From NCBI RefSeq assembly GCF_018873765.1, contig NC_057918.1, positions 12,594,862 through 12,658,861 of the forward strand: DNA of 64,000 nt, in the 5' to 3' direction. Numbering within the stretch: position 1 is the first letter of the stretch; the number at the start of each line of letters is the position of its first letter. Source of the stretch: Telopea speciosissima. Its lineage: Eukaryota; Streptophyta; Magnoliopsida; Proteales; Proteaceae. Position numbers and translations under genes: made by a program. This document shows, in pieces, positions 1 to 64,000 of the stretch. Below the pieces are notes generated by a model, which was given only the letters and a program-made list of their open reading frames with translations, had not been told where the DNA came from and searched no databases.

Positions 1-2690
1 AAAAAAGTAGCGATTGGAAGTTAAATATGTTGTGTTTTACTGGGAAAGATCAAATCATAGGAACAAGTCTATCGGGCTATCACGTTCTTTGGTTAGATCT
101 TCCAATCTTTTCACAATTACAGTTCATGGGCGAAGGCTTTGGAGCCGGCTAAAAAGAATTTCAACAACCTTCTCTTGAATCGCTCATTTTCATGTTTGAT
201 TCTTTCTTTGTTTACTTCTAATTGGTACAATAGCAGAAAATCAATCCTCTTGAAACAAAATTCCTAAATTTATTGAATCAAAAACTCCAAAAAAATTTGT
301 TTCTGACTCCAATTTCTAGGGTTTGGATCAAACTGTTATGATTTATCAATATGGCTACCACCCTTACATCATCATTTCCATGGCCTATCTTTCATTATTC
401 AGAAACCCTAGTCCCTTAATGAAAAACCAGAAAACAAATATGGGGGGCAGGTCTGATTGTGCTTCCTTACCAGATTTGGGCAGAAATTTTTTTTAGGAAG
501 ATTTGAAGACCCTTAACAAGTCAAAGTTCTATATTTTGTGCCTTTGGAATTGATCCTAAGCCTCCTAATGCTCCATGGATCTTTGGTTTGGTGGAAGCCA
601 ATAATAAAATTGGTTAAAATTAACTGTTGATGGTTGTTCACTTGGTAGCCGGATTGTATTTTGTAATCCCAAGGGTGTTCCAATTTGGTGTTTCTCCAAA
701 TATATGCATGTCCAATCGAATATCAATGTTGAGGTTGAAACCCTAATTCTAGGATTATTGGTGATAGTTAGAAGAAGAATGGATGATAAATAGCTTTGCA
801 TTGAATCAGATTTCTTCTTTACTTGTTTGCAGATAGAGATGTAAATGGATAACCGAAATCCGAATCCGAATCTGCATTCGTGTCCGTTTAGGGGCATCCG
901 TATTCGTTTAGAGATATCCGGGAAATAATCCGAATACTCCGATTAAAATCCGTCCGAAAAAAAATTCGAATACTTAATAATAAAAAATTAAGTAAATAAT
1001 GATTTTGAGGGTTTTTGAAGATTCAATAGGTTCTAGAATATGATGAAAAGAGAATCATGATCTAAGAGATATGGATTGAGAGTTAATTGTATCCATTAGG
1101 GGGAGGAAGGTCGGGTTACACAAGGCAGAGATGTAAACGGATGGTCGAAAATCCGAATCCGATCCGCATCCGAATCCGTTTAGAGGTATCCGAATTCGGC
1201 CAGGGAATATCCGGCTCCGATCACATCCGATCCGTATCCGATCCGAATCCGATCCGTTTACATCCCTATTTACAGATGTTCTTTCTTCAAAATGCCTTAG
1301 ATAGAACATCAAGGGGTTGTTGTAGAGTCTTATTTAGATCATCTGATTGACAAGATTATTTATTAGTTTCAGCAGACCAATGTAGTGGTTGATATGTTTG
1401 CCTACTGCATCATCTGTTGTGATTGATAATCAACTAGATTTTGTAGGTTATGAGGTCACATGGGTCATTGGACATGCATAGGAAAATTAAATTTAGGTTC
1501 TTTTGTTGATTGGTGCCTAACGGCTAACCCTTGGGGGACCATGAGGGAAGATGAGGACTAGGAGGTTAGGAGGTTTATTGCACCATTCTCTCTATTCTCT
1601 ATCAATTGCACTGGGAAGATGTCTTCCATTAAATTTAGGTTTGATTATCTTGCACAATTCTTTTTATCTGCGATGGTATATAGATTTTCTTGTGATGGCA
1701 TTGGCGAAGGTGAGAAATTTATATTAATATTGTGTAGGAGATCGCAACTTGGTCACATGGTCTCTAACACCAATGTCTGGGCCAAAGGGGAAGCACACCG
1801 GGTATCTACCTAATTAGGGACAAGGGTGTCATTTCATGATGTCCTGTGAGAGGGTGTACGCGGCACCACCAAGCAAGGATTTTTTTCCCATTAATATTTA
1901 GGAAAAAGAACGTTGTTTGGTAGCGTAGCTCCTAAACCCAGACATGGGAGTGTGTAGAATATCTCTCAACCTCTATTGAAATAAAAAATCCTATCCATGT
2001 TGATGCCTTTGCCTGTGGTCTCACTGGTCCCCGCATTGGTGCAAGGACTACACAACTAAGTAGCGATCTCTTGCCCTAATATTTATTGGAGAAAAGTACT
2101 CTGTGGGGGGAATGTACTGCCCGTATCCCAACACAGAGAAAGATGAAATGACCGTCCTATCCCCATGAAAGGCAGAAATCTCATCCCCATGATGTCATTG
2201 CACGTGCCATGCTAATATGCTACCCCCTGAGAACACAAACCCTATTTTATATTTCATTTGGTTATGTTTAGATGTTAATCCTATATTTTTTTCTCTAAAA
2301 TATTATTTATTAATCTTTTTAACCCAAAAAAAAAATTCAGAAAACAAATATCTTACTCACCTAACCTCCCCGCACGGACCCCCAATTTTAATTTTATAAG
2401 TGCTAACCGTAGTTAAGTTAATAGAACCCAGTCAATCTCCTATTTCCAATTCCCAATCTAGCCGTCATAAATTATATATATATATATGAAAAATAAAACA
2501 GTACCGAGCCAACAATTCCGCCTTTACGCCTTTACGCCTTTAGGGGCTTCTGAGTTCCAGCAAGGCCTTGAAGGGACTCGAAGACAGGTGGGTATTGAGG
2601 ACTGAGGAGCAAATTAATAGGGTTCGCTGGATACAAAACCAAAACAGAAAAAAATCTCTCCTGTTCGAGTTTTGATTGATTAATATCATC
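1..2690. other. Non-coding region upstream of CGS1
   Basis: I see no supportable gene here. The open frames are short, unlike known proteins and lack splice-consistent partners. It contains CCGAATC-rich repeats (about 840-965 and 1128-1274). A TA-rich run near 2475-2488 could be a TATA region for the CGS gene whose ATG is at 2691, but the transcription start cannot be read from sequence alone. Confidence 0.6.
1128..1274. repeat. CCGAATC/CCGATCC-rich MITE-like repeat
   Basis: The block starts with AGATGTAAACGGAT and ends with ATCCGTTTACATCCCT, so its ends are inverted copies of each other. The interior is made of degenerate CCGAATC and CCGATCC units. A related block (about 832-965) begins with the similar AGATGTAAATGGAT and has the same interior units. 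The short open frames across it are low-complexity translations of the repeat, not genes. The form fits a short non-autonomous DNA element; no target duplication was recognised. Confidence 0.6.
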
Positions 2691-5600
2691 ATGGCTGTTT
2701 CCAGCTGCGCTAGGGTTCTTTCTTGTTCTTTTGATTGCCGCCCAGATCCCCATTTCACCGGCAACTTTCGCCCTGAGATACCCTCGTTATCTTCTAGCAA
2801 GGCCCGTTCGCTTCCTTTCCAGGGAGGATCATCGCCTTCGTCTCCCTTCTTTGGCTCGGGTTTGTCTTCTCTTATCCTCAAGTTCCCTCCCAATTTCGTC
2901 CGTCAGCTCAGCAACAAAGCTCGGAGAAATTGCAGCAACATCGGCGTGGCCCAAGTCGTGGCGGCTGCTTGGTCGAACAATCCTTCTTCTGCTGTACCTG
3001 CTTCTGCTACCGCCGTCAACCCCACCACCACTGCTCCTCTCGACGATATCAACATCGTCAATGGTGCCCAGGTGGTGGCCGATGGTGAATGTTCTGACAG
3101 TACTAATACTAATGTACAGTTTAAGGGTTCGGCCGCTTTGACGGCCTCATTTTTGCGCTCCGATGCGAGCCTCGCTGTTCATGCCGGTACACCCCTCTCT
3201 CTCTCTCCAAATCTCACACACTATAACTTTTATAATTCTCCCTGGCTATTGATAATTGATATTGGTATCTGGCAAATGCATGTTTATTACTGCACTTTCT
3301 CTTCCCTAATTTACTTGGTTCCATTTTTTTTAAACGATTCCTCACCTGGAGCTTTTGTTCGAGTTTTGGTTTTTCTATTTCGTATTTCCTATCGATTAGG
3401 AAGAGATCCATTTGAAGGTGCTACTCTCTCTTCTTCGGCAGACCAAGACTTTCATAGTCTCCAACCATTTGGTTTTCAGGTCTTGCTGCGCAGACATTAA
3501 GAAAAAAGACAGTCATTTCTTGAGGCGGATGGAAAGAGGAGGGGTTATGTGTTGAAGGAAGAGCCTACGGTGATCCTTCTCACTTAATCAGAGCTCACAG
3601 GCATGGGTTTAAATATCGGTATGGGACGGCCAATCCCGAGTCAGGGCAAAACCATCCGATATGGCCTGATATGACGATAATTATCGGTATTGGTATCCAT
3701 ACTCACAGCTTGGGTAGACCCACTTCTAACTTTAACATCCCAAAATTCCAATCCTCCATAATTCCCAGCCTTCTTCATTCATGGATGACCCATAATTCAG
3801 CTCCTTGACCTTGGACTTGCTCTCTGTTGGTTCTCCATAAGCTTGGAGATTCACACTAGAATTTAAATGGTTTATTTTCAATTGGTTTATGAACAACCAA
3901 TACATCGATATGGAGACAGAAAATGTGTAAACGGAGGGGATTCAAAGAAGCTGTCAAAAGAACACATACTGTGGGATTTGTCAAGAATCAATTCTGGAAT
4001 CAAATTGCGGTGATTATTTTATTTTATGCTGTAATTATATAATTACTCTGATTTGGATTATTGATCTGTTTGCATGTAATAAATCGTTTCAAAATTGACA
4101 ACATATGAAGGGTTTGCTTCCGAAGCCGAGGCAAAACAAACGTTTTTTATTGTATTATAACTTCATGTTCGGAAGGCATAATTGTATTGGCCACACTTGT
4201 ATTCTTTTTTGGTTTTCCATAATATATTCTCCCTTTTGGTTTGTTCAGGTGAAAGATTAGGGCGCGGTATAGTTACTGATGCAATCACCACCCCTGTTGT
4301 CAATACTTCTGCTTACTTCTTTCAGAATACTGAACAGCTTATTGATTTCAAGGTGTGTATCACACATGGCATTCTAGGGAAACTAGCCACAATCCTACTG
4401 TCATAAATGTTCTTGTGCATCCTCTTACACAATCATTTAGTTATTAGTTCTCTGCACTGGTTTATATTTTTGAAGAAGTAGCCACCAATAGTTTAGTAAG
4501 TATTTATCCTTCACTTCTCATCTCCAGCAATTAATTCATGAGTGGACTCTTGTGATTGTGAATTGATTGGTGTAACCAACAACTAATTGACCGTAATACT
4601 AAGGCTCTATTTCTAATGACTACTGTGGCCATGATTCTTTGAGCTTATATGTATTCTGATCTTCTGACAGGAGAAACGCCATGATAGTTTTGAGTATGGG
4701 CGCTATGGAAATCCAACTACGGTGGTTGCTGAGGAAAAGCTGAGGTTTGTGCTGCCTCTTGATATGTATTTCTACTGTCACTTGTGCCATTGGATACTAT
4801 TATTTCATAAGTAATGAGGTCTTCATGTCTTCCTTAATGGAGCAGTGCACTTGAAGGGGCTGAATCAACACAGTTGATGGCATCAGGAATGTATGCTAGT
4901 ATAGTTATGATGTTTGCATTGGTTCCAGCTGGTGGTCATATCATAACAACTACAGACTGCTACAGGAAAACAAGAATATTTATTGAAACCATACTCCCCA
5001 AAATGGCGATCACGGTAATATGCTTTCATACATATATTATCGTATATGACCTTTGTTTGCTAAGTTTTGTTGAATCATTTGCTAATATGATTGTATGAAT
5101 GCATATTTGAACATTCTTTTCCATAAATCCAATTGGGTATATGAGTTTCTGTATTGGTGGTCATTGCTGTCTCAAACATTTACAAGTTTTAGCAGAGATC
5201 CTCCATAATTTGTCATGTTATAAATTAAAATAAAATCTTTTATTATTTCTGAATTTCTCTGAGTTTTCATTTTCTCATCCTCAATTTGCAGGTTACCGTT
5301 ATTGACCCTGCTGATATGGAGTCCCTGAAAAGTACACTCGAAAAGCATGATGTCAGTAATGAATAAAGGTGTTTTGCCTGTTTTATTAGAAAATAAGAGA
5401 CCCACATGACTTAATCGAATTTTTTTCCTTCTTGCAGGTAACTCTTTTCTTTACAGAATCTCCAACCAATCCATACCTCCGATGTGTTGACGTTGAATTT
5501 GTTTCAAAGCTTTGCCATAGCCATGGTGCACTGGTCTGTGTGGATGGAACATTTGCCACACCTGTGAACCAGAAGGCCCTTGCCCTTGGTGCGGACATTG

Positions 5601-8600
5601 TTCTGCACTCTGCAACAAAGTACATTGGAGGTCATAATGATGTGAGTTATGCTGTATCCTTTGCTAGATTTATCTATTTAAACAGTAATTGGTGTTAAGA
5701 TTTGGTAGAATGAAATTAAGCAGTAAAGAGATCTCGAACAACTTGTGAGCAATGTCTCTGATGCTCTGGGAATATCACGGTTGTATAGCTTGACAAGTGT
5801 GAGCTGGATGTTCAATTTAATCAATACACTGATATTATTCCTATACAGGTTCTTGCAGGTTACGTTAGTGGTTCTGAAAAAATAATATCTGAAGTTCGTA
5901 AGATTCATCATATTTTTGGTGGTGCTCTCAACCCAGTAAGTTATTCATATTGGGTAGCCTTCTAATGGGTTGTGAGTGTTATAGTTTGAAAGTCATCTTA
6001 TTAATATCTTAAAAAACATGTGATCTAATTGGAAACTATATTTGGATGTCATACAAAGTGATAGGCGTGACTTCAAGTTCTCACTGCTCTTAAGGTTGCG
6101 TCATAAATCCATTCTCATTTTTCTTCTTCTTTTAGAATGCCGCGTATCTCCTTATCCGAGGCATGAAGACATTGCATCTTCGTGTACAGCAACATAATTC
6201 GACAGCGTTGAGGATGGCCGAGATTTTAGAGGCACATCCTAAGGTATTTAAGTTCTTTATTTTTTTTTTCCTTTTTCTTGTTTAACTTTTGCTCCTTAGG
6301 GTCAATAACAGCAATATTTGATCAATTTGAATAATGGAGTGCATGAAGGAAGCTTGGGAGGGGGGTTGATAAAGATTGCCTACAAGGATAACTTAGACTG
6401 CGCATAATGCATCCCCAGGACCTTCAGGCATTGAAAGGCCGTTTGCTGTTTCATTGGAGGAGCTTGGGCCTTTGGAGGCCAATGTAAAATTTCATACGGA
6501 AATGGAAGTTGAAAACATACATAAGATGGTGCCAAAAACCTTTGAATAGCCCTCCTTCGTATGGGGGGGCCCAGTTTCCCAAACTGAGAAGCAATGAAAT
6601 GCTTAATATTGAAATTTGTTTTTACTTCTTTAAGTCTTTTAAAACTTCCATTTGAGGATGGAATTTAGAAGAGTCAATGATGTAGCTTAAATGTAATTGA
6701 CTGGGAATTAGAATATAAAAACAAATCATGGCAGACTCATTAAAAAGAAAAAAAAACAGAAGTATGTCAACATGGTAATCTACTTTACACCTGGAATAGT
6801 TGCCTAAAATTTTTGCTGTCCCATCTTTTTTTTTTGGTAACTAACTTCTTTTCTTCGTTTCTGCTTCTCTACATTCTTCTTCTGGTACTAGAAAATCATT
6901 TTATATAAATTCAGAAGAAACTATTTAGGACATGTCTCTCCTAAATGAGATGAATATCTTGTTGCTAGAACTCGCACTTCTCCTCCCTTTTTCCTTTAGC
7001 ACCAGATTTCATTTGTGGTGTGATTAGGACTTCATTTTCTTTATTTTATTTAACATTCAGTTGTATAAAGCCAAAGTTGGATATTTTATTGGGTCACTTA
7101 TTTCAGTTGTTGGGTCTGTTTGGGACAACAATGAAACTTAGTCTGCACAAGGTAGGAAGTTTTCTTCACTGTTTGGATGATGCAGTTAAATCATCTAAAT
7201 AAGCTTATTTTACTAGAAATAAGCCATGTTGGGCCTTTAGTACAATGGGTTTTCTTTGTAATGAGGCACTTTAATGGGCTTATAATATTGGTAGTGGCTA
7301 GGCATACGGGATTAGTTAGTTATTGTCTTTATTTCTTTATTCTAAATGGTGTTAAGTGTTTTAGTTAGGCTGGATTAGGATCCTATAAGTCCAGTCCTAT
7401 TTTGAGTTAGTTTCCTTTATTATTTTAGTTATCTAGTCAGTTTACGTTACATTATTAGTTAAGGAGTGGGTTAGGTCTTTCCTTTTTAATGTAGGAGTCT
7501 ATTTTTGAGTATTCTATATTATTTTGTAAGGGAGGCCAGCATTGTATATGAATTTTGATTGTTTTAGTTAGGCTGGATTAGGATCCTATAAGTCCAGTCC
7601 TATTTTAAGTCAGTTTAGGTTACATTATTAGTTAAGGATTGGGTTAGGTGTTTCCTTTTTAGTGTAGGTTAGGAGTCTATTTTTGAGTATTCTATATAAT
7701 TTTGTAAGGGAGGCCAGCATTGTATATGCATTTTGATTAATGAAAAGGCTATTGTTGCTCTTCATCTCCATTGAAGATCTCTTGTGTATGATCAAGAAAC
7801 CCTTTGAGTGCGATCAAGATTTAGATTGGTGTTTGATCCAGTCGAACCACCTTCAGTGTGAAACCCAGGTGTTTAATTTCTGTTTATTCCTCTTCCACCA
7901 TCATTCATCCATTAACAAGTAAGTTCAAGATCTGAAATCTCTGCAATTCCTGTTCTAGTTGAAATTCATATGCAAGGCTTTTTTTGCATAAATTCTGTAT
8001 TGAGCAATCCGACCGTTAAATTCATTCCATAATTTGACCTAATTTTCAGCAATCCTAATCATAAACTTGATTCCAGTTTGGTACAATTCTGACCTATTGA
8101 TCTGGAGTTATTTAAGATTTTCTATTCTGCCCTTATTGCTTAAACTTGAATTCTGTCTTCAACTTTGTGAATCGATTTACCAGTTTTAGTGATTTGTTTT
8201 TACTGAGATTTATACTCTGTGATCAGAATTGACTGCTCAACATATTTCTGTTCTCTGATTTATATTCTGGTATGTGAAATTACAGTTATACCCTTCCTAA
8301 TGTAACTAGGACTGACCTATATTTTCAAATCCATCCGTTGGATTGAGTTGAAAATTTCAGCATGTGTTTTATTCCCTTACTGCTGAACTTGACCTGAGTT
8401 TCAGTTTCATTGAACCAGCGGATTTCGAGTTATGATAGTTCTCCGTAATCTGGTTTATGTTCTCTGGAAATTTAATTCTGTTTTGGTACTGTTTTGATTC
8501 TTTAATTACAGTATTACATTATTGTTTTTTTTTTTGGTTTTATTATTCTCTAAGAGTTTTATTCATTTAAGGATCTTCCAAGCATAGCTTGCGCCTGGAG

Positions 8601-10749
8601 AGTCGTGGTCAGTTTATTTGTTGCTTGTTGTGTCCTGTTTAAACATGTAATGGCTAGACTGCCCCACACAATTTGAGATGAATGAAAGCTGGCTATTGCC
8701 TTTTCAGTTGTGTGGTGATTCAGTAGGACCCCTGGTAGTGATTCCACGTTAGATTGGCAGTGATTACAATCTGAGAATCAGGTGGTGATTCCTGATTCAT
8801 ATCCCCTTTTCTTTTCTTTATCTCATTCTTCCATCAGTTCTCTGAACAGGTCAGATCTTATCTTTTCTTACGTACACATCCCTGTTTTCACATTTTTTAA
8901 TTCTGTTTTTTGTTTTGATTAGTTCTGGTTTTGTTTCTGAGTTATTTGTTGTTTTATCACTTGCTGGCCATTGATTCCTCTTTGAAGACAGCTCTTAGTC
9001 CTGTTTTATTACTTATAATCTGATCGATTCTATTGTCATATCTCAGATTTGCTTCTTCAAAAACATCTCTCGATTGATTTCTGGATTTGATTTTCTGATG
9101 CTTGATCGGTCGATCAACAACAACCACCATAACCTTATCCCAACTTAATGGGGTAATGCTTGATCAGTCAATATCCTTCAGTAATTGAGTTCTGTTCTGG
9201 ATTCTAACCATCTGCTTTTGATTTTTGCATCTTATCTGGGGTTTCTCCATTGCAACCAAGTGGTCGCGGGTTCGGGAAACGGCCTCTCCACGAAGCAGGG
9301 GTACGGCTGCGTATAGTATGACCCTCCCCAGACTCCTCAGTGGTGGGAGCCTCATGCATCGGGTACTCCTTTTTTTTTTACTGGATTATTCCTCTTATTG
9401 GAATAGACCATTGACCAGAATTTAACCCAATCAGACTTTGTCATTCCTGAGTCGTTTAATTTTGTTTGTTGTCTGGTTCATAGTTTTATCCCTGCAATTC
9501 TGGTGTTGAGTTGGATTTCTAAACCCACCCTTAGGTGTTTTAGAACCCCATTAGAATGTCTTGCATATGAGGTTGCGGGTCCCATAACTTTCCATGTATC
9601 TGTATTATGATAAAATAAATAAGAAATGTATATGTATATTTGGACATTCCACGTCCAGACCGATAAACTATTCATTCCAAAAGGGTTATATCCATTGATA
9701 TGTTGTGAAGAGTTTAACCATCCCATCAAATAAGTGGAGGATTCATTAAACTGTGAAACGTTACCCTGCCATAATGGGATGTGCTTCCATATAATCAGGA
9801 CTAGGTCCTACATTAGCAATTCATACCTGAAAATCAGCTTTGATAAGATGAAAATATGACTGATCTAGTATATGAATTTGCTGGAGCTCTTTAATCTCTT
9901 TCTAGAAACCTGTATTAACAGAACTAACAGAGGTCAGTTCTATTTGGCTTACAGATCTGACGAGTTTTTTTCCCCCTATAACACCTTAGTGTCACTTTGT
10001 ACTAGAATGCTGACCTGGCATAATTGCAGGTGGCGCGTGTCCATTATCCTGGCTTGTCTAGTCACCCAGAACATCACATAGCCAAGAAACAAATGACTGG
10101 TTTTGGTGGTGTTGTCAGTTTTGAGGTGAGCTTCTTAGGTATATTTCTAATATGTTGAAGGTTTATTTCTTGTTTTCTTTTCTACTTTTCAAATGGATTG
10201 ATACTGATTGGAGCTCCTGTTGGTGGTGACTGGAAACCTTTGTTATTTGCTGATGCAGATTGACGGAGACTTGATGACCACTAGGAATTTCATTGACAAC
10301 TTAAAAATACCCTATAACGCCCCATCCTTTGGTGGCTGTGAGAGCATTGTAGATCAGCCTGCAATCATGTCCTACTGGTATTCACTCTATTTGCCTTCCA
10401 GATCATTATTTTGTATTATATATTTTTATTTTGAATAGTTTGTTTTTACACGACTTCTGGAAGATATTGGCTACAGGTATTTGCCTTCATGACCCCTCAA
10501 TTTGAGTGAAGTTTCTACTAGACACCTTCAATATGGCTAAAATAATAGTTTTGTTAATATGGCTGAAATTATAATTTCGTATTTTCTGCTTACCCATCGT
10601 ACTATCACAATGCACTTTGAATCAGGGATCTGACACAGTCGGGAAGAGCTAAGGTTGGGATCAAGGAGAGCTTGATAAGGTTCAGTTTTGGAATAGAGGA
10701 TTTTGAAGACTTGAAGGCTGATATACTCCATGCTCTAGAGGCCATATAG
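2691..10749 (+). CDS. CGS1: Cystathionine gamma-synthase, chloroplastic
   Basis: PLP enzyme of the chloroplast that joins O-phosphohomoserine and cysteine into cystathionine, the committed step of methionine synthesis. Exons: 2691-3186, 4249-4352, 4671-4744, 4846-5014, 5292-5351, 5438-5641, 5849-5935, 6136-6243, 10030-10125, 10259-10377, 10626-10749. Together they give 1641 nt, 546 aa, all introns GT-AG, stop TAG. Residues 1 to about 75 are Ser-rich and transit-peptide-like. Residues 78-95 ([18 protein letters not shown]) are the MTO1 region that in Arabidopsis controls CGS1 mRNA decay. The catalytic Cys/Met-metabolism PLP domain follows from about residue 165. Lys362 in HSATKYIGG is the expected PLP lysine. 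ATG 2691 is chosen because it gives the usual plant CGS N-terminus; an upstream TTG in frame is not a plausible start. Intron 8 (3.8 kb) is swollen by insertions. A decayed partial copy lies at 23.66-25.54 kb. Confidence 0.97.
2922..2975 (+). promoter_or_regulatory. MTO1 regulatory nascent-peptide segment in CGS exon 1
   Basis: This stretch encodes [18 protein letters not shown] (residues 78-95). It matches the Arabidopsis CGS1 MTO1 region, where S-adenosylmethionine makes the ribosome stall at the Trp-Ser pair and triggers mRNA cleavage. The Arg-Arg, Gly85 and Trp94-Ser95 positions are kept. The residue before Trp is Ala here, while Arabidopsis has Lys. Function in this species is inferred from conservation. 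Confidence 0.85.
7070..9110 (+). mobile_element. LTR-like insertion in CGS intron 8
   Basis: The intron segment holds two near-tandem copies (about 7358-7560 and 7561-7745) of a block running from TTTTAGTTAGGCTGGATTAG to GGCCAGCATTGTATATG. It is preceded by LTR-like sequence with TTGGGCCTTTAGTACAATGG. A clearly related sequence lies in opposite orientation in the O-fucosyltransferase gene intron (about 60.9-62.0 kb), so this is a dispersed repeat rather than ordinary intron. No gag or pol coding sequence is visible. A solo LTR or a small non-autonomous LTR element is the best guess; outer borders are approximate. Confidence 0.5.
9247..9379 (+). mobile_element. Au-type SINE, 5'-truncated
   Basis: The sequence runs from CATTGCAACCAAGTGGTC through a tRNA-like B box (GCGGGTTCGGG), then CGAAGCAGGGGTACGGCTGC, ACCCTCCCCAGACTCC and GGGAGCCTCATGCATCGGG, ending in a run of T. 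This is the recognisable body of the plant Au SINE family, derived from tRNA and copied by LINE machinery. The A-box end is missing or degenerate. It lies in the sense direction inside intron 8 of CGS. A separate short motif ending CCTTATCCCAACTTAATGGG (about 9116-9153) resembles the tail of another plant SINE family. Confidence 0.8.
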
Positions 10750-12255
10750 GGTGTGTCAACTTTCACAAGGTGTTCTGGTGGACTGCATCTAAATTTTCTT
10801 CTGGTGTTTTATGACCTTTTGCTGTGTGTTGTTCCAAGTCAAAATAAGAATTCTTCCATGTAATTGCCAGCTTGGATAATGATTTTATCTTTTAGCTATA
10901 AAAAAAAATTGGAGCACTTCTTTTTCATATATTGGTTTCTAGAACTTTGATTGTTCATTTCAGGAGTTCCTCACATCTTCGAGGAATATGATATCATTCA
11001 TGCTCAACTTGGTTTGTGAAAGTTGGTTAGCTAGTGAGCTTTCTATCCAACAATGATTTTTGCAAAATTTTATTAACTTTTTACTCATCGAAGTTTGATT
11101 GTTGGTGCCAGATTTGTTATGTTAATTAGTTATTTTCTTAAAGCTGATCTGTGCCATGGAAATTGAATTGTTTTACTTCATTAAGACCAATTGTTTGTTT
11201 TCGTAAAATTTTAACTTTTCTATCTCTTTTATCTTTTAAAATATGTGGAGGCCAAATATTTGATTTCCACTTTGCTGGGTTTTTTTTTTGGGGGAGGGGG
11301 GGAGGCCAAATATTTGATTTCCACTTTGCTGGGTTTTTTTTTGGTGAGGGGGGAGGGGGGAGGGGGGGGAGGCCAAATATTTGATTTCCACTTTGCTGGG
11401 TTTTTTTTTGGGGAGGGGAGGGGGGGTGGGGATTTGATTGTTCCGTTGTGTCTTCATTCAAATGTTTATCTACTTAGCCTCAACTTTTTAGCTATTTGGA
11501 TTGATGATTTGACATGCTAAATGTTGGATAAGGTTGGAAACTTCTTAGTGAATCATTATCAAATTTGTCGATCTCAATTGCGTGGCCTATAATGTATTAT
11601 CTTTTTCCACTTTATTTTTTATTTCTTTTTTAGGTCAAGGGCTGCCCTTATTCTTTTGGTTTTGGATGGGGGAGGAGGGTTTGTTTAGGCGATGCAGTTG
11701 TATTAGACACTAATCCGATATGGATGCCCTTATGTAAGTGTAAAAGGTTTCCAAGGAGTAGTTGATAGTCTAATGGGTTGAAATTGACCTTTCGGTAGTT
11801 TTATTATAGCTTGAGCTTTTTATTATTATGGGTTTTATTGTAATGGGTTTAATTTATAAGTCTATAAAATGAAAATAAAATCGGATCGTAGGATTCATAA
11901 TTATGTGTTTGAGTTAGATTAGAATATTTAATTACAAGATAGAATTTTTTTTGAAGTTTATTTATTTTATTGAGTGTGTCAATGTGATTAGGAGTTATTT
12001 TAGAATTTTAGAAAACCTTTATATATAAATACACCATCCATCAATTGAGGATGATTTGAGTAAAGAATATATGGGTTTTGTTTTTTGGCCCCTTACAAGA
12101 GTTTTGATGTTGTCAAGCAATGCATACGGGATTGGGAGAATGGGAGTGGGAGAGGGAGTTGATATTTTGTTTTCTTCCACATGAGCAATAAATAATTTGT
12201 TATATTTTTTTCAAAATTAAAGTTAGTAAATATAAAACAAATTTTAATGTCATTT
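10750..12255. other. CGS 3' flank and AT-rich spacer
   Basis: No gene is supported. The first few hundred bases are likely the CGS 3' UTR and terminator region, although no single poly(A) signal stands out. A G-rich minisatellite lies at 11247-11431. The rest is AT-rich sequence with no recognisable element, up to the inverted repeat that starts near 12256. Confidence 0.6.
11247..11431. repeat. G-rich minisatellite, three units of ~54-67 bp
   Basis: Three tandem copies begin at 11247, 11301 and 11368. Each starts GGAGGCCAAATATTTGATTT, continues to CCACTTTGCTGGG, then a T run and a G-rich tail such as GAGGGGGGAGGGGGGAGGGG. Unit length varies because the T and G runs vary. The open frames across it, on both strands, are only translations of the repeat. 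The G-rich tails could form quadruplex structures on the + strand. Confidence 0.9.
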
Positions 12256-12486
12256 AAGGGGAATTTCCTAGATCTATTTAGATTAAAAAAAAATTTACAA
12301 AACCAGTAACTGTAAATTTTTTTTACATTTATAAGTTACTTGATTTAAAAAGATTTATCAAACTCCCATGTAAATAAAAGAAATTAAATGAATAATCCAA
12401 AATGTCCCCAATATCCTTCTCTCTCTCTCCTTTTTCTTCGATGGAACCAACTACTTCCTCCTGCAACCACTCCCTTGATATCCCGC
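12256..12486 (+). repeat. Left terminal inverted repeat of LEA-capture element
   Basis: Starting at GGGGAATTTCCTAGATCTA, this ~230-bp arm matches the reverse complement of about 13166-13410. Shared stretches include TTACATTTATAAGTTACTTG, GATTTAAAAAGATTTA and GATGGAACCAAC. The two arms differ by scattered substitutions and short indels, so the element is not recent. The outermost motif GGGGAAATTTCC recurs near 13600-13628, so the exact right border is uncertain. No matching target duplication was found. Confidence 0.8.
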
Positions 12487-12576
12487 CCCACCCTTCTCCT
12501 TGCAAACCTGCCTTGTACTACCACCTCCACCGTCAGCCACCCCTAAAATTTCATCTTCGTCTTCATTAGTGCTGGG

Positions 12577-12626
12577 CACGTGTCTTTCAGCGATGGCGCC
12601 ACCTGCTTCTCGTGGCACCTTTATAT
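12577..12626 (+). promoter_or_regulatory. ABRE/G-box and TATA-like motif upstream of LEA-like ORF
   Basis: CACGTG at 12577-12582 is embedded in CACGTGTC, the form of the abscisic-acid response element common in LEA promoters. A TTTATATCC motif follows at about 12619-12627, some 75 bp before the ATG at 12703. The arrangement fits a captured seed/ABA-type promoter, but activity is not shown by sequence. Confidence 0.45.
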
Positions 12627-12702
12627 CCCAGTGGACGAGACAGGGAGGGAAGAACACTCAAGGTAGTTTAACTTTCCGATTTGCAGAAGCCAAAACCAAA
12701 CC

Positions 12703-13277
12703 ATGGCAGCGAGTTATCTAGCGTCATTGCTCAATCTGTCTAAGGCCTTCCCTCGAAAACCTTCTCTTCAAGTTTCACCCACTGGCAAGATCTCAAGGTT
12801 TTGCTTCGCCTCTGCTTCCAAATACTCTGAGGTAAAGACTCTTATTATATGTATTATCCAACAGCGTTTCTGTTCAAGTATGTGATCCATTTAGTTGCTG
12901 ATGACTTGCTGTGTGGAATGAAATTTTGGCAGCAAAATCGAAATGCAACAGAAGAAATGTAAGAATCAGATGCTTACATGTCAAAAAAGACAAAGGATTC
13001 ATTGAGAGAAGCAAGCGATAGGGCATCCGATATGTCCGAAAGGCCGAAGGAGACAGTGAAGGAAGGGGCCAAAAGGGTGAAAGAAACAGCAAAAGAGAAA
13101 GCAAGGGAGGTTAAGGATACCACGAGGGAAGTGGTAGATAATATGAAGGAGAAGAGCAAGCAAGGAACGGAGGGGGATCAGGGGAGTGGTTGCACTGTTG
13201 CAGGAGAGAGTGGTTGGTTCCATCGGAGAAGAAGAAGGAAAGAGAGAAAGATGTTGGGGGTATTTTGGGTTATTCAT
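12703..13277 (+). pseudogene. Captured mitochondrial LEA-like gene, broken by an in-frame stop
   Basis: Exon 1 (12703-12831) encodes 43 residues starting MAASYLASLLNLSKAFPRKP, a mitochondrial-presequence-like N-terminus ending ASASKYSE at a GT donor. The next exon starts at 12933 after TTGGCAG, in the same phase. It reads QNRNATEEM, then TAA (12960-12962), then ESDAYMSKKTKDSLREASDR and a Lys/Glu/Thr-rich amphipathic repeat typical of group-3 LEA proteins. The upstream and downstream parts are collinear and in one frame, so one codon change explains the break. An internal ATG at 12978 leaves a ~100-residue ORF without the presequence. Its C-terminal tail, from about GSGCTVAGES onward, is encoded by the right terminal repeat. 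The whole lies between ~230-bp inverted repeats. An unusual but functional short LEA ORF remains possible. Confidence 0.65.
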
Positions 13278-13410
13278 TTAACTTCTTTTACTCACATGGG
13301 ATTTGGTAAATCTTTTTAAATCAAGTAACTTATAAATGTAAAACATAATTTATAAGTACTGGTTTTGTAAATCTTTTTTTAATCTAAGTAGATCTAGGAA
13401 ATTCCCCCTT
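13166..13410 (-). repeat. Right terminal inverted repeat of LEA-capture element
   Basis: This is the reverse-complement partner of 12256-12486, ending AGATCTAGGAAATTCCCCC. It contains the end of the LEA-like ORF (about 13176-13277), so that tail is transposon-derived sequence. Confidence 0.8.
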
Positions 13411-15352
13411 CAATGTATCTTGCAATTTTCTTATGAAGAGCATAGAATCATGCGTGTGCGAGCAATCAATGAGAACGCATATTGGCATCTAAGGGTAGGG
13501 ATTTCCCCCTTTCATGCGGATGGAATGGTCATTTTGGTCCCCACAGTATCTGGATTCTGGACGTAATCTCCCCCACCCTGGCACCCTCTCTCTTCAATAG
13601 AATCTAGTGGATCTCGGAAATTTCCCCTAAAAAAAACAACCTATATAGTAGTGTTATGTGGAGAAAAATGGGTAAACAAAGCCTCAAGAAAATTGGGATT
13701 TTCTTTAACCAAAACAGTTGAGCTCAAAAGCTACATAGAGTAGACATAGGTTATGGAAGAATTTTCTTTGAAATGGGGAGTTAGCATCGCATGAAGATGA
13801 TTTGGGGAGGATCAACAACCCCCATTCTTATTCAGATCAGTACATGTCGCGATGACAACAGTGATGGTGGTGATCTCTTTCAACTCTGTTTTTTGTGCGA
13901 TCCGGTATATCATCTTCCTTTTCCTATTACAGATCTCAACCCCTCCATCTCCGGCTAAGAAGGAAATTGGAAAATGGGAAGGAAATCGCTCACAGACCTT
14001 TTCCTATTGAGCTACAAAACTCATTCTCCATCCAATCTGATTTTTAAATCTGGTTGAAGCTCTAGGCAGGAAAAGATCTTACTCAAGAGTTGTTGAAAAG
14101 TCATAGACTGAGAGAGAAAGATAGCCAAACAACGAATCTGGCGAAGTGGCGGCTGCCTAGGAAAATTAGAATTAGAAATAGAACAACTCCTCTAGTTTTC
14201 TAGAGAAAAACAAAATCTGTCGTCAAAAATGAAAAAAAAGAGGATGAAAGTTGAAAGTTGAAAGTTGAAAGACGTGGTTTCGGTTCTTCCAACACGAGGA
14301 GGACTCCTGTCGTCAATGAATGGTCCTGTCGTTAATGAATGGTCTCATATGGTAGTAATGACCATGTCAATTTCATATATTATATTTTGATTCTCACATG
14401 ACATGAATTAAAAGATATATAATACATAAAGGGCAAAAGAACGCTATCTGTTCGCATGGCTCCTCCGCCCAGACAAAAAACAAAGAAAGCATGTAAATAA
14501 CCACCCTATATTTGAAATTAAACACATGTTCTTATTGGCTCATGTTGATGTAAGGTCATGCGGTAACAGGGCTGGACACAAGAAGCCAAAGCCAAGGAGG
14601 CCTTTTTGAAGAGGGAGGAGGATGGAGGATGACACGTGCTGGGTGGAGAGTATCCTGGCAGCATGCCTAGCCTTCTTTCATATGGGGATATGGTCATCAG
14701 CCTTGGGTTGGTGATGGTCTCATCCCCTATGAAAGGCAGAAATTCCATCCCAATTGATGCTTTTGCACATGCTTTCATTAACCTCCGTGTTGGTAGAGGG
14801 TCACATTGCCTTTCAGGCAACCGATCCCATAGCAAATGTGAATAGCCTGATGTGAAGACTTATAAGGACTTAGACACCCTCTCATTAATAGCTAGCTTTT
14901 AAAGATGGGTTCTACTACTTGATTCCCAATAGTAGGCATTTTGTCAACCACGTATGTCGTGCGTTGTGGTTGTATGATTGGTCACTTAAAAAACTTGTGG
15001 CTGTGATGGAAGCAGCAAATATGAATCTGTTGCCTTCTGAAAGGAAAAAGCGAACTTTGGTAGGAATAAATTGTTGGGTAGAAAAAAATAAAAATAAATG
15101 GATCCTTTCTTTTTACAGAAATCTGTGAGTGAATAATGAACTGTTAAGGAATATAGACTGAAAACATGAAAGACACTATAGCCAACTGTTACAAAAAAAT
15201 GTAATTCTGTTATGTTGGAACTGAATCTGTTCCATCCTTTGTCATGTCTTCTGTTGGTTTATTTCAATTCCTAAAGCTGCTTTAATCTGATTCTTCTGCA
15301 GAGATTGATTGTTCTAGCATGCTCTTTTGTCTTTGTGGATTGTGGTTGATCC
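13411..15352. other. Non-coding spacer downstream of PHO1-A
   Basis: No gene is supported. Near 13600-13628 there is a second copy of the GGGGAAATTTCC end motif. A short duplication of about 20 bp, CCTGTCGT(C/T)AATGAATGGT, occurs at 14307-14343. From about 15000 the sequence matches the 3' flank of PHO1-B (about 25795-25900), marking the duplicated unit. The short frames at 14518-14845 lack any family resemblance. Confidence 0.55.
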
Positions 15353-18300
15353 TTATTTGTCTTCATCTTTTTCTTCATCCTCATCGACATTAAATGGTAG
15401 AGGAACTGACTTGAAGGCACGAAACTTTCCAACATTGTTCAGGTGTTCATTCTCCAATCTAAAAATCAGGATTTTAGTTCCAGTTCTTGTCAGTAAGAAG
15501 CAAATCATGATAAATTACACTCATCAGCAGTTTGTTAAGCTCATTTCTGTTTGACTTGGATCATACCTGAAGAAATTCCAAACGCCACGACGAATTATCT
15601 CTAGGCTTGCAACTACAGCAATCATGGCTTCTTTATGTAGGAAAGATACTTCAAAGTTCAAAACAGTTTGCAGCCAGGCAAATCTGAGTAGACAATCCAA
15701 GATCTGCAAATTCATTGAGAAGTATTAGATGTTGGTTGTTAATGGCACTACTAATTAATGATTACACTTCTTTCTTCTTACTTACTATGGCTCCGAAATA
15801 TACACTTTTGTGAGAGATAAGAAGCTTATCTCTCAACCATCGATTCTTTGAGTTACGTTGTAGAAGCCCCCAGTCGAAAACAATGTCCCAATAGGTGCTT
15901 ACAATTCCTGCAATGGCTGAGGTGATCCAGGCTAACACCTGCCAAACCATTCCCTTATTCAAACTGTAAGCTGTCCTCATAATAATGGACAAAATGATCG
16001 AGAAGTATTTCAGTCCATTGTATCCTTGCATTGGGTCTTTCTCTTCGAACAACCGTCGGATGCACTACAGCATAACAAACTGTACTCTGAGATTTCACAG
16101 ATCAATATGGTGTTTAAGGAAAGAGGAAAGAGGAGGCAGGACATACCTGAAGGAAGCGGAACCAGAAAGGAATTACAGCAACTATATAAAAGAAAGTTTT
16201 GTAGACATCATTATCTTTGCAGTTGTTTGTTCTGTATTTGTAGTCTCCCCAACCATAATAACAGATGTAGAACTCCAGACTTCTAAAGGCTTGAATCTGG
16301 ATAGAACAATAATAACTTTCTATTAGTTCTCCAAACAAACCAAAAGGTATCTGGAATAATTGATACATAGCATGAGCAATGATACCAGACCTGGCTAGTT
16401 AGCTGATCTGCTAGGAAAAAATCTGGTAGAGTAACCTGTAGTGCAGAGAAAATAGATACAAATAAACAAATGTGCCCTGATATAATTTCTTAATGCTTTT
16501 CTAGTGATTGAGTCTTGCTTCATCTTGTACCTTGTAGAGAGGGGCACAGACAGAGTGGAGAGTACATCGGAGTAGGAAGAAGCGACTTGAACGGTATATA
16601 ATGTCAAATGGGCAAAATGTTATGCCAACTACTAGCTGCAAAAGGGGGAAAGTTTCTTAGTCAAATGAATGCTAATCTGCAAACAGGAGGTTGGATGAAA
16701 AAAGTTGGCATGTCTAGGAATCATACACAAACTAATGCCAGAGGAACTAGTTCCGTAAGTGCCTTGTATTCTTTTGTTATTGGATCCATCTCCATGTCTA
16801 GGTTTGACAACACACTGGCAAGTGCAAGTACTGCAATACCTGAGCTGATGAGGAAGACTTCTCGGTACCCCAATTCAGTTCCTTGTTTGAATCCAAATAT
16901 GAATGGATGATTGACTCGGTAGCGCCTCCAGAAGTATATATTCATACCATACAGGAACAAATGTAGGACAATGAATCCAAACAAGCTGCACGGAAGATTA
17001 AATTGACTTGTTACTTCAATAAATAAGTTGGTTCAAAACATTGGAATAGTATTGTTGGGAACAAAGGGAAGCCAGAACTTGGGACACGGTTCTATGCTGT
17101 AACATGGCCAATACTGGGATCAATACAGCTACGTCCTGAGAAAACTGAGCTACTCTTCACTGCTGTCTCTCTTACAATTATATTAGAGTTTTCAGTGACT
17201 ACAAATGTGATGTGCAATGGGGATGGACTTGTACTGGTTGCTACGTGTCCTACCCTTTCACATTAACAGAACGCATTTCACCTCTCTACCAGAAATTCCC
17301 TCTGACATGGGAGGCACAAAAAGGAAAGAGAGGGGCGGGGTTTCTTTCTTCTTTCTGATCAACAATTTTTCAATATCAGACAACCCCGTCATATATTGGT
17401 TGTTGATAATGAGTGTTCAACTCTTTGACAACATTACATGAAAAAACAAAAAGCTCTGCCCTCTGGATTTAAAATCACTGCTTATATACCTGGTATTGGC
17501 CAAATGACTTGGCCATGGTGCACCTCATTGCATCAGAAATTTAAACCCCGAGTGTAACAACTGTAGATGAGAAAGAGGCCAGTGATGGAAAAAGAGTTTG
17601 CTCCCCCCCCCCCCTCCTAATAGGTAGAACCTAATATTAATCTATTACTGGAAGATTGAGGAGCTGAATGTGAATCAGTAGCTCACCTGTAGAGGGGAAA
17701 CATGGTTTCCATGTACAGGGTACTCCCTCCCTTGTTCAGGATATTTCTTGCACGTATAATCAAAATAAGGCCCACTAGTAAAGCTGTGGCGGCACCAACA
17801 AATAAGCCTGAGAAATTACCATATACAGATTCAATTAGTTCCCTTGATCCGAGGATCCAAACAAATCCAAAGGGATAACTTGTGTCATTTGTAAGAGAAT
17901 CAAAGAAATTTATGTCAAAAGTTGGATTTAACTTGGTAGGGTTATATTGAAGACCAAAATTTACCCATGGAAAATGTTATTCTGTGCCTTTCTCTCTTTG
18001 CTTTTGGTCTCAAGATGTTTATGCCCTTCCTACGGTTTGAGTTTGAGAAGTGCTTGATGAAGGTAGCTTCCACTCTCTCCATGAGCTTAGTGACCTGTAA
18101 ACACACAAACCAAACCAGATTAGGGATTGTAAGAGAGAATGATGTATTAGACTAGGCAACAGTCATTGAAAGCTGATGCCCTGCTTTCAATGCTTGCACT
18201 TGTGGTAAGATACCAATTCATACAAGTACAAGAAGTATCTGTTTTAATTCTCTAGAATCCAAATTAATAAGATTTTCATCAAATTGAGCCATAAGCATAC

Positions 18301-18747
18301 CCAAAGCTGCTAATATCTCTTTTAACAATGCAAATTATCATATGCTCTCCGTATCTAATTGAATATGTTGGACTAACCTCATCGGAGCTGCCAAGATAGG
18401 AGTCGTCAACCATGTTTAGGTAAGACCTCGATGCATTTCTTGAAGTGATCTGAAACAATAGACAAATGACTAAGAGAAAGGAGAGAATTCTTGATTTTAG
18501 ATTAACAGAATGGCAGGGTCTTGGAATAGAGGTTTATTTTGTTTTACCAATATATCAGATACCTATTACACTGAAAAACTTAAAAACAAACATGAAATTT
18601 TTGTCTATTATGTAAAGAACTAACCTTGTCATATTTCTTCATGATCTTTGAGAATGCCAAGAGATTCAAAAAGCTGGTTCATGCAATTATTAAAAATGTC
18701 CATAAATACACTTTAAAAGCTAATAGTTTCAAACTTGAAAGACATAA

Positions 18748-18808
<61 letters not shown>

Positions 18809-19949
18809 GTAGGTAGAGTTTAATTTGTTACCTGTAGCTCTTAAGAAGTCGAAGCTTCTGATAAAATTCGATGAATGTCCGCTTCAGTTGTCCCTCAACT
18901 TTCTTCAAGTGTTTATGGTTGAGTTCTCTGTTCTTGGAGACCTTGAGAATGCCTTTAATGGTAGAGCGGGGAGTCTCAAGTGTGTTGTGGAGCTTCACAC
19001 GGCCAAGGATTTGTAAAGGGGCTGGTCTAGAGGCCTTGATGCCATCTGGTCTCTCTTCATGAACACTAGAGTTAGTAGTTTTGGGCTCATTGACATCTCT
19101 GTCTGCACTTGAATCATTCAAATTCCCTCTATTGTTCAGTAAAAATTCTTCAATTACCTCCATGTGCACTTCTGCATCACCTCTGTTGCTGAGCTCAACT
19201 TCTTCTATTACCCCCATGTGCCCTTCTGCTTGTTTGTACAATATGAATTTGTTAGAGATTGACAGATCAAACACAGCCTAAAGTTGTAAATTAAACCAGA
19301 GAGACTACTAAAACTTACTTGTAGATCTAGCACGGTAAGGAGTAGATGCATTCAATGCAGCTGAGGTTGCAGCGACATCAGAAGCAAGGTGACTCATTTC
19401 GGCGTTACGATTGGAGTATTCATAGACACTGTCCATGTTAGGATTCTCAGCCTTAATCCGAAGCGCAATCAAAGCATCCATTTGCTTATTCAATTGATTA
19501 GCCTCCTTAAGGACCTCATCCACCTTGTCCTTATAGAACTTGTTCACCTTGTTAAGCTCATCATCTAGCCTCCTGAAGTAAAGCAGCTCATACTCTCCAC
19601 CTTCTTCGGCTGACATGAGAAAGTTTGATTGGTAATTACCATCATCAGAATATGATTTCTCACTCTTCATGGCTTTTACCAGTATCACTTGATCCTCAAT
19701 GTCTCCACCGGCGGCGGCATTGTTCGGGCTCTTGACATGCCCGACGTGCCCATGCCTATGGATTAGGCCACTAAAAGCTCTGTACATTGTCAGACTCCGC
19801 TTCAGGCCGGCCGGGGTGGTTACCGGAGGCTCAGTTCTTTGCTTGAAGCGTATGATCTCTTTGAGGAGAGTCTTGAGATAGGCGTAGTCCATGTAAGCAT
19901 ATTGCCATTCTGGCACCATTTGTGATGCAAACTCCTTCCCGAACTTCAT
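15353..19949 (-). CDS. PHO1-like: PHO1-like phosphate exporter, copy A (SPX-EXS protein)
   Basis: PHO1 family members export phosphate, notably into the xylem, and sense inositol pyrophosphates with an SPX domain. Exons in transcript order: 19319-19949, 18832-19225, 18625-18673, 18378-18449, 17965-18094, 17687-17807, 16727-16985, 16531-16635, 16391-16435, 16147-16296, 15786-16064, 15567-15703, 15353-15458. They total 2478 nt, 825 aa, with no stop. The start [16 protein letters not shown] is the conserved SPX beginning; an in-frame ATG further upstream (20087) is rejected for that reason. SPX spans residues 1 to about 358, ending at the basic motif KIMKKYDK. Hydrophobic segments follow from about 420. 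The EXS domain lies in about 580-790, including [24 protein letters not shown] and [13 protein letters not shown]. The tail is acidic. Intron 1 is only 93 bp; intron 2 contains a (TA)n run. Confidence 0.96.
18750..18806. repeat. (TA)n microsatellite in PHO1-A intron 2
   Basis: About 28 uninterrupted TA units occupy a third of the 158-bp intron 2 of PHO1-A, about 25 bp from its donor site. Copies B and C lack the run at the same intron position. It is likely to vary in length between individuals. Confidence 0.95.
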
Positions 19950-20485
19950 GTTTTTTTTTTTTGTCTCTGTCTTTGCTTTCTGCGAAACAATTATAAAACT
20001 CTTCCAAGTACGACTACTGCTATAGATGGTTTTGGTAAATGGGTAGACAGAGATCTTTGAAGGAGAAGTTTTAATAAGCTCTGTCAATTTATAGATAACC
20101 TACTTCCTGTTATCAATGATAGACAGACACACACAGTGAAGCTAGAGGAGAAAGGAGGTAATAAGGACGACAAAGAGTCCAAACAGAGCGTGAGATGTGT
20201 CTTAGAGAAACATATATTTATAACTCATGTAACGTGACTGTCAAGAAAGAGAGGGAGAGAGAGAGTAGGAGAAGCAGTCTTGACTCTTGACTCTGGTTTG
20301 ATGCATGAAGCTTGAAAGAAAAAGATTTCTTCGTCGAAGAAAAATCTAAGGTTGAGAAAGCTGGTCAGCGACTGGGGAGAGGGTGCATGGCGGCTGCATA
20401 TAGAAATACAGAAAAAGAAGAACAAGAAAGAAAGAAAGAAAGAACAGTCATTTGTTATGTGTGTTTCGAATTCTTGTACCGTTTC
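19950..20485 (-). promoter_or_regulatory. Probable 5' UTR and promoter of PHO1-A
   Basis: This upstream segment shares blocks with the region upstream of PHO1-C, among them GTCTTAGAGAAACA, an AAGAAAGAGAG tract and TGGCGGCT(A/G)CATA. The equivalent upstream of PHO1-B looks different. I found no clear PHR1-type GNATATNC site by eye, but the search was not exhaustive. Transcription start is not defined. Confidence 0.45.
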
Positions 20486-22019
20486 AAAGTTTGATCGGCT
20501 CCGACATTTTTTGGTGGCGGTTTGAAAGTGATTTTTTTTCCTGGGGTTTTGTAATGGTAGTAGTGGGCTTGGAGACCAATATTGATCTCGTTTGAGGGGG
20601 GGGGGGGGTACGATACAGTACGACTTGTTTGGAAGAGTATTTATATATTTTATCCGTCTTGCTCTGTACGCAAGTAAAACAAATGAAATCTAAGGATTTT
20701 CAAGTTGAGGTTTCTAGGTCAGAGTTCTTGCTGCCGTTTTGGGTGTTCTTGAGAGATTTCCACATTGTATATATCTTCTTCCATTACATAGTGAGTCATC
20801 TTTTGCTTCGTCCATGGACATAGTAAATCGTATTGGCAAATGAACCACATTAAATCTGTGTGTCATCTTTGCTCTATCTCGCATTTTGTTCGTGTTTATT
20901 TTAACATTATTAGTATTCTAAAAAATACTTGACTAAAAAGAAGACAACATTATTGAATTGAAACACATGGCTTTAATTTTATTTGTATGGGATTGGGCCT
21001 TGCACGAACATAGGGAGGAAGACACTGTAGTCAATTGATGATCTCATAAGTCAATAAGTGGTACTGTTAGTTTTTGGAATATACTGAGCCAGTCAATTTC
21101 AAATTCTAAAATGACATGAAGAAAAAAGACATGACATATAATAATTTTGGATGACCAATATTTTATATTCAATGAGAAAGGGTCAGAATTCCAACATTAC
21201 ACATTAGTCTTATGTTGCCTAAGATTTTTTGAGTTCACATTCTGTACACAACACTTTAATTAATAAGTTACTAAACCTAACTTTTCAAGCTAAGTCATTT
21301 GTCAGTTGTCACCCCCTTCTAATGATCAGTCACATTTTAATATATTTACAGACTTAAAATAAGATAAGAGTTTTAGAGTTATCAGATAACAAGATAAACA
21401 TGTCCCAAGGCCATCCTATCCTGGGGTCTTGAGATAACCAATCCATCATTTACTGAATAAGGTGATAGGGATTAGGACTTCTGAAACCAAACAACTTTTG
21501 ATTCATAACCTGCCATAGGAAATAATAGGTTATAGCAAACACATAAACAATAGACTTAATATCAGATTTAGAGCAATTAGAGTTAATGATTAAGTCATAA
21601 AGGAGATTGATGAAGCAAAGAGGAACTACAAAGAAATTCAAGGAGAACCTTCCACAAAAATATTTTAAATCTTAGGTGAATTGAAATAGTCCATAAATAC
21701 TTTCAAACTTCACAAAAGTTGTTAAAAAGTGTACGAGAAGAAGAGGCAAGAAATTTTGCAACAACTTGAGTAGTTAAACTACCATTCTTGACAATGGGGC
21801 AAACCAAAGTATGGTGTACATACAATACCGAGGCAATGGTATTTGTAAAATAAGCTTTGAAATATTATTTGGGAAACAAAATTGAGATATATATGACCCA
21901 CATTGATGCAACTTTGTGGGGTCCAGTACATGATTTGACCCCACAAATTTTCTTTTTAAGAAAAGAATAATACGAAGAGAGAGTAGTGCAACATATATGT
22001 GACTATGTGAGTCAGTGAG

Positions 22020-22280
22020 ATGAGAAACATGGTTTTAGTGCACGATATCGGATTGGGTATCAGTCGCTTTCAAAACTAACATGATATTGATATGGAATTG
22101 ACATGGATTGGTTGTATCGGACAAGTTTATTTCTGATATTTCTTTAAAAAAATGGGTTTTTGTTTACTATTTATCCCTTGTTTGTATCGTTTTACCGATA
22201 TGGTATCAATATCGGCCACCTTTAAAATCGTGCAATATCAACAGTAACAGGTGATCTAATACTGATATCTCAAACCATGA
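22020..22280. repeat. TATCGG-rich dispersed repeat
   Basis: Degenerate GATATCGG/CCGATATGG units lie between CATGGTTTTA at the left and AAACCATGATC at the right, giving weak inverted ends. Related material occurs near 3605-3710, 34320-34510, 35775-36030 and 36070-36950. This looks like an old dispersed family, not a coding sequence. Confidence 0.5.
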
Positions 22281-22855
22281 TCTGAAGAGGATTTTAAAGT
22301 TTATTGGAAGGCAACTTAGATCGGATATGAAACCTCTTGAAGAAGAGGAGGAGGTTTCAGCAAGGCTATTTCTCACAGGGTAAAAGCAGAGTTTTGGCTA
22401 GTTCTTTCTTATTTTTAACTTCAAGAATTTCTGTTGGAAAGTTGCAACTGTTGTGGCTTGATTCTTAGATCATTTCCAATTCGTTGGAAGGTTTATTTTG
22501 GGTTTCTTTGCGAGGAAAGTACCATAATTTGTTGGTGTTTTGTGCAATAACGTTGTATCTCCTATATTTGGTATTGTTCGTTTTTTCATTGTAAACCTCA
22601 AATTTTGGGTAAAAGTTTAAAAAAAAAAATTGGTGTAATGTTATTTAATTAATGGACATCTCTCGGATCTGCCTCTTGAAGGCTTTATGATAAACTATTT
22701 AATCAGGGCATTAAATATAACTTTCAATGCATTGTTTTGATGGTTATTTATTTCGTCCCCATCTGTGAGGTCCTCACTAAGATACATTAATACCTAGTAA
22801 AGCCCTCCTTTTTCTTGTTCATTTTCATGGTGGGATTGGAGAGGAATTTTTATGG

Positions 22856-22992
22856 TATGCGGTTCCCTGACCGATGCGGTTACTAGTGCCTCTCACAAGA
22901 GGAGGGTGAACCCCACCCGGGCAGAGTGTTCTGTCAGATGCCTCGGGTGGATCCCACCCCCCTCTTGTGAGAGGCACTAGGGAACCACACCA
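22856..22992. repeat. Foldback element F1
   Basis: Inverted arms built on CTAGTGCCTCTCACAAGAGG (about 22883-22902) and its complement near 22963-22982 flank a centre with ACCCCACCCGGGCAGAGTGT. The left arm has extra bases between GGTTCCC and CTAGTGCC relative to the right. The centre resembles that of foldbacks F2, F3 and F7 in this window. Confidence 0.75.
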
Positions 22993-23659
22993 ATTAAGAA
23001 ACTGTAGACGATAACGATTCGAGTGGAGAGTAAAGTTGGAAGAAGAGAAGAGAAGTGGCACTTTCTTGCATTTATCATACGTGGGTTGAGGGATTTTCAT
23101 CCTCTCAATTGTGGTACACTGCCCAATGCACCACACTTAAGAATCCAAACATAAAAACATGGGTAATGACATCTTTTTATCCTCTTAAGTGTTGGGTGGA
23201 TGGTTGAATTCTTAAATGTGATGCACTAGGTAATGCACTGCACTTGAGAGGATAAATTTCTTGGATTGCGGTGTAACAATAATTTCTCGGTCAATGAAAG
23301 AAGGGAAAGTATTGTGGTTTCTTTTATATTTTTGTCACGTCGAGTTTTGAAGTGAGAATGCTAAACTCTTGTGAATCCAACATTGTTTGGTAAATTACTT
23401 TGTCATTCAAGAGGGACAAAGAAAAGATTGTAACCCCATTATTATCATAGTGAGAGTTTTTTAATTTCACGAAGTCTTGTGATTTTTCCCTTTTATCTTG
23501 GAGGGGTTTTCTGAGTTAAAATTGAAATGTTCTTTGTGGCTCAATTGATTTATGATTTATTTGTGGGTGTTATTATTTTGCATATATTTGGTTATTATTG
23601 TTTATCTCCATTAACTTGTTGTACATAGATGAGAAATGATTTATTTTTTCCGGAACAAG

Positions 23660-25540
23660 TTCTCCATAACCTTGTGGATTCACCTTAGAAGATTGTTTAT
23701 CACCATTTTGATTTTTAAAGTCCCTAAAAGTCCTTATTTTCAATTTTTTTTAATGAATAACGAATCCATTGATACAAAGAGGGAAAATAAGTGTAAAACG
23801 AAGAAGAACCAAAGAAGCTACCAAAGAATCCATACAGTGGGATTTGTCAAGAATAAACTCTGGAATCCAAGTGCGGTGACTATTTAATTTGGAGTATGGA
23901 TCTACCTGCATGTAAGAAATTCCAAAATTGACAATATATGAAAAGGGTTCCTTCAAAAGCAGAGGCAAAACGAATTTTTTTTTTTTTTTTTTTTCGACTG
24001 GATTATTAGTTTATGTTCCAAAGGCATTATTGTATTTGCCGTACTTACATTCTTTTTCGGTTTATCCATAATATTTTTCCTCCTTTTGGTTTGTCCAGGT
24101 GAAAGATTAGGGCGTCGTATGATTACTGATGCAATCATCTCCCCTGTTGAGGTAGTACACATTATGATATCAGTTGCAGTGAATAAAGCTCTGTACTGGG
24201 TTTTCAGTGTATTAATATCTGGTATTCTGTTAAATTCTTTGAGCTTATATGTACTATGTTGGTTGCTAAGGAAAAGCTAAGGTTTGGGCTACCTCTCAAT
24301 ATGTATTTCAACTGTCAATTGTGCCATTGGATAATAATATTTCATAAGTAATGAGGCCTACCTACATGTCTTCATTAATGGAGCAGTGCACTTGAAGGGG
24401 CTGAATCAATACAGTTGATGGCTTCAGGAATGTATACTATTATTTTTATGCTGTTTGCATTGGTTCTAGCTGGTGGTCATATTATAATGACTACAGATTG
24501 CTACAGGAAGACTAGAATACTATTGAAACCATACTCCCCAAAATGGGGATGATCAGGGTAATATGCTTTCATACATATATCGTATATGACCTTTGTGTGC
24601 TATGTTTTTTGAATTATTTTACTATGATTGCATGGATGCATAGTCGTTTTCCATCAGTCCAATTGGGTAGATGCCAGTCGCGGGATTGAGGTATTTTGCC
24701 TGTTTAATTAGAAGATAAGAGACCTACATGACTTCTTGATGGAATTTTTTTTGGGGTCTTCTGTAGGTAACTCTTTTCTTTACTGAATCCCCAATGCTTT
24801 GAACTAGTTGGAAACTATGTTTGGATGTCATACAAAGCGATAGGCGTGACTTGAAGTTCTCACTGCTCTTGATGAGTTTACACCATAATAATCGTTCTCA
24901 TTTTGCTTTTATTAAAATGCCGCGTATGTCCTCATCTGAAGCATGAAAATATTGAATCTTCATGTACAGAAGCAAATTCAACAGCGTTCATTGACAATGG
25001 CCGAGATTTTAGAGGCACATCCTAAGGTACTTGAATTGTTCTTTATTTTTCCTTTTTCTCGTTTTTCCCTAGGGTCTATAACAGCAATGTTTTATCAGTT
25101 TAAAATAATGGAGTGCATGATGAAGTAGGGCTGAGGGGTGATAAGATTAATAAAAGACAGCTTACAAGGATAACTTGTAAGCATATATGAATCCCCAGGG
25201 CCTCCAGGCATTGAAAGACCATTAGCTACTTCATTGGAAGAGCTTTGGCCTCTGGAGGCCAATGTAAAATCTCATCCAGCAATGGAAGTTGAGAATATAT
25301 ATGAGATGGTCCCTAACACCTTTGAATCGGCATCCTATGTATGGGAGCTTCAGTTGCCAATTGAGAAGCCATGAAATTCTTAACATTGATATTTGTTTTT
25401 CCTTAGTCTTTTAAACTATCATTTAATGACGGAATTTTGAGGAGTCATTAATAACCTATATGTAATTGACTGGAAATTAAATTTAAAACAAATCATGGCA
25501 AACTCATTTAAAAAAAAAAAAGAATTATGTCAACAACATG
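23660..25540 (+). pseudogene. Degenerate partial copy of cystathionine gamma-synthase
   Basis: The region follows the intact CGS gene from intron 1 into intron 8. Exon 2 survives in part (from 24098; GERLGRRMITDAI). Most of exon 3 is gone, with a remnant near 24265. Exon 4 (about 24387-24560) keeps CATATTATAATGACTACAG but has single-base indels. Exon 5 is missing. Exon 6 stops after about 30 nt (from 24767), and the sequence then jumps to intron 7. Exon 8 (about 24917-25026) is frameshifted but keeps the stretch for [10 protein letters not shown]. Exon 1 and exons 9-11 are absent, so there is no MTO1 segment and no C-terminus. Intron homology ends near 25540, before the LTR-like and SINE insertions of the intact gene. 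It lies just downstream of PHO1-B's 3' end, matching the CGS-PHO1A order. Confidence 0.92.
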
Positions 25541-26147
25541 GTAATAGGATTCAGCTGTCATGTAGATCTGATTTTCATCTTTAGGTGTAGAGGCCTGGGA
25601 TGATGATGTTCTGTTTGAGCATTGGCTGGTGGATCAAGATCAACCTGTCTTGGTAAAATCCAGGAGTTAAAATTTATTCTGTATGAATAGCCTCCCAGCC
25701 AAGTCTGTACTATGGGGACATATATATGTGAATAGGTTGTTAGCCTATGATATCCAACCCCCTCCCCCTCTTTTTTATCTCATTCAGAAATTTGAAAGGA
25801 AAGAAGAATTTTGGTAGAAAATTGTTGGGTAGTAAAAAATAAATAGATCCTTCTTTTTACAGAAATATGTGTATGAATAATGAACTGTTAAATAATCACA
25901 TGTAGCCTTATAGGAACTGAAAAAAATGAAAGACACTATAGACAACCATTATAAAAATTGTAATTCTGTTCTTTCGCTACTGAAGCAGTTCCATTGTGCT
26001 GACTTTACTCGATAATCAGGAAATAGGCCATTTTGGTCATATCCTTTGTTGGTTTATATTAGTTCCTACAGCTGCTTTAATCTGATTCTTCTGCTGGAAT
26101 TGATTGTTCTGGCATGCTCTTTTGTCTTTGTGGATTGTGGTTCGTCC

Positions 26148-29100
26148 TTATTCGTCTTCGCCTTCATCCTCATCACAATTAAATGGGAGAGGTACGGACT
26201 TGAAGGCACGATATTTCCCAACATTGTTCAGGTGTTCATTCTCCAACCTGAAAATCAGGATTTCAGTTCAGTTCTTATCAGTGAAGCAAATCATGTAAGT
26301 ACACTTATCAGCATTTTATTAAGCTCATCTCTGTTGACTTTAGGTCACTGTGATACCTGAGCTAAATAGATAATTAGCAAAAACCCTGACATACCTGAAG
26401 AAATTCCAAATGCCACGACGAATAATTTCTAGGCTTGCGACTACCGTAATCATGGCTTCTCTATGTAGGAAAGATACTTCAAAGTTCAAAACAGTTTGCA
26501 GCCAGGCAAATCTGAGTAGAACATCCAAGATCTGCTAATTCATTATGAGGTATTAGATGTTGGATGTTAATGGAACTACTAATTAATGATTAAACTTCTT
26601 TCTTCTTACTTACTATGGCTCCGAAATATATGCTTTTGTGAGAGATAAGAAGCTTGTCTCTCAACCATCGATTCTTTGAGTTACGTTGTAGAAGCCCCCA
26701 GTCGAAAACAATGTCCCAATAGGTGCTTACAATTCCTGCAATGGCTGAGGTGATCCAGGCTAACACCTGCCAAACCAATCCTTTATTCAAACTGTAAGCT
26801 GTCCTCATAACAATGGACAAAATGATCGAGAAGTATTTCAGCCCATTGTATCCTTGCATTGGGTCTTTCTCTTCGAACAACCGTCGGATGCACTACAACA
26901 TAACAAACTGTACTCTGAGATTTCACAGGTTAATATGGTGTTTGAGGAAAGAGGAAAGAGGAGGCAGGACCTACCTGAAGGAAGCGGAACCAGAAAGGAA
27001 TTACAGCAACTATATAAAAGAAAGTTTTGTAGACATCATTATCTTTGCAGTTGTTTGTTCTGAGTTTGTAGTCTCCCCAACCATAATAGCAGATGTAGAA
27101 CTCCAAACTTCTAAAGGCTTGAATCTGGATAGAACAATAATAACTTCCTATTAGTTCTCCAAACAAACCAAAAGGTATCTGGAATAATTGATACATAGCA
27201 TGAGCAATGATACCAGACCTGGCTAGTTAGCTGGTCTGCTAGGAAAAAATCTGCGAGTGTAACCTGTAGAGGACAGAAAATAAATACAAATACACCAATG
27301 AATTTCTTTATGCTGTTCGAGTGATGAGTCTGCTTCATAGTGTACCTTGTAGAGAGGGGAACTGATACAGTGGAGAGCACATCGGAGTAGGAAGAAGCGA
27401 CTCGAACGATATATAATGTCAAATGGGCAAAATGTTATGGCAAGTACTAGCTGCACAAGGAGAAAGGTCATTAGTCAAACAAATGCTTATCTGCAACAAG
27501 GAGAGGACTGAAAAAAGTTGGCATGTCTAGGAATCATACACAAACTAATCCCAGAGGGATTAGTTCAGTGAGTGCCTTGAAGTCTTTTGTTATCAGATCC
27601 ATCTCCATGTCTAGGTTTGCTAGGACACTGGCAAATGCAAGTACTGCAAGACCTGAGCTGAGGAGGAAGACTTCTCGGTACCCCAATTCGGTTCCTTGTT
27701 TGAATCCAAATATGAAGGGATGATTGACTCGGTAGCGCCTCCAAAAGTATATATTCATACCATACATGACCATATGTAGGACGACGAATCCAAACAAACT
27801 GCAAGAAATATTAAATGGACTTGTTACTTCAATAAATAAGTTGGTTCAAAAAACTGAAAATGTCTCGTTTGGAACAAAGGGGAGCCAGATTACTCGGACA
27901 CTGTTCTATGCTGTAACATGGCCAATACTGGGATCAGTACAACTAAGTCCTGGGAAAACAGAGCTAGTATTCACAGCTATCTCACTCTTACAATTATATT
28001 AAGTTTTTGGTGACTGCAAAGTGCAAATGTGGTGTGCAATGGGGATGAACTTGTACTCCTAGCTCCTTGTCCTAACTTCTCACGTAAAACTCTTGAGTGG
28101 AAGAACTGCAGATGAGAAAGAGGCCAGCGAATGGGAAAGAGAGTTTTTTTTTTAATAGGCAGAAACTAATATCATTCTATTGCTGGAACATTGAGGAGCT
28201 GAAACTGAATCCATAGCTCACCTGTATAGTGGAAACATGGTTTCCATGTACTGGGTACTCCCTTTCTTGTTCAGTATATGTCTTGCATGTATAATCAAAA
28301 TAAGGGCCAATAGTAAAGCTGTGGTACCACCAACTAATAAGCCTGAGAAATTACCATATACAGATTTAATTAGTTCCCTTGGTCCGAGGATCCAAACAAA
28401 TCCAAAGGGATAACTTTTGTCACCATTTTGTTAGAGAATCAAAGAAAACTTATGTCAAAAGTCAGATTTAACCTGGTAGGGTTAAATAGAAGAACAAATT
28501 TTACCAATGAAAAATGTTATTCTATGTCTTTCTCTCTTTGCTTTTGGTCTCAAGATGTTTATGCCCTTACGGCGGTTTGAGTTTGAGAAGTGCTTGATGA
28601 AGGTAGCTTCCACTCTCTCCATGAGCCTAGTGACCTGTAAGTACACAAACCACACTAGATTAGTGATGGTAAGAGAGAATGATGTATCAGACATGGCAAC
28701 ACTCAATGAGCTGATACTCTGCTTTCAATGCTTGCACTTGTGGGAAGATTTCAATTCATGCAAGTACAAGAAGTACATAAAACTACTGTTTTTATTCTTG
28801 ACGAAAGAAAGGATCTAGAATCCAATTAATAATATTTGCTGATATCTCTTTGAAAATGGAGATGCCTCCTTTTCGCAGTTCAAATTATCATGTGCTCTCC
28901 ATATCTAAGTGAATATGTTGGACTAACCTCATCGGAGCTGCCAAGATAGGAGTCATCAACCATGTTTAGGTAAGCCTTTGCTGCACTTCTTGAAGTGATC
29001 TGAGATTGACAAATGAATAAAAGAATTCTTGATTTTAGATGCACAGAATGGCAGGGTCATGGAACAGAGGCTCATTTTCAGACACCTATTGCATTGAAAA

Positions 29101-32100
29101 ACTTAAAACAAACATGAAATTTTTGTCTATTTTGTAAAGAACTAACCTTGTCATATTTCTTCATGATCTTTGAGAATGCCAAGAGATTCAAAAAGCTGGT
29201 TCATGCAATTATTAAAAATGTCGATAAATACACTTTAAAAGATAATAAGCCAACTTAATAGTTTCAAACTTCAAAGACATAAATGCATACCATGAAGTGT
29301 TTTGTTACCTGTAGCTCTTAAGAAGTCGAAGCTTCTGATAAAATTCGATGAATGTCCGCTTTAATTGTCCCTCAACTTTCTTCAAGTCCTTCAGGCTCAG
29401 TTTTCTGTTCATGGAGATGTTAAGAATGCCTTTAATAGTGGAGCAGGGAGTCTCAAGTGTGTTGTTGAGCTTCACACGGTTAAGGACTTGTAAAGGGGTT
29501 GGTCTGGAGCCCTTGATGCTGTCTGGCCTCTCTTCACAAACAGTAGAGCTGGTAGTTTTGTGCTCATTGATATCTATGATTGCACTTGTGCCATCCGAAT
29601 TCTCTCCGTTGTTCAGTAAAAATTCTTCTATTACATCCATGTACCCTTCTGCATCATTTCTGTTGCTCAGTTCAACTTCTTCTATTACGCCCATGTATCC
29701 TTCTGCATGTACAGTATGACTAATATCATGTCTGTTGTCTCAATATTCACTCTTTTTTTGGGTGAAGGTCTCAATATTCACTAGCCTTGTTGTAACTGTG
29801 AACTTGGTGGTGCTGTAACAGTTACTTTATCAATGGTGAATGTATGATGCAATCGGGAGATATGCGTATTGATCGATAAGATAAAACAATCTTTGGCTTT
29901 CAGGAGTAGTAGTGCACTCTCATATTGTGCCTTTTCAAGTTCTACAAAGTTGTGCTCAGCCTTAAAGAGGAATTTTAAAGAACAATCAGTAAGATAGAGG
30001 AAAACAGAGGTGGATTCTTTGGATGTACAACACACAAGACGAGAGAGTGAGAAGGGAGAATAGCACTTAGAATTATGATCTGAAGTACCAGGGATGCCAG
30101 CATTCAAGACATTCTAGATGGCATACAATGCAAGATCGCCAATGGCGGCAAGTTCTTGTTCAACATTGAACAAAGAACAGTAAATATTGGTATGGTCCAT
30201 GATAAACCCAGACTTGGAATGCATTAATTTAGCACCGAGAAAATGATCTGCCAACAAAAGAAACCACACATGTACAAGGCCATACAATGCAATGACCCGG
30301 CCCGGCCCGGCCCAACTTGGCACGTGTGTGTAAAAAATAAATCCAAAACACCCCCGAAAATAAGAGCATAGTAACCTTTCCTTTCATGGAATCCTATCCT
30401 TGTAGGGTCTATTTCAATACATAAACCTCACTTTGTTCTCTCCCATTTCCAATGTGAGATTGAAGTTCTCACACAAATACTTTGCTTAAATTTGGTGATA
30501 AAAACACTAAATTATTTTATGCGTCAACAATTCAAAGAATAGTCAGGACTCACATTATTTAGTTGGAATCTGATAATAAATGGGTGTATGAACCCCTAAG
30601 AGATTCATGATCACATTGTCAATTTCTATTTTGATCTTTACTCATCTTTAAGCCCTTTAGTCTCTGATATTTGAATGAGACTATCCCAAACCACCTCATC
30701 AATGACTTCAAGTCCCTCTTTAAGCCCTTTAGTCTCTGATATTTGTACTATGGATGCAGTGCAATGTGTTGTTTTTCAAATGGAATGCTAAAAAACCCTT
30801 GATATTAGTCGATCCAAATCCAAAACATTCTCTGACATTGTTGATAGTGTTAGAGATAGAGTGCAAGGTTGGAAAGAAAGACTTTTTTCCTACACGAGAA
30901 GAGATATCCTTCTTAAGTCAGTTGTTTTAGCCATTCCTAGTCATTTGATCCCTCGTTACCTCTTGCCAAAGTGTATCACAAATGAGATAAATCGCATCCA
31001 AAGACAATTTATTTGGTGGGGCCAAGTCAAGGATGAGAAAAAGATAATCTATTGGATCAGCTAGGACTCCATGACCATGAGTAAGAATAAGGGAGGGTTA
31101 GGTTTAGAGATTTTCATTTTAGTTTGGCCCTCTCTCTAAGCAAGATTGACAATTACTAGCAAATTCTTCTTCTATTTAGGTTAAATGTATATCTGAAAGC
31201 TCGCTACTTCCACAATTCTTCCATTTTGCATGCTCATGTTCTTAGTAATGTCTCTTTAGGTTGGAACAAGGTCATTGATATGATAGGTGGTCTCCTTATA
31301 GGTATCAGGACGATTATTGGTAGTGGCACTTTAATTAGTATTTGGTCTAATCCTTGGGTCTCCTTCTCTCACGACTCGAGAGTCCCCTATCCTAAAGTTG
31401 TTCATTGCAATCTTGAGTTTGTTACTGATCTCATTGACCTTAATACTACGGAATGGAAAACTAATCTCCCCGACTTCAATTTTCCTACCAGACTTTGCTT
31501 TTGAGAAAGTAAAAATTAAGCTCCACTATTTTTTATGATTGTTGAGTTCGGATTTTGATAAGAAAGGTGCCATTCGGGCAAGATAGCTTACGACCTCTCC
31601 AAATCGCCTCCTCCGTCTTCTAGATTAACTAGACAAAATCACCTTCCATCCTTTACTTGGAAATTTAGATCTCTCCTAGAAATCAAATCCTTTATTTGGA
31701 GAGTCTAGCATAATGCTTTGGATGTTAAATCCAACTTGGTTGAGAGGAATCAAATCTCTAACCTTTCCTGTCCATGCTACAATAAATCTAATGAAACTGT
31801 TTTCCATGCCCTTTTATCTTGCAATCATGCTAAGGTAGTCTAGTTTGGATTCACTTTCTGCTTTCTACCCCCTGTTAAATACCTTTCCTTTGCAAAGTAG
31901 ATTAAGTCTTGGTTTGAGGTCCCTGATTTTTGTAAGAGAGATTGTAAAAAGCTGAACCCAATATAATTCTTTTTCTCTCATAGGAGATCTAGCGCACAAG
32001 AAATAGAAAAGGTTTTAAAGATGTTTCAACTAATCCAAATGAAACCTTATTTTTGGCTAATAGGATGGTGCAGAACTTGTTGATTGTCTTCATTGACAGT

Positions 32101-33761
32101 CCTTCCTCCATCCCTCTCTAGGAATCTCTTTTTGGACTACTCATGTACAAGGTTATGCAAAACTAAATTCAAATGGTGCCTTCGTCAAAGGAATCACTAT
32201 TAATTATGGTAATCTCATCCGCGACAGCCATGGCAATTTTTTGTGATTATTATAAAATATAGACCCATATCTACCCTCTTTTTTCTTAATGTGCAGCTTA
32301 GGGATTTAGAACATTGTGGTGGAATCAGACTATGTAGAACAAATATTTGATGCTTACTATTCTATTGCATATCTTGAAGACGGCAAACTCTTCTGCCCAT
32401 CTTATAACTTCTTTTAAAATCTCCTCTTTTCTTTGGGATGGACTTGAACTAGACCATTTTTTTTGGGGTGGAGGGGTGGGGGTCGAGATATAATGCATGC
32501 ATGACCCTTTTTTTCTTCAACCCAAAAACCAAAAAATAAAAATCTAAGACTAGTGTGGACAGAAAATTGGCAATCTAAAATATGTTACATGATAGATATT
32601 AGAGCAATCATATGATAAAGAGAACGGATCATCCGTACGTACCAACAGGTGAACATACATGAGAGAATCAATCAAATTTTAATTTTGTTTTCATAAAAAT
32701 CCTTCTTCCCCTTGTAAATGGTAAAAATAGAACAGGTGATTAGCTCTCACATGTACGCTCACCCATTGGTGTTTGCAGAGGAACCAAACTCATGAATAAA
32801 TAACAGATATTTGTATTGTATATAGTTGAAGTGTAAAATTAAAAATTATAGATTGTAAAACTCACTCTTGTGTATACCAAGGGAGATTAACAACACAGCT
32901 GAAGCTGACTCCCTGACACGGAGGGGAGGGCAATGTATTGTGTTTATGGGACTGAATGGCCAATTCCTTTAAAAAATAAAAAATAAAAAATAATGGTCCA
33001 GTTGGCCAGTTCCACCCTTCGTTGTCGGTGTTATGTAACTAGATACCTTGAGTTTTTCCCGCATTAATAAATGAGCTCTTTTTTACTAAAAAAAATTTTA
33101 AAAACTCACTCGTTGATTTTGCACGGGAGGGAGTTGAGGCATTCAATGCGGCAGTAGAGGCAGCGATGTCAGAAACAAGGCGACTCATCTCAACGTTTCG
33201 ATCGAAATTCTGGAAAACGCCGTCGTCGATGTTGGGATTCTCAGCCTTAATCCGAAACGCAATCAAAGCATCCATTTGCTTATTCAACTCTACAGCCTCT
33301 TTAAGAACCTCATCGACCTTATCTCTATAGAACTTGTTAACCTTGTTCAGCTCATCGTCAAGCCTCCTGAAGTAAAACAACTCGTACTCTCCACCTGCCT
33401 CCGCCGACATAAGAAAATTTGACTGATAATGGACATGATGATGAGATGATGATGATGAATCCGACGAATCCACACTACTCTGCTGCTGCTGCTGCATGGC
33501 TCTTACTAGTATCACTTGATCTTCAATGTCTCCACCGGCGCTGTTGGGACTCTTGATGTGTCTCTGGATTAGGCCACTGAAAGCTCTGTAAAAGGTTAGC
33601 TTCCGCTTTAGGCCGACCGGGGTGGAGACCAGAGGCTTGTTATTAGTTCTTTGCTTGAATCGTTTGATCTCTTTGAGAAGAATCTTGAGATAGTTGTAGT
33701 CCATGTATGCGTATTGCCATTCTGGAACCATTTGGGATGCAAATTCCTTCCCAAACTTCAT
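26148..33761 (-). CDS. PHO1-like: PHO1-like phosphate exporter, copy B (SPX-EXS protein)
   Basis: Second tandem PHO1 paralogue. Exons in transcript order: 33110-33761, 29309-29702, 29147-29195, 28928-28999, 28505-28634, 28222-28342, 27540-27798, 27346-27450, 27219-27263, 26975-27124, 26614-26892, 26395-26531, 26148-26247. They total 2493 nt, 830 aa, no stop. Eleven of the 13 exons have the same length as in copy A; only the first and last differ. The SPX part carries a local Gln/Ser/His expansion near residues 90-112. The EXS region is complete, but the usual [11 protein letters not shown] reads [11 protein letters not shown]. Intron 1 is 3.4 kb because of a LINE relic and other insertions. 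Splicing across such an intron is plausible for a plant gene, but expression needs RNA evidence. Confidence 0.94.
30785..32460 (+). mobile_element. Dead LINE (L1-type) 3' part in PHO1-B intron 1
   Basis: Conceptual translation gives the C-terminal part of a plant LINE reverse transcriptase: [20 protein letters not shown], then [20 protein letters not shown] and KNKGGLG. It is followed by a zinc-finger RVT segment (SFIWRV, then [20 protein letters not shown]) and an RNase H-like segment ([16 protein letters not shown]). Several in-frame stops and shifts show that it is inactive. The 5' part, with endonuclease and RT core, is missing. It lies antisense to the host gene. Exact ends and target duplication were not resolved. 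Confidence 0.85.
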
Positions 33762-33990
33762 CTTTTTGTTTTTTGGATTTTGGGTTGCCTCAAATTAACA
33801 GCTTTAGAACAACTCTTTAAATGCGGGCTAAGATGGCAGTTTTGGCAATTAAAGTGGTAGAAGATATAGGAAGGAGAGCATTTAATAGGCCAATATATAT
33901 ATGGCTCCACCATCCATGATTCCTCGAGGCCTTCGGCCTGTTAACAGTCCTACAGAAGTTTTACTGCTTGCTGTAAATGAAACTTAATAT

Positions 33991-34135
33991 TATTACACTG
34001 CCCGTACTTGACGTCGAGTACATCTAATAGAGGGAGGTGGACCCCAACTCGGGCAGTGTGTTTGGGCAGGGGGTAGAATGATCATTTCTGCCTCCTCTGT
34101 TAGATGTACTTGACATCAAGTACAGACAGTGTAAT
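33991..34135. repeat. Foldback element F2
   Basis: The left arm (ATTACACTGCCCGTACTTGA, then GTACATCTAATAGAGG) pairs with a right arm ending GTACTTGACATCAAGTACAG, with few mismatches. The loop includes GGACCCCAACTCGGGCAG and GATCATTTCTGCC. It lies about 230 bp upstream of the PHO1-B start codon. Confidence 0.85.
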
Positions 34136-34871
34136 TGAGAGGATAAAGATCCGTTAATCTATGTTATCAACGGGGCTTCGATGAACAAGTGGGTCCATGC
34201 GGAGGTTGTGGACTGTCACTTGTAAGAAAATTTTTGGTATTTTGGTAAAATTTTTATATAGGGTTATGCTACGAGGGTTATTTCTCTATAATGCAAATTG
34301 AGAGCAAGGGTTTAGTAATTGATATCAGGATTGATTTGATACAGATCTAGATCGGTTTATATTGGCTTGAATTGGATAGATTTATCCTTGTTTTCTTCAA
34401 ACACTTAATTTTTAAAAAAAAAAATATTTTTACCCTTGGTCTTTATCAATCCACCGATATGGGATCGGTCAGGAATTGGTATTAGTCTGTATAGATATTG
34501 ATACGAATCTCCCGAGAGGTGTGAGAACGAACGGTTGTAATCCTATTCTTTATTGATATAGTGAAACCGATTTCATCATCTCACCCTGAACATAGACAAT
34601 CTTATCAAACAAACAATGTAAATTCTTATATAAACTGAGTGATTGTTTATTTGTAATTTTCATTCTTTTATGGATCATTATAGCTTTCGTTTTCTACATT
34701 AAATATTCTTTGGACTTTCAGATGGAAGGGAGAGGGAGAGATTAGGATTATACAGTAAGTGATCGATGAAAAATTTTTGAATTTTTATCCGCTGTTGTAA
34801 CTGTAGCATTGCTATGTCGCATGATGTGCACAGCAACGGTCATGTGTGCACAACGGGTGAAATAAAAGTCC

Positions 34872-34999
34872 GAAGTAAGTGTAGCTTAGCCACCACCAGA
34901 TTTTTGAACAATCGCCATCACAAAAAGCAAGAGGTGGCTCGCTCTACGCCACTCAGAAGTAAGTGTAGCTTAGCCACCACCAGATTTTTGAACAATCGC
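34872..34999 (+). repeat. 44-bp direct repeat pair, 84-bp period
   Basis: Positions 34872-34915 and 34956-34999 are the same 44 bases, beginning GAAGTAAGTGTAGCTTAGCC and ending GATTTTTGAACAATCGC. The 40-bp spacer is unique. One frame reads through both copies, but the protein is unlike anything known and lacks a gene context. Confidence 0.9.
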
Positions 35000-35386
35000 T
35001 AGGAGTCAGCCTACCTGAGCAGGGGGCTTTAATATATGGAGAGGGGCTATTACTCTGAGAGAACTATGAGTTCCTCCTTTTTTACTTTGCTTACGCACAA
35101 TATCAAAGGAATTGAAGGAAGGCCTCTACGTATCTTTCATGGAGTTGAGGAACTCCCACTTTGAAAAAAACTCATGGCCAAATCTTGACACCATAAGTTG
35201 GAATTCTGACCTTTTCTTGAAAAACTAGAAGAAAAAAACGAGGCAATATTATGTCTTATTCTTCTTGATTCTAAATTAAGAATCATAATTAATATGATTA
35301 TATGAAATTGACTGGGTCATTATACCAAATACCCCAACAGCACCAATTATGAGACTATTCATTGACTTGAGTGCAGCAAATTCTTA

Positions 35387-35417
35387 CTTTCTTTCTTTCT
35401 TTCTTTCTTTCCTTCCT
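35387..35417. repeat. (CTTT)n microsatellite
   Basis: About seven CTTT units with a CCTTCC end. There is no gene nearby. Confidence 0.9.
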
Positions 35418-35774
35418 GCAAAGAACCCATCCCATAGAAGAAGCACTCCTCGTCGAGCATGAAGAATCAAAGCCATGTGTTCTTGAATAAGATGTATCTT
35501 TTTTCCTGTGTAAAGCTTCTTCAACCATGGCATGGCAATAAGTTAATTGCCCAGTCTCTCGCTGCCTTCTTTTGAATTGAAGTCGGACCAAGTCTTCTCT
35601 CTCTCGAACTAAGATGTTGTCAATGTTCATCAGTTGATTCCTCCATAAAATGTTGAGAGATTAATTTATGGATTAGCTTTCTTTATCATCAAGCACCAAA
35701 TCAAGAGCTATCAATCAAAAAAAGAGTTTTTTTTTAAAATAAATTATGAGACAATCAAGAGAGTACATGCTCTC

Positions 35775-36950
35775 TCTATTCTCTCCTTGGTTTGAGGTAT
35801 TGGATCGGATCGGATCAGCCGATTTTGGCCAGATTGGATCGGTATCGGCCGAGACCAATCCTGATACCGATCCAATCCAGCTGTATGGACAGGGGTACAA
35901 ATATAAAAAAAAAATTAGGTTTTTTTTAATAAGAAAAACAGGGACAAAAATGTCATATTTGCCCGAGTTTGGGTGATCCCATTCTGTATCGCCTGATCCG
36001 TATCAGCCGATACCGAGATCATGAACCATGATTCTCTATCTTTCTTTTAACACTCATATACATACATAGATATATCAAGGTTTTAAATATCGGATCAGAT
36101 TGGACTGTGATCGGCCTTCCCCTGCCTCAAATCGATTATGTGTTGAAAAACCGTGGATGCCTTAAATTTATCGATTTTGGAATCAATATGGACCATTTCA
36201 AGGCAATTCTGATCCAAATCAAGTTCAGAATCCCAATTCTGGGTTTCTGAACCAAGTGTATACTATGAGAAAAAGAACACTATCAGGGCACGTGCAATGC
36301 GCTGCCCCTATGTCAGACATAGCGACACATGAAATGACCGTCCACATCCTTGGTGTGGGTGCAGAGGCAACGTGCACGCGCCTAGGTAATGTTAAAATAG
36401 GATTTTTGTGATGGAAATTTACCGCGGGAAAAGACCAAATCCTTGACCTTCGGCTGTTGTTTTGGAACGACTCAAATCGAGATTGGTCATGGCCTATTTG
36501 GATCTGAATTGGACGATTTGACCCAGGATTTTATATTCAAAATCTGATATCGAAACGGTCCCTACCGATTCTGATCCAAGGCCAGAATCAGTCTCAAAAC
36601 CTAGAATCTCCCACACCCCCTCCCCCACCCCCAATTTGAAAACCCAGCAATCTAGTCCTCAAAACCCTAGAATCAGACGAAATTGGGATTGATCACAGCC
36701 AATTCCTATTAAAATCGACTGATTCGACCAAGAATTTTTGAACTTGGAATTGGAGATCGAATCAATCCATGTCAATTCTAATCAAGATCTAATCGAAATT
36801 GGCCGAAATCGATCCAAAAACCCTTATAATTGGCTGTTTTGGAACTGACAAAATTGGGATCCGGTCGATTCCGATCAAAACCATCCAATTCAACCAAGAA
36901 TTTTAATCTCGAATTAGGAGATCAAATCGGTCCCTGCCAATTCACTCCTC
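35775..36950. repeat. Degenerate GATCC/TATCGG/AATCG repeat tract
   Basis: The tract opens with repeated GGATCGG and CCGATACCGA units, closing with CATGAACCATGATTC near 36020. A second stretch from 36070 starts TTTTAAATATCGGATCAG and continues with recurring GATTC, AATCGA and GATCCAA motifs to about 36950. It resembles the 22.0-kb repeat and codes for nothing recognisable. Confidence 0.5.
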
Positions 36951-37408
36951 CAATGTAGGGAGGTGGGGGGGTGAGGTTATATATCATTTTAACACAAATA
37001 AATTCATCTTTTTGTTTGTTTGGGTTAATCAAGCTCGCTTTGATTCACAGTAAACCAAAATGGTATGATAAAGAAAAATACATCCAGATGATGAGCGGGT
37101 CAGATGGTTAACTTCCTCTTTTCTTCTTTTTGAGCTCTTTTCACTCTTCCAATATTGGGGACTAGAGGTCCAATTTGTATGAGGAAAGGAGAGGACCAGT
37201 CCCCAACTTATGTAAATGAAAGTGCCATATCTGTGTAGAGGCCAAGCTAGATCAGCTTAAATATTAATGGCTTGCTGAAGGGGAGAATGACCAGCTTATA
37301 GTTGTGGAGGCCTGGGGGGATAGTGATGGAACTGCGGTTTGAGCATTCTCCAGTGAATCAAGATCAACCCGTCTCGGTAAAATTTCAGAGAGTTCAAATT
37401 TATTCTGA

Positions 37409-37412
37409 TTCT

Positions 37413-37443
<31 letters not shown>

Positions 37444-37676
37444 GTGGAGGGTTAAACAGGGGTTACATGGTCTCAGTCAGTGTGTATTGGATGCTACTAT
37501 TCATGGGTTGAAGGACAGCTTCCAAGGTATCAACTTTGAATTTTTTTAGTACAATAAAGCGGAACCAAATTTTTTATGTTCATAACCCCACGGGGATAAC
37601 TCAGTTGGTAAAGATTATATTCATTGCTTGTCAAGATGTCAAGGGGATTGAGGTATTCATTCTAGAGAGACACTAT
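37409..37676. mobile_element. Insertion in PHO1-C 3' flank with T28 tract and tRNA-like head
   Basis: Compared with the PHO1-B flank, where TTATTCTG runs straight into TATGAATAGCCTCCCAG (about 25675-25697), the PHO1-C flank carries ~270 extra bases at that point. The extra piece has 28 T at 37416-37443. It also has CCCCACGGGGATAACTCAG with TTGGTAAAG (37587-37611), which resembles a tRNA A-box region. ATTCT occurs at both edges and may be a short target duplication. The T tract and the tRNA-like head point in opposite directions, so two events are possible. Confidence 0.5.
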
Positions 37677-38235
37677 TCTATATGAATAGCCTCCCAGGGG
37701 ATTTCTGTTGTTTGGGGACAGAGAAATGCGTATAGGATGTAAGGCTATGATATCCACTCCCTTCCCCCTCTTTTTATCTAGTTGTAAATACTTCCTACTT
37801 TCAGTAATTTGAAAGGAAAAATTGAAGTTTGTAAGGAATAATTTGCTGTGTATTAAAAAATAAATCGATCCTTCGTTATTACAAAAATTTGTGTAACAAT
37901 GATGAATTGATAAGGAATCAACTGAATAGACTGAAAAAATGAAATACAATATAGACAATAGTTACGACAAAAAAAAAAAATGTTAATCTGTTCTGTTGCT
38001 ACTGAATCAGTTCCATTGTGCTGGCTCCATTGTTGTTGCCTTACCACCACTTATCCACTGCATATTATTGAACTACAAGTCTGCATCTTAGCTGTTAATC
38101 AGGTCATCCATTGTAATGTCTTGGTTGTCTTGTTCTGTGGGTTCCTATCAATTCCACAGTGGCTTTAATCTTATTCTTCTGCAGGGATTGATTGTTCTGG
38201 CATGCCCTTTTGTCTTTGTGGATTATGGTTGATCC

Positions 38236-41200
38236 TTATTCGTCTTCGTTTTCATCCTCATCACAATTAAATGGGAGAGGTACTGACTTGAAGGCACGAT
38301 ATTTCCCAACATTGTTCAGGTGTTCATTCTCCAACCTAAAAATCAGGATTTCAGTTCAAGTTCTTGTCAGTGAAGCAAACCATGATAAAGTACACATATC
38401 AGCAGTTTAAGCTCATTTTTTGTTGACTTTAGATCACTGTGATACCAGAGTTAAATAGACAAGAAAAAACCCTGAGCATACCTGAAGAAATTCCAAATGC
38501 CACGACGAATAATCTCTAGGCTTGCGACTATTGTAATCAAGGCATTTTTATGTAGGAAAGATACTTGAAAGTTCAGAACAGTTTGCAGCCAGGCAAATCT
38601 GAGTAGAACATTCAGGATCTGCAAATTCATTGAGAAGTATTAGTTGTTGTATTTTAATGGCATTACTAATTAATGATTAAACTTTTTTCTTCTTACTAAC
38701 CATGGCTCCAAAATATACACTTTTGTGAGAGATAAGAAGCTTGTCTCTCAACCAACGGTTCTTTGAGTTACGTTGTAGAAGCCCCCAGTCAAAAACAAGA
38801 TCCCAATAGGTGCTCACAATTGCTGCAATGGCTGATGTGATCGCAGCTAACACCTGCCAAACAAGTCCCTTATTCCAACTGTAAGCTGTCCTCATAACGA
38901 CGGCCAAAATGGTTGAGAAGTATTTCAGCCCATTGTATCCTTGCATTGGGTCTTTCTCTTCGTACAACCGTCGGAGGCACTATAACATAACAAACTGTAC
39001 TGAGAATTCACATATCAATATGGTGTTTGAGGAAAGGGTAGGCAAGAGTGCAGGACATACCTGAAGGAGGCGGGACCAATAAGGAATTATGGCAATTATA
39101 TAAAAGAAAGTTTTGTAGACATCAGAACCATTGCAAGTGTTTGCTCTGTGTTTGTAGTCTCCCCAACCATAATAGCAGATGTAGAACTCCAGATTTCTAA
39201 TGGCTTGGACCTGGAACAGAACAATAATAACTTCCTATTAGTTCTCCAAATAAACCAAAAAGTATCTGGCACAATTGATACATAGCATGAGCAACAATAC
39301 CAGACCTGGCTAGTTAGCTGGTCTGCTAGGAAAAAATCCGGGAGAGTAACCTGTAGAGGAGAGAAAAAAAATACAAATAAACAAACATGCCCAGATATAA
39401 TTTCCTTATGCTTTTCCAGTGATGAGTCTGCTTCATCTTGTACCTTGTAGAGAGGGGCACTGATACAGTGGAAAGCACATCGGAGTAGGAAGAAGCGACT
39501 TGAACGGTATATAATGTCAAATGGGCAAAATGTTATGGCAAGTACTAGCTGCACAAAGAGAAAGGTTATCAGTCAAACAAATGCTAATCTGTGACCAGGA
39601 GAGGAATGAAAAAAGTTGGGCATGTCTAGGAATCATACACAAACTATTCCCAGAGGGATTAGTTCAGTGAACGCCTTGTAGTCATTTGTTTTTGGATCCA
39701 TCTCCATGTCTAGGTTTGACAGCACACTGACAAGCGCAAGAGCTGCAAGACCTGAGCTGAGGAGGAATATTTCTCGGTATCCCAATTCAGTTCCTTGTTT
39801 GAACCCAAATATGAAGGGATGATTGACTCGGTAAAGCCTCCAAAAGTATATATTTATACCATACATGACCATATGTAGGACAACAAATCCAAACAAGCTG
39901 CAAGAAAAATTCAAGTGATTCATTACTTCAATAAATAAGTTGGTTCAAAATTTTGAAAATGTCTTGTTGGGAGGAACGAAGGGAAGCCAGAACTTGGGAC
40001 ACAGTTCTATGCTGTAACATGGGCAATACTGGGATCAGTACAACTAAATCCTGGGCTAGTCTTCACTGCTATGTCACTCGAACAATTCTATTAAGTTTTC
40101 GATGACTGCAAATGTGATGCGCAATGGGGATGGACTTGTACTGGTGGCTACCTATCCTACCCTTTCACATAAACAGAGATGACTTGGCCCAGGTGCACCA
40201 CATTGGACCAGAAATTTGAACCCTAACTAAGTGGAACAGCTTGAGATGAGGAGGAGGCCAACGAACCTAGTATCATTCTATTGCTGGAAGATTAAGGTGC
40301 TGAAAGTGAATCCATAGCTCACCTGTAGAGGGGAAACAAGGTATTCATGTACTGGGTACTCCCTTCTTTGTTCAGGATATTTCTTGCACGTATAATCAAA
40401 ATAAGGGCCACAAGTAAAGCTGTGGTGCAACCAGCAAAGAAGCCTGAGAAATCACCATATACAGATTCAATTAGTTCCCTTGATCCGAGGATTCAAAAAG
40501 ATCCAAAGGGATAACTTGTGTTTAACATTTTGTAACAGAATTAAAGAAAATTTGTATCAAAAGTTGGATTCAACTTGGTAGAGTTACATAGAAGACCAAA
40601 ATTTACCCATGGAAAATGTTGTTCTATGCCTTTCTCTCTTTGCTTTTGGTCTCAAGATGTTTATGCCCTTGCTGCGGTTTGAGTTTGAGAAGTGCTTTAT
40701 GAAGGTAGCTTCCACTCTCTCCATGAGCCTAGTGACCTGTGAGCACACAAACCAAACCAGATTAGTTGATGGTAAGAGAAAATGATGTATCAGACAAGGC
40801 TAACACTGAATGAGCTAATAATACTCTGCTTTCAATGCTTGCACTTGTGGGAAGATACCAATTCATTCCAAGTACAAGAAGTATATAAAATTAGTGTTTG
40901 TATTCTTAACTAAAGAAAGGATCTAGAATCCAATTAATAATAATTTCATCAAATTGATCCATAAGCATGCCCCAAAGTTTGCTAATTGAATAATTTGTAC
41001 TGACCTCATCTGAACTTCCAAGATAGGAGTTGTCAACCATATTTAGGTAAGTCTTAGCTGCAGTTCTTGAAGTGATCTGAAAAAATTAACAAATGAATTA
41101 AGATAATGAAACAATTCTTGTTAATTTTCATTTTGTTTTAATTTCCAATATATCAGAAATTTTAGTCTATTGTGTAACTAGAGAACTAACTAACCTTGTC

Positions 41201-43361
41201 ATATTTCTTCATGATCTTTGAGAATGCCAAGAGATTCAAAAAGCTGGTTCATGAAATAATATATTAAAAATGTGGATATTTAAACTTTAAACTTTAAAGG
41301 GGGCCATCAGAAATTGGGCTAATAAAGCCAACAACTAAATAGTTTAAAACTCGAAAGAAAATTTGTTACCTGTAGCTCTTAAGAAGTCGAAGCTTCTGAT
41401 AAAATTCGATGAAAGCCCGCTTCAGTTGTCCCTCAACTTTCCTGAGGTCCTTAAGGTTGAGATCTCTGTTCTTGGAGACCTTGAGAATTCCTTTAATGGT
41501 GGAGCGGGGAGTCTCAAGTGTGTTGTTGAGCTTCACACGGTTACGGATTTGTAAAGGGGCTGGTCTGGAGGAGGAGGAGGCCTTGATGTCGTTTCGCGGC
41601 TTCTCTTCGTGAACAACGCTGCTAGTAGTATTGGGCTCATTATTGACTTCTGTCTCTCCACCTGAGTTATCCGAATCTCCTGATCTGTTGCTCAGCTCAA
41701 CTTCCTCTATTACGTCCATGTGCCCTTCTCCTCCCATGTACCCTCCTTCTGCATGTACAATTGCATGACTTCGTTAAACTACTAACTAACTCTGTTGTTA
41801 TGAACTAAGAATGACACCCAATGAGCTGATGCTCTGCTTTCATTACATTCTAGCTAGTCTACTTCTTCTTCTCAATGAAGAAAGAATCTTTATTATTAGG
41901 GAAAAAAATCAAAAAGATCTCTACGTGGTGGTGTTTCCTACGCCCTATCACAGGGCACTGTAAAATGACACTTTTACCCCTGGCTGGATAGATACCCAAG
42001 CATGATCCTCGATTGGCCCAGATGCTTGTGTAGAGACAATGCAACCAAGGAGAGATCTCTTATTAGGTGAAAAGTTTTATGCACGAGTGCATACTTCACG
42101 CACAAGATGTTGGATGGGGACGTTAAAAAGAAAAACCCATCAAAATGAAAAATGTACCCCCTATTATATTTGACATCATCATCAACATCTTTCTCTTTGG
42201 AATTTGCCATTCAAGATGGCTGCATCTCACATTTATTATACATGGAGGAAAAATCATCAAATTATTTACTAAATTGATGGGGGTTATGGGATCAATATCT
42301 ATATTGACTGTATTGACTGAGTTAACACCGGGATGGACTACCTAGCTAGGAGCCATAATCCAACTGATTGATACCATCAATTAATCTTGAAAAATTATTT
42401 CCTCCAGTTCTCTGTCTGGCCCAGTTCCTGCAGTGGCTATAATAAAAGGGGTTGGATCCCACCTGAGTAAAGTGTTCAGATAGGGATAGGGTGGTCATTA
42501 CACTCCCCTGATTACAGGCACGGGGGACTGGGCCGGGCAGAGAATCGGAGGGGACAAAGATCCTCAATCTAGTTGTTCAAATCTAAATAAGATTTACCTA
42601 AAACTCTTACTACACCGATCTAAGGGTGGTATGTATGGATCGGATATGGTGGGCAGTGTCAAAAAAAATTGGTAGATATTAAAGAAAAATTGTAAATGGA
42701 GAGTAGAGGGAGTAGCTAGAGACGGTAGTAAAAGAGACTCACTGATGGTTCTAGCACGGGAAGGAGTAGAGGCATTCAATGAGGCAGTGGAGGCAGCAAC
42801 ATCAGAAACAAGACGACTCATCTCAGCCTTACGATCGAAGTTGTCTTCGAAGGTACCACCAGCGACGTTGGGATTCTCGATCTTAATCCGAAACGAAATC
42901 AAAGCGTCCATTTGCTTATTCAACTCGGCAGCCTCTTTAAGAACCTCATCCACCTTGTTCCTATAGAACTTGTTCACCTTGTTGAGTTCATCGTCAAGCC
43001 TCCTGAAGTACAACAGCTCATACTCTCCTCCTTCCTCGGCCGTCATCAGAAAGTTTGACTGGTATCTGCTATGAACATCAGATGAGCCGCCGCCCTCACT
43101 CTGCATAGCTTTTACCAGTATCACTTGATCTTCAACGTCTCCACCACCGTGGGGGCTCTTGGCGTGCCTCTGGGTTAGGCCACTGAAAGCTCTGTACATG
43201 GTCAGCTTTCGCTTCAGGCCGGCCGGTGTAGTGACCGGTGGTTTAGTTCTTTGGTTGAACCGTAGGATCTCTTTGAGGAGAGTCTTGAGGTGGTTGTAAT
43301 CCATGTATGCCTCTTGCCATTCTGGCACCATTTGCGAAGCAAACTCCTTCCCAAACTTCAT
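38236..43361 (-). CDS. PHO1-like: PHO1-like phosphate exporter, copy C (SPX-EXS protein)
   Basis: Third tandem PHO1 paralogue. Exons in transcript order: 42743-43361, 41370-41748, 41195-41243, 41005-41076, 40607-40736, 40323-40443, 39639-39897, 39444-39548, 39306-39350, 39061-39210, 38701-38979, 38482-38618, 38236-38335. They total 2445 nt, 814 aa, no stop. The N-terminus [20 protein letters not shown], the SPX domain, hydrophobic segments and EXS domain are all present. [15 protein letters not shown] is intact, and exon 12 reads [16 protein letters not shown]. Exon 2 is 15 nt shorter than in A and B. Intron 1 (~1 kb) contains foldback F3. The upstream region resembles that of copy A, suggesting shared control. 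Confidence 0.96.
42400..42552. repeat. Foldback element F3 in PHO1-C intron 1
   Basis: The left arm TCCTCCAGTTCTCTGTCTGG pairs with right-end CGGGCAGAGAATCGGAGG. The arms continue through the GGCCCAGT and CAGTGGCTATAAT blocks. The centre has GGATCCCACCTGAG and GGGATAGGGTGGTCATT. It shares arms and centre with F7 near 51.5 kb. Confidence 0.8.
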
Positions 43362-44221
43362 ATCTAACTAAAACAGTTCTTAAAAACAACTCTTCGAGTA
43401 CGTAGTACTAGAGGAGGAGAAAGGAAGGTGGAGGTATAATAGCAATAGGGGCCGGCCAATACGAGAGAGCTAGATCGATCGATCGACCACACACAGCTAA
43501 TTAACGTCAGATGGTGTACGTCTTGGTCTTAGAGAAACACATCGATCATTTATTTATATAATGCATTCATTATGTCAGTCATGAAGAAAGAGAGAGAATT
43601 AGAAATAGAAACAGAAATAGGGCACTGATCAGGAGAGGAGAGCGTGGCGGCTACATAGAAATAGAAGAATCCTGATTTGTACTTTTTTCGTCCGAAGAAA
43701 TACAAAAAGAAAGGTTGAAAATGGAAACACGTGCCTTTTGGAATTAGGATTGATTAATCTTGGAAGACCAGCAGGAGGAGTGCTTCTTCTTTCTATGAGA
43801 TCATTGAGATGAGATGGCCTAGCAAGAACGTACGGATCGATATATGACTGTAATTTGTGTAGCCATTGAATTGAATAGTCTATCTCATAGACTATATTTG
43901 GTAATGAATGACAAAAGGAAAACTTTCTACAAATGATAAGAAGTAAAGGGATATGATATTATATTACATTACCGCGTTTGTAAAATAACTCTCTTTCTAG
44001 GTTTCCGAGAAAGATTCAGGATTCCAACATTCGACATTAGTCTTGTTTGTGGTGTCAAGCTTTTGGCCATGAGTTCGCGTTCCCTCTTCCATGAATAGAT
44101 ACGTCGTAGGCCTTCTTTGATTTTGTACATTCCGTAGGTAAGGCAAGAGGGAGGAATAATTCATACTCTTCAATTGTGGAATTGTAACACCTTCTTCATA
44201 CATGTATTTTTAACATGGGAA

Positions 44222-44335
44222 GAATTAACCCCAAGGGGTTAGTGCAGCTGATTTGGAGGGGACATGAGACTCCGCCTTAGGAAGCGATGTCTCGTGATCA
44301 ATGGCAGGCTGTATGGCTCCTACATTAGGGTACGA
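44222..44335 (+). mobile_element. SINE-like fragment
   Basis: The fragment begins CCCCAAGGGGTTAGTGCAGC with TGATTTGG, similar to the head of the element at 44.94 kb and to a tRNA A box. No convincing B box or tail was found. It abuts the copia fragment. Confidence 0.35.
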
Positions 44336-44344
44336 TGTCTTTTA

Positions 44345-44820
44345 TGCGCACATCAAACATGTAGAGATTGATTTTCATTTTATCCGTGAAAATATTGTGT
44401 GTCGCAAGTTAACAGTAAACTTTTTCTCCATAACTGATCAAATTGCAGATATCATGACAAAAGGACTATAACAAGCAGAAGTTCAATTTTTTCAAGAAAA
44501 TTTAAAGGTCCATTCCAACAGTCCTTCAACTTGAGGGGGGTGTATTGAACCGTTTGCGTGTGTATGTGTGCTATTTGTGTTGCCTTATCTTAATTCTTAA
44601 GTGGGGTTTATTCACTTAGATTGGGCTAATAAATCCTAGGTCTCCTTGTTTAGGTTATATTCTAATTAATTTCCTTTGTATATATATCCTTGCTATCTAG
44701 CCATACCAAATCATAATTGTAACCTTATATATTCAGCATTTACGATTGTAGAGTTGAACCATAATATAAGTCATTGGATCAAGGTTCTCCGGTGTTGAAA
44801 TGTACAACTTCAATTTGGTG
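44345..44820 (+). mobile_element. Ty1-copia retrotransposon 3' end: RNase H, PPT and 3' LTR
   Basis: Bases 44345-44472 encode AHIKHVEIDFHFIRENIV, then ITDQIADIMTKGL and a stop, the typical C-terminus of copia RNase H. A polypurine tract (TTGAGGGGGG, 44531-44540) is followed at once by TGTATTGAACC, the expected LTR start. The LTR extends to about 44805-44820, with an exact end not fixed. The 5' LTR, gag, protease, integrase and RT are absent, so this is an inactive relic. Confidence 0.85.
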
Positions 44821-44936
44821 CACAATGTACAAGTGGTATAACAAATGAATGATCCTAGGTTGCCTGTACCATTGATTCCAAGCATGAGACTCTGATTGGT
44901 ACGTACCTTAGAAATATGAAGAAAAGTCTGGTCAGG

Positions 44937-45072
44937 ACCCCAAGGGGTCAGCGTAGTTGATAAAAGACCAATTCCTCAAATAAAAGGTAATGAGTTCAAA
45001 CCACCTTGAGGTCTATCCCCCCCTAATCCCCACCCTCCTATTAAAACTCTTGGGGGAAAAAAAAAAAAAGTG
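44937..45072 (+). mobile_element. tRNA-derived SINE-like element
   Basis: It begins CCCCAAGGGGTCAGCGTAGT, with TTGATAAAAGACC as an A-box-like region, and has AATGAGTTCAAACC as a B-box-like motif about 30 bp on. It ends in GGGGG followed by a run of A (45058-45069). The order A box, B box, poly(A) is that of a SINE. Family identity is not known to me. Confidence 0.6.
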
Positions 45073-45910
45073 TCTGGTCAGAATCCAACCCATAGAAAAA
45101 GGAGAATGAAATCATCTACACATACCGATAGGTGAATGTACATGTGAGCGCATGCCCTAGAGTTAGAGCTCTAGACCTACCAAATCCACTTTGTTCCTCT
45201 AGAACTTGTTGAGCTCATTGCCTAGCCTACTAAAGGCAACTTTAGGCCTTCATAGGGTTGTCTAAAGTTAAAACATTTGAAAATTCTCAACTAACTGCTT
45301 CATGGTTTGGGTAAATGCATGTACGTACAGACTTAATATCCAAAGAAATGAAGGAACAAAGTGTAATATTCAAGATTTAGGAAAGGAAGGTGACGCTTCC
45401 ACTAAACTAATTTCAGTTAATTTTGTGTCTTTTTCATATAATGATAGTGTTGGAATTGGTCCCAATATTAATCAACTAATAGATCTCACCAACTCTTGTC
45501 GTTGACACTGATGATGAAAGCGAGTGGAAGACTTCTTGGAGGGAACAACTCTTTCTTCAGTTCAGATTAGAAAACTCAAACATTACTGCTTTACTGGTGA
45601 TTTCAGTGTTGAACCTTGACTGGAATAGTAACACCACCATGGGAATGGACTAATGGTGCATGTATGAGGTACTTATCAGTCATTGCCTCGTAGGTAATCA
45701 CCATTGACCGAGTCAATTTTATTAGGCAAAAGTTACTTTAGACGGTGGCTGCATCATCGATTTTAACCACATGGTGGGTAGATAGATAGGTCTACGGTTA
45801 GATTACCAACCTAAAAAATGAAGGGTGAAGGTCGGCTGTGTCCAATGAAGAGGGTGGGATGGATTTTCAGTTGTACATCCATGTATGTCCATGCACCCTA
45901 TTGTAAGTAG

Positions 45911-46090
45911 GGATCCGGATCCGGATCCTCTACTTCCAAGTTGCTTCTACTGTCGTACGCCCCAGACATAGCAAGGCGGTAAAGATTGCCTTACCCCCGC
46001 TCGGGCAGGGATAGGGCAGTCTTTTCATCATCCCACTATGACTGGGGTGCACACGGCAGTAGGGGCAACTCGGCAATAGAGGACCCCGAT
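45911..46090. repeat. Foldback element F4
   Basis: The left arm GGATCCTCTACTTCCAAGTT plus GCTTCTACTGTCGTACGCC pairs along ~70 bp with the right arm ending GGCAGTAGGGGCAACTCGG and CAATAGAGGACCCCG. The centre is TTACCCCCGCTCGGGCAGGG and TAGGGCAGTC. The outer GGATCCTCTA is shared with F5. Confidence 0.85.
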
Positions 46091-46479
46091 GCATTGTAGT
46101 AGTCATTTCATTTTTCTAGAAAGAATTAAGATTGGTTCGACCAATTCTGATTCGCTTGATACGATTCTGATTTTAAAATCTTAGCCAAGACTCCTTAATT
46201 CGTCTTCCAGTCAAGATGCCTTGATTCTGATTTTAAAATCTCTAAAATGTTTTTGTTTTTTGATAAACCGTGTAATGAAATGATAATGACAAAGTTAAGG
46301 GAACTGATTGCAAAAAATAAAGCACCAAGTTATTCTTCACCCATGGTAAAAGAGGAATTCCTTCACCTTTCACCAATGACAATGGTGGCGTGAGATGGCT
46401 AAAGAGGAGGATAGTTATGATTTCGCTAATAAAATATTTCTTTCACTATGGGCATTGGTGGCATCGTATTGAGGGTGTC

Positions 46480-47150
46480 AATGAGAAATTGGAACCGAAT
46501 TCCGAATCTGGATCTGAACCGAATAAACTGAATCAATCCCGATCGAATTTAATATGATTAAATCTTGGATCTGAAAATGTCTTTATAATTTAGTTCGGTT
46601 CGGATCCAAAACTAGACACTAAACCAATGATTCTAATTGAATTCAAACCGAATACCCAACTTAAATGTTAAAACTTAAAACCCTGATAGTTTATTAGTTT
46701 TAGTTTTTTAATGGTTTAAGACTCTAAGTCTAAGACTCTTAAGTTGACGGTTAACTTACCTTAGTGGCTTAGTGACCTAGTCCTTACTCTTTGCGGCTTA
46801 GTAAATATCAATTAGATTAATATTCTTTTTTCAATTAAAATATTTTATTAAAATTTTAACCAAAGTTATCCTAAACCCCAAACATCTTTTGGCCAGAGAA
46901 TGAGTATTTGTCTTGTACCTTGAATATCATAACCGAATGAGAATTGAATGGAATAACCGAATTTAAACCGGACATAATAACTGGATATAGTAACCGTATA
47001 AGAACCAAATTGTAATCAGATCCAAACGGGAACTATGAAGGTTAGGAATGAGTACCAAATTTCATGATCGAAGCAAGACTTGATCTGGATTTGGATCACA
47101 CTAATACTCCTTGGAATCAAACTGAATGCCCGATTCCGAATTGATTTACA
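46480..47150. repeat. Degenerate CCGAAT-rich repeat
   Basis: Recurring AACCGAAT, GGATCTGAACC and CCGATTCCGAATT motifs spread over ~670 bp, with GGGTGTCAATGAG at one end and TTTACATCCTTAC at the other. The ends resemble those of the 1.1-kb repeat, but the match is weak. Confidence 0.4.
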
Positions 47151-47208
47151 TCCTTACATCAAATGGCTCAATGGGAAGGATAGTTTAGACCTCATAAATA
47201 AGGGCAAT

Positions 47209-47387
47209 TTGGATCCTCTACTATCGAATTGTCCGACAGGACCGTGCTGTGCAGACACAACAAGATAGGAAATGATCACCTTACCCCTGCCCGAGTGGGA
47301 GTAAGGCGGTCATTTCCCGTCTTGCTGTGTCTGCGCAACATAGTCTTGCCAAACAACTCGACTGTAAAGGATCATGATCCAAATAAG
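47209..47387. repeat. Foldback element F5
   Basis: TTTGGATCCTCTACTATCGA and GTGCAGACACAACAAGATAG at the left pair with CTTGCTGTGTCTGCGCAAC and AAAGGATCATGATCCAAAT at the right. The centre is CTTACCCCTGCCCGAGTGGG with GTAAGGCGGTCATTTCC. Confidence 0.85.
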
Positions 47388-48546
47388 GGTGGGAGTGTAA
47401 CGATGATTCAAGAGTCCGATCAAATGGTCACTTCAACGATGAGCACAGGTGAAGGAAAACTTTCGAGGATGTAGAAACATGGGAAATGCTGAGCCCGCTT
47501 GATAACCTTACGAGAAACAGTTTTTTGTTTTTGTGTTTTTTCGTTCTGAGAAACGGAAAAACACCTAAAAATCGTTTGATAACGAAGTGTTTTTTGTGAT
47601 TATTTTTGGAAACATAAATCAAAATTTATGCTCCCTGGAAGACTTTTCTTGGTTGAAAATTGGAAAAATGTGCCCGATAAAAACTCCTATATTCGTTCAC
47701 TATGCTCTTTTGTAAAATTCGAAAAATGTGCCAAACATATCTTTTTGTTAACTTTAAAAAAAAAAAAAAAAAGGTTTTGCTTGTTTTCAAGAACAGGTTT
47801 ACCAAGCGGGTCAAAAACGGTTTCTCAACACAGAAAATGAAAAAAACTGTTTTGTTGTTTCTCAGCACATAATCAGAACAGAAACACCCGTAACGTTTTC
47901 AAACGGGCACGCTAATTCCACTTCCACTTTTGCTAGGTAGCCACTCCCCAAGTTAATATTAGGCAAAAATCGTTTTCTTTCTCCTCACCCCAATCCATTT
48001 TTTTTTGTCATCCATTATTTATAATTAATAAAAGGGAGAGGGTGCAGGGTTTGGCACGCCCACTAACTTTCTTGGGGCTAGCGGCTGTGCCAATGGAGAG
48101 TGTGGGATGTAGAGGGCAGGGGATCATTTCCATTGCGGTGTGAAAGGACTCAGGCTGGGCAGAACCCCGGTGTGCCCAATCTTTACCCTTGATAAAAATT
48201 ATGAGGTTGGAATCTACCGGTAATCAACTCAGCAAGCAATTGTCTTGAAGTACTATATTTGATCAATACATAAAAAAAACTCACATTTTATCCTAATAGG
48301 CTAGTATGCCAAATCAATTGAACCGCAACTTGTTCTTAGGCTTGACGATCACGGGTGTCAAAGCCTAGCCCAAGCCGGTAACATCGATCGAAACGACAAA
48401 AAAAAAATTTGGATCGAACTGAATCGATCTTCATCGGATTGATTTTGGACTTGGGTATGATGGGACCAGATGAAAATCAGACCATACTGAACGGCTCGAT
48501 ATCCAAACCGAAAATTGGATCAAATGAAACCAATAAAAAATTGAAT

Positions 48547-50758
48547 GGAAAAATTACTTGTACACCCCTTAGGCTATTGTTCCTTTTTGGGAAAATTTCA
48601 CGAACACCCCCTAAAAGTATCCAATATCTCAAAAACTTACCATACTTGGCCAAAATGTCACAGACACCCCCTATTTGTATGAATTTATTTCAATTTAGTC
48701 CACTCCGTTAGTCTCTGCAGTTAAGTGTCTGTTAACTTTTTTAAATGGTGAAATTACCCTTACCACAGTGAAATCCCTATAATACCCTTAATGATGAATT
48801 AATGATGTTAGAAGTTAGTTTTTAGAAAAAGACAATTTTGCCCTTGTTTTTATTCAATATTTTTTTTTATTCCTTTTTTCTCCCCTTCTTCTCCTTCTCC
48901 TTCTGTTGTTTCTTCCGCCGCCACCACCACCACCGCCACCCCCTCCAGCCCTCCTTCTATGTCCGCACAATTTCCTCCCCATTTCTTTGCACCACAATCG
49001 AGAATGGATTCCAGAGAGATTGAAAAAAAATGATGGCAGCTAATGGATTTTGATTCTGTGTTGGGTTTGGAAAAATGGGAATAAAAGAAAAGAAATAGGG
49101 ATCCGATGGTTATTGGAAGGGAAAATGGAAAAGGAAATCAAAGACATGATGGGATCAGAAATGATAAATTAGTTGAGGATGGGTGTGGTCATGGCTGGAA
49201 TTCAGATTGGGGTTTTGTTTAGACAAGGATGTGGGTTAGATTACAAGTGAAAAGAAATGGAGAGGAGAATCGGTGATGGTGGGATGAGGGTTTTTAGAAT
49301 GAAAATGATTAAAAAAAAAAATAAAGAGAAAAGAATAGAGATGAAAGGAGAAATAGGGGTTATTGGAGATGATGGCGGTTTTAGCAGAGATGGGTTTTGA
49401 GAGAGGGTCGGTGATGGGGTTTCGGAAATGGAAGATGTATTTGCCTTGTTTTGTCGCCCTTCTTCAGTTCGCTTTCAGCCATGGGTGGAAATGGAAGTCC
49501 GGTCATCTTCTCGTTTTGTCGCCCTTCTTCAGTTCGCTTTCTCCTTGCCTTGCCGCTGGTAATGGTCACCGTAACCGAAGCAGGTGATGGTCACCAGAGC
49601 CGGTGCCATAGAGGGAAGAAGATGAAATGATAATTTTGTCCTTTTATTTAAATAACTAAGGGATAAAATGAATATTTCACCTTTGGGTACTAACTGTGCT
49701 TAACGTTTGGGGTGTCTGTGAAATTTTCCCTTCCTTTTTTCAATACCTCTCATTTTTCAAAACCATACTTGAACACCCCCTCCATTTTACTATTTCAGTA
49801 TTTCTTAGTCAATCACCATTTAGTGATGACATCATAAGTTAGAAAAATCCTAAATACCTAAATTACCCTCCAAGACTAGTGAAGTGACCATTTTACCCTC
49901 TTCTTCTTCCTGCAACACAAAAACTAGCAGAGGTGACAAATATTGAGATAACTGCTTCCCTGTTCAGTAGGAAAAACCTGCAATTGAAAATCCAAAACCC
50001 AGCCCTAGGGTTTCACTTTACCGTTTATTGGCACCATCGGTGTAGCTCGGTGAGGCAACTTTACCTTTTCGAGGTTAGGAAGATCCGACCATTCTCTCTC
50101 TCTTCTCCGGCGGTGACCCTCTTCATCTCTGCTGCTGCTCCTCCAGTGGTGACGGTTGAAGAGATTCTTCTCGCTGTTCTTGTGTTTGTGATTTTATTCG
50201 TACCTCAATCATCTCTCTCTTCCGATCTTGGTTTTCAAGGACCACCAATTCTGAACACTGGAATGATCGGTGAGGGCGTGAAACCATGGAAGACGGGATA
50301 CAAAGAAGAAGAGAGATTGGAGCCAGAATTAGAGCATGTAAAAGCTTGAAGAACCCCTTCATAATCATCTCTCTTCCGATCTAGAATTTCTTCTTGGTCT
50401 CTTAGCTCCATTGATAGATCACCGTCCCCTGTGAAAGCTTTGAAGAACCCCGAAATGTTTAGTGGTTTGGGTGGATTTTTATTGAGATTTGAACCATTTT
50501 GGGGTTCTGGTTTCACTTTATCTGTTTCTTTATTCAAAGCTAACTTCCAACTTGAAAAATGTTATTTGGGTGACCTGGGCATTTGAGGGCAAGTGTAATT
50601 TTACTTCACAAGTTTCAATTGAAATTGTGACAAGGGTAAAATGGATTTTTCCATTCAACCACTAACATAGGTTTCAGCTAGTGTCAAGTAATTGTTTAAA
50701 AAGATTGGTGTATTAAGAAAACGGGCAATAGTCTAAGGGATGTACAAGAAATTTTCCC
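48547..50758. mobile_element. Outer Mutator-like element (non-autonomous), interrupted
   Basis: The left end starts GGAAAAATTACTTGTACACC. The right end, reverse-complemented, starts GGGAAAATTTCTTGTACATC. The first 33 bases match at 29 positions. If the inner element (48589-49730) is removed, the left arm continues in parallel with the right arm for about 60 more bases, e.g. CAATACC against TAATACACC and ACTTGAACAC against ACTTGACAC. Flanks read AAAATTGAA at the left and AAAATTGAG at the right, an imperfect 9-bp target duplication with a 1-base offset. The interior (49740-50690) has no recognised coding; a frame at 50123-50368 (-) has no known relative. Confidence 0.8.
48589..49730. mobile_element. 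Inner Mutator-like element with perfect 9-bp target duplication
   Basis: Ends are GGGAAAATTTCACGAACACC (left) and the complement of GGTGTCTGTGAAATTTTCCC (right). The flanking 9 bases TTCCTTTTT are identical at 48580-48588 and 49731-49739. A 9-bp duplication is the signature of Mutator-superfamily insertion. A second copy of the end-like motif, AAAATGTCACAGACACCCCC, lies inside the left end (about 48652-48671). The interior holds pyrimidine-rich and (CCACCG)-type sequence; the open frames there are low-complexity and unrecognised. No transposase is present. It sits inside the left terminal repeat of the outer element and is therefore younger. Confidence 0.9.
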
Positions 50759-51440
50759 AAAATTGAGTAATAGGTTATGAATACGTGAATTGATTATCGG
50801 TTGATGCTATAAGAGGAACTATTATAAATTAATGAGTATGAGGTCATGAATATGAAAATTGATATGTAAGAATGTTTCCTTTGATCTCCTTGTTTACTAT
50901 ACAAAATTAGTTGGACATTTAATTGAATGATTTGATAATAAGGTTCATTGTGTGATTCCAATATTAGATATTTTCTCATCCATTGATTTCAATATTAGTA
51001 ATAGTCCCCTTATAATGATAAACAATGATTTCGGCTACAAACTCTATTCATCTATTGATTTCAATATTAGTTATCTTCACCTTGGAATTCAGTCCTCTCA
51101 TTCCAATTACAATATGAACATATCAGATCAATTTATCTATTCTTGGTTGTTTACTTGTTCGACTTGGGAAGATAATTTAAAGTGTTTTTATCAAATATTT
51201 CCTCACTATATAAGTTATGAATGTACGATTTCATTACGGTTTAAACCCGAAAATAGATCAATCTAAACCAATATGAACCCGATACTAAAAAGCCAAAATA
51301 AACCAAACCAATTATTTCCTTGCTATAGGTTATGAATGAAAGATTTCATTATGGTTGCGAATTCTTTGCCCAAAGCACCGAGAAACTCGAAGAACTTGAC
51401 ATGTGGGAAGAAACTCTATAACATTGAGGAAAAGTATATC

Positions 51441-51602
51441 TCCTCCAGTTCCCCGCCAGCCTAATTCCCTAGTGCCTATAATAGGGGGTGGACCCCACCC
51501 AGACTGAGTGTTCAGGCAGGGGTAGGGTGGTCATTCCCCCCCCCCCTTTTATTACAGAAATTGAGGGAACTAGGCCGGACAAGGAACTGAAGAGAACAAA
51601 GA
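51441..51602. repeat. Foldback element F7
   Basis: TCCTCCAGTTCCCCGCCAGCC at the left pairs with the right end AGGCCGGACAAGGAACTGAAG. The centre reads GGGTGGACCCCACCCAGACT, GAGTGTTCAGGCAGGGGTAG and GGTGGTCATTCC, followed by a run of C. It is the same subfamily as F3. Confidence 0.8.
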
Positions 51603-51669
51603 TCCGTAACACCGAAGTTGGGCTGGGTTTAAGAATGGCAGTAAATTGAGAGTTGGGCTGAATGCACGA

Positions 51670-51746
51670 GAACGGCTCCCAGCTATTCAAATGGAATCCA
51701 CTTCGTCCCGCAGAATAGATTCCATCTGAACAGCTGAGAGCCGTTC
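51670..51746. repeat. Hairpin upstream of the LSMT gene
   Basis: Arms GAACGGCTCCCAGCTATTCA/AATGGAATC and GATTCCATCTGAACAGCTGA/GAGCCGTTC pair over ~29 bp with a few mismatches around a loop of ~19 bases (CACTTCGTCCCGCAGAATA). It lies ~205 bp before the ATG, so it may fall in promoter DNA. It looks like a small foldback element. Confidence 0.8.
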
Positions 51747-51950
51747 ACGGAACGTGAGCTGGACTCGTAGTTTGAGATCTTTGTCCAAATAATGGTAAAT
51801 TTGTCATCGAAACGTACAAAAGCAAAAGCTTATCCACAAGAATCGACAAACTACAAAATCAACGGCTACATTTCATTACCCCAACGATCAGTTGGGTTGA
51901 GAAGGGAAGTCCGCCAGAGAGACTGAACTGAAAAACTCTGAAAGGAAAGC

Positions 51951-54900
51951 ATGGTCATGGCGTCCCTCCTCTCTCTCCCTTCCTCCTCTTTCTCCTCATC
52001 TTGCTCTTCTTCAGCTTTACTTTACTCTGCTAAAGCTCAATCTTTCCCAAGAAAGGGGCTGACTCTTCATCTTACAAGGTTTCTCATTGTCAATTCACTC
52101 AGCTCACCGGGAAGTGAGACACTTCCACCAGCCGTGCAGAACTTCTGGAAGTGGGTTTGTGACAAAGGAGTGATCTCGGCTAAATCTCCGCCTGTAATGC
52201 CCGGAATTGTACCGGAAGGACTGGGTCTGGTTGCTCAGAGGAATATATCTCGCAACGAAGTGGTTCTTGAAGTACCCAAGAAGTTTTGGATAAATTCAGA
52301 CACTGTAGCCGCTTCTGAGATTGGGAAGGTCTTTGGTGGATTAAAACCATGGATTTCTATAGCTCTGTTTCTTATTAGAGAGAAGGCGAGGGAGAATTCA
52401 CCATTGCGTTGTTACCTTGACATCCTTCCAGAGACCACAGATTCCACCATATATTGGTCAGTGTGGCTTACCTCTTGGGGTATTCAGTGTGGTTTTTTCA
52501 GTTCTGAAAACAAAATTTTAGAGGCTTATTTATGGAAGGCTATTCTCAATTTTCTTGGAAAATTGAAAAATCTCTCTTCGGCTGTTAATAAGTGTTGTTT
52601 GATGTCTCCAGTGCAGGTCAGAAGAGGAGCTTTCTGAACTTCAGGGTTAGTATGCTTTTTCTTGCTTCGACCTTCTGTTTTCTCAAAATGGCAACCATTT
52701 GTAAGATAAACATATCAGCTTGCTAGTTATTTCAAAGGTTTCCATTTCTGATGAAACGACCAAAAGATGGAAGTTTGCTTCCTACATTTGCTTACTACAG
52801 TATGTTGCAGAATCAAATTAGTCTTATGGGGCCGAAGTATAGTTTAGATGAATTAAGTGGATAATGGACACCACAATCTAATTTGGTGGATTTTTGCCAC
52901 TCCTTGTTATGCAATATATGAAAATTGAACTTATGCAGGGACCCAACTATTGAGCACAACCTTGGGTGTGAAAGAATATGTGCAAAGTGAATTTCTTAAA
53001 GTCGAGCAAGAAGTCATACTCCCTCAAAAGAATCTTTTCCCTACTCCTATTACATTGGATGACTTCCTCTGGGCATTTGGGACTCTCAGATCAAGGGCAT
53101 TTTCACGGCTTCGAGGCCAAAATCTTGTTCTAATTCCTGTTGCAGACTTGGTAAGATCTCTGTCTCTTTCTTCGAGTTGTTCTAGGCCAGAATTCTAGAT
53201 AAAATCCGAACTTGTATTCAAGAATAAAAGCATATCTGCATAGGGTTAAGTTCTTCAAATATAAAAAATATTGTATCAAATCAGATTTTTCATCAAAGCG
53301 AACAAAAGAAATAGAATGATTTCGAATAAACAAGTTTATTAGTTTCCCCTGAGATGTTTCAGTCGAATCAATTATCTTTTGGACTCCACATCCTCAATGC
53401 ATCTGTTTTCTTGCTCAGATCAACCACAGTCCTAGCATAATTACAGAAGAATATGCTTGGGAGTCCAAACAAGCAGGTCTCTTCTCCAAGGATCTCCTGT
53501 TTTCTTTGCGGACACCAGTTTATGTCAAGCCTGGTGAGCAGGTGAAATTCTTATAAATTTGAGTTCCTATAGCTGCAAAAACATTCTGATATTTCATTAA
53601 ACATAATGGAATAATTGATAAAACATTGGGACATGTTTGTGTCTGTGTAACACAACAAATCAACTGAGGAATCTTTATCCCGAAGGATGCAAAATACTTG
53701 GAAGCAGCTATGCAATTCTTCAAATGGACCAGAAAATGAATTGTAATACTAAAAGTTTAACATATCAATGTTAAAGTGTCGTTGCATCCAAATCTGATGT
53801 GATAGACATGTTGCTGGTTTCTGTTAAAGAGATACTACTATATAAAATAACTGTAAGAACTGCCATGAATAACACCAGTTTCATTAGTCTTGATGATACT
53901 ATGACAGTTAGGATGGTTTTTTGACAGGTCTTGATCCAATATGATATTGGCAAGAGCAATGCTGAGTTGGCATTAGATTATGGCTTTATTGAATCAAGAC
54001 CAGAACGCAATGCATATACCCTGACACTGGAGATTTCTGAGTCAGACCCTTTTTTCGGAGACAAACTTGACATAGCTGAGTCCAATGGTCTGGGTGAAAC
54101 TGCTTACTTTGACATCATTCTGGGTTGTTCTCTCCCACCAGCAATGCTTCCGTATCTACGGCTGGTGGCTCTTGGAGGAACCGATGCTTTCCTTCTTGAA
54201 TCTATATTCAGAAACAAAGTTTGGGGTCACCTTGAGTTGCCTGTTAGCCGCGCCAATGAGGAGCTTATATGTCGAGTAGTAAGAGATGCCTGCAAGTCCG
54301 CACTCTCTGGCTATCATACTACCATTGAAGAGGTAAGGAGACTTTCTCTATTTAATTTATAATATTCTCTTTGACAAAAGAATATGGTCCTGAGTGACAT
54401 TCAATTATTATACAGTACTACCAAGTATAGGCATTGACACAGCAATGAAAAAATAAATATGGGTTCCTTTGTACAGTTATCTTGTGCCACATTATGGATA
54501 AATGCGTAGACCAGTAAATCTAGCTTCAATTCTTTTGATATTCCATTTTGTCACTTGCTTGAGCCAGACTCAATACATGAACCATTCAGACTCCCAACAC
54601 CTGCATCCATACCATGTAACATAGGCAATGACAAATGGATTCATGTTTTAAGGATGTTTCCGTCAATTTGTGAAATAGTTAGAGACTCATCAAATCAGTT
54701 GAATTTCACATTGGCTCATTCATGACAAGCCAACCTGTGCAACTTCAACTCCGTACTCCTGTTATATGGTTTTCCAAGGTCAGTTGGAAAACGTCTTTAA
54801 GAGATGGAAGCCATATTTACATTCTTCCAGGGGTAATATTTATTATTATAAACCAACATGGATCAATAAAACTAAATCTTAGTATAAATGTGTAGTTTTA

Positions 54901-55141
54901 CTGGATACATGAATGCGGTTTGCAGGATGAGAAGCTAAGGAACGGAGTGAACCTGGTCCCAAGGCTTGAAATAGCAGTTGGAATAAGAGCTGGTGAGAAG
55001 AAAGTATTGGAGCAAATTGATGGGATATTCAGGGAGAGGGAGCTGGAGTTGGATGTGTTGGAATACTACCAAGAAAGGAGGCTCAAAGACCTTGGGCTGG
55101 TTGGAGAACAAGGAGAAATCATCTTTTGGGAGTCCAATTAG
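51951..55141 (+). CDS. RBCMT: Rubisco large-subunit/aldolase lysine N-methyltransferase, chloroplastic (LSMT)
   Basis: Chloroplast SET-domain enzyme that trimethylates lysine in plastid fructose-bisphosphate aldolase and, in some plants, Lys14 of the Rubisco large subunit. Exons: 51951-52456, 52617-52645, 52939-53150, 53419-53541, 53928-54332, 54926-55141. They total 1491 nt, 496 aa, stop TAG, all introns GT-AG. Residues 1 to about 50 are Ser-rich and transit-peptide-like. The split SET domain follows (GLGLVAQRNISRNEVVLEVP at the start, INHS 250-253, LALDYGF 304-310). The C-terminal Rubisco-LSMT substrate-binding domain includes LGGTDAFLLES and YYQERRLKDLGL. Length matches the family. An ATG 6 bases downstream (51957) is an equally possible start. 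Residues Tyr261 and Lys273 differ from pea; see findings. Confidence 0.96.
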
Positions 55142-56833
55142 GGTATGGACTGTGTGTGTGTGTGCTAATTTTGGTGAACGACTATAGAAAAAACAAAACA
55201 AAAGAGAGAGAGGAGCTGGAATCATAAAATGATACAGTGAGGTGTTTAAAGAGTAGTGTTAAGAAGGCTTTTGTTTGGATCATTTTTTTGTCTTGAGTAG
55301 CAATGATAATTGGATATTTCTTAAATAATTTAGTCCAAAGCATCTTACAGTAACTAGTGTAAATACCTAATGGACCTTAGCTTGCATACACATGCATGCT
55401 CACTAATCCATTTTCTAGACTCTTGATCATTAATGTAGGGGGCAAAATGCATTGCCGTGCATAAAACCTTTTGCCCCTACAAACGGTCGTGCCTTCACCT
55501 GTTGAATGGGGGAGAGAGGAGTATATGTTATACATGGCCGTGTTAAAAACTGGGTCCTAACATAAATGTGAATTCAAATGCATTCTTACTTTCCAATGAA
55601 GAGCTAGAACTTGTAAAAGTTTCTGAAGGGGAAAGCTTTGGAGGTGTAGTTCAGTTTTCACCTCTTCAAAATGCCTATGGAAGTTTAGCTGTTAAAATAT
55701 GCCCGAAACTTCATACAGAAAGGAATACGAATTGCAAGGGAAAGAGGAGGGGTTTGGGGGAGAAGTTCCCTTTAAAACCTATGTTTCTCTTCTATCTGAC
55801 AGCTTCGGCAAGGGATGAACCCATCTTAGCTGTCTTTTTCTAGTTTTCTAGTTTTGATTTAATTTTACTTTTCTTCCCATTATTTCTCTTGCGACCAGAT
55901 AGAACCTATGCTCTGTTTTAGTTGCAAATGAAATTAAAGGAATAGAAAGAGAAATTTTCAAACCTAAAAAAGAAACTTTTATAATCATTATTTCACATGA
56001 TTATATTATAATTTCAGTTAATTCTAGATTATAAAAATTCTCTTTACTTTAAATCTAAATCCCTTAAATTTGAAATGTAGAATAAAAATTGCATCTAAAA
56101 AGATTCATTACTAAATATGATAAGAAATTTAAGTAATTTATACAATCATATTAAATAATGGAATCAAATGGAACACCTTTTTTCAAATACGCAGATTCTT
56201 AGTCTTATTTTCTCAAACTGCCATCATCATTGAAACTTGAAAGGTTCTTTTCTAATTGGTAAACTCGTTAAGATTAGTTGTTTGCCGGTACCCCACTGAG
56301 TACGAAGTCAAGGGTTGTCTCCACTCTCCGCGCTCCAGGCCTAGGAAAGTTAGGCAATTTCGGCCAACTCTTCTCTAGAATCGTCATATAAAAAGGAAAA
56401 CAATTTCTCCAATTCTCCCATTATAAGGGATTCCAAGCTCAGGTAAACAACGAAGCAATTCTGTTAAGACTTACCAATTCCAAAACACGATGGAGCCATA
56501 ACATCTGGAATGCGTTTCTCCAAATTTATTTAGATTCATTCTATCAAATAAAATACGTTAAATTATGTAAATTAACAATTAACAAAAAATAAAAAATATT
56601 AGGATCACAAATTGACATATTAACAAAAGAATGAAAGATAGTACCAGGACTCGTGTGAAATTTAAGAACATCAGCTTTCTTTTCTTTCAGTAACTTACAT
56701 GGCTGATCAAGTAGGGAATACACTTGCATTAATCGATGCCATGTCATAAACAGGGTTCCTAGTTCCCATCTTGCGATCTGCGGGAGAGGAATTATGGAAT
56801 TTACAACCTCCGAGCCTTAGATTTACTCGGACC
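55142..56833. other. Spacer between LSMT and O-fucosyltransferase genes
   Basis: The 3' flank of LSMT includes a (GT)n-like stretch at 55151-55164. At 55437-55486 GTAGGGGGCAAAATGCATTG and TGCATAAAACCTTTTGCCCC form a short hairpin. The remainder is AT-rich without a recognised element or gene. The genes on either side converge (+ then -), so both 3' UTRs lie here. Confidence 0.6.
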
Positions 56834-59800
56834 TTATTGGATAACACTTGAGTTAACTGGACTTAATAATCCAATGCAATCTGTCCTTATGCAGAGACAC
56901 TCTTGCGGGTTAGCATAGAAATAATCTTCCTCCTTTGGCTTGTCCACAATAACTCTCCGGTGAGCAGGTTGTCCTACACTTTTCTCATGTGCCAACCTAA
57001 CAGCAATTACAAACTCTTTCCATGAAAGTGTCCTATTCTGGTGCAAATCAAGCAGCTCAACAAGCCTTTTTCGATCCAACAGGATGGTCTTCTTAAACCC
57101 AAAGTACCTGCACAAGAGGTAGTTCCAAACTTCAATCTTGCATGATCTACAGTGGTGTAGAGTTTTACATGTCCACCTAGCTGAGAAATTAACACCACCC
57201 CCCCCCACAAAAAAAAAAAAAAAAAAAAATCTTGACTCTGCAAATTCTACCAGCCAAACAGCATAAGATGTATATTGGTCATTTGGGTCTAAGAAAACAA
57301 CTGTAGTCACTAATCACTGTTGACTTCAGACTACATTGCCATGGTCTCAGCAGTCAGCAGCACCCATTAAGATTGTAAGGTGTTTGTGCCGAAGGAACAC
57401 AGCCATTTGGCTCACAGCCAAATATTTCAACTGCACAGAGTGTTGCTCTGAAGTGCCAACACACTCAGGAACACCTTGTGCAGCCCAGATGTGCAGCATG
57501 GATACCTGTAGCATGCCAGTAACCCACAAACATGGATTATAACAACAGTTATAAGCATAAATATCAGCAAAACATATGAATAAAAAACAAGCATGGTTTG
57601 AGCATTAACCTGCGGTGACCTTCAACAAGTTTCGCCATGTTTCCATCATAAGTGGGGATGAAAATGTCACTAGCAACTGAAACCATAAAATCCAAGGCTG
57701 CCATTTGAGAAGAGTGGTTCTGGAATTGTTGCAGATCCTTTGGATCTAATAGCATCTCCTTTTTCACCTAAAATACCAGTGATCCAAATCAAAGATTAGA
57801 ATATCAAATTTCTTTACTTTGTTGTTGAATGAAAGCAAGTAATGCCCATTACTACACTGAATTGAGTACATTGTCCTCCATATATTGTAAAAAATGGAGC
57901 ATTGGATTTTACAGGTAGGATCATCAGGTAGTTCACATAATTCATCTCCCAGTAAGGGAGGGTGGGGAAGCATTGCTATTAAATGGTGGTCTCAGACATG
58001 CAAGTTGCCTTGCCACGCCAAAGGTGGAGAAAATGAACCCTCATGTACCAACTGATCTATCACCCTCATACTTTTCAGGCCAAAGAAAAACTGATTTAAC
58101 AAGTCAGCAAAATCTACCCAAGTGAATGAGCAGATACAGTGTACTATTAAAAAAGTCCAACAATATGAAGGGTGGCAATAAACTCACAATCCGAGGAAAA
58201 ACATCTTTTAGTGCAGCAAGCCTCCGTTTGCTACCATATATCTCACCAGAAGCAATGTAAATATAAGTGTCCTTCTGGAAGCCTAATGCTTGCAAAACTA
58301 AAGCAGCTTCCTCTGGTGTAAGAGGGCACAAACCTAGGGATCTCCTCTCTGCAGATACTATTTCTTTCTCTTTCCACCAAGGATATGCATATCTGAATGA
58401 TTTACAACAAAATAATAAAAACAAAAAAGAATTTAACTGTGTTTCATCTTTTGAATTAGTAATGGTATAATAAAAGGGTATTTATATCCTCTGATAATAT
58501 AGAAAGACAGATTTTCAGAACCGTTAATGTACACAAGAGGAAGTAAAATTTTCAACTCTGATTTGATGAACTGGAATAGTTTGTTGAATAAATCATGGGC
58601 ATGCCTCCAACAACTGTTCTCTATTTCAAAACTCAACAAGTGCCATAAACCAAGGAAATGCCAATGCCACCAAACCTATAATTTCATAAAGAATGCTCTC
58701 CAAAAAGGCATCCATGTAACTCAAACAATCAAACAAGACATTTTTAATCATCGGACCTCCAATAATTAGGAGTTGCCTTGGCATTTCTTTAGATTAAAGG
58801 TACAGAAAGAAGAGCTGACTTATATAGATGAAAACTGAACACTTTGTAGTTCCTGCCATAGTGTTATAGATTTACAGAGGATATGGGACCATGTGATGGA
58901 TCCCACATGGACCCTCTCCTTGACAGGACATCTAGTAACACAAGAGCTAAGAATCCCTACAAAAGAAATAAGTCAGCAACAAACCTCATCCTCTTCAGCT
59001 CCTCTGCTTCTTCTTCAGTGCAGCCTTGAGTACAACCTGAGAAAGCTAACATGTCCATCTCATATCTCAGATGCAATGCTACAAATGATCCCCTCTGTTG
59101 AAGAATTTGAACCAATTTGTGCCCCAAGGCCTCAATCTGAGGAGTGAATTTCAACGCCTCAAAATTAACACGGCACCTGAGCATCTGAAGGTTGATAGGG
59201 AGCTCATTATTTGCCAGACGTGTATCTGTTTTAATAAAGTGAATCACTTTATACCTGCTTAGAAGTGGCAAGATCTGCAGGATTGATGAAAAATCATCAA
59301 TTAAAATGGAGCGCCATGCAGTTGTTGGTATCAATCATTAGAGGAATCATCAACTATGGGAAGCATAGTCTGAAACTTAAATCGGTCAAACAACACAACT
59401 AAATATCAGGCAGATTCATGACTCATTCGTCACACAAACTCGATATTTCAAAACTAGTCAAATCAAACAACTTAAATCAGTAATATTCAGTCTGATTCAA
59501 TCAGTGATTATACTTTTTAATAACCAGTTTCTCAATATTTCTTATATCTTACTATATTGAATTAGATAGAAAAAGGGAATAGCTGTGTCACCTGTTTCCA
59601 CCATGTCTCTCCCACAAGTTATCAATCTATGGCAACTATCTGCTCATTTCAGGGGCATAATTTATTGGGAGCTCAACAAAAGGATTGTAGCATTCGATCA
59701 GTGAACAGAAACCCTGATTTGGTTTAGCCAATTCAACTTTGACTGGTTCTCAACTAAAGTAGCTAGGATATGCTGAGTTGCCCAATCTATAGCTAACTTG

Positions 59801-62739
59801 GTTCAGCCTCGGCTGATCATGATCTGGTCCTCTGGATTATTAAATCCTTCATGAAGACAGAATCTTCTTAACCAAGTTTTTATAGTTCACTCTTCCACTA
59901 TAATAATATATTTATATAGACACTATACTCAAATTCTTTCTCAGGAGGCTAAATCTTCTATAGATTTCACATGACTGGGTACCCAGCACCAACCGTGCTG
60001 GTATCATTTCAGAACCAATGCAATTTTGGCCACGTGGCAGTGAATGTTGGCACCCAAGCTTTGAAATCATGTAATTCATGTCATCATCTAATAACATCTT
60101 AATTTTCAATCCATCTAAATACTTCCATGTAACTTATAAAAAAATATATATTGCAAAAGAAAAATGTTTGAAAAGAAATTCTGCTTGAAAAACAGGGACT
60201 GTCTAAGAACAATGGGAAAAGCCCCAAACATGGCAAATTATATGGTTGAGGTAGGCCACTAGATTTAACATTGTAGCTTTATACACAGAATTTCCCATCT
60301 ATGCAATCCCATGGTCAAAATGACCAACAAAGAAAGCCACATGGCAGAAATTTGTGTTGGTTACAAAAAGTAACAGCAATATTGATACCTGAAACATTTC
60401 TCTAAACCTTATTACTGTAGTGACTAGTAAATTCCCGAATTTTTTATTCAACTGCCACTGGGGAATTCAGTTCCTCTTTGTAGATTCTAAGAGGATCCAT
60501 GCGGATCCCCTATTGAAAATTATCCTTTCTCCTTTTTTCTTTCTTATGATTTTGACAAGTGTTTTTTGTGATATACAATCTTTTGGCCCTACCCAACATA
60601 TCAAACACCATTCCAATAATGTCACTAAAATTCCTAGGCTTCTTATTGTTCCAGAAGCCAGCTTCAATTTATGGTTACCCTTGTTTTCCAACACCAAATA
60701 GGTAAAGCTAAGGACCACAAACACCGTTTTCCCCTGACTGGTTACCTTAATAAAGACCTTTTAATGGGGGGTTTTCTAGCACCTAAGGATTCAGGATTAA
60801 GAAAACCTCATTTAAACCAGAATCGCAGGAAATTAGGAGTGAAACTAGATTTCAATAAGGCAAGTATGATCTGGCTATAATTCTGGTCAAAATTCCCAGG
60901 GCAGACAGAACTGTTCTGCAGAAATTGATAGAGATCCGATGATCAAATTCTTAGGATCTGAAAATTCCTTCTTGAAGAAAGAATTCCCAAATCAGAGAAT
61001 CAAGGAAAGATTCACAAACCAGATTAGAGATTAATCTCAATACTAAATAACAAGCCTAATGATAGCCAGAAAACTGAGATCAGACTTAGAAAACAGATAT
61101 TGAAAATTGATTAAACTGAAATCAGACTTCTAGTAGGAAAACAGGAAATAAAACCAAAGATTGAAATTTGAAATTTTAGGCAATTTTTTAACAGAAACCG
61201 ATGGTTAAGTGAAAACAGATCTGAAATCCAATGGCTGGATTTGAAGTTTCAGAAAATTCCTTGTTGGAGTTGGAATTCAAGAAACTTGAAAAAGATTGGA
61301 TTTTTACATTTGAACAAAATCAGAACTTTTAAGAGAATTGTAAACAGAAGTTCAGCTACCCAGATAAATCAAGTAAGCATCAGATTTAAGTCAATAAGAA
61401 AAGTGCGCAGCAAATAGAAAGTTGCAGATCTAACCTGTTCAATTGAAGAAGAATAGACGATATGACAAAAAGAAGAGGGGGTATGAATCAGTAATCACAT
61501 CCGATCCTCTGAGTTGGCAACCCACCAAACCCAAGCTTGGAATTCCACCAAGCCTTCACTGCATCTCACAACAAAACAGACCTCTGAATCTCACAGAACC
61601 AAAAGGAAAAGCCAATTTTCATTCATCAAATTCCTGTGGCAGGCTGAAGCCCCTTACAACCTTATATAAAAGACTAAAAAACAAACTCAAACTAAGTTTA
61701 AAACTCCTCCAGCCAATAAATTGCTATGAAAGTAGTCTTCACTGACTCAAACTCTGCATAAAATAAAGGAAAGCAGCTTAACATGAGACTGGACACATGG
61801 AGTCCCTAATCTAGCCAACTACTAACACTTAATAACAACTAGAAATAAATGAATATGACTCTAACAAGACCCCCATAACTTAAGTAATTATTAAATCCTG
61901 TATTCCTTCCTCCTACCCATATTTTAGACCCATTAAAGTAGCCTGTTACAAAGAAAACTCATTGGATCAAAGGCCCAACATATATGTAACTCAACAAAAG
62001 GTTTATGATATCCACTAAAATAATCTCATGTCTGTGTTCTATCTGTATCACCTTTCAGAGTAAGAAAATAACTGAGACAAATCAGGGGAGATTATTTTCA
62101 TTTCTCTAAACAAGGCACAACCACAGAGATTGAGGTAGATCCCCAACAGGGGTGCAATCATTTCCAGTAGATAAATTAGGAAGTACAGAAAGTTATCAAC
62201 CACGAAAAAAAAAGAGTACAGAAAGTTGCAAACCTTCTCCAAGTAATATTTTTCACTCGACCAGCTCACTGGTGGCATCACTAAAGGTTTATATGCAGTT
62301 TTCCTACTAAGCCTCTTTGGCATCCTCCTGATGATTTGGACTTCATCTCTCAAGGAATTAATGAAGTGTTTCACATTAAATATGTCACCAAAATTGCTGC
62401 CAGTAAAAACCACAGAAGTTACCAGTTTCCCCCTTTTATAACCAATAGCTGCAACATAATGACATTCAGTTACAGACTTTCCAGACCAGTTAAATACCTG
62501 GGGTCTGCCCAGAAAGAAGTCTTGTCAAGCTCTGGAACAACCAAGGTGAGGTTCAAAAGCCGAGCAACTGTCACCATGTCACAGATCTGAAATGATAAAT
62601 GATGATTAATAACACAGCATATCGATGGGGACAGCCAAGCCACAAGAAGCAAAATGATGATGAATACAAACCCCAGCACGCATTTGATTCAAGCCTCCAT
62701 TGCAAGACACTTTAAGATAACCATTGCTTTTATAGATTC
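56834..62739 (-). CDS. Plant O-fucosyltransferase-family protein, C-terminal part (5' end outside window)
   Basis: Member of the large plant O-fucosyltransferase-like (DUF246) family, Golgi-type glycosyltransferases whose individual substrates are mostly unknown. Exons seen, in transcript order: 62672-62739, 62498-62586, 62234-62396, 58985-59274, 58188-58392, 57610-57767, 56834-57107. All junctions are phase-consistent. Protein blocks in order: [98 protein letters not shown] and LSWKEFV. The HLRYE block is the conserved putative GDP-fucose-binding arginine region. The N-terminal membrane anchor exon(s) are not in 62740-64000 and should lie to the right. The 3-kb intron 59275-62233 contains an LTR-like repeat. 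Which family member this is cannot be told. Confidence 0.93.
60900..61990 (-). mobile_element. LTR-like insertion in O-fucosyltransferase gene intron
   Basis: Read on the minus strand, this contains TTGGGCCTTTGATCCAATGA, TTTTCTTTGTAACAGGC and ACTTTAATGGG, then GTTAAGTGTTAG, TTGGCTAGATTAGG and a tail TTTGATGAATGAAAA. The same blocks in the same order occur in CGS intron 8 (about 7225-7745). No coding domains are visible. It is probably a solo LTR or non-autonomous LTR element, in sense with the host gene; ends are approximate. Confidence 0.5.
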
Positions 62740-64000
62740 CTGCAATGTGCATTGTTAAGGCATTAATTACTGCCTAAGAAGCAAAGAGGTTTTTTCTACT
62801 TTTCTTTACTTTTCTTTTTATTAAAGAAGCAAAGAGTTTCACAATAGCCTCCAGGGCCCTGGGTACGCCAATAGGATGTTTTCATTAGTAAAATTGTCAA
62901 TAGATTTACATATGGAATATTCATTGTGGAAGAAAATAGTAATCCACATCTTCACTGGCAGTATAAAACAACTATTGGCGACCGTGCGAGTACAAAAGAT
63001 TTTATAATAATGAGAAAGATAACCAAAGAGTTTAAAAGCCTCTCAAGTCTATGATAATATGGGTACAGCCAACTGACCTAGACAATCGATCAGATGGGCA
63101 TAGCCCAAAATTCTCAAAGAATGGATAAGCCAACCCACAAGATGGACTGTAGTAATGGAAACTTATACACGATGCAGAAAACAAAGCGAAACAAAAGGAA
63201 AGAGAATCAAACAACCACAATGCAAGGATATACGTGATTCGGCAAGGTCCCTACATCTACGGAGAGATGAGCACAGTTTCATTAGCAATGGAGAAAGGGT
63301 TACAAGCTCTCATCCTCATGCCTCTTTGTGTTTACAAAGAATTCCCCGTAGCCCTAACCCCCATCACTAATAATTTAAAGGGAAAACAAAGAGTTACAAA
63401 TTTCCGTAATTAACCCCATGTAAACCCTAAAAATTTTCAAGGGAAAGTGTTCTCTGTCCGGGAGCATGGCTCTTGCTCACGCGTGGGGCCAATGGGAGAA
63501 CACCTGGGGGCATCAAGCGGGGGTCAATTGTGGATATCATGGGGGGCGGGGCGGTAATTCGCCCCCCCACCCCAATGTGTCTGAGCGCATGGCACACACT
63601 CTCGGACAGAGTTCTTTTTCCCAATTTTCAAACCTTACAGGCTTTTAAGCCCACAAACTAAACTACAAAATACAAGACATCAACCCTCAACATGAACTTC
63701 CAGTGAAAATTGTAAGTTTTCATCACTACCCCATAGGTAGCCAGGAGGTACCACAGACTCAGTCCATCAATTAGATGAGGATACCTCCATGCAACATGTA
63801 AGTCATTCACCCACATTCTAAGCATATAAAACCCTCCCACAACAGCTAGTAAGAAATAAAATCAACGAATTTAAGGCTAAGATATACATCCTTGCAAACA
63901 CCAGCAACACAATTCTCTCAATTCTGTTCGCATGTGAAAGAAGGTTAATTCCCATCTAATTTCCTACCAATCCATCCATTGTCACTCTGATGCATGAAAT
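62740..64000. other. Intron or 5' region of the O-fucosyltransferase gene
   Basis: No further exon of the gene is recognisable here. The first base of the exon ending at 62739 is in phase 2, so at least one more coding exon must lie upstream, beyond 64000 or unrecognised here. Foldback F8 lies at 63448-63616. Otherwise nothing is seen. Confidence 0.55.
63448..63616. repeat. Foldback element F8
   Basis: GTTCTCTGTCCGGGAGCATG/GCTCTTGCTCACGC at the left pairs with TGAGCGCATGGCACACACTC/TCGGACAGAGTTCT at the right, with indels. The centre is very GC-rich (GGGGGGCGGGGCGG followed by a C run). Its centre differs from the F1-F7 type. Confidence 0.7.

Follow-up and report, generated by a model that had tools for sequence, protein, structure and literature searches.

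Nested non-autonomous Mutator-like elements in a plant genome, very probably formed by two successive insertions

Nested insertions are a recurrent feature of plant Mutator-like elements (MULEs). In the available part of one survey, they are reported for 191 of 530 candidate coding MULEs in maize (36%) and for 195 of 476 in rice (41%); the elements surveyed there are transposase-coding TIR-MULEs with TIRs of 100 to 500 bp (PMC3903597). A target-site duplication of 9 to 11 bp is used for MULEs in the accessible sections of PMC3310237, which also propose, as one origin of tandem-TIR MULEs, a nested insertion whose inner duplication was then lost. Pack-MULEs are treated in the portion of PMC8277862 at hand as internal sequences that are duplicated and flanked by MULEs, and gap-filling and template switching are discussed there. 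The locus described here resembles the plant non-autonomous MULEs with nested insertions in its TIRs, its duplications of about 9 bp, and its nested transposons. It is an ordinary case of nesting between non-autonomous MULEs, useful for a few details of its structure, and events of this type are common in plant genomes. It lies in a stretch of 64,000 nucleotides (C3:12594862-12658861 of the 823-Mb host assembly; hereafter the window), of which the region 48300-51000 was read in detail.

Structure of the locus

The borders of the two elements, their arms, and their duplications are collected in Table 1. Once the insert and one duplication are subtracted, the outer element is 1061 bp long, and the insertion point of the inner element is 42 bp into its left TIR. 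The inner element starts with GGGAAAATTTCACGAACACCCC, and its opposite end is an inverted match at 20 of 22 bases. Its left TIR has a copy of the end motif at either limit, one terminal and one subterminal, seen as a direct repeat of 48592-48620 at 48652-48680. The end sequence is GGGAAAATTTCACGGACACCCC in the inner family and GGGAAAATTACTTGKACACCCC in the outer family. A preliminary description of this DNA had reported the inner element with an exact 9-bp flanking duplication, and all nine bases agree. It did not include the 9/10 duplication that we find around the outer element.

Table 1. Coordinates in the window of the two elements and their parts
Feature	Position	Strand	Basis
Outer target-site duplication, left copy AAAATTGAAT	48537..48546	.	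9/10 match to 50759-50768
Outer target-site duplication, right copy AAAATTGAGT	50759..50768	.	9/10 match to left copy
Outer non-autonomous Mutator-like element, interrupted	48547..50758	+	Ends, duplication, genomic relatives with 9-bp duplications
Outer left TIR, part before insertion	48547..48588	+	Contains left copy of inner duplication
Outer left TIR, part after insertion	49740..49776	+	Aligns with outer right arm and other outer-family arms
Outer right TIR (~75 bp)	50684..50758	-	Other copies have a further, inverted match to query 945-1019 at their far end
Inner target-site duplication, left copy TTCCTTTTT	48580..48588	.	Exact match to 49731-49739
Inner target-site duplication, right copy TTCCTTTTT	49731..49739	.	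9/9 match to left copy
Inner non-autonomous Mutator-like element, 1142 bp	48589..49730	+	97.3% identical to a consensus from 20 copies elsewhere in the genome
Inner left TIR, full 82 bp	48589..48670	+	Corresponds to positions 1-82 of the family arm
Inner right TIR, contracted to 22 bp	49709..49730	-	Alignment with other copies: 60 bp missing after 49727
Interior common to inner element and a third MULE family with unrelated TIRs	48954..49447	+	94.9-96.2% identity to L066-L077

We examined how far the window itself supports this arrangement. Exact 9-mers at the inner spacing occur at 2 of 62,840 window positions, the inner pair being one, and matches of at least 9/10 at the outer spacing occur at 2 of 61,768 positions, the outer pair being one. 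With the insert and one duplication removed, the outer arms align with a local score of 80, compared with a mean of 27.8 and a maximum of 49 in 2000 shuffles. This alignment is gapped and covers 79 bases of one arm and 78 of its partner; in its first 41 bases, the left arm matches the reverse complement of 50718-50758 at 34 of 41 positions. The alignment of the arms claimed in the preliminary description is therefore real, although its length is about 80 bp and not about 100 bp. Past the insertion point, the remaining part of the arm has a score of 28, which was reached by 2 of 500 shuffles when the alignment was anchored there and by 67 of 2000 when it was not, so that the in-window support for this half is only moderate. 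When the alignment was continued into the inner element rather than across the insertion point, the score was 0. For this half of the arm, the comparison with other outer-family arms in the genome, given below, is decisive.

The 22-bp end motif, with up to three mismatches, occurs four times in the window, precisely at the four ends, and 0.11 occurrences are expected by chance. Because the pattern was derived from those same ends, this count is evidence of specificity and not of independent discovery. Scans of the window with Rfam (gathering thresholds) and for tRNAs gave no matches, and a search of viral contigs found no exact occurrence of the end pattern. Elsewhere in the window, several exons with SPX and EXS domains (Pfam) lie on the minus strand at 18800-44000, which appear to be a cluster of PHO1-like genes, and a Rubisco-methyltransferase-type domain and pieces of an O-fucosyltransferase (Pfam) are also present; these domains are in keeping with a plant host. 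Another inverted-repeat pair, with TAGATCTATTTAGATT ends and 1128 bp from end to end, occupies 12269-13396 and is flanked by the near-identical 9-mers GGAATTTCC and GGAAATTCC.

The two families in the host genome and the order of insertion

In the genome search for the inner family, the best 40 of 1752 candidates were scored, and the copy number obtained is therefore a lower bound. The scored places comprise the window, 27 other inner copies, and 12 members of a third family; all 39 places other than the window were examined. The inner family, the younger of the two at this locus, is a still fairly uniform non-autonomous Mutator-like family with a TIR of 82 bp, and the consensus of 20 copies is identical over its first 82 bases at both ends. 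Among the matches listed, exact 9-bp duplications stand at the family ends in 15 of the 27 other copies. As a control, mismatched left and right flanks were paired over all 28 copies, the window included, and were exact in 2 of 756 pairings, because two copies (L026 and L059) have one duplication in common. The starts of these two are separated by about 4.6 kb, and their interior segments differ at 1 aligned position; the two are likely one insertion, copied by local segmental duplication, rather than two insertions. The remaining 12 copies are without an exact duplication at the nominal border, and 4 of them (L011, L023, L062, and L064) have no recognisable arm. Relative to the consensus, the window copy lacks 67 bp of interior after 48979. 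Scanning the 200-base flanks of the 27 other copies for the pattern of MULE-type ends gave none (0/27); thus, no preference for nesting was seen.

The outer family is diverged and heterogeneous. For a 1019-base query, the best 40 of 825 candidates were scored; the four best-scoring relatives are 76 to 83% identical over 235 to 401 query bases, and the matches below these four are mostly to arms only. We examined 29 outer loci, of which 9 have both ends within reach. Among these 9, the flanking duplication is 9/9 in three (L030, L032, and L054), 8/9 in three (L038, L044, and L053), and weaker or shifted in three (L039, L042, and L045). In a tenth copy (L046, extended as L078), the ends are 2700 bp apart and the 9-bp flanks match at only 7/9. 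Three outer-family arms on C11 (L047, L055, and L056) have identical 12-base flanks and are probably a single insertion multiplied through local duplication. At L033, two more MULE-type ends (GGGAAATTTTCACGTACCTCCCC and GGGAAAGTTTGTGTACC, at 1276-1337) adjoin the outer-family copy, possibly as another nested or abutting element.

The outer-family arms were then compared with the window at the point of insertion. For this, 32 arms from 23 of the 29 outer loci were aligned to the window arm holding one copy of TTCCTTTTT; left and right types were pooled, since the filter was loose. Across the 9-bp site and six bases on each side, where the window has the insert, 28 of the 32 arms are gap-free. 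The other 4, one arm each of L032, L038, L040, and L058, are deleted at the site, and no insert at the 9-bp site was found in any of the 32 arms aligned. As the 28 arms run continuously across the insertion point, they are usable as related empty sites, and nesting is thereby established independently of the similarity of the arms within the window. The preliminary description had placed the inner insertion inside the outer left terminal repeat, and both the arm alignment and the 28 gap-free arms uphold this. Its relative ages, with the inner element younger than the outer, are supported as well, and the genome search found other copies with 9-bp duplications in both families.

In the account that we favor, an older non-autonomous Mutator-like element, the outer one, would have inserted first, with a target duplication of about 10 bp. 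Later, a member of the inner family would have inserted 42 bp inside the outer left TIR and duplicated TTCCTTTTT. Both steps would be cut-and-paste events, carried out by MULE transposases encoded at other places in the genome. We are confident of this two-step nesting of non-autonomous Mutator-like elements, with the inner younger than the outer. Counting against it are the 12 inner copies without an exact duplication, the outer duplication, which spans 10 bp with a mismatch and is not a clean 9, the 7/9 flanks of the tenth outer copy, and the failure to find an autonomous partner with these ends. We rejected dating from the divergence of the arms: the two arms of a MULE can differ already when it inserts, and here one of them is contracted.

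Alternative readings, arms, and interiors

The locus could instead be a single element with multiple (tandem) TIRs that moved as a unit. Two arms with the same start do stand 42 bp apart on the left side, and the accessible sections of PMC3310237 describe tandem-TIR MULEs from tomato, Arabidopsis, rice, and maize. However, the inner copy here has its own exact 9-bp duplication, and the same sections exclude nesting for the tomato elements because their internal TIRs have no such duplication. The inner unit is moreover found at 27 other loci, none of which has a MULE-type end in its 200-base flanks, and outer arms occur without the inner unit. The end-motif scan of the window gives no second TIR on the right, and in the families as sampled, neither the flanks of the 27 inner copies nor the 32 outer arms hold a two-element structure with a different outer duplication. 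We consider a single tandem-TIR element highly improbable. A chance resemblance of AT-rich sequence might also be considered, since the duplications are T- or A-rich and 67 of 2000 unanchored shuffles reach the score of the arm half beyond the insertion. Copies of both families with the same borders occur elsewhere in the genome, and the chance reading, already refuted by them, is next to impossible.

The right end of the inner element bears on a further alternative. In the family, the end motif occurs twice in direct orientation in the right arm, at a spacing of about 60 bp, and 19 of the 20 other inner copies aligned (all except L011) have this arm in full; the window copy is without 60 bp of it. 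In what is left, the subterminal motif contributes its inner half and the terminal motif its outer half, and since the latter is retained, the true cutting end is kept. The borders in the preliminary description are thus correct insofar as the outermost right bases match the family, but the right arm is atypical. It might be argued that this end is a new border, made when the transposase cut at the subterminal motif copy and not at the true end, because the arm stops after one motif and its bases CACAGACACCCC match the family's subterminal copy. Yet at its outermost bases, GAAATTTTCCC, the arm agrees with the true end of the family, and the subterminal copy reads GACATTTTGACC in 14 of the 20 other copies. 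A deletion that fused two motif halves, the inner half from one copy and the outer half from its partner, suffices and leaves the cutting site unchanged, and the same kind of joint (GGGAAAATTACTTGGACACCCCCTGAAACC...) is carried by an outer-family copy with an 8/9 duplication (L038, 308-350). We regard a displaced cut as very unlikely.

With the true end retained, a deletion between the two motif copies would have shortened the right arm of the inner copy, before or after its insertion. A broader proposal, which we put forward tentatively and hold to be rather doubtful, is that the two-motif arm is a contractible module, in which recombination between motifs repeatedly shortens one arm, leaves the cutting end in place, and yields copies that may still move. 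The inner copy in the window and L038 would then be two independent cases, and nesting of related MULEs could seed the exchange of arms and interiors between families.

A third MULE family has part of its interior in common with the inner element. Its 12 loci among the 40 scored places (L066-L077) match the inner element at positions ~387-859 only, plus, mostly, a short piece at positions 366-400. Their TIRs are about 240 bp long, and their ends are of the GGGTAATTTACACATACC or GGGAAATTTACACATACC type. Exact 9-bp duplications are present in 5 of the 12 (L066, L067, L068, L069, and L074), and partial ones in others (8/9 in L072 and L075 and 7/9 in L070); L076, at 1/9, has none, and in L071, L073, and L077 one or both ends were out of reach. 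The shared interior of about 0.5 kb is 94.8% identical between L009 (353-904) and the L066 unit (693-1231). Its mean identity between the families is 96.2%; among the 28 sequences of the inner family it is 95.5%, and among the 12 of the third family it is 97.3%. A tree of the interior does not separate the two families cleanly, and only 2 alignment columns are diagnostic. An interior shared at 95 to 96% under unrelated TIRs suggests recent capture or exchange between MULE families; we infer that it may have been transferred between them, or captured by both, shortly before both spread. A literature search on the exchange of interiors between MULE families found no matching paper.

We also compared the ends of the inner and outer families. 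The start common to both, claimed in the preliminary description, is confirmed as GGGAAAATT, and both families also have ACACCCC in their ends. Between these shared blocks, the inner family reads TCAC and the outer family CTTG, and the subterminal motif copy about 60 bp inside follows its own family's type in both. As this block differs at the terminal and the subterminal copies alike, it appears likelier that the transposases are related but not the same, or that a single lineage has two types of end, than that one identical enzyme acted. Three open reading frames (ORFs) of more than 100 amino acids that touch the elements were scanned and had no match in Pfam. At least 150 places in the genome have a MULE domain over the family's cut-off (the best 150 of 827 candidates), many of them in long open frames. 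None of these places was linked to the ends of either family, and mobilisation in trans by related transposases, as proposed in the preliminary description, is putative. Four outer loci were extended and have 12 ORFs of 120 amino acids or more, of which 8 were scanned; none of the 8 contained a MULE domain, 5 had retroelement-type domains, and 3 had no match. One of these loci (L080) is without any such ORF. Judged by their sequences, both elements are probably members of the Mutator superfamily; this assignment is made from the ends and the duplication length only, because no autonomous partner with these ends was found. The duplications are 9/9 for the inner element and 9/10 for the outer, and TIRs common to family members measure 82 bp and about 75 bp, respectively. 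Among the matches listed, no plant MULE paper printing these end sequences was found by title.

Comparison with described MULEs

The two outer TIRs make up about 15% of the 1061-bp outer element, and an insertion into one of them is therefore not remarkable. The value of the locus lies in its being a well-resolved example, in which both insertions can be ordered and the nesting is fixed by related empty sites. The analysis also gave three defined MULE families in a plant genome, and the contracted arm and the shared interior are small leads on the origin of short MULE arms and of chimeric MULE interiors.

Unlike the coding MULEs in the available part of PMC3903597, both elements here are short, no transposase was found in them, and their TIRs are about 75 to 82 bp long. 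These lengths are below the 100 to 500 bp of the long-TIR elements in that part of the survey and fall between its TIR-MULEs and its short-TIR type. Compared with the MULEs described there, the guest at this locus is itself another MULE and is located within a TIR. The locus is like the tandem-TIR MULEs in having two TIR-like arms in tandem at one end. It differs from them in that the inner duplication is intact on both sides and the arms come from different families, which argues that it is not a tandem-TIR element. Finally, there is a likeness to Pack-MULEs: one interior of about 0.5 kb, whose capture from a gene is putative only, stands under two unrelated types of TIR.
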